Shown: piece after piece, positions 1-33,146 of the stretch
Position numbering within the stretch: the stretch's first letter is position 1
How the letters are laid out: each line of letters starts with the position of its first letter
Source of the DNA: Eggerthellaceae bacterium
GTDB lineage: Bacteria; Actinomycetota; Coriobacteriia; Coriobacteriales; Eggerthellaceae
NCBI GenBank assembly: GCA_017459805.1
Contig: JAFUCE010000006.1
Location: forward strand, 1 to 33,146
Length of the DNA: 33,146 nucleotides
Reading direction: 5' to 3'
Program-made: the position numbers and the translations under genes
Notes under the pieces: model-generated
What the model was told of the DNA's origin: nothing
What the model saw: only the letters and a program-made list of their open reading frames with translations
The model's database searches: none

Positions 1-96
1 AGCACAATTTGGCATGCTATGTAACCTTTCTTCTACGTAAGCAAAATGCTTTGCTCAATTGTACCGCAGTTTATGCCACTTGCGCAGGTAAAACGC

Positions 97-1026
97 CTAA
101 AAGAGTCCGTTATACCACTGATTGAGTTCGTTACCTATAAGCATAATAATGACACAGGCAGCCGCAATGGCAGGGCCAAAGCGAATGGGTTTAAAGCCCA
201 AGCGGTCAGGAAGCGTACTGTCGTCATAGTCCGCATCTTCTGTTTGCCCCCGTTCCTGCAGTTCTGTGCCCGAGAAGCTTAAATCCTCTTGTCTGGCCTC
301 CCCTGCTTGCAGCAGTTTTCGCTGGCTTACGAGCGCCATAATAATGCCAATAATGCAGGCAAACATAATAAGGAACAGGCATTGCTGCCAGCCGAAATAA
401 ACGCCTGCTACAAAGAAGAGCTTGATGTCGCCACCGCCCATGCTGTCGCGCTTGAAAACGCGGTCGGCCACCATAACCACCACAGTCAGCGGAAGGGCGA
501 TTGCGAACCCGCCAACGAGTGAATCAATGACGGCGGTGCGTGTATCGATCTGGCCAAGCACTGGACCAGCAATCACAAGGTAGACCACATGCACGAGCAG
601 GGCAACAATAATGCACCAGTCAGGAATAGTGCGTGAATCAAGATCGACGAGCGAAAGGTAAAGCAAAAGGCAGGCAAAAATGAGAAACTCAATGGTGCGC
701 AGCGAAAGCCCCGCTGGCGAGGCAGCCTGCGTCCACACGATGGCCGCAAACACGAGGCCACATAGTAGTTCCGTTATGGGGTAACGAAGCGACAAGCGGC
801 TTCCACAATGTTTGCAGGTGCCACCCTGGATAAGCCAGCTCAAGACTGGCACCAATTCAGAGACGCTCAGAGTGTGGCCGCAGGATTGACAATGGCTCCG
901 TCCCCGAAGCACGCTTTCGCCCCTTTGGCGTCGAAGGGCAGCGCAATTGATAAAGCTGCCCATACAAAGCCCCAGGATAAAGGCCAGAAACACAAGTAGC
1001 GCAAGAATTGTTGGCGTAACAAACAA
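97..1026 (-). CDS. pilD: Prepilin peptidase (A24 family, PilD/ComC type)
   Basis: This membrane aspartyl protease cleaves, and probably N-methylates, type IV prepilins. The N-terminal zinc-type cysteine pairs are visible near residues 46-75 (CQSC and CKHC). The two catalytic aspartate motifs are present: LVDLDSRTIPDW near residue 127 and GGGDIK near residue 198. Multiple hydrophobic segments span the chain. The start is a TTG, chosen because AGGAAG lies 5 bases upstream on the minus strand; there is no earlier ATG. An acidic insertion of about 40 residues sits before the usual FGPxIA motif near the C-terminus, which makes the 309-residue protein slightly longer than many homologues. It lies downstream of the major pilin and is separated from it by a terminator-like hairpin. 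Its substrates should be the five prepilins encoded in this window. The family assignment is secure; the role of the acidic loop is unknown. Confidence 0.95.
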   Translation of the reverse strand: MFVTPTILALLVFLAFILGLCMGSFINCAALRRQRGESVLRGRSHCQSCGHTLSVSELVPVLSWLIQGGTCKHCGSRLSLRYPITELLCGLVFAAIVWTQAASPAGLSLRTIEFLIFACLLLYLSLVDLDSRTIPDWCIIVALLVHVVYLVIAGPVLGQIDTRTAVIDSLVGGFAIALPLTVVVMVADRVFKRDSMGGGDIKLFFVAGVYFGWQQCLFLIMFACIIGIIMALVSQRKLLQAGEARQEDLSFSGTELQERGQTEDADYDDSTLPDRLGFKPIRFGPAIAAACVIIMLIGNELNQWYNGLF

Positions 1027-1040
1027 AGTGGCTTCCTAGA

Positions 1041-1068
1041 AAAAGGGGCTTGAGTTTTCCCAAGCCCC
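1041..1068 (-). terminator. Intrinsic terminator between pilA and pilD
   Basis: GGGGCTTG (1045-1052) and CAAGCCCC (1061-1068) form a perfect 8-bp stem with an 8-base loop. On the minus strand it is followed at once by TTTTT. It lies just after the major pilin stop and just before the pilD ribosome-binding site, so it should cut down read-through from the pilin into the peptidase gene. Confidence 0.8.
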
Positions 1069-1093
1069 AAAATAGCGAACTAAGACCCCGCGT

Positions 1094-1504
1094 CTAGCCT
1101 TCGGGGAATTCGAAACCTGCGCCACCGTTGCCCTTGCCCGTCGTCGTGACGTGAGCACCATTGTCGAAGAACTCAACAACAACAGAGTCGGTACGGTCGG
1201 AGAAGGTAAAGGCCTGAGAATTGCCATCGGCAAAAAGCACGATAACCTTATGGTCTTGCAAATCCGAGAAGGTAGCGCGCTGAGAATCGTCGGTTGCGCT
1301 CATCCAGTCGGCCTGAGCAAGTGCATAGAGAGCACGAGCATTTGCCTTGTCAGCCGTGTCTTTTGCGTTGTCGAGCTGGGCGGCAAATGCAGGAATAGCA
1401 ATTGCAACAAGCACCGCAATAATGGCGATAACAATCAAAAGCTCCATGAGGGTGAAGCCAGATTCACTGCGCTTTTGCTTACGCATGTTCAAAAGCTTGT
1501 TCAT
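1094..1504 (-). CDS. pilA: Major type IV prepilin (PilA-like)
   Basis: This 136-residue protein has a class III leader ending in SG, followed by FTLMELLIVIAIIAVLVAIA. The glutamate at mature position 5 and the long hydrophobic helix are both present. The C-terminal part is small, with no cysteines and a glycine-rich end. It is most likely the main pilus subunit: it has the standard small-pilin size, an excellent Shine-Dalgarno (AAGGAG at 1514-1519), its own TATAAT promoter and its own terminator. The leader is about 17 residues (MNKLLNMRKQKRSESG). Cleavage by the neighbouring PilD and polymerisation by PilB/PilC are inferred from family knowledge. It stands apart from the other pilus genes across a repeat-rich non-coding stretch, which fits independent and strong expression. 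Confidence 0.93.
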   Translation of the reverse strand: MNKLLNMRKQKRSESGFTLMELLIVIAIIAVLVAIAIPAFAAQLDNAKDTADKANARALYALAQADWMSATDDSQRATFSDLQDHKVIVLFADGNSQAFTFSDRTDSVVVEFFDNGAHVTTTGKGNGGAGFEFPEG

Positions 1505-1558
1505 GAGAGTGCTCCTTTGGTTAGTATTACGTACGCTCTCTTGCTTTCACAAACACAT

Positions 1559-1588
1559 ATTATACCTTCAACCTGCACTTTTACACAA
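1559..1588 (-). promoter_or_regulatory. Candidate promoter of pilA
   Basis: A perfect TATAAT (minus strand, 1564-1559) follows TTGTGT (1588-1583) with an 18-base spacer. It would give a leader of roughly 48 bases that ends in the strong AAGGAG ribosome-binding site of pilA. The -35 matches only three of the six consensus bases. Confidence 0.6.
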
Positions 1589-1627
1589 TACGCTACTGAA
1601 ATGTAATATTCCGCTGATTTTAATCTA

Positions 1628-1730
1628 CCAGGTAGACAATGAGTCAGTCTTTGATACCTCATAGGTAGCCGACGAGTCAGCGAGGATTACGCTCCGCTGT
1701 TTTTTGTCTCACAGGTAGTCGACGAGTCAG
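1628..1730. repeat. Three copies of a 20-bp repeat (CAGGTAGTCGACGAGTCAG-like)
   Basis: Near-identical 20-mers occur at 1628-1647, 1661-1680 and 1711-1730, with a fourth at 2196-2215. The shared core is AGGTAGNCGACGAGTCAG; copy 1 is the most diverged. Start-to-start spacings are 33 and 50 bases, so this is neither a regular tandem array nor a CRISPR. The copies lie in the non-coding stretch upstream of pilA. Function is unknown. Confidence 0.75.
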
Positions 1731-1745
1731 TAAGATGAGTATTTT

Positions 1746-1938
1746 GCAGGGTCGAGGAGAAGGAGGAGCGAGGGATACCCTTCGCGACATGCCGCTCCGC
1801 TGTTCAGAAGCCCGTGTAGCGAGGGCTTCTTCATGCGCTGCGCTGCTTCATGCATTTAACGAGATTGCTTCGCAATCTTTCAGGAACAGTGTTCAGATAG
1901 TCGCTGCGGGCATCCCTCGCACCTCTGAATCGCCCTGC
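1746..1938. other. Highly structured non-coding element (nested stems)
   Basis: About 190 bases fold back on themselves as nested helices. GCAGGG (1746-1751) pairs with CCCTGC (1933-1938). GAGG-A-GCGAGGGAT (1763-1776) pairs with ATCCCTCGC-A-CCTC (1912-1925), 13 pairs with one mismatch. GCGAC (1784-1788) pairs with GTCGC (1900-1904). CTGTTC (1800-1805) pairs with GAACAG (1884-1889). Two inner hairpins follow: AGAAGCCC/GGGCTTCT (1806-1830) and AGATTGC/GCAATCT (1862-1878). G-U extensions at 1799/1890 and 1861/1879 would favour a plus-strand RNA. No convincing reading frame covers it. It could be a structured RNA or a degenerate MITE-like palindrome; no known RNA family is recognised. Confidence 0.5.
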
Positions 1939-1983
1939 AGCATCACAGCCATAGCACACATCAGCAAGGTAGAAGGCAGTTGC

Positions 1984-2092
1984 TGGCATAAAATGACGGA
2001 ATTGTACGATTTTGAATTCAAAAATGGCAAGAAATGACGGAATTGTACGAGTTGAACTGGAAAAATCCGTACAACTCCGTCATTTTATGCCA
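1984..2092. repeat. Dispersed inverted-repeat element, copy A
   Basis: The element has three 26-base arms. Arm 1 (1984-2009) and arm 2 (2025-2050) are direct repeats of TGGCANRAAATGACGGA-TTGTACGA, and arm 3 (2067-2092) is inverted. A second copy lies at 12187-12295 with the same architecture and spacing. Arm 1 can pair with arm 3 almost perfectly. Where the two copies differ (CATAAAATG here, CAAGAAATG in copy B), both partners have changed together. This suggests a conserved hairpin, like a REP/BIME or MITE unit. Confidence 0.8.
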
Positions 2093-2195
2093 CTAAGTCC
2101 CGAACTGTTTACCTGTAATACTTTTAAGCTCATAAGGGTGTAGCGTGCCGCCAGACGAAGCCGCAGCGTCGACTATTCCGCCAGCGGTGTGAGAT

Positions 2196-2215
2196 ATAGG
2201 TAGTCGAAGAGTCAG
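2196..2215. repeat. Fourth copy of the 20-bp repeat
   Basis: It matches the copy at 1661-1680 at 18 of 20 positions, and similarity continues a few bases further (YGAGSATTA). It lies 6 bases from a long hairpin (2222-2317), as copy 3 lies 15 bases from the structured element at 1746. Confidence 0.75.
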
Positions 2216-2221
2216 TGAGCA

Positions 2222-2317
2222 TTATTTCCAGCGCCCGAGATTGCCCCGCCTTTGTCACGAAGTGTACTTTGGTACACGAGGGACAAAACAAGGGGCAAGA
2301 TTGGGTGCTCGAAATAA
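2222..2317. other. Long segmented hairpin (96 nt, five helices)
   Basis: Five stacked helices share one axis: TTATTTC/GAAATAA (2222-2228 with 2311-2317), GCGCCC/GGGTGC (2231-2236 with 2303-2308, one G-U), TTGCCCC/GGGGCAA (2241-2247 with 2292-2298), TTTGTC/GACAAA (2251-2256 with 2282-2287) and GTGTAC/GTACAC (2262-2277, loop TTTG). The internal loops are of nearly equal size on both sides. There are 32 base pairs in 96 bases. It does not code for anything recognisable. It may be a precursor-like RNA hairpin, a transposon remnant or an mRNA 3' structure downstream of pilC. Confidence 0.6.
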
Positions 2318-2331
2318 GCGCAACGTCGGCA

Positions 2332-2359
2332 ATTCCGCCGTTCGTCAGAACGGCGGAAT
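2332..2359 (-). other. Perfect 12-bp stem-loop at the pilC stop codon
   Basis: ATTCCGCCGTTC and GAACGGCGGAAT are perfect complements around a 4-base loop (2344-2347). They start on the base after the pilC stop codon. There is no T-run behind the hairpin, so it is not a classical intrinsic terminator. It could stabilise the 3' end of the pilus transcript or assist termination. Confidence 0.6.
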
Positions 2360-3565
2360 CTAGAACCCTCCATACATCGTAAACATGGGCAGATAGACCG
2401 CCAAGAGGATGAAGCACACCACGGCTGCCAGCACAACAATGATGATGGGCTCGAGCAAGGACAGTGCCCGTGTGGAGGTGGTTTCAACCTCGTTGGCATA
2501 GTAGTCTGCCATGACTTCAAGCGTATTTTCCAAGGAACCAGTCTGTTCGCCTATGCCAGTCATTTCAACGACCAGGTCGGGGAAGGCTTTGGTTTTAGCC
2601 AAGCTCGTTGAAAGAGGCTTGCCCGCTTCTACATCCACCTGAGTCGATGCCAAGCACGATGCCATATAGGCATTCGACAATGAACGTGCCGTCACATCAA
2701 TGGCATCGGTCACGGGAAGACCAGCCGCCATCATCATCGACATGGTTGAAGCATATTGATGCGCGCCATTGTTTTCGCTGATTTTCCCTAAAACGGGAAT
2801 GGAAAGCCCCAGCTTGCTCCAGCTTTCGCGGAATGATTTGTTGCGCTTGGCAAGCTGCAAAGCCAGCAGCGCCAAAACAACAATAAGGGCTACGAGCAAA
2901 AACCACTTGCTCCACCAGTTCGACGAATCGATGAGGAAGCGGGTAATGGCGGGCAATTCAAGGTTCATCGCTTCAAAGGTCCGCGCGAAAGCGGGCACAG
3001 CGAATACCATGATAATGGCAACTACGATAACCGCAAGCACCGCAACAAAGGCAGGATAGATGAGTGCGCTTTTTGCCCGCGACTTAGCCTTCGATGAACG
3101 CTCGTAATAGGCAGCCATGCGCTTGAACACTTCTTCTAAGGTGCCTGAAGCTTCGCCCGCGCGTACCGACTCAATAAAGGTTGACGGCAGATCTTTGCCA
3201 TGTTTAGAAAAACTATCAGCAAGCCCGTAACCAGCAGAAACATCACTTGCCACTTCGTTGAGCACCGTCTTAAGGCGCTTGTCCGTAGTCTGCCCCGCCA
3301 CCAGTTCAAGGGTGCGCACAATGGGCATGCCAGCCTGCAAAATAATAGAGAACTGATTGCACATGACCGAAAGCTCTTTGTCACGCGTACGCGTGCTTCC
3401 CAAGAAAAGGTCTCTACCTCCTGCGGGAGCAGATTCCTTAATGCTTTCAACTATCAAGCCGCCTTCGCGCAGCTTTTCAATGGCTTCTTCTGGCGTGTTT
3501 GCTTCAACAACGCCGTCAACGGAAGCACCTGAAACCGAACGCCCTTTGTAATTAAATGCCTTCAT
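2360..3565 (-). CDS. pilC: Type IV pilus inner-membrane platform protein PilC (GspF family)
   Basis: This is the polytopic membrane platform that couples the assembly and retraction ATPases to pilin insertion and extraction. At 401 residues it has the normal length for the family. An N-terminal soluble segment (MKAFNYKGRSVSGASVDGVV) matches the start of GspF/PilC proteins. Two T2SSF repeats follow, roughly residues 65-190 and 265-390, each ending in a hydrophobic helix, and the protein closes with a transmembrane helix and the short tail MFTMYGGF. The start is an ATG with AAGGA about 10 bases upstream. It follows pilT by 15 bases and ends the pilB-pilT-pilC run, so it is probably co-transcribed with them. 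Confidence 0.95.
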   Translation of the reverse strand: MKAFNYKGRSVSGASVDGVVEANTPEEAIEKLREGGLIVESIKESAPAGGRDLFLGSTRTRDKELSVMCNQFSIILQAGMPIVRTLELVAGQTTDKRLKTVLNEVASDVSAGYGLADSFSKHGKDLPSTFIESVRAGEASGTLEEVFKRMAAYYERSSKAKSRAKSALIYPAFVAVLAVIVVAIIMVFAVPAFARTFEAMNLELPAITRFLIDSSNWWSKWFLLVALIVVLALLALQLAKRNKSFRESWSKLGLSIPVLGKISENNGAHQYASTMSMMMAAGLPVTDAIDVTARSLSNAYMASCLASTQVDVEAGKPLSTSLAKTKAFPDLVVEMTGIGEQTGSLENTLEVMADYYANEVETTSTRALSLLEPIIIVVLAAVVCFILLAVYLPMFTMYGGF

Positions 3566-3580
3566 GAAGTGCTATTCCTT

Positions 3581-4654
3581 TCACCCTCGCACGCTGCGAG
3601 AAAGGTAGTCCTTGTCATGGGCAACCTCGAGGGCGGTCTGCGTACTAATTAGGTTAGACCGCACCATACGCACCAGCATATTGTCGAAGGTAATGGAGCC
3701 TTCGTCAGCAGTCGTTGCTATGGTGTTGGCAATCTGGGGTGTTTTGCCTTCACGAATAAGGTTGCGAATAGCGGGGTTGACCATCATGAGTTCGCAAGCC
3801 AGCACGCGCCCCTCGCCCGACTTTGCGGGCAGCAATTGCTGGGCAAGCACCGCTTCCAGCGTGGTGGAAAGCTGCATGCGAATCTGCTGCTGGCGCTCTG
3901 CTGGAAATACGCCCACCAAACGGTCAATAGATTCAGCGGCTGACGCGGTGTGCAGGGTGGCAAAAACCAAGTGCCCCGTTTCCGCTGCAGTCAGAGCCGC
4001 TTCGATGGTCGCAACATCGCGCATCTCGCCAATTAAGATGATGTCAGGGTCTTGACGCAGCGCAGAACGCAAACCACTCGCAAAGCTGACCGTATCCTTT
4101 CCCACCTCGCGCTGGTCTATGCTTGCGCAAACCGGCTCGTAAAGGTATTCGATGGGGTCTTCCAAAGTAACGATGTGGACGCTGCGCTCAAGGTTAATCT
4201 GGTTCAAGATTGAGGCAAGCGTTGTTGACTTACCGCTGCCCGTTTCGCCCGTTACCAGCACAATGCCGCGCGTAAGCTTTGGGAAATCCAAGACCGCGGG
4301 CGGCAGGCCCAAGGAGTCCAGAGGCGGAATGGTGTCGGCAAGGAGGCGAATGGCCATATGGTAAACGCCCTGCACGCGATAGATATTAATACGACAGCGA
4401 ACGTCGGCTGCCGTTATAGCCAGGTCTACTTCGCCCGTCTTTTCAAGGTTTGCGTAAGAATCGCCCGCAATCTGATGCGCCAGGGCATCTATGGCGGCAG
4501 GCGCCAAAATACCCGTTGCAGCATCGCCTAAATCGTGCAGCTGGCCGTCGATACGTACCCGCGGCACACGGCCTGCACTCAGATGAATGTCGGATGCGCC
4601 CATGGCATGAGCAGCGGCAACGAGCTTGTTAAGAAGTTGGCTATGAGAATTCAC
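3581..4654 (-). CDS. pilT: Type IV pilus twitching/retraction ATPase PilT
   Basis: PilT is the hexameric ATPase that depolymerises pili, powering retraction, twitching motility and possibly DNA uptake. The 357-residue protein carries the Walker A motif GETGSGKST near residue 136, an Asp box, the Walker B-type ILIGEMRD, a His box (GHLVFATLHT) and the PilT hallmark AIRNLIRE near residue 292. The hallmark separates it from PilB-type extension ATPases. The start is a GTG with a GGGGG-type ribosome-binding site about 6 bases upstream. It begins 9 bases after the pilB stop, so the two are almost certainly in one operon. Its presence argues for a retractile pilus rather than a simple type II-like secretion pseudopilus. 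Confidence 0.95.
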   Translation of the reverse strand: MNSHSQLLNKLVAAAHAMGASDIHLSAGRVPRVRIDGQLHDLGDAATGILAPAAIDALAHQIAGDSYANLEKTGEVDLAITAADVRCRINIYRVQGVYHMAIRLLADTIPPLDSLGLPPAVLDFPKLTRGIVLVTGETGSGKSTTLASILNQINLERSVHIVTLEDPIEYLYEPVCASIDQREVGKDTVSFASGLRSALRQDPDIILIGEMRDVATIEAALTAAETGHLVFATLHTASAAESIDRLVGVFPAERQQQIRMQLSTTLEAVLAQQLLPAKSGEGRVLACELMMVNPAIRNLIREGKTPQIANTIATTADEGSITFDNMLVRMVRSNLISTQTALEVAHDKDYLSRSVRG

Positions 4655-4663
4655 CGATGCCCC

Positions 4664-6355
4664 CTAGTCTGTGGTATTGATAGTACGATAGGCTTCGTCA
4701 ACCGTGGTAATGCCTGCCAACACCAGGTCGCGGCAATTCGAAAGAATGGGCACGAAGCCCGACTCTTCCACGGCTTGAATCATGTCGTCAAGCGAAGCGC
4801 GGGTATGAATGGCAGACCTGATTTTGTCATCCACCACAAGAATTTCAGCTGCAGCAATACGCCCGCGATAACCGCTGCCAAAACATTCAGAGCAACCACT
4901 TCCGCGGTAAAACTCCACGCCTGCCCCCTCTTCTTCGGTCATGCCAAGCATCGCAAGCTCTTCAGCTGTTGGTGTATAGGAATGCTTGCAATGGGGGCAC
5001 ACGCGCCGCAAAAGACGCTGCGAAATAATACCCTTAAGCGCCGTAGAAACCATATAGGGCGCAACCCCTAAGTCATGCAAGCGGTCGATAGTAGAAAGCG
5101 CATCAGAGGTATGCACCGTGGAAAGCACTAAGTGACCAGTGACCGCAGCGCGCATGGCAATGTCGGCTGTTTCAGAGTCGCGGATTTCACCCACGGCAAT
5201 AATGTCGGGGTCCTGACGCAGAATGGAGCGAAGGCCACTCGCAAAGGTCATCCCCGTCTTTTCATTCACCTGCACCTGATTGATGCCTTCAATCTTGTAT
5301 TCGACGGGGTCTTCCAGCGTAACGATGTTAACCGCTTCGGTATTAAGCTGATTCAACATAGAAAACATGGTCGAGCTCTTACCTGAACCCGTGGGGCCTA
5401 CCAGAAGAATTACCCCTGCCCTATTGCTGAGCAGAGCATTGAACTTTTCCAGGTTTTCACCCGAAAAGCCCAAGCCCTCGGGTGTTGATTCCTGCGCTTC
5501 GCGGTCAAGCAAACGCAGCATGATTTTTTCACCATGCACCGTTGGCAAGGTGGAGGAACGAATGTCGATTTCCTTGCCCTTGACCTGCATAAGGGTGCGG
5601 CCGTCCTGGGGCACGCGACGCTCAGTGACGTCCATGCCGCACATAATCTTGATGCGCGCCGTTACCGACTGTTGCAACTCCTTTGGAATCGCCAAGTCAT
5701 CATGGAGGATACCGTCGATACGCATGCGCACCCGCATATCGTCTTCGCGAGGCTCGATATGAATGTCGGAAACGCGGTCAGCAATGCCGCGCTCGATAAT
5801 GGTGTCAACCAAACGAATAGAAGGTGCCGCCTGCGGGTCTTCCACACGCGCAACCGCAGCACCCGTTGCAAAGGCTGCATCTTCTTCGCTTTCCTGCTGC
5901 ATTTCGCGGATAGCGCGCTTGGCGCCTTCCGTGCCATACAATTCGGAAATAGCATGCTCCATAGCGGCGGCGGTCGCAATCATGGGGACCACCCGCTTGC
6001 GGCTGGCCGCCTTTACTTCTTCACTTGCAATAAAGTTCAAAGGGTCAACCATGGCCAGGTACAATTCGTCGCCACGGGTTTGCACGGGCACAACCGAATA
6101 CTTCTTGGCAATATTTTTTGACACGTATTGCGTCATTTCGGGGGCAATTTCAGTGGTCGTTAAATCGATAAACTCGATACCAAGCTGACGCGTCAGAGCA
6201 CCAATAAGTTGCCGCTCGCTTATCGCACCCGAATCAATGAGCTGTTCGCCCAAACGCTTCTTACTTTCTTTTTGCTGCGCAAGCGCCGTATCAAGCTGAT
6301 CCTGGCTAATAACACCAGCATCTACCAGAAGGTCGCCCAAACGTGTGTATTTCAC
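4664..6355 (-). CDS. pilB: Type IV pilus extension ATPase PilB
   Basis: PilB is the cytoplasmic ATPase that drives pilus polymerisation through PilC. The 563-residue protein begins with an MshEN-type domain (roughly residues 1-150), which in some relatives binds cyclic di-GMP. It is followed by the GspE/PilB ATPase core with Walker A GPTGSGKSS near residue 325, an Asp box, Walker B-type IIAVGEIRD and the His box GHLVLSTVHT. A tetracysteine zinc motif (CPHC...CSEC) sits near residues 455-487, as in classical PilB/GspE. The start is a GTG with AAGGT about 9 bases upstream. It lies 17 bases downstream of the minor prepilin gene. Control by cyclic di-GMP is possible from the MshEN family but is not shown here. 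Confidence 0.95.
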   Translation of the reverse strand: MKYTRLGDLLVDAGVISQDQLDTALAQQKESKKRLGEQLIDSGAISERQLIGALTRQLGIEFIDLTTTEIAPEMTQYVSKNIAKKYSVVPVQTRGDELYLAMVDPLNFIASEEVKAASRKRVVPMIATAAAMEHAISELYGTEGAKRAIREMQQESEEDAAFATGAAVARVEDPQAAPSIRLVDTIIERGIADRVSDIHIEPREDDMRVRMRIDGILHDDLAIPKELQQSVTARIKIMCGMDVTERRVPQDGRTLMQVKGKEIDIRSSTLPTVHGEKIMLRLLDREAQESTPEGLGFSGENLEKFNALLSNRAGVILLVGPTGSGKSSTMFSMLNQLNTEAVNIVTLEDPVEYKIEGINQVQVNEKTGMTFASGLRSILRQDPDIIAVGEIRDSETADIAMRAAVTGHLVLSTVHTSDALSTIDRLHDLGVAPYMVSTALKGIISQRLLRRVCPHCKHSYTPTAEELAMLGMTEEEGAGVEFYRGSGCSECFGSGYRGRIAAAEILVVDDKIRSAIHTRASLDDMIQAVEESGFVPILSNCRDLVLAGITTVDEAYRTINTTD

Positions 6356-6372
6356 CAGCTACTACCTTTCAC

Positions 6373-6945
6373 CTATTCAAAGCTTTCATCGCTTAGCGTT
6401 TTGCACACAAATTCACAGGCCCGCGAGTATGTTCCATTCGGCATAACAATGCTGTAGTGCGCCGTGAACACATTCGTGTCGCATGAATACTCGAGGTTAA
6501 AATCACTTATTTCAAAATCGGTATAAATGCCCGAAGATTTCGGAATGAATTGCACTCCGCCAGGACTGATGAGGGCAATTTTGCCGTCGGATATACCAAT
6601 CTGCCCAGAGCGCACCGCTGCACCCGACGAGTCGAAGTAAGAGTCGGAGTCGAAACTCGGATCGCTCACGTCGCCCGCCCCATAGGGCGCATGCACGCTT
6701 GCGTAGCGCAAGACATCGCTTAGGGCTGTTTCAATGGACTGTTCAAGAACAGCGGCATTCGATGCCGTCTGCGTTTGCTCCATAACACGCGTACCTGTCA
6801 GCATGGCGGTGGTAACCACAAAACCTAAAATGGCAAGAACAAGAAGGGCTGCAAGTACTTCTATAAGCGTAAAACCCGCCTGAGCACGACGTGGTGCTTG
6901 CGCATCGGTTGGACCCGGGATATGTTTCTTGAAATGCATCATCAT
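6373..6945 (-). CDS. Minor type IV prepilin (PilW/GspJ-like position)
   Basis: This 190-residue protein has a prepilin leader ending in QAG, followed by FTLIEVLAALLVLAILGFVV. Glutamate at mature position 5 is present. The C-terminal half is a soluble pilin-type domain with two cysteines (YSCDTN and RACEFVC regions). The start lies in a run of three ATGs. The first overlaps the TAA of the preceding gene by one base (TAATG), and no good ribosome-binding site is seen, so translational coupling is likely. By order and length it resembles the larger minor pilins that help start pilus assembly, but the exact subclass cannot be fixed from the sequence alone. Confidence 0.85.
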   Translation of the reverse strand: MMMHFKKHIPGPTDAQAPRRAQAGFTLIEVLAALLVLAILGFVVTTAMLTGTRVMEQTQTASNAAVLEQSIETALSDVLRYASVHAPYGAGDVSDPSFDSDSYFDSSGAAVRSGQIGISDGKIALISPGGVQFIPKSSGIYTDFEISDFNLEYSCDTNVFTAHYSIVMPNGTYSRACEFVCKTLSDESFE

Positions 6946-7289
6946 TAGTCCAAGCTATACGATTTGTATGTCCCCGTACTTCCGGTATAGATGGTCACGT
7001 CGTAGGCTTCTTCATAACCCGAAAAACGAACCTGCCCTGATTCCTGGGCAGCCCCATCGCGCGCACCTTGCATTTCCGCCGCAAAAAGATCATCGCGAAG
7101 CAATTGGCTGTTTTGGTCGGCTTGATTATTCATGCGCGCCGCTGAAGTAAGAGCGGTATAGAGCATAAGAACCGCCAAAGAACAAATGAGCAGGGCTGCC
7201 AAAGTTTCAACCAGGGATTCGCCGCGCATGCCAAGGCGAGCCCCCAAGGAGGCGCGAAGCTTGCGAGCGTATAATGCCATGCTGCGCAC
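6945..7289 (-). CDS. Minor prepilin with non-canonical cleavage site (GspI/PilV-like position)
   Basis: This small 114-residue protein has a basic N-terminus, then MRG followed by ESLVETLAALLICSLAVLML. Cleavage after the glycine would leave glutamate, not phenylalanine, at mature position 1, while the conserved glutamate at position 5 is kept. The start is a GTG whose G overlaps the TAG of the upstream gene (TAGTG). An ATG three codons inside is an alternative. The C-terminal domain is short. The gene lies between two other prepilin genes with 1-base overlaps at both ends, so it is probably made in fixed ratio with them as part of a tip or initiation complex. Confidence 0.8.
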   Translation of the reverse strand: MRSMALYARKLRASLGARLGMRGESLVETLAALLICSLAVLMLYTALTSAARMNNQADQNSQLLRDDLFAAEMQGARDGAAQESGQVRFSGYEEAYDVTIYTGSTGTYKSYSLD

Positions 7290-8104
7290 TACTCTACCCT
7301 CCCCTTTGAAAAACTCGGGCTTCCCCAGGTGATGGGGTCGCTTATGGTCGTGGTGGTCACTTCGTAGCTTTGCTCAACGCCATGGCCATATTCATTGGAT
7401 GCCGGCTCATGATTACCCGTCACTGGATTAATGGGCGTCATGTTTTCGTCAATCCAGGAAACGGAGCCGCCCTCGCCGTCCCATTCCCATCCATCAAGAT
7501 GCGTATCATTTTTCAGCGTGGTCACCTGCTCCTTTGCTTCACCGCGCACTGAAGGAACATGCACGACCATGGCATAACCGTAGCTGCCATCATCGGGTGA
7601 GGCGCTCAGCTCAATGTTGATGTTGTATTCGCTATCCATAAAAAAGGCGGCGTTCACGCTTTGGAGCCCGTCGGCTTCAATGGTAAATTCGCGCGAGAAA
7701 TCGCCTACGCCTGTGGCGGGGTCAATAGAGCAAAAAGCTTCTTCCATAAGCTGGGTAAGAGCTGTTGTACCAGACGCACTAAAGCTGGGTTGCGGATTAG
7801 AAACTATGTTGGCATCGGCATGCGTGTATGTTGGGTGCACGCTCTGGCAAGCATAGGACTTTGTCGTCGTTGAAAGAGCAGCAGAAGGCGCCGTGCGTTT
7901 GAGGTCGTCAGCAATAAGCTGAGCGGCAGAAGCTACCGCGTAGTAGGACTTCGACTGGTTTTGTGCAGACACGCCCTTGCCCGCGTTGGCAGCGGCCGCC
8001 ACAAGCACGACCGCGGCAACCATCGTGCACACCAACACCACCGCAAGGGCAAGGAGAATGGATGCGCCTTGCTGCGACTGATATTTTTTCACGAGCGCGC
8101 GCAT
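7289..8104 (-). CDS. Minor pilin, PilX/GspK-like, lacking Glu5
   Basis: This 271-residue protein has a basic N-terminus and then QQG followed by ASILLALAVVLVCTMVAAVV. Mature position 5 is leucine rather than glutamate. In type II secretion and type IV pili, the GspK/PilX subunit that caps the fibre often lacks this glutamate because no subunit sits above it. The soluble domain contains two cysteines and is rich in Ser, Thr and Asp, typical of exported pilin domains. It starts 3 bases after the giant prepilin stop and overlaps the next gene by one base. The exact homology to PilX or GspK is inferred from length, the N-terminus and gene order. Confidence 0.78.
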   Translation of the reverse strand: MRALVKKYQSQQGASILLALAVVLVCTMVAAVVLVAAAANAGKGVSAQNQSKSYYAVASAAQLIADDLKRTAPSAALSTTTKSYACQSVHPTYTHADANIVSNPQPSFSASGTTALTQLMEEAFCSIDPATGVGDFSREFTIEADGLQSVNAAFFMDSEYNINIELSASPDDGSYGYAMVVHVPSVRGEAKEQVTTLKNDTHLDGWEWDGEGGSVSWIDENMTPINPVTGNHEPASNEYGHGVEQSYEVTTTTISDPITWGSPSFSKGRVE

Positions 8105-8107
8105 GCC

Positions 8108-11100
8108 TTATTCCCACCAATCAAAGCCGTAGTGGACGAATTCACCATCGTTGTTTGTGCACACCGCAGGATACGGGTAGCGATAGTCACTCTGGATCAA
8201 ATGCCCGGGCACAAGACGTACGTCGTAGAAGTAAGCGTTGCCGTAAACAGGAACGTCACCACCGTAGGCAAAGGCAGCCCCAAGGGACGCGCTCTTCAAT
8301 TCATCGGGCGTGCACGAGATTACGCGGTCGTCGTCCATGGCACCCGTAGTAAAGCCGCCACCAGAACCATCGTCCCAGCTCAGGCGATAACAATTGTTGA
8401 GAGTATTGTCGTCTGGGTTAGTAATGTCGAAATGCTCAACAATATCGTTTTCAGTAGCAATAGTGTTACCTTCGGCAAAAGCATAAGCGTAGCAATGAGC
8501 AATTGAACCGCCACCAAATCCGTAGCCGGCAATACCACCCTGGAGCAACTGCCTCCCAGAGCCTGCACCCAAAGCCTGGCCAAAGAGATTGATTTCTACG
8601 GCGTAACAGGAGTTGATAGAACCCCCATTGCTGCCCGTCAGGCCACCAAGCCCAAGGTTTGCCGCACTTGTACAAGTGCTGACCACGGACACATCAACAT
8701 TGGCAGCCGAAGAACGCTCAATAGAACCTACGTTTACCCCAACGAGACCGCCCACGGAAGCGTCGTCAATGTAGGCACTACCCGCATATACCGAAAGACC
8801 TGATGCGCTGCAGCCCTCGACGGTGCCGTCAAGCCAACCGACAAGAGCACCCGCAGCAAGCGTGCCTCCACTCGTTTGACCATAGTGCACAACAGAGGCC
8901 TCGTTAAGCTGCGATCCAACCAAGTGAACATTGGAAACCGTGCCCATGACCGAACCAAACAGGCCCACGTCGTCGCGACCATTGGCACTAATAAAGAAGT
9001 CGATAATCGTATGGTTATGACCGTCATAGCTGCCCATGAAGGGTTCCGTCTTGCTTGCAATGGGCTGCATGGCATAGGTTCCAGACTTAAAGTCAAGCGT
9101 GTCGCCTAAGTAGTTTGACGTGTAATAGCCTTCACCAGAGTCGATGTCGTAGGCCTGAATAATGTGAGCATTCGAAGCCCAATACGCACTCTGTACAGCA
9201 AGACGATTAAGGTGGCGCGGCGTGCGCACATACAGCGAGCTTGTGTCGGGTGCGTCAAGCGAGCCGTCGGCGCCGGGATTGCTTACCAGCATGGCAAAGT
9301 CGGGGTTGTAATAGTAGGAATAGGTTTCTGCCGTCGACCCTGCCGCATCGGCAAAACTGAGTTCAAGCAAATCAGCAAAGGACGTCGCCGTGCGACTAAG
9401 CATCTGCAATTCAAAGGGAAGCTGATAGACGAAGAAGTCGTCAAGCGTAAGGGTTTCGCTTCCATTCCAGTAGTACAGGGAGTCAACGTTAAGTTCGACA
9501 AAGGACCCAGCCTGCGGGACATTAGCACGCGTCAGGCGCTGCTTTTCCCCACCATTCAAGGAGTATTCAAAGCCGCGAATGGCATAGGTCGAAAGGAGGG
9601 CATAGCCATCTTCAACGATAACAATGCCGCCGTTTTCGCCATCAAGCGTGTTGATAATAACAGGCCCATCAGGCGTTTCTTGCGTTCCATAGAAGCCATA
9701 GTCGCCGTCGGCATAGAGTTCGTAGTAAACGAGCATGGGCTTGAAAGAAAGCGAGGAAGGCCAATTGCCCCAATGCTCTTCAAGCACGTTGGCAAAGGGG
9801 AAGGCGCTGCCCATGAGGCTTTCCCGGTATGGGAAGCTATGGTCGGCCGCTAGGCGCATATCGGCAAGATCGCCATAGCTTTTCGCTTCAATGCCTGCAG
9901 GCTGCGGCATCAAGAAACTGTTGTAGCCCACGTCCTGCAAGAAAGCACAGTTGCTGAAGCTTGCGCCTTCGCCGCCGGTGAAACCGCCACCAAGGTCGCT
10001 GTTCACGCGCCCATATGCCATAGTGTTAGTAATACTGCCAGCCGAAGCTTGCCCCGCAATACCGCCACAATAGCCACTCGTATTAATGTCTGAGGTCGAA
10101 TAACAATCCGCAATGCTGCCTCCATCGAAGCTGCCAACGAGGCCGCCCACAATGTCGGCACCAGTCACTTCACCCGACGCGTACGACTGGCTGATACTGC
10201 CTTGGGACGCAAAGCTGCCAACGAGGCCACCCACGCTTATGGCAGAAGGCGCCACCACGTCAATCGCAGCAAAGGAGCGAGCGATGTTCGCGCTGCCCGT
10301 AGCCAAGCCCACAAGACCGCCCACAGCATCGCTTGCATCCGATGAAACGGTATGGGTGGAAACCTTGTCGAGGGCGGAAGCTTCGCGCACTTCAAGGCGC
10401 ACCCCACAGTTTTCGATGCTTCCCTGAAGTTCGCCACACAGCGCACCGCAGGGGCCACCGCCATAAACCTGCGGGTCAACGAGAATAGTGTTGCGTACCG
10501 CCTGAGCACTTTGAATAGTGGCAAAGAGGCCTGTTTCGGCGCTTCCTGCGATATAGAAATCGTTCAACTGATTGCTATTGCCGTCATAGCTCCAGGCCAC
10601 ACCCGCCGTTTCAAGAGGCATAAAACCTGAAGCACCGTCAACCACGCGCGGATCGAGCGGGTTAACATATTCGGTGCTATAAGTATCGAGGTTGTAGTCC
10701 TTGCTTGCACTCGAAAGCTCGCTTACTTCGCTTGACCCCCAATACATCGCATCAAAATCAACGGGGGCAACTTGTATAACCGAACGTGCATCATTTCCTA
10801 TAAGACGCAAGTTATTAATATGGCGCACGTTAGCGACTTCGATATCGCCACTATTGTTTTTCGCGAAAAGGCTGTTGTCTTTAGCCTTGGCCTGCATGTT
10901 TGCTGGCGTAGAAATGACCACTCCATTGCCGTTGTAGAGTACTTCGACCGTTGCTTCTATGTCGGCCCCGGGGCTAAATGTGGGAAACAAATCGGCCAAG
11001 TGGAAGCCTTCACGCATACTGTCGAACACTATGTCAATATCGATATTGCCCGCTGCGTCCAGATGGAAGTCCTGGCCGCCAGTTAGAACAAGGGTTTGGC

Positions 11101-11866
11101 TTTCACCATCGCAGTCCAGCACGATGCGCATTTCCATATCGCGTTCGTTGCTTACCAAAGCAAGGCTTCCAGGGCAAGCAACTTTCAAGAACAATTCTTC
11201 GCCGTTAACGAAGGTCGCATACGGACTGAAATGGTCGGGCAACTCTGAAGAGGCCGTTGTTATGCCACAGTAGTAGCCCACCGGGTACCCACTGCCCGTG
11301 TTCATGCGGTCGGGGCGATTCCTGCTCGCAAGGTTTTGCACATCAGCAAAGCTAAAATCGGGGTCTTCTGAGTAAAACACCGCGTAGACGTCGGTGCCGT
11401 CCGCACGCGGATTAATCTCGAAAATATAGCGGCCGCCCTTTGTGAGCCCATCGAGTACGGATGTGCGCGCAACGACCTCGGCTAATGCCAGGTCAGCATC
11501 GTTTTCAGCAAAAGATGACGCCGCGCCACCCTGTAGGTAGTAGTATTCCACCCAATCTGAGCCAAGCGCATCATGAGGCATGGCACCCAAACTGCCGAGA
11601 TTGCGGTCCTGCCGTGTTTGAAGCACCGCAGCATTAAAGCCGGCATATTCGCCCGATGCTTCCATGGTAATAAATTGGTCTTGAACAGCCACGTATAGTT
11701 CTTTTGCGTAGTTGTCGAGACGATTGATTTCTGAATTACGCGCGATTTGCGCCAGTGAAGGCCCTGCAATAACAAGTATGACCGCCAAAATGGCAATAAC
11801 AACAAGCAGCTCCATGAGCGTGAAACCCGCACGAAAGCGTTGAGAATATTGCCCTATTTTGCCCAC
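8108..11866 (-). CDS. Giant prepilin with two GLUG-repeat blocks, probable pilus-tip adhesin
   Basis: About 1,252 residues, against 120-200 for a normal pilin. The N-terminus is a true prepilin: a leader ending in RAG, then FTLMELLVVIAILAVILVIA with glutamate at mature position 5. Next comes a long region resembling a pilin domain and unknown beta-rich sequence. GLUG-type repeats (VGGLVG and related) occupy about residues 514-633 and again about 964-1133; these usually build beta-helical or adhesive surface domains. The frame is open back to ATGs at 11953 and 11932, but neither has a strong ribosome-binding site. The GTG at 11866 has AAAGG 5 bases upstream and gives a normal 14-residue leader, so I prefer it. 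It heads the minor-pilin genes. A role as an adhesive tip subunit is inference. Confidence 0.85.
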   Translation of the reverse strand: MGKIGQYSQRFRAGFTLMELLVVIAILAVILVIAGPSLAQIARNSEINRLDNYAKELYVAVQDQFITMEASGEYAGFNAAVLQTRQDRNLGSLGAMPHDALGSDWVEYYYLQGGAASSFAENDADLALAEVVARTSVLDGLTKGGRYIFEINPRADGTDVYAVFYSEDPDFSFADVQNLASRNRPDRMNTGSGYPVGYYCGITTASSELPDHFSPYATFVNGEELFLKVACPGSLALVSNERDMEMRIVLDCDGESQTLVLTGGQDFHLDAAGNIDIDIVFDSMREGFHLADLFPTFSPGADIEATVEVLYNGNGVVISTPANMQAKAKDNSLFAKNNSGDIEVANVRHINNLRLIGNDARSVIQVAPVDFDAMYWGSSEVSELSSASKDYNLDTYSTEYVNPLDPRVVDGASGFMPLETAGVAWSYDGNSNQLNDFYIAGSAETGLFATIQSAQAVRNTILVDPQVYGGGPCGALCGELQGSIENCGVRLEVREASALDKVSTHTVSSDASDAVGGLVGLATGSANIARSFAAIDVVAPSAISVGGLVGSFASQGSISQSYASGEVTGADIVGGLVGSFDGGSIADCYSTSDINTSGYCGGIAGQASAGSITNTMAYGRVNSDLGGGFTGGEGASFSNCAFLQDVGYNSFLMPQPAGIEAKSYGDLADMRLAADHSFPYRESLMGSAFPFANVLEEHWGNWPSSLSFKPMLVYYELYADGDYGFYGTQETPDGPVIINTLDGENGGIVIVEDGYALLSTYAIRGFEYSLNGGEKQRLTRANVPQAGSFVELNVDSLYYWNGSETLTLDDFFVYQLPFELQMLSRTATSFADLLELSFADAAGSTAETYSYYYNPDFAMLVSNPGADGSLDAPDTSSLYVRTPRHLNRLAVQSAYWASNAHIIQAYDIDSGEGYYTSNYLGDTLDFKSGTYAMQPIASKTEPFMGSYDGHNHTIIDFFISANGRDDVGLFGSVMGTVSNVHLVGSQLNEASVVHYGQTSGGTLAAGALVGWLDGTVEGCSASGLSVYAGSAYIDDASVGGLVGVNVGSIERSSAANVDVSVVSTCTSAANLGLGGLTGSNGGSINSCYAVEINLFGQALGAGSGRQLLQGGIAGYGFGGGSIAHCYAYAFAEGNTIATENDIVEHFDITNPDDNTLNNCYRLSWDDGSGGGFTTGAMDDDRVISCTPDELKSASLGAAFAYGGDVPVYGNAYFYDVRLVPGHLIQSDYRYPYPAVCTNNDGEFVHYGFDWWE

Positions 11867-12016
11867 GTACGCCTTTCTGTTCTTAGGTGTTGTATGTAGC
11901 TTCTTGTAGGCCCACGTTCTTTCGTTGCTCATACGTTTCTTGTCAACCAGCATATTTTAGCATTTATCGGGCATTTTGTACCAAATTTGTGCGTCTCTTG
12001 CGCTTATAAAGAGGGC

Positions 12017-12183
12017 TGGTGGCAATATGTGACGAAGGGTAGCTGGCGGCAATGAATAGCTGAAAGGTAGTTGGTGGCAATGAATGGCTGAAAGGTAGCT
12101 GGCGGCAATGAATAGCTGAAAGGTAGCTAGCGGCAATGAATGGCTGAAAGGTAGTTGGCGGCAATGAATAGCTGAAAGGTAGT
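12017..12183. repeat. 28-bp tandem repeat array upstream of the giant prepilin
   Basis: Five 28-bp units start at 12044, 12072, 12100, 12128 and 12156, with consensus TGGCGGCAATGAATRGCTGA and then AAGGTAGY. A degenerate 27-base unit precedes them at 12017, and a partial sixth runs into the inverted-repeat element. One site alternates A, G, A, G, A across the five units, which suggests growth by duplication of 56-bp pairs. The period is not a multiple of three, so it is unlikely to be coding. There is no gene between 11954 and 12364. Confidence 0.85.
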
Positions 12184-12186
12184 TGG

Positions 12187-12295
12187 TGGCAAGAAATGAC
12201 GGAGTTGTACGGGTTTGAGTGCGAAAATGGCAAGAAATGACGGAGTTGCACGAGTTAAACTGGAAAAATCCGTACAACTCCGTCATTTCTTGCCA
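12187..12295. repeat. Dispersed inverted-repeat element, copy B
   Basis: Three 26-base arms at 12187-12212, 12228-12253 (direct) and 12270-12295 (inverted) match copy A at 1984-2092 in order and spacing. Arm 1 and arm 3 are perfect complements here over 26 bases. The inner spacer also keeps the GAACTGGAAAAATCC-like stretch found in copy A (AACTGGAAAAATCC identical). It sits next to the 28-bp tandem array. Confidence 0.8.
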
Positions 12296-12364
12296 GCAAG
12301 TCTTGAATTCTTGCATATTGCGGCTGCAACGGCAGGACGGCTCGTGCGTATGTTCCGCCGACCG

Positions 12365-12940
12365 TCAAGCTGTCGGAACTGCACGAACCATGATATGATC
12401 ATACATAACGAAGCCTTCGCCAATTTCGGCATCGACGTCCTCAACTGAAACAAAGCCGTTGCCTTCATAGGCGCGTATTCCCAGTTCATTTTCGCGATTG
12501 ACCGTTAAGGCCATAGCGGGCAGACCTTCGTCAAGACAGAGCTGCTCATAAAAGCGTATGACTTCACTGCCATAGTGCTTGCCGCGCTCTTCGGCATACA
12601 AATACACCTTGCTAATAAACCAACGGTCGGGCCAGCGCTCGTCAAGCACCTTCCCATGCTTCATCCAGGCATCGGCTTCGTCATCACCAGTTAAATGCTG
12701 ACTGGCGCCACCGGTATAACCCACATATTTTCCCTGCTCATCGACTAAAAACCAGTAGCGGTAACCATGCTCGGCCATATCGTGTTTCATGGCCTCGACT
12801 GAATGAAACATCTCGACCATATAATCCGTCTGAGCCTTACCAATACGTGGCGGCCAGTATTCGTGCCATATTTCAGATGCCATATCGGCCAGATGTTCAA
12901 GCTGTTGATCCGTTTCTACGGGGATAAATTGAATACTCAT
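12365..12940 (-). CDS. GNAT-family N-acetyltransferase
   Basis: This 191-residue protein has the GNAT acetyl-CoA fold signature. The beta4 strand and pyrophosphate loop read ISKVYLYAEERGKHYGSEVI (about residues 109-128), with the R-G-K-x-x-G form of the Q/RxxGxG/A motif. A later ALTVNRENELGIRAYEGNGF segment matches the conserved N-x-x-A-x-x-x-Y-x-x-x-G-F end of the domain. The start is an ATG with AAAGGTGA a few bases upstream. It is divergent from the ion transporter at 13063. Many GNAT proteins of this length act on small molecules, peptides or ribosomal proteins; nothing in the sequence fixes the substrate. Confidence 0.88.
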   Translation of the reverse strand: MSIQFIPVETDQQLEHLADMASEIWHEYWPPRIGKAQTDYMVEMFHSVEAMKHDMAEHGYRYWFLVDEQGKYVGYTGGASQHLTGDDEADAWMKHGKVLDERWPDRWFISKVYLYAEERGKHYGSEVIRFYEQLCLDEGLPAMALTVNRENELGIRAYEGNGFVSVEDVDAEIGEGFVMYDHIMVRAVPTA

Positions 12941-13062
12941 TTGGTCACCTTTGTCGTAGTTCCTCTATGAAAAGAGCTTTACAGTTTTTTGAGCATTATA
13001 GTCAAACATCAGGTAAAATGTTGCAAGTTTGTGTAACTAACACGTCAATAAGGGGAACTTCG

Positions 13063-14427
13063 ATGGACATAGGAACAAGCTTACCGCTCTGGAGCGTTAT
13101 CCCGTTTGTGGGCATGCTGCTCTCCATTGCATTCTTTCCACTCACTAAGCCCGAATGGTGGGAACATCACCAGCTTCATGTTGCGGCATTTTGGTCGCTC
13201 GTGTTTTTGATTCCATTCACGGCGGTGTATGGCTTTGGCATCATGCTCGAAAAGATGGGTGAAGTCGTCTTGCTCGACTACATCCCCTTTATCGTACTGC
13301 TGCTGGGTCTGTTTACTGTTGCTGGCGGCATCCATGTTGCGGGCGCGCCTGAAGGCACGACGCGCAATAACGTCATCCTGCTTGCCATTGGTACCTTCCT
13401 GGCAAGCTTTGTTGGGACCACGGGCGCTGCCATGTTGCTCATTCGCCCCGTGCTTCGCTCCAACGCCTGGCGCCAGCATAAGACGCACATTGTCGTTTTC
13501 TTTATTTTCCTTGTTGCCAACATCGGCGGTTGTCTAACCCCCTTGGGCGACCCACCCCTGTTCCTTGGCTATTTGCGCGGCGTCCCCTTCTTCTGGACCG
13601 CTCAGCACATCTGGCCACTCTTGCTGCTTAACTCGGTATTGCTCTTAACACTCTTTGCTTTGATTGATCGCCACTACGTGAAGAAAGAAGGCAAGGAAGG
13701 CCAGGAGAAGCTGGAGCTCCAAAAGAAGGCGAGCGAGCACATCCGGTTTAAGATTGAAGGCGCACAGAACTTTATCTTCCTCGCCATCATTATCTTTGCG
13801 GTAATCATCAAGGGTGTTATCAGCACCTCTTACGGCGAGCCCCATAACGTTCCTGGTATCACCTTCGGCGAAGAAGTTCACTTGGGCTATGACTGGTTCG
13901 TTCAGGTTATCCTCATCCTCATTGCCATGGCGCTTTCCCTGAAGTTCACCACTAAGAAACTGCGCGAAGACAACGAATTTACCTGGGAACCCATCGCTGA
14001 AGTTGCCCGCCTCTTCATTGGTATCTTCATTACGATGATCCCTGCCCTCGCCCTGCTTTCTGCAAACGGTGGCAACTTGGGTATCGATACTCCGCTCAAG
14101 TTCTTCTGGATTACCGGCGCACTTTCCAGCTTCTTGGACAACAGCCCGACCTATGTGGTCTTCCTGACTACCGCTGGTGCCCTTGGCGCTACCACGGGTA
14201 TCGCCACAACGGCTGGCATGGTTGAAACGACCATCCTGCTTGCCATTTCTGCAGGCGCGGTATTCATGGGTGCCATTACCTATATCGGCAATGCGCCAAA
14301 CTTCATGGTGAACAATATTGCCCAGTCAAACGGTGTAAAGATGCCGAGCTTCTTTGGCTATATGAAATGGTCACTTGGTATTCTAATTCCCGTATTTATT
14401 ATCGACAGCCTATTGTTCTTCCTCTAA
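13063..14427 (+). CDS. NhaD-like sodium:proton antiporter (ion transporter superfamily)
   Basis: This polytopic membrane protein of 454 residues has about 11-12 hydrophobic segments. Conserved-looking segments include GTTGAAMLLIRP, NIGGCLTPLGDPPLFLGYLR, LSSFLDNSPTYVVFL and a final ITYIGNAPNFMVNNIA, the pattern of NhaD/CitMHS-type transporters usually annotated as sodium:proton antiporters. The frame is open to 12967, but the ATG at 13063 is preferred: AAGGGGAA lies about 6 bases upstream, and starting earlier would add an unlikely hydrophilic stretch. Exchange of sodium for protons at the cytoplasmic membrane is the family expectation; a carboxylate substrate cannot be excluded. It ends in a bidirectional terminator shared with dxs. 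Confidence 0.88.
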   Translation: MDIGTSLPLWSVIPFVGMLLSIAFFPLTKPEWWEHHQLHVAAFWSLVFLIPFTAVYGFGIMLEKMGEVVLLDYIPFIVLLLGLFTVAGGIHVAGAPEGTTRNNVILLAIGTFLASFVGTTGAAMLLIRPVLRSNAWRQHKTHIVVFFIFLVANIGGCLTPLGDPPLFLGYLRGVPFFWTAQHIWPLLLLNSVLLLTLFALIDRHYVKKEGKEGQEKLELQKKASEHIRFKIEGAQNFIFLAIIIFAVIIKGVISTSYGEPHNVPGITFGEEVHLGYDWFVQVILILIAMALSLKFTTKKLREDNEFTWEPIAEVARLFIGIFITMIPALALLSANGGNLGIDTPLKFFWITGALSSFLDNSPTYVVFLTTAGALGATTGIATTAGMVETTILLAISAGAVFMGAITYIGNAPNFMVNNIAQSNGVKMPSFFGYMKWSLGILIPVFIIDSLLFFL

Positions 14428-14446
14428 GAAGAACGAACATACAGAC

Positions 14447-14478
14447 AAAAGTGCCCGGCCTTTGCTGGGCATTTTTTT
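14447..14478 (+). terminator. Bidirectional terminator between convergent nhaD-like gene and dxs
   Basis: GCCCGGC (14453-14459) and GCTGGGC (14464-14470) form a 7-bp stem with one G-U, followed on the plus strand by A and seven Ts (14472-14478). AAAA at 14447-14450 gives a short U-tract on the minus strand, so it can serve both convergent genes. The plus-strand T-run overlaps the dxs stop codon. Confidence 0.85.
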
Positions 14479-16357
14479 ATGTGAGTTTTGCTTGTATGGT
14501 AGAAGCGATGCCCGCGCCGTCCAGCCCGAGGCTGGCAAAGATTTCTTTATAGTCACCCTGCTCGATAAATTCATCAGGAAGCCCGAGAGTAATGGTAGGC
14601 ACGGTGCTGCCGAGCTTTGACAACTCTTCGAGCACGCCTTCACCCGCGCCACCAGGGATACAACCCTCTTCGACCGTCACCACGAGCTTGGTTTTCGCGG
14701 CTGCTTTAATGGCGTCCACATCAAGTGGCTTCGCCCAGCGCATGTCCACCACGCGCGCCGAAACACCCTGATTCTTAAGCAGTTCGGCAGCATCAAGAGC
14801 GCTATGCACCATGCGTCCAAAGGCAAGAATGGCAACATCGCTCCCCCGCCGCACAATGCGCGACTTCCCCGGCTCGAGCAGTTCGGGGCTTTCGGGCAGG
14901 GGCACACCTTCAGCGGCACCACGGGGGTAGCGCAAGGCCACCAAACCAGGAATGGCAAGGGCAGTATGCAAGGCGTGAACAAGCTCTGCTTCATCAGACG
15001 GCACCAAAATGCGAGCATGTGGCACCATGCGCAAATATGAAATATCTAAAGTACCGTTGTGGGTTGCGCCATCGCCGCCCACAAGGCCTGCACGGTCTAT
15101 GGCGAGCACCACGTTAAGGTCCTGCATGGCATTATCGATAATAATTTGGTCAATAGCGCGCTGCATGAAGGTTGAATAAATTGCGACCACGGGTTTTTTG
15201 CCGCCAATGGCAAGCCCCGATGCAAAGCCGAGTGCATGTTCTTCAGTAATACCCGTATCAAAGAAACGACTGGGGTATTTTTCCGCAAAGGCTTCAAGGC
15301 CTGTGCCGTCCTGCATGGCTGCTGTAATGGCGCAAATGGAGTCGTCAGCTTTGGCTTCGGCAATCAACGCGCTGCCGAACACCTTTGTATATGTTGGCGG
15401 ACCACCTGCGCTTTTCTTCAGCTCGCCCGTTTCGGGATTAAAGCCCGCTGGTCCGTGGAAGGCTTCTGGGTTGTTTTCGGCGGGCGCATAACCCTTACCC
15501 TTTTTCGTAATGGCATGCACCAACACGGGCACATCGGATTCCAGCACCACTGAAAGCACGTCGCGCAGTTTCGCGATATCATGCCCGTCGATCGGTGAAG
15601 TCGACACGATGTCGAGCGACTCGAAGATAGTTGCTTGCGGGAAGAGGAATTGCTTGAACGAGTCCTTAGAGCGGCGCCCCATATCCAACACAAAGCGCGC
15701 CAGGGGGCCCCGCTCCTCCATAGCGGCCTGGAGGGCATCGCGGGCGTCGCGATACTGATCGGACACGCGCATATAACCCAGGTGATGCACAAGGGCACCA
15801 ACCGGGCGCGAAATAGACATTTTGTTGTCGTTAAGAACAACAACCATGGGTGTTTGTTCTTGGCCAATATGATTGAGTGCTTCAAAGGCCATGCCGCCCG
15901 AAAGTGATGCGTCGCCAATAACAGCGACGACCTTATTCGTGCCACCGTTCAAATCACGCGCCTTTGCCAAACCAAGGGCAACGGAAAGACTGTCGGAAGC
16001 ATGGCCCGAATGATGAACGTCGTATTCGCTTTCATCAGGATTAGTAAAAGCGGTAATACCATCTGTTTGGCGCAGAGTCGAAAAACGATCCAGGCGCCCC
16101 GTGAGCAACTTATGGGCGTAAGCCTGATGCCCCACGTCAAAGACTATCTTGTCTTCAGGGCAATTGAGCAGCGAGTGAAGAGCAACGATTATTTCAACCG
16201 CGCCAAGACTTGAACCAACATGGCCGCCTGTTTGTGCAGTGGTCTTGATAATCTCTTCGCGAATTTCATTGCATAAAATTGCGAGCTCGTCGTTAGAGAG
16301 CAGATGCAAATCTGTTGGTTTCGTAATCGCATCAAGAATGCGCGCCGTGCTCTCCAT
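14477..16357 (-). CDS. dxs: 1-deoxy-D-xylulose-5-phosphate synthase
   Basis: DXS joins pyruvate and glyceraldehyde 3-phosphate, with thiamine diphosphate, in the first step of the non-mevalonate isoprenoid pathway. The length of 626 residues is normal. Visible motifs are GGHVGSSLGAVE (catalytic histidine 46), the thiamine/magnesium motif GDASLSGGMAFEALNHIG with the downstream NDNKMSIS, the pyrimidine-binding TGITEEHALGFASGLA, DRAGLVGGDGATHNG and RYPRGAAEGVPLP. AAGGAG lies 8 bases before the ATG. It is the last gene of the operon oadA/accB fusion, accC, asp23, nusB, xseB, dxs, and follows xseB by 20 bases. Isoprenoid precursors made here would feed undecaprenyl carriers used by the envelope glycosyltransferases further right. 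Confidence 0.97.
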   Translation of the reverse strand: MESTARILDAITKPTDLHLLSNDELAILCNEIREEIIKTTAQTGGHVGSSLGAVEIIVALHSLLNCPEDKIVFDVGHQAYAHKLLTGRLDRFSTLRQTDGITAFTNPDESEYDVHHSGHASDSLSVALGLAKARDLNGGTNKVVAVIGDASLSGGMAFEALNHIGQEQTPMVVVLNDNKMSISRPVGALVHHLGYMRVSDQYRDARDALQAAMEERGPLARFVLDMGRRSKDSFKQFLFPQATIFESLDIVSTSPIDGHDIAKLRDVLSVVLESDVPVLVHAITKKGKGYAPAENNPEAFHGPAGFNPETGELKKSAGGPPTYTKVFGSALIAEAKADDSICAITAAMQDGTGLEAFAEKYPSRFFDTGITEEHALGFASGLAIGGKKPVVAIYSTFMQRAIDQIIIDNAMQDLNVVLAIDRAGLVGGDGATHNGTLDISYLRMVPHARILVPSDEAELVHALHTALAIPGLVALRYPRGAAEGVPLPESPELLEPGKSRIVRRGSDVAILAFGRMVHSALDAAELLKNQGVSARVVDMRWAKPLDVDAIKAAAKTKLVVTVEEGCIPGGAGEGVLEELSKLGSTVPTITLGLPDEFIEQGDYKEIFASLGLDGAGIASTIQAKLT

Positions 16358-16377
16358 AGGGCCCTCTCCTTAAGCTC

Positions 16378-16800
16378 TTAGGCTTGCGTTGGTGGTGTTG
16401 GCGGTGGTGTGACCTCGTCATTTTCAGCATCGCTTGAAATAATCTCGGAAGTACTTTCGGAAGAATCTGGGATGGCTTCGGCCGCGTCGTCTTCAGCTGC
16501 ATCGTTTTCAACTACACCGTCTTCAGCTGCGTTATCTTCAGCTTCATCTTCCTCAAGGGCCTGGTCGCGTTCGTTCATGTCACTTTCGAGCAAACTTGAT
16601 GCCTGCATACCCAAAGCAACCGCTTCTTCAAGCAGGTCAAGCGCGTCATCAAGCGGCATGGTGCCATCTTCCATGACTTCAGCGATTTCACTTAAGCGGT
16701 CGGTCACGGTTCCAAAACTTGTTGGAATAGGCGCTGCGGGCGCGTCCTCTTCAGCGCTGTCTTGAGCAATTTCTAAATCGGTTTCGAATTCTTGCGACAT
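16378..16800 (-). CDS. xseB: Exodeoxyribonuclease VII small subunit with acidic tail
   Basis: XseB is the small subunit that binds in several copies to XseA. The core (about residues 29-72, from FGTVTDRLSEIAEVMEDGTM to LLEEAVALGMQASSLLE) matches the two-helix XseB family. The protein is 140 residues, roughly twice the usual 60-85. The extra C-terminal half is an acidic, low-complexity tail with repeated E-D-x-A-E-D and N-D-A-A-E-D-D units, ending in TPPPTPPTQA; the N-terminal 28 residues are also acidic. It lies 6 bases after nusB. The large-subunit gene xseA, which normally sits beside it, is not in this window. The annotation of the core is good; the purpose of the tail is unknown. Confidence 0.82.
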   Translation of the reverse strand: MSQEFETDLEIAQDSAEEDAPAAPIPTSFGTVTDRLSEIAEVMEDGTMPLDDALDLLEEAVALGMQASSLLESDMNERDQALEEDEAEDNAAEDGVVENDAAEDDAAEAIPDSSESTSEIISSDAENDEVTPPPTPPTQA

Positions 16801-16806
16801 AAACTT

Positions 16807-17277
16807 TTAAGCCTCCGTTACTACTTCAGGCACATCATCTGCACCTTTATCGGCAATACGATCAGAACAATAGGTGCGCGCGATACGCCCCAACAATCCA
16901 TTAACAAAACGGGCCGAATCGTCTTCCCCGCCAAATAGTTTGGCCAACTCAACGGCCTCGTTAATAACCACCGACACCGGAACTGACTCCTCGTAAAACA
17001 TTTCATAACAGGAAAGCAGCAGAATGGCATGGTCAACCACGGGCATGCGTTCCACGCTCCAGTTTTCCGATGCTTCCGCAAGCAAGGCATCAATTTCTTC
17101 AGCATGGGCATCGGCGCCTGCAATAAGCGTCTTTGCGTAAGCTGGAAGATGGCCTTCGTCGGGTAGTTCACAGTCGGGCTCAAGAAGTTCGCCTACCCCT
17201 ATATCGGTCACAAGACTGATATAGAGTGCCTGCACCGCCATGCGGCGTGCGAGGGTTCTTTCGTGCAACTTCTGCAT
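16807..17277 (-). CDS. nusB: Transcription antitermination factor NusB
   Basis: NusB binds boxA RNA with ribosomal protein S10 and supports antitermination of rRNA transcription. The 156-residue all-helical protein has the family start (RTLARRMAVQALYISLVTD), the central WSVERMPVVDHAILLLSCYE and the signature VPVSVVINEAVELAKLFGGEDDSARFVNGLLGRI. A short variable C-terminal tail follows. It is preceded by asp23 (23 bases away) and followed by xseB (6 bases), the same order as in the accBC-yqhY-nusB cluster of Bacillus. The start ATG is 7 residues before the conserved Arg-Ala-Arg-type segment and no better start exists. Confidence 0.96.
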   Translation of the reverse strand: MQKLHERTLARRMAVQALYISLVTDIGVGELLEPDCELPDEGHLPAYAKTLIAGADAHAEEIDALLAEASENWSVERMPVVDHAILLLSCYEMFYEESVPVSVVINEAVELAKLFGGEDDSARFVNGLLGRIARTYCSDRIADKGADDVPEVVTEA

Positions 17278-17300
17278 AAAACCAACTGCGAACGAAAAGC

Positions 17301-17639
17301 CTAGGCAAACTGAATGCCGTCGATATAGACATCCACCTTAGATGCTTCAACGCCCACTTGAATAAGGACGGCATCATAAATTGTCTGGCGGACACGCGCT
17401 GCAACTTCGGGAAGCGCGTGACCATACACCGCTTCAATATGAACGGCAATCGAGAGGGTGTTGTCGTCGTTTGCAGATACTTCGATGGCGGGGGCCGGGG
17501 TCTTTTGCCCCAAGGCGCCCCAAATACCTGCTCCAAGGCTCACGCCCGCAACCCCTTCTACATTTTGCATCGCAATGTTGATGATGGTTTCTACCACGCC
17601 GTCAGCTAAGGTCATGCCATCTAGACGCAAATCACTCAT
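17301..17639 (-). CDS. Asp23/Gls24 (YqhY-type) envelope stress/metabolic regulator family protein
   Basis: This 112-residue protein belongs to the Asp23/Gls24 (DUF322) family: LADGVVETIINIAMQNVEGV, then VSLGAG, a beta-rich middle (SIAVHIEAVYGHALPEVAARV) and the final VDVYIDGIQF. In Bacillus subtilis the homologue YqhY is encoded directly after accC and affects acetyl-CoA carboxylase activity; this gene has the same position, starting 4 bases after accC ends. That makes a regulatory link to the biotin carboxylase plausible but unproven. It lacks extra domains. It is co-directional with nusB 23 bases downstream. Confidence 0.88.
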   Translation of the reverse strand: MSDLRLDGMTLADGVVETIINIAMQNVEGVAGVSLGAGIWGALGQKTPAPAIEVSANDDNTLSIAVHIEAVYGHALPEVAARVRQTIYDAVLIQVGVEASKVDVYIDGIQFA

Positions 17640-17642
17640 GCT

Positions 17643-18989
17643 TTAGTCTCCCATCTCCGTTTCAATAAAGTCGGTATATGCCTGACCAGCCACAAAGGCA
17701 GCGTTGTCGATTACCTTGAGGTGGAAAGGAATAGTTGTTTCGATGCCTTCAATCTTGAATTCCGTGAGCGCGCGCTTGCCACGTGCGATGGCTTCCTGAC
17801 GCGTTGCACCCCACACCACAAGCTTCGCCACAAGCGAGTCATAGAAAGGCGAAATAGTCGCCCCCTGCTGCAGGTAACTTTCCACGCGCACACCAGGGCC
17901 GCCTGGAACGATAAACTTCGTAATGGTGCCTGGGCAGGGGCGGAAGTCGTGCGCAGGGTCTTCTGCATTAATGCGGAACTCAATGGCGTGACCATAGGGG
18001 CTAAAGGGCGCGCGATCAGCGCAAGTCATGGGTTCACCCGCAGCAATACGCAGCTGTTCTTTAATGATGTCAACACCCGTTATTTCTTCGGTCACGGGGT
18101 GTTCCACCTGCACGCGCGTATTCATTTCCATGAAATAGAAACGCCCGTCGGTGTCGAGCAAGAATTCGATGGTTCCCGCATTGCGATAGTCCACCGCGCG
18201 CACCGCCTTAACGGCCGCCACTCCCATGGCGCGACGCGTTTCTTCGTCGAGCGCTGGGCTGGGTGCTTCCTCAAGCAGTTTCTGATGCCGGCGCTGGATG
18301 GAACAGTCGCGCTCGCAGAGGGCCACACGGTTCCCAAAGTCGTCAGCCAAAACCTGGATTTCAACATGGCGGGGGCGCAGCACGAGCTTTTCCAAATACA
18401 CCGTGTCGTTACCAAAAGCAGCACCCGCTTCGAGCCGAGCAGCCTTGTATTGAGTTTCAAGATCTGCTGGGTCATGCACTTCGCGCATGCCTTTGCCACC
18501 ACCGCCTGCGCTTGCCTTGATGAGCACCGGATAGCCAACCTTGTCAGCAAAGGCTGCAGCGGCTTCAACGGTGTCGACAAGTCCGTCGGAGCCAGGCACG
18601 GTTGGAACGCCACAGGCCATCATGGTTTCACGTGCGGTAGCTTTGTCGCCCATGCTCTCGATACATTCGGGGCTTGGTCCTATGAAGACAATATTGTTTT
18701 CGGCACACAGCCGAGCGAAGGCTGCGTTTTCAGCCAAGAAACCGTAGCCGGGGTGAATGGCCTGAGCGCCCGTGTTAAGCGCCGCTTGAATGATAGATTC
18801 CATAAGCAGATAGCTTTGCGCCGCTGGGGCTGGCCCAATACAGACCGCTTCGTCGGCATAAGCTACTGGCAGCGTGTTGGCATCTTCAGTGGAATAAACC
18901 GCGACCGTCTTCACGCCGAGCTCGCGCGCGGCCCGCATCACACGCAGGGCCACTTCGCCACGATTTGCCACTAAAATCTTGTCGAACAT
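17643..18989 (-). CDS. accC: Biotin carboxylase subunit
   Basis: This ATP-dependent enzyme carboxylates the biotin on a carrier protein with bicarbonate. The 448-residue length matches stand-alone AccC/PycA. Visible motifs are the N-terminal FDKILVANRGEVALRVMRAA, the glycine-rich ATP lid KASAGGGGKGMREV (about residues 157-170), ERDCSIQRRHQKLLEEAPSP, the ATP/Mg motif GTIEFLLDTDGRFYFMEMN and the active-site segment NTRVQVEHPVTEEITGVD. GGAGG lies 5 bases before the ATG, inside the end of the upstream gene. It follows the carboxyltransferase/biotin-carrier fusion with no gap, so the two very likely form one enzyme. Whether that enzyme is a two-subunit pyruvate carboxylase, or AccC is shared with an acetyl-CoA carboxylase, is not decided here. 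Confidence 0.95.
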   Translation of the reverse strand: MFDKILVANRGEVALRVMRAARELGVKTVAVYSTEDANTLPVAYADEAVCIGPAPAAQSYLLMESIIQAALNTGAQAIHPGYGFLAENAAFARLCAENNIVFIGPSPECIESMGDKATARETMMACGVPTVPGSDGLVDTVEAAAAFADKVGYPVLIKASAGGGGKGMREVHDPADLETQYKAARLEAGAAFGNDTVYLEKLVLRPRHVEIQVLADDFGNRVALCERDCSIQRRHQKLLEEAPSPALDEETRRAMGVAAVKAVRAVDYRNAGTIEFLLDTDGRFYFMEMNTRVQVEHPVTEEITGVDIIKEQLRIAAGEPMTCADRAPFSPYGHAIEFRINAEDPAHDFRPCPGTITKFIVPGGPGVRVESYLQQGATISPFYDSLVAKLVVWGATRQEAIARGKRALTEFKIEGIETTIPFHLKVIDNAAFVAGQAYTDFIETEMGD

Positions 18990-20879
18990 TTAAGCCTCCA
19001 TGCTGGTAAGCGTGTCAGACTGAAGAGGTTCGATATAGAAAAGCGGTGTGCCGTATTCAACGGGCGTTGAATCTTTGACGCAGATTTCGCGAACGATGCC
19101 CATTTCTTCGGCAGCAATTTCATTCATGAGTTTCATGGCTTCCACAATACATAGCGTCTGACCAGCCATAACTTCGTCGCCCTCCTGTACAAAGGGGGGC
19201 TCGCCTGGGCCAGGTGCCACATAGAAGGTGCCCACCATAGGAGCAACGACGGCCTTCCATTCAGCAGGGCGTCCACCTGCAGGTTCTGCAGCTGGTGCTG
19301 CCTCGGCAGCAGGTGCAACAGGTGCCGCTGCGGCAGCAGGAGCGGCAACTGCCACGGGCGCTTCACCACTTACCATACCCGGCATGCGGACCGCAATGCG
19401 ATTGCCGCCCTCTTCAACAACGATTTCACCTACGCCACTTTCTTCAGCAACGCGAATGAGTTCCTTGATTTGATTGATGTCCACGTAATCTTCCTCCTTG
19501 GTTTCGCTCGATTCCTCTTCAAGCAAAAACTCAGTTTTTTCGCTACTACGATGCTTGCTCAGGAAGGTCCTTGCCTCCACGGGGAAGAGGGCATACATGA
19601 GCACGTCTTCTTCACTTTGAGCAAGATCGCCAATTTCTTCGGCTACTTCATCGAAGGTGGTGGTCACCAGCGAACCGGGCGAGACGTTCGGGTCGAGCAC
19701 CGCGTCAGTTCCTACCACCTTGGCAACAACGTCTTGGTCCATGGGCCCTGGCGCCTTGCCATAGTAGCCACAGATATAGTCCTTCATTTCCTTGGAAACC
19801 ACGCCCCAGCGCTTGCCTGTAAGCACGTTGAACACCGCTTGGGTGCCCACAATCTGGCTCATGGGCGTTACGAGAGGCGGATAGCCCACTTCGGCGCGAA
19901 CCTTAGGGATTTCCTTCATCACGTCAGCCAAACGGTCGCTTGCGTTTTGCACTTCCAGCTGGGCAACGAGGTTGCTCATCATGCCGCCTGGCACCTGGTG
20001 CGAATACACCTGCATATGAATGAGGCTTGAAACACCGCGCTTGTAGTGGCTGCGCAGACGCACGCCCTCCCAGTATTCGGCAATTTCGAAGAGCAGTTCC
20101 AGGTCCAATTCGGTGTCGTAGCGCGACTCCTGCATGGCCGCCACTATCATTTCGACAGCAGGATGGCTGTTACCAAAGGCGAGTGGCGCGCTGGCAACGT
20201 CGGCGATGGCCGCGCCCGCTTCAGCTGCTTTAATAATGTTTGCCGGGGCCATACCGCCAACATAGTGACAATGCACGTGGACAGGTAGGCCGATTTCGGC
20301 ATTAAGCGCACGCACCATACGTTCGGTACGGTAGGGCGTCAACATGCCCGCCATGTCTTTAATGGCAATGGAGTCGGCACCCAAATCTTTAAGCTGCTGG
20401 GCGTATTCCAAGAAACTGTCGAGCGTATGAACAGGGCTCACGGTGTAGCTAATAGCACCTTCAAAGTGGGCGCCCGCATCTTTGATAGCTTCAGCATTGT
20501 CTATGACGTTACGGATGTCGTTGAGCGCGTCAAACACACGGAAGATATCGATACCATTACGCTTGGCCGCATGGATAAAACGGTGACATATTTCGCGGCT
20601 GTAATGCTTATAACCAACAAGATTTTGACCGCGCGAAAGCATGGCCAGCGGGGTATTTGGCGTCTTATTCTTTATAGAGCGAAGGCGCTCCCAGGGGTCT
20701 TCGTCCAAAAAGCGCAGGCAGGTGTCAAACGTGGCACCGCCCCAGGCTTCAATGGCCCAGTACCCCACGCGATCCATAGCAGGCAAGATGGGCAGCATGT
20801 CGCCTACTGGCATACGCGTTGCCCACAGGCTCTGCTGGCCGTCGCGAATGGTAACATCCATTAGTTGTAGCTTAGGCAT
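18990..20879 (-). CDS. Pyruvate/oxaloacetate carboxyltransferase fused to an AccB-type biotin carrier
   Basis: This 629-residue protein would transfer CO2 between carboxybiotin and pyruvate/oxaloacetate. Residues 1 to about 455 form the carboxyltransferase: DVTIRDGQQSLWATRM, the region around FRVFDALND, the catalytic lysine region IKDMAGMLTP and the metal-binding HVHCHYVGG. Residues 467-499 match the N-terminal region of AccB (DINQIKELIRVAEESGVGEI). A Pro/Ala linker (500-543) is followed by a biotinyl domain (544-620) with an AccB-type thumb (APGPGEPP) and the biotin site EAMKLMN, Lys583. The TTG at 20906 is rejected because AAGGAGG lies downstream of it; ATG 20879 uses that site with an 11-base spacing. 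No membrane subunit OadB is nearby, so pyruvate carboxylase is more likely than a sodium-pumping decarboxylase. Confidence 0.9.
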   Translation of the reverse strand: MPKLQLMDVTIRDGQQSLWATRMPVGDMLPILPAMDRVGYWAIEAWGGATFDTCLRFLDEDPWERLRSIKNKTPNTPLAMLSRGQNLVGYKHYSREICHRFIHAAKRNGIDIFRVFDALNDIRNVIDNAEAIKDAGAHFEGAISYTVSPVHTLDSFLEYAQQLKDLGADSIAIKDMAGMLTPYRTERMVRALNAEIGLPVHVHCHYVGGMAPANIIKAAEAGAAIADVASAPLAFGNSHPAVEMIVAAMQESRYDTELDLELLFEIAEYWEGVRLRSHYKRGVSSLIHMQVYSHQVPGGMMSNLVAQLEVQNASDRLADVMKEIPKVRAEVGYPPLVTPMSQIVGTQAVFNVLTGKRWGVVSKEMKDYICGYYGKAPGPMDQDVVAKVVGTDAVLDPNVSPGSLVTTTFDEVAEEIGDLAQSEEDVLMYALFPVEARTFLSKHRSSEKTEFLLEEESSETKEEDYVDINQIKELIRVAEESGVGEIVVEEGGNRIAVRMPGMVSGEAPVAVAAPAAAAAPVAPAAEAAPAAEPAGGRPAEWKAVVAPMVGTFYVAPGPGEPPFVQEGDEVMAGQTLCIVEAMKLMNEIAAEEMGIVREICVKDSTPVEYGTPLFYIEPLQSDTLTSMEA

Positions 20880-20920
20880 ACGTGCATGCACCTCCTTAAT
20901 TACCAAAGTTCGAACTTCAT

Positions 20921-20926
20921 ATTATA
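20921..20926 (-). promoter_or_regulatory. Candidate -10 of the biotin-carboxylase operon
   Basis: A perfect TATAAT on the minus strand lies about 40 bases upstream of the carboxyltransferase start. No convincing -35 is seen 16-18 bases further up. The 181-base divergent interval to sstT holds nothing else I can assign. Confidence 0.45.
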
Positions 20927-21060
20927 CGGTATCAGGGCATATTAGATACTGATTTCGCAGGTAACACGCAAAAAAGTCGGTAAACTCCCCTGCCGTAAAC
21001 TTGCGCAAATGTGACAAAACAGCCACAATAGACACATTGTGTAACGAGAAGGGACGACTC

Positions 21061-22341
21061 ATGAGACAAATCTGGGAAACGTGGAATAGCTGGAGCCTTA
21101 TCTGGCGCATCTTGGGCGGCTTGATTATTGGTACCGTTTTGGCGCTCGTAGCGCCTGGCATGGAATGGCTGACCATGATTGGCAGCCTCTTTGTAGGCGC
21201 CTTGAAGGCGGTTGCTCCTCTGCTGGTATTTGTGCTGGTCATTAATGCTATTTGTAGTGCCACTAAGGCGTCAGGCATGGGCCGCATCGTACTACTCTAC
21301 ATCATAAGTACCTTTATTGCGGGCGTGGTTTCTGTTATTGCGTGCTACCTCTTCCCCATCCACTTGACACTTGCTGGCGTGGAAGCCGCCGAAAACACGG
21401 CACCGTCTGGCGTTGCTGAAGTTATCGCTAACCTTCTCCAAAAGATTGTTTCCAACCCCTTTGGCTCGCTTACAGAAGCTAACTTCCTCGGCATTTTGAT
21501 GTGGGCCATCCTTATTGGCATTGCCCTGCGCCAGGCTTCCGACTCTACCAAGGATTTTATGTCTGATATTTCCGACGCTGTCTCGCAGGTCGTGCGCTGG
21601 ATTATTGCTTTTGCCCCCTTCGGCGTAGCCGGCTTGGTTTATGACGCCGTTTCCACAAGCGGTCTGGAAATCTTTACCGAATACGGTATGCTGGTTGCCA
21701 TTCTTGTGGTCGTGATGCTTATTATTGCGCTGGTCACAAACCCCATTTTGGTATTCCTCGTTACGCGCGAAAACCCCTTCCCGCTCGTTCTGCGCTGCCT
21801 GAAAGATTCGGCCATTATGGCTTTCTTCACGCGTAGTTCAGCGGCCAACATCCCCGTTAACATGGAGCTGTGTAATAGGCTCGGGCTTAACAAGGACACC
21901 TATTCGGTATCCATACCCTTGGGCGCCACGATTAATATGGCCGGCGCCTGCGTTACCATTACCGTTCTTGCTCTTGCGGCAGCAACCACCATGGGAATTG
22001 GCGTCGACCCTCTTACCGCTATTATCCTTTGTGTGTTGTCTGCGGTGTCTGCCTGTGGCGCCAGCGGTGTTCCGGGCGGTTCTCTCTTGCTTATTCCTGT
22101 GGCATGTTCGCTTTTGGGTATCGACTCCAACATCGCCTTCCAGATGGTAAGTATTGGTTTCATCATCGGCGTTATTCAGGACAGCTGCGAAACTGCGCTT
22201 AACTCCAGTTCAGACGTAGTGTTTACCGCATCAGTTGAATACGCCGACCTCAAGAAACAAGGCATTGCGGTTGAAATGGGTAAAGACCACGCACCTTATA
22301 TTGAGCACAAAAGCCATGGCAATGCTGCTCTCGCAGGCTAA
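21061..22341 (+). CDS. sstT: Serine/threonine:sodium symporter SstT-like (DAACS family)
   Basis: This inner-membrane symporter should import serine and threonine with sodium. The 426-residue protein has the dicarboxylate/amino acid:cation symporter layout, with hydrophobic helices throughout. Signatures are APLLVFVLVINAICSA, FGVAGLVYDAVS, the re-entrant serine-rich hairpin MAFFTRSSAANIPVNMELC, the substrate motif IPLGATINMAGACVTI, then CGASGVPGGSLLLIPVA and DSCETALNSSSDVVFTA. These fit SstT better than GltP/DctA. The frame is open to 21001, but ATG 21061 has AAGGGA 8 bases upstream and starts right before the first helix. It is divergent from the carboxylase operon. Serine import would supply pyruvate in an amino-acid-fermenting organism. 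Confidence 0.92.
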   Translation: MRQIWETWNSWSLIWRILGGLIIGTVLALVAPGMEWLTMIGSLFVGALKAVAPLLVFVLVINAICSATKASGMGRIVLLYIISTFIAGVVSVIACYLFPIHLTLAGVEAAENTAPSGVAEVIANLLQKIVSNPFGSLTEANFLGILMWAILIGIALRQASDSTKDFMSDISDAVSQVVRWIIAFAPFGVAGLVYDAVSTSGLEIFTEYGMLVAILVVVMLIIALVTNPILVFLVTRENPFPLVLRCLKDSAIMAFFTRSSAANIPVNMELCNRLGLNKDTYSVSIPLGATINMAGACVTITVLALAAATTMGIGVDPLTAIILCVLSAVSACGASGVPGGSLLLIPVACSLLGIDSNIAFQMVSIGFIIGVIQDSCETALNSSSDVVFTASVEYADLKKQGIAVEMGKDHAPYIEHKSHGNAALAG

Positions 22342-22431
22342 GTCCTGGCCCTGGGCTCGTACAACTTGTTAGTATATGGAAACCCGCTCCTCTGAACTAG
22401 ACCCAAAAAGTTGGACGGTCAATAAAAGTTC

Positions 22432-23229
22432 TTAAGCGGCTCTTATGGGATGACTCCGGTACTGCACCGGGGTCATTCCTTTTAGCCCAACTTGGTAGCG
22501 TCGTGTATTCCAATAAGTAATGTATTCTTCAAGTTCCTCCTTGAAAGACTCGAACGATTCGAACCTTCGTTTGCGGTAGAACTCATCTTTCATGTGCCCG
22601 AAGAAGCTTTCCATGCAGGCATTGTCTAGACAAGTCGCCTTTCTTGACATGCTCTGCTCGACCCCAAGTTCCATAAGCTTTAACTGATACGATTTCTGCT
22701 GGTATTGCCAGCCTTGGTCAGAATGCAGCAGCGCCGGGCCATTGAGTTTTGGCTCAAGCATTGCAATCATCTCATTAACCTGCGCCATGTTTGGGCGCTC
22801 TGACACCGACCAGGCAACAATTTCGTTGTTATACAAGTCCATAACAGGCGATAGATATGCCTTACCCCAAGGTTGGTGGAACTCAGTTACATCTGTGGCA
22901 AGTTTTTTCATCGGGGCATCTGAATGAAAGTCTCTGTCGAGCACGTTCTTTGCGACCTTGCCCTGCTCACCTCTATAGGAGTTGTATTTCTTTCTTCTAA
23001 TCTGGCAGGCAAGACCTTCTTCTCTCATGAGGCGCAGAACCGTCTTTCCGGATATGCACAGTCCCTGCTCATTGCGAAGCACGAGCGCGACCTGGCGATA
23101 CCCCATGCCATTTGGTGTGCGGGAGAACGCCTCTTCGACCAGGGGTCTTACGTCTGCATAGTTGTCTTGCTTTGGGTGCGAGAGGTTGTAGTAGTAGGTT
23201 GAGCGCTTGAGACCGAGCTTCTCGAGCAC
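22432..23229 (-). CDS. IS3-family transposase OrfB (DDE integrase)
   Basis: This is the catalytic part of the transposase, 265 residues. An HTH_21-like segment (LGLKRSTYYYNL to QIRRKKYNSY) precedes the rve integrase core. The DDE triad is visible: Asp in ATDVTEFHQP near residue 114, Asp in LLHSDQGWQYQ near 170 and Glu in ACMESFFGHMKDE near 206, with 35 residues between the last two. It ends with the usual YNTRR-type motif (YWNTRRYQVGLKGMTPVQYR). The annotated start is a GTG, but the frame is open further upstream into orfA (AEIASSLRRKWSLALVLEKL), as expected when OrfB is made as an OrfAB fusion by -1 frameshifting. It appears intact. Confidence 0.93.
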   Translation of the reverse strand: MLEKLGLKRSTYYYNLSHPKQDNYADVRPLVEEAFSRTPNGMGYRQVALVLRNEQGLCISGKTVLRLMREEGLACQIRRKKYNSYRGEQGKVAKNVLDRDFHSDAPMKKLATDVTEFHQPWGKAYLSPVMDLYNNEIVAWSVSERPNMAQVNEMIAMLEPKLNGPALLHSDQGWQYQQKSYQLKLMELGVEQSMSRKATCLDNACMESFFGHMKDEFYRKRRFESFESFKEELEEYITYWNTRRYQVGLKGMTPVQYRSHPIRAA

Positions 23230-23252
23230 TAGGGCCAGGGACCACTTCCGCC

Positions 23253-23738
23253 TCAGCGACGATGCGATTTCTGCTCGATCTCGTCCGCTAAGGCGTTTAT
23301 TCGTTTTTGGATTTCAAGCTCCAGTTCTAGTTCCATCACACGAGCTTCAAGCTCTTCCTCGCGAGAAGCGTAGACAGGTTTGTCGGGTTTGGGTTTTCTC
23401 CCCTTGGGTTTTGGCAGCAGAGCATCGGGCCCGCCTTCCCTGTACTTGCGACACCAACTCCCAAGTGGCGACATCGAAGCAATGCCATACTTTTCCATTA
23501 CTTCCGGCTTGCTCATTCCGCGTTCTATCACATCACGAGCAGCTGCAACTTTGAGATCATAGCTGTATGATTTGTGCGTTGTCACAAACAGAGCCTCCTT
23601 TCCAAGTGCTCTGTAAGTGTACAACCATTCTCCGACTGTGGCCTCTGGTAGGCCTAATACTGATGCAGCACTCTTGTCTCCACATCCTTGTTCGAACAGG
23701 TCGATAGCTGCTTGCCTCACCGACAAATCGTATTTCAT
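23253..23738 (-). CDS. IS3-family transposase OrfA (HTH DNA-binding)
   Basis: This 161-residue protein has two helix-turn-helix units: MKYDLSVRQAAIDLFEQGCG with KSAASVLGLPEATVGEWLYT, then DLKVAAARDVIERGMSKPEV with EKYGIASMSPLGSWCRKYRE. A basic linker (KPKGRKPKPDKP) and a coiled-coil leucine-zipper-like end (EEELEARVMELELELEIQKR) follow. It should bind the IS ends and dimerise. The frame is open to 23804 through the IS end, but ATG 23738 is preceded by GGGGGTGA and follows the terminator-like hairpin, so it is the likely start. The codons near the end overlap the OrfB frame. Confidence 0.9.
   Translation of the reverse strand: MKYDLSVRQAAIDLFEQGCGDKSAASVLGLPEATVGEWLYTYRALGKEALFVTTHKSYSYDLKVAAARDVIERGMSKPEVMEKYGIASMSPLGSWCRKYREGGPDALLPKPKGRKPKPDKPVYASREEELEARVMELELELEIQKRINALADEIEQKSHRR
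23303..23310 (-). other. Candidate -1 programmed frameshift site of the IS
   Basis: On the minus strand the OrfA frame reads CAA AAA CGA over a run of five As (23304-23308). Slipping back by one enters the OrfB frame, which is open from here to the OrfB stop. The A-site lysine tRNA re-pairs fully. The shift would join OrfA to the NKRLSGRDRAEIASSLRRKW segment before OrfB. Confidence 0.5.
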
Positions 23739-23755
23739 ACCATCACCCCCATGAT

Positions 23756-23788
23756 AAAAAGTGGACCGGAAACTTTTGTTTCCGGTCC
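23756..23788 (-). terminator. Terminator-like hairpin at the IS right end, facing the transposase
   Basis: GGACCGGAAAC (23763-23773) and GTTTCCGGTCC (23778-23788) are perfect complements around a 4-base loop. On the minus strand the stem is followed by AC and TTTTT (23760-23756), just before orfA. It should stop transcripts entering the IS from outside, a known way for insertion sequences to limit transposase expression. Confidence 0.7.
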
Positions 23789-23803
23789 AACTATCGGGGT
23801 TCA

Positions 23804-24125
23804 CTTCACCTGTTCACCCGTCACCTTTTTCGTTCATCCCTGCCCGCTGTTCAGAGAATTAGAAGATGCCATTCGTAAAGATGAACGAAAAACCCGTCCC
23901 CTGTTCACGCAACGACGGGTGACAGAGGGTCAGGTCTTGCGTCACCTTTTTGCAGACGATATTGGTATGCAGAAGCACGAAATGCAAGAGATCCTGGGCG
24001 ATGTAACTGCGAAAATGCCCGCCGCCCTTGAGCAGGCTGTTGGCTTGATGCCTAAGCAGGGCCAGAAGCAACTCGAACTGATTGCAGAAGACATGAAACC
24101 ACGCTTGCATCTTTTAGCAAGCTAA
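23804..24125 (+). pseudogene. 5'-truncated gene remnant beside the IS, possibly HipA-family C-terminus
   Basis: A frame runs out of the IS end into about 105 residues. Its last part (ADDIGMQKHEMQEILGDVTA, then MPAALEQAVGLMPKQGQKQL and a final RLHLLAS) has the helical pattern seen at the C-terminus of HipA-like kinases (an 'A..x-aLP.ALeqa...lP' segment and a terminal RL helix). No ribosome-binding site and start sit at a plausible place, and only 51 bases lie between sstT and the left IS end, so the rest of the gene is not on the other side. It looks like a remnant left after insertion and a neighbouring deletion. The HipA assignment is tentative; no HipB partner is visible. Confidence 0.45.
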
Positions 24126-24165
24126 GGTCTGAGGAGTGAGCCTTTTGCCAATTAGTGCTTAGATG

Positions 24166-27100
24166 TTAATGCTTAGAAGCGGTTACAAATTTGTTTTTGA
24201 CGCTTTCAGGTACAGCGGACGTCCCACCAAAGACATAGGCCTGCAGGATAAGAGTTTTGTACGCGCTTACAACACTCGTGTTCGAAGTGTTGCTTGCATC
24301 GGCCAACAGGATAACCGAACGGTTCTTTCCGCAGAGAGCCGACCCAGCCAATGCATCCTTCCAACCATTGCTTGGATTGTCGGCACGCGCTAAACCAAGC
24401 TTGTTAAAGGACAGCTTTACTTCTGGCTGGAACTTAATCGAGGCATACTTGTATACGCCACTTCCCCCACCGGTTCCGTTTTTAAGATTGCCTGTGGCCC
24501 ATTCAGCAATAACGCGGCTTGTGGTGTAGGGGTTTGAACCTGCAAGGCGGTTAACCTTTGATGAAGGAATGCCTACGCTTGCCAGCTGCGTTTCGATGGA
24601 TGTGGGGAGCGCAACAGGACCACCTACAATGATGGCATTCTTGAATCCAGCACTTTTGATGTAGTTTAATGTGGTGCTGGAAAGCTTCTTGTTGCTTTCT
24701 GCATAAAGGATGGGGCTTTTTGCTGCGTAGGCATAGGGCGAAACCGAAAGTGCGTCTTTAAATGATGCCTGCGTGGCAATAATAACCGTGCTCGAACGTT
24801 TGGATTGCTTCTTCGCGCACGCGATGGCTTTTTCGGATGCGCTATTGCCAGAAATACGTTGCACGCTGCTTACCTTAGGCAGGGCATTAATCTTGTTTTT
24901 AATAGTGTCACTAAGGTCTTTGGTTGATCCCACGAGATAGACCGTGGTAACACCCATGCGCCGTAGCTCGTTTGCCGTTTCGCTGCTCAAGCTGCTTGTT
25001 GAAGTGGTAAGCAGCGGTGCGCCCAAACTTCCTGCCAAGCCAGCGGCAGCCAAGGAATCTTTAAAGTTCGTATTGGCGGCAACAACTGCCGTTGAGGCAG
25101 TACCAAACTTGGTGGTAATAGCAGCCATGGTGGCAAGTGCGGTTGAACCAGAAATGCGAGTCCATGTGGCATTGGCGCCTGGTTTAATAATGAGCGTATA
25201 GCTCTTGCTGCCCGTCCAGCCGTTCTTGCCCTTAATCGTGGCTTTCTTTGTGCCAGGGCTTGTGTTGTCGGGCGAGAACGACAGGGTAAAGTCGGTGCCT
25301 TCCTTAAGCGTGATGGTTTTGTTGAGGCTTCCCTTAAAGGTGAGCGTCGGTGCTTTCTTCTGAGCCGAACCCGTGTAAGTGGTGGTAATGGTCGTCGCGC
25401 TCATTTGGACACTGCTCATTGAGGCGTATATCGAATACTCCAAGGTAAACGAACCACCATAGTTGCCCTTGCCTGTAATGGTGACCGTCTTTGTGCCTGG
25501 GTTAATGGAGTCGGTTGGATAGGTGACCGTATAGTCAGTGTTAAGTTTCAAGGTGGTGCTGCCAGCTTTTACCGTAACTGCAGGCCTGCGTGCCGTGGCG
25601 CTTTTGTACTCGTATTTGTAGCCGCTTTCGTATCTGTGTTGGTCGCTAGGCTGTTGTGAATTGGGCGAAAACGCGGCGGAAGTGAGAAGCGTCTTGTTCC
25701 CCGAATATACACGTACAATACATTTTGCTGTTTTGCCGCCCAGCTTTACAGTAATGGTAGCTGTACCAGTCTTCGTGCCAGTAGTAATAAGGCCCGTCGA
25801 ATTGACGGAAGCAATTTGCGAATTCGAGCTTGTCCATTGTGCCATAGCAGGAATAACATTGCTGCCCGACGCAGACAGCTTAAGCGTGGTTGATGAATTC
25901 GTATGCATATTGAGCTGTGAAGCAGAAAGGGAAATGGAGTTCACCGTGTGCGTATTGCTGGACAGCGGGTATACGCCACCACCCCAGGAATTGAAGCTCG
26001 TATTTGTGCCCGCGGTGCCTGCAGGCGTCCACTTGGCATGGGTCGAATCCTTGCCTTTCATAACACTGTCAGATTTCAGGAAGAAGTCGGTAGATGGTGT
26101 TTTGTTGTAACCCCCATCAGCATAGTGGTCATTGGCCTGCAGTGGATCATCGTAGGTAACATCGAGATTGTACCAGTAGTAACTGCTTCCCACCTTAAGG
26201 CGCACACGGTTCCAGCCGTGGTTTGCATTGGTGACAAAAGTTGCCTGAATACCCAAGCGCTTCATAGCAGCAATAAAGGCAAGCGAATAACCTTCACACA
26301 CCGGGCTCTTGGTAACAATGGCGCCATAGGCTGTCCAGGGGTCCCAACTGCCGAAGCCCGTCGGGCCACCCTTCAAATAAGCTGCGTAGTTGTATTTGGC
26401 GTTACGCACGAGCCAGTCATGTACGGCTTTTGCTTTTTCAGCGTCAGTGCTGTTCTGGTAACTTTTCGTGGTGTTCACCCACGAAAGCACAGACTGCATA
26501 GCAGTTTCGTACTTAGTCTTCATGGACTTGATGGTGCCAGCTTTGTAGTAGTAGCGAATATATATTTTTGCCAGCACCCTCGTGGTTGTGGTACCCACGT
26601 ATTTTGTTGCTATGCTGCCCGTTGCGGTTTTTCCAACGTAGAACAAATCGGGGTTGTTGTTAACGATTTCTTCAACAAGCGTCTTAGCGTAAGTTTCGGC
26701 ACCGCTGTCAAGAGGGGCATTAAGATCTGACACATCAACAACGCACCAGAGGTCAGTGTCGGTTTGTGCTGCGCCTCCGCTTGAATACGAAAACGAGCTC
26801 TGATATTCAACGTTCATGAGCGCATTTTCCACACGTGCCTTAATTTGGTTGCGCTGTGCCGTTGAAGGCGTTGCGCCCGTGCTTGTGATGGATGAGCTTG
26901 CAAAGGTCGACGCAATGGAAGCCGAAGTGGGCGGGATATAGTTGCCATTTTGAATCAGATTTAAATTATCCGATGCAAAAACAATGGGCATGACAGAAGT
27001 GCTAGTGCTATTAGAGTTCGCACTACTTGTTGTGTTTGCAGGAAGCGAACTTGGATTCGTTGTAGTGGCCGTTTCGGTGGTGGATGGTGTGGTATTGGCG

Positions 27101-27261
27101 CTCGTTGTGAGGGCGCTCGTGCCGTCTGCGAAGGCCTGGAAGGGGAACATGCTCAAAGCCAGGAAAAAGGCAACAAAGCAACTGGCGACCGCTTTTGGCC
27201 GCGAAAAACTAGAGCTGCGCTTTGCTGCAGACTCGACGATATGTCGCTTTTCCTTCGTCAT
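24166..27261 (-). CDS. Secreted transglutaminase-like protein with three CWB2 cell-wall-binding repeats
   Basis: This exported surface protein is 1,031 residues. A signal peptide ends at about residue 45 (SMFPFQAFA|DG), followed by a Ser/Thr/Asn-rich linker to about 100. A transglutaminase-like domain carries the catalytic triad: Cys near 322 (SPVCEGYSLAF), His near 348 (NANHGWN) and Asp near 367 (NLDVTYDDP). A Big2-type Ig-like domain (about 434-519) follows, then two similar Ig-like repeats (about 557-690; each contains a PGTKxxTIxGKxxxxG core). Three CWB2 (PF04122-type) repeats from about 699 to the end probably anchor it to cell-wall polymers. ATG 27261 is chosen over 27285 because AGGAAG lies 7 bases upstream. 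Cross-linking or peptidase activity on surface proteins or peptidoglycan peptides is inferred. Confidence 0.9.
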   Translation of the reverse strand: MTKEKRHIVESAAKRSSSFSRPKAVASCFVAFFLALSMFPFQAFADGTSALTTSANTTPSTTETATTTNPSSLPANTTSSANSNSTSTSVMPIVFASDNLNLIQNGNYIPPTSASIASTFASSSITSTGATPSTAQRNQIKARVENALMNVEYQSSFSYSSGGAAQTDTDLWCVVDVSDLNAPLDSGAETYAKTLVEEIVNNNPDLFYVGKTATGSIATKYVGTTTTRVLAKIYIRYYYKAGTIKSMKTKYETAMQSVLSWVNTTKSYQNSTDAEKAKAVHDWLVRNAKYNYAAYLKGGPTGFGSWDPWTAYGAIVTKSPVCEGYSLAFIAAMKRLGIQATFVTNANHGWNRVRLKVGSSYYWYNLDVTYDDPLQANDHYADGGYNKTPSTDFFLKSDSVMKGKDSTHAKWTPAGTAGTNTSFNSWGGGVYPLSSNTHTVNSISLSASQLNMHTNSSTTLKLSASGSNVIPAMAQWTSSNSQIASVNSTGLITTGTKTGTATITVKLGGKTAKCIVRVYSGNKTLLTSAAFSPNSQQPSDQHRYESGYKYEYKSATARRPAVTVKAGSTTLKLNTDYTVTYPTDSINPGTKTVTITGKGNYGGSFTLEYSIYASMSSVQMSATTITTTYTGSAQKKAPTLTFKGSLNKTITLKEGTDFTLSFSPDNTSPGTKKATIKGKNGWTGSKSYTLIIKPGANATWTRISGSTALATMAAITTKFGTASTAVVAANTNFKDSLAAAGLAGSLGAPLLTTSTSSLSSETANELRRMGVTTVYLVGSTKDLSDTIKNKINALPKVSSVQRISGNSASEKAIACAKKQSKRSSTVIIATQASFKDALSVSPYAYAAKSPILYAESNKKLSSTTLNYIKSAGFKNAIIVGGPVALPTSIETQLASVGIPSSKVNRLAGSNPYTTSRVIAEWATGNLKNGTGGGSGVYKYASIKFQPEVKLSFNKLGLARADNPSNGWKDALAGSALCGKNRSVILLADASNTSNTSVVSAYKTLILQAYVFGGTSAVPESVKNKFVTASKH

Positions 27262-27386
27262 GCTCAAACTTCCTAGTTTGCCCATACGTTTTCAGATATG
27301 CTAAAAACGGTCTTTCAACTGGGAAAACGCACGTACAATGCCAGTTAAAATCAGGCGTGTGGGTAGCGTCCGCCCAGTTTGTCTTA

Positions 27387-27392
27387 ATTATA
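27387..27392 (-). promoter_or_regulatory. Candidate -10 of the CWB2 surface protein, preceded by a G7 run
   Basis: A perfect TATAAT on the minus strand lies about 125 bases before the start codon. A run of seven Gs (plus-strand Cs at 27400-27406) sits 7 bases upstream of it, inside the expected spacer. No good -35 hexamer is visible. Confidence is limited. Confidence 0.4.
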
Positions 27393-27487
27393 CGTGAAAC
27401 CCCCCCTGATTTACTAGACTTTTGGGCTAAACGGTTGGCTTACATCCATAACTACAGAATTAACGTATTGTATGCAAGACGCTTTAC

Positions 27488-28015
27488 CTAGATAAAGATA
27501 ATCTTGCGGTAAATGACAAAATTCCAAAGGACGATGCAGGCCTGCGTGGCGACTTTGGCGACAGCAGAATGGCAGCCGATGCCCACCAGCCAGGAAATAA
27601 CCAGCGTTGAAAAAGTGAGGTTGAACGCAAAAAGGAGCACGTACAGCACGAGGCTGCGCACGGGGTTTGAAGTGCTTTTAAACGTGACGTTGCGGTTGAG
27701 CAAAAAGTTTGCCGCAGTTGCAACAAGCACTGCGACAATGTTGGACATTTCAACACCTAAGGGCGTAAAAGAAAACAGCCCCTGGAACAGCGCAAGCTCA
27801 AACAGGGCCGTGCCCGCGCCAACGGCTAGGTATTTCACGCCCTGGGTGCCAATTTCGCGGGTTGTATTGCTGGTGACATTGCGGCCAGCATCGCCGCTCA
27901 TTTCGCGGTCAGTACCACGACCAGTGTTGCCGTTGGTATCGCGGCCAGTGCCGACGCCAGGAGCTTTGCCCGTGGCGGTGGAATTGGTAGAGCTATTGTT
28001 ACTTTGATCTGTCAT
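27488..28015 (-). CDS. GtrA-family membrane protein with hydrophilic N-terminal extension
   Basis: GtrA-family proteins are small four-helix membrane proteins thought to flip polyprenyl-linked sugars. The 175-residue protein has the GtrA core from about residue 58 on: VKYLAVGAGTALFELALF, a NFLLNRNVTFK motif (the family's NFxxxRxxxF) and two further helices, ending in WNFVIYRKIIF. The first 58 residues are unusual: a Gly/Asn/Thr/Arg-rich low-complexity segment with irregular G-R-D/G-N-T-G-R-G units. The ribosome-binding site is weak (AAGA). It follows the GtrB-like glycosyltransferase by 51 bases, and such gtrA-gtrB pairs normally work together in O-antigen or teichoic-acid type glycosylation. 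Confidence 0.88.
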   Translation of the reverse strand: MTDQSNNSSTNSTATGKAPGVGTGRDTNGNTGRGTDREMSGDAGRNVTSNTTREIGTQGVKYLAVGAGTALFELALFQGLFSFTPLGVEMSNIVAVLVATAANFLLNRNVTFKSTSNPVRSLVLYVLLFAFNLTFSTLVISWLVGIGCHSAVAKVATQACIVLWNFVIYRKIIFI

Positions 28016-28066
28016 GAAATATCTTGTAGCGCCTTACCTGTGCCTAGCAATTCGCCTTTGTGAACC

Positions 28067-29029
28067 CTAGGAGTTCTGAAGGTCTTCCCCCTGGTCATTA
28101 GGCGCATTTAGTTCTTGCCGAACAACATAAATAGGGCGGTTCTTCCCTTGAATATAGGCGCGCGCAAGGTATTCACCAATGATGCCAATAGCCAGGAATT
28201 GCCCGCCGCCCATAAGTAGCACAAGCCCAAAGGTTGAAGCGTAACCGGGAACGTCCACACCGTTTACAATGGTCCTAACAAACAGGACAACAAAGTAAAT
28301 GAGCGCAATAGCAAATACTAAAAATCCGAGCACCGTAATGAAATGCAAGGGACGCGTGGTAAAGGAAAGCAAACCTTCAAACGCATATTTGAAAAGCGAA
28401 GCAATGCTCCATTTTGATGTGCCCGCTGTTCGTTCGTCTGGCGTGTAGGGGAAGGCGTAGGTGTTAAAGCCTACCCAGGCAAACATGCCTTTTGAAAAAC
28501 GGTGGTACTCCGGCATGGAAAGAAGGGCCTGGGCAACACGGCGGCGGAAAACCCTAAAGTCGCTGGCATCGGCAATAATGTCAGAGCGCGCTGCCTTGGC
28601 AAACACTTTGTAGAAGGACGACTTCAGCGCGCGGACAAGGGCACCTTCCTTGCGGTTTTCCTGGTAAGCGGCTACGCAGTCAAGGTCGTCGTTGGCCACA
28701 AGTTTGTCAAGCATCTGGCGTGCAATGGCGGGCGGTTGCTGCAGGTCAGCATCGATAATGCCCGCGTATTCGCCCGTTGAAGCGGCAAGCCCCGCCATGA
28801 TGGCGGCCTCTTTGCCGAAGTTGCGCGAAAACTGGATAGCGTGAATGTTTTTATGCGCGTGGGCAAGTTCGGCAATCAGGTCAAAGGATCCGTCGCTGCT
28901 GCCATCGTCAACCAAAATCAGGCGCCAGTCATAGCCGCTTTTGTCAAAAGCGCTTACAAACGCTTCATAAAGCGCGCCTATGCTTTCCCGCTCGTTATAA
29001 CAGGGAACTATGAAGTCTACCTGCGCCAT
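28067..29029 (-). CDS. GtrB/DPM1-like polyprenyl-phosphate glycosyltransferase (GT2)
   Basis: This membrane GT2 enzyme of 320 residues most likely moves a sugar from a nucleotide sugar to undecaprenyl phosphate. Motifs are DFIVPCYNERESIGALYEAF, LILVDDGSSDGS, the NFGKEAAIMAGLA signature and the metal-binding DADLQQPP near residue 100. In the second half, FRVFRRRVAQAL and the GTSKWSIASLFKYAFEG segment are typical of the GtrB/YfdH subfamily. Two transmembrane helices lie near 230-300, with a tail ending QEGKNRPIYVVR-like as in relatives. The frame is open to 29053, but ATG 29029 has AAGGAG 5 bases upstream. It precedes the GtrA-like gene in the same direction. Confidence 0.92.
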   Translation of the reverse strand: MAQVDFIVPCYNERESIGALYEAFVSAFDKSGYDWRLILVDDGSSDGSFDLIAELAHAHKNIHAIQFSRNFGKEAAIMAGLAASTGEYAGIIDADLQQPPAIARQMLDKLVANDDLDCVAAYQENRKEGALVRALKSSFYKVFAKAARSDIIADASDFRVFRRRVAQALLSMPEYHRFSKGMFAWVGFNTYAFPYTPDERTAGTSKWSIASLFKYAFEGLLSFTTRPLHFITVLGFLVFAIALIYFVVLFVRTIVNGVDVPGYASTFGLVLLMGGGQFLAIGIIGEYLARAYIQGKNRPIYVVRQELNAPNDQGEDLQNS

Positions 29030-29167
29030 AAAACTCCTTATGTAGTCCTGCACAAAGCTTTTTCGTAATGCCCGCGCAAAAACAGCGCACCCATTATAAC
29101 TTTGTGCGCGTCCAGAAGAAACTCATGTGGAGCGCAAGATGTATTTCCTATAAAGATGTTTTTACGC

Positions 29168-29195
29168 TTGCACGCATGGGGCATTCTGCTACAAT
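29168..29195 (+). promoter_or_regulatory. Candidate promoter of tRNA-Glu
   Basis: TTGCAC (29168-29173) and TACAAT (29190-29195) are separated by 16 bases, and the -10 ends 28 bases before the mature tRNA. The -10 matches five of six consensus bases. Confidence 0.55.
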
Positions 29196-29223
29196 AGGCA
29201 AGCTGTTTACAGCACTGACATAG

Positions 29224-29298
29224 GTCCCCATAGTCTAGAGGTTAGGACGCGGCCCTTTCAAGGCTGAGACACGAGTTCGATTCTCGTTGGGGGCACCA
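29224..29298 (+). tRNA. tRNA-Glu (anticodon UUC), CCA encoded
   Basis: The cloverleaf is complete. The acceptor stem GTCCCCA (29224-29230) pairs with TGGGGGC (29288-29294) with one G-U. The anticodon stem CGGCC/GGCTG (one G-U) encloses the loop CTTTCAA, with anticodon TTC at 29257-29259. The T arm is ACGAG-TTCGATT-CTCGT. The discriminator is A, and CCA is encoded at 29296-29298. It is flanked by a promoter and an intrinsic terminator, so it is a single-gene unit. Confidence 0.97.
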
Positions 29299-29306
29299 CA
29301 TGGTAT

Positions 29307-29332
29307 CCGCCGTTCCTATGGACGGCGGTTTT
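29307..29332 (+). terminator. Intrinsic terminator of tRNA-Glu
   Basis: CCGCCGTTCC and GGACGGCGG (29307-29328) form a strong stem with one bulged base, followed by TTTT (29329-29332). It begins 8 bases after the encoded CCA. The stem sequence resembles the hairpin after pilC (2332-2359). Confidence 0.8.
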
Positions 29333-29359
29333 CATCTCGGGCATAAAGTTCGTGCGCAA

Positions 29360-29365
29360 TATAAT
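29360..29365 (+). promoter_or_regulatory. TATAAT positioned for a leaderless gtrA transcript
   Basis: A perfect TATAAT ends 6 bases before the ATG at 29372, so transcription would begin at or very near the start codon. No Shine-Dalgarno is present. Leaderless mRNAs are common in actinobacteria. The -35 is not recognisable. Confidence 0.5.
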
Positions 29366-29371
29366 AGACAT

Positions 29372-29761
29372 ATGCAACAGCTACTAACACAATTGGCAAA
29401 GTTTGGCGTGGTGGGCGTTATCGCCTTTTTTATTGACTACGGCACCATGCTGTTTTTAACCGAAGTTTTCGGCGTGCCTTACCTGGCTTCGACCACTATT
29501 GGCTTCATTGTGGCGGTCATCTTCAATTATCTTGCGTCAATGCGTTATGTGTTCAAGCACAAGGAAGAAATGAGCCGCCGCCGCGAATTCATTATCTTTT
29601 TCGTTCTGTCCGTTATTGGCCTGGGGCTCAATGACGTACTTATGTTTGTGGGCGTTGACCTAATCGGCGTTGACTATCGCATTACCAAAATAGTGGTAAC
29701 GGCTATCGTGATGGTCTATAACTTCATTACGCGAAAAATCTTTTTGGACGCTGGGGAATAG
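29372..29761 (+). CDS. GtrA-family membrane protein (putative polyprenyl-linked sugar flippase)
   Basis: This 129-residue, four-helix membrane protein has the standard GtrA size. It shows LAKFGVVGVIAFFIDYGTML, the conserved FNYLASMRYVFKHKEEMSRR (the NFxxxRxxxF-type motif), FFVLSVIGLGLNDVLMF and the C-terminal KIVVTAIVMVYNFITRKIF. The frame is open to 29300, but that would run through the tRNA terminator; ATG 29372 gives a normal GtrA N-terminus. Unlike the GtrA at 27488 it has no extra N-terminal segment. It is followed 5 bases later by a large membrane protein, so the two probably form a unit that exports and attaches a sugar. Confidence 0.9.
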   Translation: MQQLLTQLAKFGVVGVIAFFIDYGTMLFLTEVFGVPYLASTTIGFIVAVIFNYLASMRYVFKHKEEMSRRREFIIFFVLSVIGLGLNDVLMFVGVDLIGVDYRITKIVVTAIVMVYNFITRKIFLDAGE

Positions 29762-29766
29762 GACCT

Positions 29767-31149
29767 ATGGGTGAAGTAGAAGAAAAGCCAAGGAGAAGCG
29801 CAGGGAAGCACGCGGCAGCCCAAAAGCCGCCCATGCCTTGGTATAAGGTGTTGTTGTTCTGCGTCATTTCTTTGGTCGTAAGCTGCGTTTTGGGTATAGC
29901 GCTGTTGGCCGGCGCCTTTAGCCTTCCCATGGAATCTGTCCATGCGCATGCTGAAGCAGATAAAGCAAGGTTTATGGACATTGAACAGCCTGTTGCCCTC
30001 GAGTATCCGTGCATGTGGGCAGACCGCTACACTGATGCGCTTATGGTGCTCGAGCCTTTGTATCAGGAAACGCTCGATATTGCGCTTCTTGATAGGGTCC
30101 TTTCTGTGTATCAACCTGTCGGGTCAGAAGATTCAGCAATGAAACTCCTGCATTTTTTGGACGGTGTTAAACAAGGCGACCCCATTTCGTACGGGCGCTA
30201 TTGGCATGGTTACGAAGTGATATTTGTGCCCTTGCTCCAGGTTTTTACGTATACGCAGGTTATCGTGTTCAATGCCGTTTTCCTTTTAGCCATGGCCTTA
30301 CTTATTGTGTTATTGCTGTTCAAACGAAGGCTCGACTGGCTTGTGTTGCCTTTCCTGCTGTGTTTCGTTTGCATGACGCCCTGGGTGGTAGCTAAATCAA
30401 TGTGCTATATGGCATCTTTGTCCCTGGCGCTCATTGGAACTGCGGCGGTTCTTGCTTGGGGTAGTGCCTGGGTAAAGCGCGGCGTTGCACCCATCGCGTT
30501 CTGCATTATTGGCATAGTTGTGAACTACCTTGATTTTATGGACTTCCCACTCGTGTCCTTGGGCATGCCGCTTGTGGTCTTGGTCTCCCTTGAAAAGCAA
30601 CGCGGGTGGCGCAACATCAGTCTTGGGTTGTACTGTGCTGTTGCGTGGTCGTTTGGTTATTTCGCAATGTGGATTGCTAAGTGGGTGCTGGCAACCCTGT
30701 TTACCCAGAGCAACATCATTGAAGATGCCATTACCCAGGCGCGCTTCCGTTCGCAAACATCTTCAGTGGGATTTAACGGCGAAATCGCCGAAGGCTATAA
30801 GGATGTCATCTCTATCGTACTGATTCAGTATAAAGGGCTCTTCTGGTTTGTTCTCGCTGGGGTCTACCTTCTTGCCTTAGTGATTCAAGAAGTGGTGGTT
30901 CGCGCAAAGCACCTGGGCACTATGCCCACACAGCACACCAAAGAAAGTGAAAAGCCCGCGGTACTTTTGCTTTGCTATGCGGCTATTGCAACGCTGCCTT
31001 TCATTTGGGCAGCAGCTGCGCAAAACCATACCTTTATGCACTTCTTCTTTACCTGGCGCATTATGAATATCGCCATCTTTGCAGGTGCAGCGGCACTGTC
31101 TTACCTATTGTGGTTTGCGCGACAGGGCTTTGGCAAAGCGCGACAGTAA
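29767..31149 (+). CDS. Unrecognised polytopic membrane protein, possible GT-C-type glycosyltransferase
   Basis: This 460-residue membrane protein has about 9-11 hydrophobic segments. After a basic cytoplasmic start and a first helix (about residues 24-50), there is a soluble loop of some 100 residues (about 55-150) containing the WADRYTDALMV and YGRYWHGYEVIF motifs. The rest is a series of helices, with a further external-type loop near residues 315-345 (EDAITQARFRSQ). A large loop after helix 1 plus many helices is the layout of GT-C sugar transferases and of the third, modification-specific gene in gtr clusters. Placement 5 bases after a gtrA fits this. No catalytic motif can be named, so the function is a suggestion only. 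Its last 45 bases overlap the convergent gene. Confidence 0.65.
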   Translation: MGEVEEKPRRSAGKHAAAQKPPMPWYKVLLFCVISLVVSCVLGIALLAGAFSLPMESVHAHAEADKARFMDIEQPVALEYPCMWADRYTDALMVLEPLYQETLDIALLDRVLSVYQPVGSEDSAMKLLHFLDGVKQGDPISYGRYWHGYEVIFVPLLQVFTYTQVIVFNAVFLLAMALLIVLLLFKRRLDWLVLPFLLCFVCMTPWVVAKSMCYMASLSLALIGTAAVLAWGSAWVKRGVAPIAFCIIGIVVNYLDFMDFPLVSLGMPLVVLVSLEKQRGWRNISLGLYCAVAWSFGYFAMWIAKWVLATLFTQSNIIEDAITQARFRSQTSSVGFNGEIAEGYKDVISIVLIQYKGLFWFVLAGVYLLALVIQEVVVRAKHLGTMPTQHTKESEKPAVLLLCYAAIATLPFIWAAAAQNHTFMHFFFTWRIMNIAIFAGAAALSYLLWFARQGFGKARQ

Positions 31150-32397
31150 AAAGCGCGGGCCATTGGATTTAAGCATGTAAGCGGCTTCATCGCGTGCGTA
31201 TTGCGCAAAGGCAAGCTTGCTTTGCGTGCGATCAATTTTAATACCGCGTTGTTGTGCATATGCACTTTTAAGCTGGGGCGGAATGCTTGCTTCGGCTATA
31301 ACGATGGCAGGGTCCAGGCGCGCAAAAACTTCCTTTTGTAGTGCTTGTACTTTGGCCATCTTGCCCACGCCAGCATCAAGCGTGCTTTGTACATACGAAA
31401 AAGCCCGATGCACATGAGCCGCCAACACGTCCTTATTTCGCATATCGTATTGACGCACTAAGTTATCTAAATCAAGGAATCGCTGCAGAGCCAAAGTGGG
31501 TTGCTTTTGAAGCGCCTCAGCTTCCTGGGCAGCAGTGCTTTCATTATAGCAATAGATAGGTTCGTCAACATACAGAATCGCCTTTGCCTGTAAAAGCGTG
31601 GCGTAGAAGAATTCGTTATCCGCCCAGCCAGAGCCAGGATGTTCAGGGAAACGGACCTTTGCTGCATCTAAGAAGGAGCGCCTATACAGCGCCGACCAGA
31701 TGGAAGGGTGGTTGCGCAAAAGTTGGTCTGCCTGCGACGTGTCGCCTGCAAAGGAAAAAGCTTGACCCACTGGTTGCACGCGAAAGCGGAAAGCGCATTG
31801 TGCAAGTAACTCGCTTTGTCCTTCGTGTATGACGCGCACGTAGGGCGCCTTTACCATGTCGATGCTTACACCAGGGTTGTTTGCCTCAAAAGTTTGTGCA
31901 GCTTCCACCAGGCTTTGTGCCATGGAAGGTAAGGCATAGTCGTCGGGCTCCAGAATGCCAATCCACTGGCCGCGGGCCGCTTCAAGGCCGCGGTTCATGG
32001 CAGCGCCATAGCCTGCGTTTTTGGCTTGGGTAAGCACGTGGATGCGCGCATCAGAGGCGGCCCAGTAGTTCAAGATTTTGGCGCTACAATCAGTCGATGC
32101 GTCATCAATCGCAATGATTTCAATGCTTTCAAGCGTTTGACAACACAGGCTTGCCAGTGCCACGTCCAGCGTGTTCGCTGCATTGTAGCAGGGCACGATA
32201 AAGGAAACCCTTGGGCCAGCGCCTTGGCCGACATCTGGACTTATGTCTGCGCCTTGGGCGGCGTTTGGACCTGTGCACGCGCCTTGGTCAGCGCCTGCGT
32301 CGGTGCCCGCGCCCTGGACAGCGTCTGTGCCAGCACCTAGGTTTGCGCCTACGGCAGCTACGTTCGTGCCCGTGTTCGTTTCTGACGGTGCTCCCAT
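31105..32397 (-). CDS. GT2 glycosyltransferase with repeat-containing N-terminal extension
   Basis: This 430-residue protein has a GT-A type family 2 core from about residue 67: RVSFIVPCYNAANTLDVALA, EIIAIDDASTDCSAKI, NAGYGAAMNRGLEAA and the metal-binding LEPDDYALPS. A helical C-terminal region follows. It should transfer a sugar from a nucleotide sugar onto an envelope glycan. The first 66 residues are atypical: a Gly/Ala/Asp-rich stretch with a 10-residue period ending in Q-G-A (for instance DAGADQGACTGPNAAQGA). The ATG has AGGGG 6 bases upstream, which supports translation of this extension. It starts 9 bases after the GlfT2-like gene and overlaps the convergent membrane protein gene at its 3' end. 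Confidence 0.88.
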   Translation of the reverse strand: MGAPSETNTGTNVAAVGANLGAGTDAVQGAGTDAGADQGACTGPNAAQGADISPDVGQGAGPRVSFIVPCYNAANTLDVALASLCCQTLESIEIIAIDDASTDCSAKILNYWAASDARIHVLTQAKNAGYGAAMNRGLEAARGQWIGILEPDDYALPSMAQSLVEAAQTFEANNPGVSIDMVKAPYVRVIHEGQSELLAQCAFRFRVQPVGQAFSFAGDTSQADQLLRNHPSIWSALYRRSFLDAAKVRFPEHPGSGWADNEFFYATLLQAKAILYVDEPIYCYNESTAAQEAEALQKQPTLALQRFLDLDNLVRQYDMRNKDVLAAHVHRAFSYVQSTLDAGVGKMAKVQALQKEVFARLDPAIVIAEASIPPQLKSAYAQQRGIKIDRTQSKLAFAQYARDEAAYMLKSNGPRFLLSRFAKALSRKPQ

Positions 32398-32406
32398 GGC
32401 CAGCCC

Positions 32407-33146
32407 CTAGTCAATTCCGAGATAGTTTTTCCAGAAATCAATCGAGCGCAGTGTGCCAGCTTCGGCCTGCCATTGCGCTTCAATTTGCGCGTAGTCGTTC
32501 TTAAAGCGCTTAGTTACTTCCTTGAGGCGTTTCATTATGTGCTTGAAGCGATCTTCGTCACGGGTGCGCAAAACGGCGGTCTTTTCCACGGGATTAATGG
32601 CAAGAATCTGCTTGTAGCCGCTTTGATTTCCTGTAGTGAAGTCCCAGTCGTAAGGCGTGGTGCCCACCCCTTCGCGGTAGAAAAACGCGGGAGCCCTGCG
32701 GTGTCCATTGCGCGTAAGCATGCGAATAAGGCGCTTGGGCATGCTGACTTGGATGTCGTGTCTCACGCTCATAAGCGCTTCGTCGTCAGTGAGGTCAAGT
32801 TCTACATCGAGGTCTTCGAAATTGGCTATGTCTTCAAGCACTTCATTGTAGGCACCCTTGGCTTTAATGATGTCAAGGCCGCGCGGCTCCTTTAAAATGC
32901 CAGGGCCATTCATAAAGTCTTCCACGGCGTCCAAAATAAGGTCTGCATAGTCGTAGGCGTACTGGTAGATATTGAAGAGCACCAGTTCATGGGCTTGACG
33001 GAAAAATGCTGCAGGAGCCATGCTGGGAACGCAGGCCTGAAGGATAAGACTATTGCGGATGACCTGGTAATATTCCATGGATGCAGAAAACTTTTTCGAG
33101 AAGCTAACATGCCACACACAGATGCCCGCCAGCGTAATCACCTGGG
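32407..33146 (-). CDS. C-terminal part of a GlfT2-like glycosyltransferase (cut by window edge)
   Basis: The frame is open to the right edge, and the apparent first codon at 33141 is an internal GTG, so about 245 C-terminal residues are seen. The segment ICVWHVSFSKKFSASMEYYQ, followed by VIRNSLILQAC, resembles the end of the catalytic domain of GT2 enzymes of the galactofuranosyltransferase GlfT2 type, where a WH motif precedes a YYxxRN helix. A mostly helical C-terminal region follows and ends FWKNYLGID. A role in building a galactofuranose or similar envelope glycan is possible. The catalytic N-terminal half lies outside the window, so substrate assignment is not possible. It is followed 9 bases later by the GT2 gene at 32397. 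Confidence 0.7.
   Translation of the reverse strand, partial: QVITLAGICVWHVSFSKKFSASMEYYQVIRNSLILQACVPSMAPAAFFRQAHELVLFNIYQYAYDYADLILDAVEDFMNGPGILKEPRGLDIIKAKGAYNEVLEDIANFEDLDVELDLTDDEALMSVRHDIQVSMPKRLIRMLTRNGHRRAPAFFYREGVGTTPYDWDFTTGNQSGYKQILAINPVEKTAVLRTRDEDRFKHIMKRLKEVTKRFKNDYAQIEAQWQAEAGTLRSIDFWKNYLGID

Follow-up and report, generated by a model that had tools for sequence, protein, structure and literature searches.

Predicted minor prepilins with slot-specific N-termini are encoded in overlapping genes before PilB in Coriobacteriia and Bacillota

Minor pilins of the HIJK type are placed at the tip of type IV filaments, in the order H-J-I-K upward from the shaft, and the subunit that caps the complex, K, lacks the glutamate at mature position +5 (Glu5) (PMC10790768, PMC10191384; here and below, papers are cited for the portions of their text available to us). 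In the same two accounts, a subunit uses its Glu5 to neutralise the amine of the subunit above it, and in those portions an acid at +1 of the I subunit is no part of the logic. Tip complexes with a Glu5-less pilin have also been published for Gram-positive bacteria. The Com pilus of S. sanguinis is encoded by an operon of small prepilins, ComGD-GF-GE-GG, whose sole Glu5-less subunit, ComGG, caps the modelled tip complex (PMC10790768). Another form is S. sanguinis PilABC, of a monoderm type IV pilus, in which large modular, adhesive pilins stand beside a Glu5-less minor pilin (PMC9934059). There are three minor pilins there, and the Glu5-less one, PilA, is itself I-like. Hence, the slot of a pilin cannot be told from the loss of Glu5 alone.

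We analysed a stretch of 33,146 nucleotides from an Eggerthellaceae bacterium (hereafter the window), which encodes a type IV pilus locus on its minus strand in the order D, C, B, A, PilB, PilT, PilC, PilA, PilD. The triad C-B-A sits between a giant prepilin of 1281 aa, D (8108..11953), and the extension ATPase PilB (4664..6355; Pfam T2SSE 1.1e-122, MshEN 1.4e-19). D has the processing site G|FTLMELL (N_methyl 2.1e-6) and a C-terminal body with GLUG repeats (Glug 1.2e-12), and is probably a modular (adhesive) pilin; our search of the open-access literature for GLUG together with type IV pili found none. The members of the triad are C (7289..8104; 258 aa mature), B (6945..7289; 91 aa mature, the smallest) and A (6373..6945; 166 aa mature, canonical G|FTLIE, N_methyl 3.4e-7). 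An earlier note had given their positions and atypical N-termini; coordinates, strand and sequences are right. It had described C as lacking Glu5 (G|ASILL), which holds for the N-terminus G|ASILLALAVVLV with its Leu at +5. It had also pointed to a glutamate at +1 of B (G|ESLVE). The residue is indeed there (G|ESLVETLAALLI), and the description must be amended in that B has Glu5 too, hence two acids. Behind PilB come a probable PilT-type retraction ATPase (3581..4654; T2SSE 1.8e-51), named for its size and its place directly behind PilB, the platform protein PilC (2360..3565; T2SSF 2.8e-59, in two stretches), the major pilin candidate PilA (1094..1504; G|FTLMELLIVIAI, N_methyl 4.6e-8) and the prepilin peptidase PilD with its methylase domain (97..1026; A24_N_bact 2.7e-28, Peptidase_A24 4.3e-16).

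The genes of the triad are tightly packed. C and B share one base at 7289 (TAGTG, i.e. the stop TAG of C and the start GTG of B) and B and A share one at 6945 (TAATG, stop TAA and start ATG), confirming an observation already made on this DNA. The gap between D and C is of 3 bases and the one between A and PilB of 17. Such joint encoding of minor prepilins in an operon is also a trait of the HIJK and ComGD-G sets. A purine-rich GGGGAGG can be read inside C, upstream of the GTG of B, and no such stretch is seen upstream of the ATG of A. Thus, A in particular may depend on the translation of B. Several repeats lie around these genes: an array of 5.7 copies of a 28-base unit (12034-12192) and two copies of a 41-base repeat (12187-12269) in front of D, and a similar-looking 41-base repeat between PilC and PilA (1984-2066). 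They may influence how the pilus genes are expressed, or be repeats without such an effect. Just behind PilA, on the minus strand, is a terminator-like hairpin with a T run (1045-1068), so that PilD and PilA may belong to separate transcripts; hits of this kind are no more numerous than in shuffled sequences. Elsewhere in the window, two adjacent open reading frames (22432-23804), read from the list of frames, presumably resemble an insertion-sequence transposase pair.

The machinery is of the type IVa kind: PilB, PilT, PilC and PilD are encoded in the window and PilM is found on another contig of the same genome, at the contig's start (C124:17-850). The contig of the window ends behind PilD. 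The highest-identity named match of the window's PilB is in an uncultured Eggerthellaceae bacterium (L109; 91% over residues 161-563), a PilB stretch that is the same as that of L035 in the genome G004 of the same genus. The genes behind PilD in L109 encode, in this order, PilM, a protein with no Pfam match, a T2SSM-type protein (at cut-off) and an S1-domain protein; the unmatched protein, between PilM and the T2SSM-type protein, is PilN by position only. With the second ATPase, PilM and the other components, this is a monoderm type IVa pilus system, which is probably retractable. This sets the locus apart from the Com pilus. Unlike the latter, with its eight-component core devoid of PilT and PilM, it has two T2SSE ATPases in the operon, a PilM in the genome, a giant, probably modular pilin and, at +1 of B, a Glu or Asp; its proteins also fall below the cut-offs for ComGE, ComGF and ComGG. 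Unlike in PilABC, the Glu5-less and the I-like pilins of the window are separate genes.

We then surveyed 133 PilB loci including the window, 80 of them named loci; 127 are distinct, six named loci repeating others. Candidate prepilins were collected with profiles seeded with A, B and C of the window and broadened by iteration. A triad was defined as three prepilins in a row, under a site rule that scored neither +5 nor, beyond barring Pro, +1. This rule flagged 41 loci, of which 37 were kept and 36 are distinct (22 in Coriobacteriia and 14 in Bacillota), a count that is not wholly independent of the window because the candidates came from profiles seeded with it. The 36 are the 37 less L117, which is the same stretch as L038. 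Four flagged loci of Bacillota (L114, L145, L150 and L185) were rejected as triads: their three prepilins in a row are tandem major-type pilins, all with Phe at +1 and Glu5, more than 5 kb behind PilB. No triad was found under the rule in 96 of the 133 loci, among which are contig ends and other PilB types; in some genomes the triad does not lie beside PilB. Slots were assigned by gene order, since the iterated single-slot profiles drifted into general prepilin models. The processing site of slot A in Eggerthella-type loci (G|FMLAEQ and alike) was set by the rule and by eye.

The N-termini of the 36 distinct triads differ systematically between slots. Slot B has an acid at +1 in all of them (25 Glu, 11 Asp) and Glu at +5 in all 36. 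Since Glu and Asp interchange, charge rather than one particular shape seems to matter at +1. Slot C never has Glu at +5 (17 Ile, 10 Leu, 4 Phe, 3 Val, 2 Tyr) and starts with a small residue in most cases (+1: 30 Ala, 3 Val, 2 Ser, 1 Ile; +2: 34 Ser, 2 Thr). Slot A has mostly Phe at +1 (29, with 2 Met, 2 Tyr, 2 Leu and 1 Val) and Glu at +5 in all 36. Glu5 is therefore missing from a single subunit and kept in the others, as in the HIJK and ComGD-G sets. Position -1 is nearly invariant (Gly in 36 for C; 35 Gly and 1 Ala for both B and A) and positions -3 and -2 vary. With Gly or Ala at -1, a basic leader and a hydrophobic stretch after the site, these proteins have the features of class III prepilins. 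In the window, Pfam N_methyl matches A and D above cut-off, B below it (13.9 vs 21.2 bits) and C not at all. Median mature lengths are 94.5 for B, 166 for A and 202 for C, which makes B the smallest and C the bulkiest.

The neighbours of the triads provide a comparison. At least 24 of the 36 loci have a long prepilin (755-2150 aa mature) next to the triad, a lower bound because only profile hits were counted; the loci missed include L034 and L175, each with a visible long prepilin. These D-type pilins have Phe (23) or Tyr (1) at +1 and Glu5 in 24 of the 24 counted, and the small pilins behind PilB have Phe at +1 and Glu at +5 in 30 of 30. Hence, among the counted pilins of the triad loci, an acid at +1 is seen in B alone. 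The giant pilin varies in its body by genus: it carries GLUG repeats in the window, and in Paraeggerthella (L117:2343-6494) it has no Pfam domain beyond N_methyl. Coupling is also widespread. Between C and B, 27 of the 37 triads have an in-frame start codon that overlaps the stop, and 36 have one at most 25 nt away; between B and A, the corresponding numbers are 18 and 31. These counts use possible rather than proven start codons. At the level of sequence, A, B and C are thus prepilins of the processed type, encoded in overlapping genes before PilB and having slot-specific N-termini across two phyla.

The profile for B built with position +1 omitted (23 rows) is independent of the residue of interest. 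At a threshold of 1e-5, it matched in 45 of 392 genomes from the class of the window; in the class to which an Agathobacter relative belongs, it matched in 9 of 291. From these 54 genomes, 39 loci were returned, some of which are rows of the profile, and 35 have an acid at +1 of B (25 Glu, 10 Asp). In the window's class, the acid is present in 30 of 30 loci (21 Glu, 9 Asp; window included). In the other class, it is present in 5 of 9, and the exceptions (Thr, Val, Phe and Met) all score below 34 bits. One variant of slot B, in L220, has Thr at +1 and yet lies within a C-B-A-like row, so the acid is not universal.

B also co-occurs with its PilB. It is present in 41 of the 42 genomes of the class having a close PilB (E <= 1e-190), and in the remaining one (G050) PilB lies at a contig end. 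One genus of the same order (g80) has nine genomes in which the set is found away from PilB and B is still flanked by C and A. In the loci of this genus (L190, L192, L195, L197, L200, L206, L209, L211 and L212) a further prepilin (G|FT..E) follows A, and the fetched stretches appear to end inside its gene. We placed the triads on a PilB tree (129 rows, quick method; the row L112 is an Actinomycetota record labelled there as Bacillota). They are spread over several branches of Coriobacteriia and Bacillota, and the Coriobacteriia bearing this type of PilB form two separate groups among Bacillota. This would fit lateral transfer between the two clades.

We then compared the three proteins with named minor pilins. 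Those of the window reach the curated cut-off of no named minor-pilin family, GspI, GspK, ComGE, ComGF and ComGG included, and A passes the generic prepilin-domain model. Among orthologues of C, 4 of 20 matched the NCBIfam GspK model (best 6.1e-5) and 2 of 20 matched ComGG. The 24 orthologues of B matched ComGF (12), ComGE (8), XpsI (6), PilV (5), GspI (2) and ComGG (2), while those of A matched GspG, ComGF and PilV (3 of 18 each). The best E-values for slot B were 5.4e-4 (ComGE) and 6.9e-4 (GspI), and for slot A 1.2e-4 (ComGF), which imply scores far below the curated cut-offs. Since most of the stretches matched by A and B of the window start from the N-terminus, the heads contribute little. 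Against the five pseudopilins of E. coli K-12, GspI scored best with slot B (14.2 bits, GspJ being close at 13.0), GspJ with slot A (9.0, followed by GspG at 8.6) and GspK with slot C (0.5, followed by GspJ at -0.8). These one-to-one best scores, small in their margins, weakly suggest the pairs I-B, J-A and K-C. Profile alignments with hhalign agree for A and B, and C shows no preference for GspK.

Predicted structures bear on the same question. The AlphaFold2 model of B (pLDDT 89.9) has a helix at 2-49 and a three-stranded sheet. In VIA-align, it matches one chain of the XcpGHIJK filament entry (9a1f_R, Z 4.6, 79 residues, 3.1 Å) and one chain of each of two EpsI:EpsJ entries (2ret_G, Z 3.1; 3cfi_A, Z 2.5), and unrelated long-helix proteins score as high as or above these pseudopilin chains. 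Foldseek listed no pilin among its best 50 matches to B. Searches with K-12 GspI and GspJ, meant to identify the EpsI:EpsJ chains, did not have 2ret or 3cfi among the matches listed. The model of C (pLDDT 82.2) has a helix at 2-58 and a beta domain. The matches listed for it by Foldseek and VIA-align are all weak (best Z 3.7) and include secretins and unrelated beta proteins; no K chain is among them, and in the best 50 the only type IV filament protein is archaeal and matched by its helix (Z 2.5). When solved structures were searched by profile, B and C gave no pilin up to E 5, and A gave S. sanguinis PilE1 at E 0.021.

How far does the set resemble GspH-I-J-K and PilH-I-J-K? The genes overlap in both (in K-12, gspH/I/J/K overlap by 4, 8 and 8 bases), I is small and K is bulky and devoid of Glu5 (K-12 GspI and GspK have precursors of 125 and 327 aa). 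The order of the genes differs, being D-C-B-A here vs H-I-J-K, K-12 GspI has Met at +1 where B has an acid, and the K fold was not found for C among the structural matches listed, its modelled head being mostly beta. The earlier note had read the locus by the GspH-I-J-K logic. This reading stands in that minor prepilin genes overlap and one product lacks Glu5 over many genera, to which the K-12 scores weakly add the correspondence of slots. It had placed this logic in a Gram-positive setting, which is correct, and the setting is not new in kind, having been published already (PMC10790768, PMC9934059). Neither this set nor an acid at +1 turned up in our searches of the open-access literature, and none of the open-access titles on Eggerthella and type IV pili concerns this pilus. 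The set is thus known in kind for Gram-positives, and what looks new is that its I-like pilin has an acid at +1 specific to that slot.

We propose that A, B and C form the conserved set of minor pilins from which a type IVa pilus is started, corresponding to J, I and K (ComGF, ComGE and ComGG, respectively) with C as the cap, and we give this reading a probability of roughly 0.7. The complex itself, its order, its position at the tip and the role of D are inferred by analogy with the described systems. The three subunits would meet in the membrane after cleavage by PilD. B, being I-like, would pair with A, which is J-like, and the K-like C would join on top. Because C lacks Glu5, nothing would be stacked above it, and C would cap the filament. 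The link between tip and shaft would be made by A or D, and D, which may be the fourth, H-like member, would display its large module near the tip. Overlapping translation would hold A, B and C at matched amounts. Several results speak against these assignments: no curated cut-off is reached, B matches ComGF more often than ComGE or GspI, GspJ scores close to GspI with slot B, and the structural matches listed for C contain no K chain. The absence of Glu5 alone is no proof of a cap, since mutants lacking it are reported to enter mixed filaments with normal pilins (PMC4471445).

The least certain step concerns the acid at +1 of B. Standing beside Glu5, it would pair with charges at the contact between B and C (the amine of C or that of B itself), and this pairing would confine B to the place under the cap. 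One may tentatively go further and take the Glu or Asp as a tip-address code, in which the acids at +1 and +5 meet the small, Glu5-less N-terminus of C; we regard this idea as doubtful. If true, such matching of charges would restrict B to the position immediately below the cap and would fix the single site from which a pilus can start.

The alternative that survives best covers only this residue and is compatible with a tip set: the acid may have no structural role at the tip and may instead tune processing or membrane extraction, so that tips start rarely. A 2017 paper reportedly deals, by its title, with the effect of polar N-terminal residues of pseudopilins on targeting and membrane extraction, and the interchange of Glu and Asp (25 and 11 of 36) speaks for charge rather than one shape. 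However, slowing of this kind could be built into any subunit or leader, and the acid is limited to one slot and kept through two phyla. We see this as possible, short of probable.

It is unlikely that A, B and C are instead accessory minor pilins distributed along the shaft, comparable to PilV, PilX and ComP of Neisseria (PMC10191384), rather than a set priming the tip. The divergence of the heads (orthologues of C are 14-31% identical to C of the window), the failure to reach the curated core families and the incorporation of Glu5-less pilins together with normal ones (PMC4471445) are consistent with such a role. Yet, B accompanies nearly every close PilB in its class and the order C-B-A is kept over two phyla, even away from PilB. 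We find it very improbable that B and C stay unprocessed by PilD, because the acid at +1 prevents their cleavage or methylation, and serve as assembly factors anchored in the membrane. An atypical Glu at +1 and the departure of C from the canonical (A/G)X4(D/E) motif (PMC3244431) would suit this reading. Against it, all 36 C and 35 of 36 B proteins retain Gly at -1 (the remaining B has Ala) though -3 and -2 vary, and processing reportedly does not require Glu5, as distinct from an acid at +1 (PMC4471445).

How a type IV filament starts, and how tip subunits are excluded from its shaft, is an unsettled general question. If A, B and C form the tip-priming set, as we favour, a single slot-specific and easily mutated position sets one probable tip pilin apart from the pilins of the same operon, in two phyla of gut bacteria. 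The triads also provide a signature for finding such sets in Gram-positives, i.e. G|[AVSI][ST]xx(not E)AL, then G|[ED][TS]xxE, then G|FxxxE, which is useful where C-type pilins escape the usual prepilin rule. If the acid of B does act as an address, it would amount to a residue-level rule by which type IV filaments distinguish tip from shaft.

Follow-up and report, generated by a model that had tools for sequence, protein, structure and literature searches.

Known Related Proteins and How the Locus Compares

Modular pilins are an established group comprising more than 1,200 proteins in 264 architectures (PMC8179133). Two of them, PilB and PilC of the monoderm S. sanguinis, are adhesive subunits that have been solved structurally and tested for binding (PMC8179133, PMC9934059). 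They belong to a retractile type IV pilus (T4P), combine a prepilin N-terminus bearing Glu5 with a bulky C-terminal module, have been proposed to sit at the pilus tip, and have a partner minor pilin without Glu5 (PilA in that species). The same traits are found or, for the tip position, proposed for a giant prepilin encoded by an Eggerthellaceae bacterium on contig JAFUCE010000006.1, of which a stretch of 33,146 nucleotides, hereafter the window, was analyzed as a whole. However, the S. sanguinis modules are a vWA domain in PilB and a lectin module in PilC, in proteins of about 450-480 residues, whereas the giant has two blocks of GLUG repeats in 1,240 residues, and its partners are K-, I-, and J-like pilins. 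Neither a vWA nor a lectin domain was found in the giant prepilin.

A second precedent is ComZ of Thermus thermophilus, a structurally solved pilin with a large β-solenoid that has been argued to be located at the tip (PMC6561018). In this diderm the solenoid, of about 380 residues, is inserted inside the pilin fold and DNA binding has been shown (PMC6561018), whereas in the giant, which has over twice the length, the pilin module precedes the GLUG blocks. The metallo-IgA1 protease of S. pneumoniae (PMC7695701) resembles the giant in the β-helix of its first GLUG block, by profile and by fold; it is overall a different protein, and the giant is devoid of the catalytic domain. In diderm T4aP, the minor pilins present a very large adhesin at the tip, PilY1/PilC1, much as proposed for the giant, but the cargo encoded in the window is part of the pilin chain. 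The likeness to PilY1 extends to the split giants of some Coriobacteriia, which are apparently Sec-exported non-pilins. No Pfam match to the PilY1 β-propeller (PF05567) was found in the giant prepilin, and a genome search for this domain was empty, with control genomes equally silent.

The architecture IPR012902-IPR011493 is, as we take it, a prepilin joined to GLUG, and pilins of this kind, if IPR011493 is GLUG, probably have the same domain pairing as the giant. A passage of PMC8179133 names the architecture with a presumed M26 peptidase role, in contrast to which the giant has no HExxH motif. Because S. sanguinis PilB/PilC, ComZ, and this architecture had already been described, an earlier interpretation made from the letters alone (the sequence-only reading) was overstated in holding that a prepilin-GLUG fusion in a retractile monoderm pilus looks little described: modular pilins were known, probably including prepilin-GLUG ones (PMC8179133), and the giant is most likely an outsized variant of this idea. 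Beyond PMC8179133, the literature on GLUG with a pilin or adhesin yielded nothing relevant, and a search on the T4P of Coriobacteriia found no study. What we have not found described before is the Coriobacteriia-wide system, the sizes reached, and the alternation of fused and split forms. The family-wide tie to PilB, the far larger relatives, and the split form of a prepilin plus a presumably secreted giant also go beyond the sequence-only reading.

The Giant Prepilin

The gene occupies the minus strand, which the sequence-only reading had not specified, at 8108..11866, and encodes 1252 aa from a GTG codon. The longest ORF (8108-11953) would give 1281 aa from an ATG at 11953; the GTG at 11866 is preferred because AGAAAGG lies immediately 5' of it and because the orthologue in an uncultured Coriobacteriaceae MAG (L004, 59% identical, with a 16-residue leader) begins with GTG too.

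The N-terminus reads VGKIGQYSQRFRAG / FTLMELLVVIAILAVILVIAG, and cleavage by PilD is predicted after Gly14, at the end of the leader VGKIGQYSQRFRAG (11825..11866, minus strand). A class III signal consists of a short hydrophilic leader ending in Gly, followed by about 21 hydrophobic residues with Glu5. Such a signal is found in the giant prepilin by Pfam, NCBIfam, and sequence, with N_methyl matching at RAG / FTLMELL (E=2.1e-6), Glu at +5, and TIGR02532 above its cut-off, as in type IV pilins. Thus, the class III signal with Glu5 that had been read from the sequence was confirmed, and the roughly 1,200 residues said to follow it proved to be about 1,220, bearing two GLUG blocks, in a pilin of about 1,240 residues. 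N_methyl and GLUG occur within one ORF (Pfam), which fits the modular pilin layout of Raynaud et al. (2021).

The pilin module (residues 15-214; 11225..11824, minus strand) is about 200 residues long and conserved through the class; F1, T2, E5, A40, Q48, V149, and G183 of the mature protein are invariant in the 24 relatives aligned. Neither LPXTG nor another anchor was found in the giant prepilin, and cell-wall or C-terminal anchoring was rejected for want of LPXTG.

GLUG Blocks and Predicted Structure

The GLUG family (PF07581) is matched in the giant prepilin over five stretches with E=1.2e-12 and 47.7 bits, above the curated Pfam cut-off of 20.5, which three single repeats also exceed individually. 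In the whole assembly, matches at E<=0.001 are confined to this gene (Pfam). Cores of the G(G/A)xxG type lie, in GTG numbering, at residues 474, 516, 546, 574, 601, and 627 in block 1 and at 1006, 1039, 1074, and 1110 in block 2, spaced 26-42 residues apart inside the blocks; against these ten cores, 5,000 shuffles averaged 0.48 and reached 4 at most. By core positions, the earlier placement of the repeats near residues 514-633 and 964-1133 was correct to about one repeat.

Block 1 (residues 445-664; 9875..10534, minus strand) is predicted to be a β-helix. AlphaFold2, with an input alignment of four same-genus sequences only, returned repeated short strands with a pLDDT of 71-91 over most of these residues, and the best PDB matches of the model are the metallo-IgA1 proteases 6xjb, 7uvk, and 7uvl (Foldseek, prob 0.99-1.00, E 0.002-0.005; prob 1.00 for 6xjb). 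Furthermore, the family profile matches by sequence residues 84-315 of the IgA1 protease chain 7jgj (E=1e-11), and the N-terminal domain of the S. pneumoniae metallo-IgA1 protease has been described as a β-helix (PMC7695701). Because the model, the fold match, the profile match, and the described domain agree, the predicted β-helix of block 1 is well supported.

Outside block 1 the AlphaFold2 confidence is low, including the pilin module beyond its helix and block 2. The region between the pilin module and block 1 (10844..11224, minus strand) is rich in β-strands in a low-confidence model. The model of the C-terminal half (mean pLDDT 37.7) was discarded save for a small β domain between the blocks (residues 711-858; 9293..9736, minus strand; pLDDT about 60-80), and block 2, with its cores at residues 1006-1114 (8525..8851, minus strand), is delimited by its GLUG repeats and has no reliable model. 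Of the separate modules that structure prediction had been expected to reveal, block 1 and the domain between the blocks do fold in the models, and block 2 was left without one.

The Pilus Operon

As the sequence-only reading had it, the giant prepilin is the first gene of a minor-pilin operon, here a minus-strand operon of a retractile monoderm pilus with four minor pilins, in which K-like, I-like, and J-like genes, pilB, pilT, pilC, a candidate major pilin, and pilD follow. The K-like gene (7289..8104, minus strand) starts 3 nt past the stop of the giant, and its N-terminus, QQG / ASILLAL, has Leu, not Glu, at +5. Glu5 is likewise found in none of 15 aligned relatives, one of which touches PilX_N at E=0.047; profiles gave no family match for the K-like pilin, and no PDB match to GspK was found. 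We call it a K-like (PilX/GspK-type) minor pilin, after the K subunit of the HIJK tip complex, which lacks Glu5 and resembles GspK/PilX, on account of its position, the missing Glu5, and a start common to the 15 relatives. The direct coupling claimed earlier agrees with the gap of 3 nt and the lack of Glu5.

The remaining genes, all on the minus strand, are those of the I-like (6945..7289; G / ESLVETL) and J-like minor pilins (6373..6945; G / FTLIEVL, N_methyl E=3.4e-7), the extension ATPase PilB with an MshEN domain (4664..6355; profile matches), the retraction ATPase PilT (3581..4654), which is a true PilT/PilU-family match (TIGR01420, 409 bits against a cut-off of 319), the platform protein PilC (2360..3565; T2SSF E=2.8e-59), a candidate major pilin (1094..1504; N_methyl E=4.6e-8, weak PilA/ComGC matches), and the prepilin peptidase PilD (97..1026; A24_N_bact, Peptidase_A24). 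By gene content, the giant thus shares an operon with pilD, pilB, and pilC, by whose products its processing and assembly are predicted. The contig ends beyond pilD. In L004, pilM- and pilN-like genes come after pilD, and a pilM match opens contig C124, where the next two ORFs resemble pilN and pilO, as judged from position and resemblance. The gene set of a monoderm retractile T4P has been defined for S. sanguinis (PMC6916266), and by that definition the predicted genes of the window genome make up the full set.

A second PilT-family ATPase is encoded apart from the operon (G000:C12:40738-41769). A promoter and terminator scan 5' of the operon performed no better than shuffles. Just upstream of the giant prepilin gene, a 28-bp tandem repeat of 5.7 copies occupies window positions 12034-12192, and copies of an interspersed palindromic repeat with the core CAACTCCGTCATTTCTTGCCA lie at 12187-12295 and 2025-2092, i.e., one upstream of the operon and another between pilC and the major pilin gene, which are unusually far apart. 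The assembly has 42 forward and 42 reverse matches to CAACTCCGTCATTTCTTGCCA with <=2 mismatches, and none to the reversed control. The window also encodes, at 24166-27285 of the minus strand, a 1,039-aa surface protein with a transglutaminase core, Big_2, and CW_binding_2 repeats.

Distribution and Variability

The pilin module is present in 33 of 138 genomes of the family and in all 30 that bear PilB, the presence of PilB being read as the weaker match of the PilT-family search in the same 138 genomes; these genomes are not independent (14 of 48 genera). Three genomes have the module without a PilB match (G031, G035, and G122), and each is 70-74% complete. Many genomes of the family lack a PilB match and encode just one PilT-family protein. 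The full-length module extends to other families of the order and, among the samples searched, occurs only within Coriobacteriia; elsewhere in the phylum the matches are limited to the first 30-108 module positions and mostly fall in ordinary small pilins. The giant adjoins the K-, I-, and J-like pilins, pilB-pilT-pilC, or both in nearly all of the loci read; G069 and G070 have a different gene order and match half of the pilin module only. The length of the giant in relatives ranges from 534 aa up to 4,252 (G406, G300) and 4,609 aa (G273). Two further giants with many GLUG-type cores, L070:1-6880 (at least 2,293 aa) and L071:1775-9718 (2,647 aa), are distant from the pilus operon, and no prepilin start was found in either.

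Variability was followed in three congeneric pairs with PilB 97-99% identical (G067/G065, G068/G065, and G051/G054). The mature giants are 88-98% identical over the first 60 residues, 47-59% over residues 61-215, and 26-47% over the rest; in the same pairs, identity is 96-99% for PilT, 48-53% for the major pilin, and 40-77% for the K-, I-, and J-like pilins. Hypervariability unique to the giant was therefore rejected, because the major and minor pilins used as controls vary as well: the putatively exposed subunits all appear to change or be swapped fast, the giant most in most pairs, which fits surface exposure. The pair G075/G076 (L052/L053) shows the reverse, a giant 88% identical next to minor and major pilins of 41-62%, a pattern that suggests piecewise exchange of pilin genes.

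Proposed Role and Alternatives

We read the giant as a modular type IV pilin that would present a β-helical arm at the pilus tip for adhesion, with a probability of about 0.7; leader processing, tip position, adhesion, and ligand are what we infer. PilD would remove the leader after Gly14, and the N-terminal helix with Glu5 would admit the giant to the pilus together with the K-, I-, and J-like minor pilins. The cargo, of about 1,000 residues in two GLUG blocks joined by β domains, appears too bulky for the shaft, which makes the minor-pilin complex at the tip its most likely place, a placement modelled on S. sanguinis PilB/PilC and on ComZ (PMC8179133, PMC9934059, PMC6561018). A single copy may be present there, as the sequence-only reading had it. 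A flexible linker could permit a modular pilin along the shaft, as PMC8179133 allows, and in the giant such a linker could place the protein there instead of at the tip. At the tip, the GLUG blocks would reach out as an extended arm to bind a ligand, which may be a glycan or protein of the host or another microbe, and extension by PilB followed by retraction by PilT would draw the cell to whatever the tip holds. The adhesive role is supported by the hypervariable cargo, as would be expected of an exposed ligand-binding part, and by the adhesin-stalk domains SpaA, Cna_B, and MBG_2 of fused or split relatives. If this is true, a probable adhesin can be named for the retractable pilus of many members of the Coriobacteriia, a class of gut bacteria, and type IV pilus machinery may accommodate subunits that exceed the usual size ten- to thirty-fold. 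Shuttle vectors exist for commensal Coriobacteriia (PMC9734109).

An unlikely alternative is that the giant is the DNA receptor of a competence pilus, which would catch DNA with a β-solenoid at the tip and pull it toward ComEC. ComZ, which is argued to sit at the tip with its large β-solenoid, does bind DNA (PMC6561018), and the window genome encodes a ComEC-type protein. However, the cargo is strongly acidic (39 K+R vs 121 D+E, pI 4.1), as in relatives, and it is hypervariable, which non-specific DNA binding would not need; the adhesin-stalk domains of relatives argue in the same direction. The charge is not decisive, since ComZ likewise has no clear basic patch (PMC6561018).

The occurrence of the module in every PilB-bearing genome of the family, regardless of cargo, would also suit a subunit that mainly primes pilus assembly and whose cargo is a passenger with no specific ligand. 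This is improbable given that every genome read retains a large cargo, in which adhesin-type domains recur; moreover, priming and adhesion are compatible. A function outside the pilus, as a membrane-anchored surface protein that bears a prepilin-type signal and just happens to be encoded in the same operon, is very improbable in view of the fixed position among minor-pilin genes, the tie to PilB, and a Glu5 that all 24 aligned relatives share. IgA1 metalloproteases contain GLUG repeats, and a surface peptidase of the M26 kind would agree with a weak NCBIfam ZmpA match over the repeats and with the IgA1 protease match of block 1, but the part in common is the N-terminal β-helix of the protease, not its catalytic domains, and this hardly credible candidate was rejected at the motif level, as the HExxH zinc motif is missing from the giant prepilin and from every relative tested.

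Fused and Split Giants

A second family has a genus in which five genomes (G333, G389, G351, G410, and G327) encode a prepilin of 786-883 residues with the gene of a putatively exported giant close behind. The partner giants have 5,844 (G333), 4,137 (G389), at least 6,645 (G351), and at least 6,229 residues (G327), the last two values being lower bounds from ORFs open at the ends of the stretches read. In G406, G300, and G273 of the same genus, a single ORF encodes a prepilin of 4,252-4,609 residues instead. The G406 protein aligns with the small prepilins over its residues 19-790 (E=4e-142, 6e-177). Its match to the partner spans residues 888-3627 and begins at about residue 113 of the partner, whose signal peptide is thus excluded. 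The J-like gene precedes fused and split forms alike; the partner giants scanned contain SpaA, Cna_B, MBG_2, or Flg_new domains, and the fused proteins combine N_methyl and SpaA on one chain. As judged from these alignments, the single ORF and the prepilin with its putatively secreted giant are a fusion/fission pair; the partner would be exported and would dock on the small prepilin. A similar split is found in the window's own family, in G066 and G020.

More tentatively, with odds a little short of even, the Coriobacteriia may have a class-specific tip system in which a conserved carrier pilin presents an exchangeable, hypervariable mega-adhesin. The adhesin would come either fused to the carrier, in prepilins reaching about 4,600 residues, or as an independent giant exported by Sec and docked on the carrier, and fusion and fission would link the two states. 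Such a system would be the monoderm equivalent of PilY1, switching between the roles of subunit and partner, and the fused and split giants of one genus would serve as a natural experiment on the attachment of tip adhesins to pili.

The split loci read include L104:201-17735, L105:80-12493, L106:66-20000, and L107:1-18687, which encode putatively exported proteins of 4,137 to >6,600 residues beside a small modular prepilin. SpaA/MBG_2/Flg_new domains occur in the two of these giants that were scanned, and some of the signal peptides end in LYGC, perhaps a lipobox.
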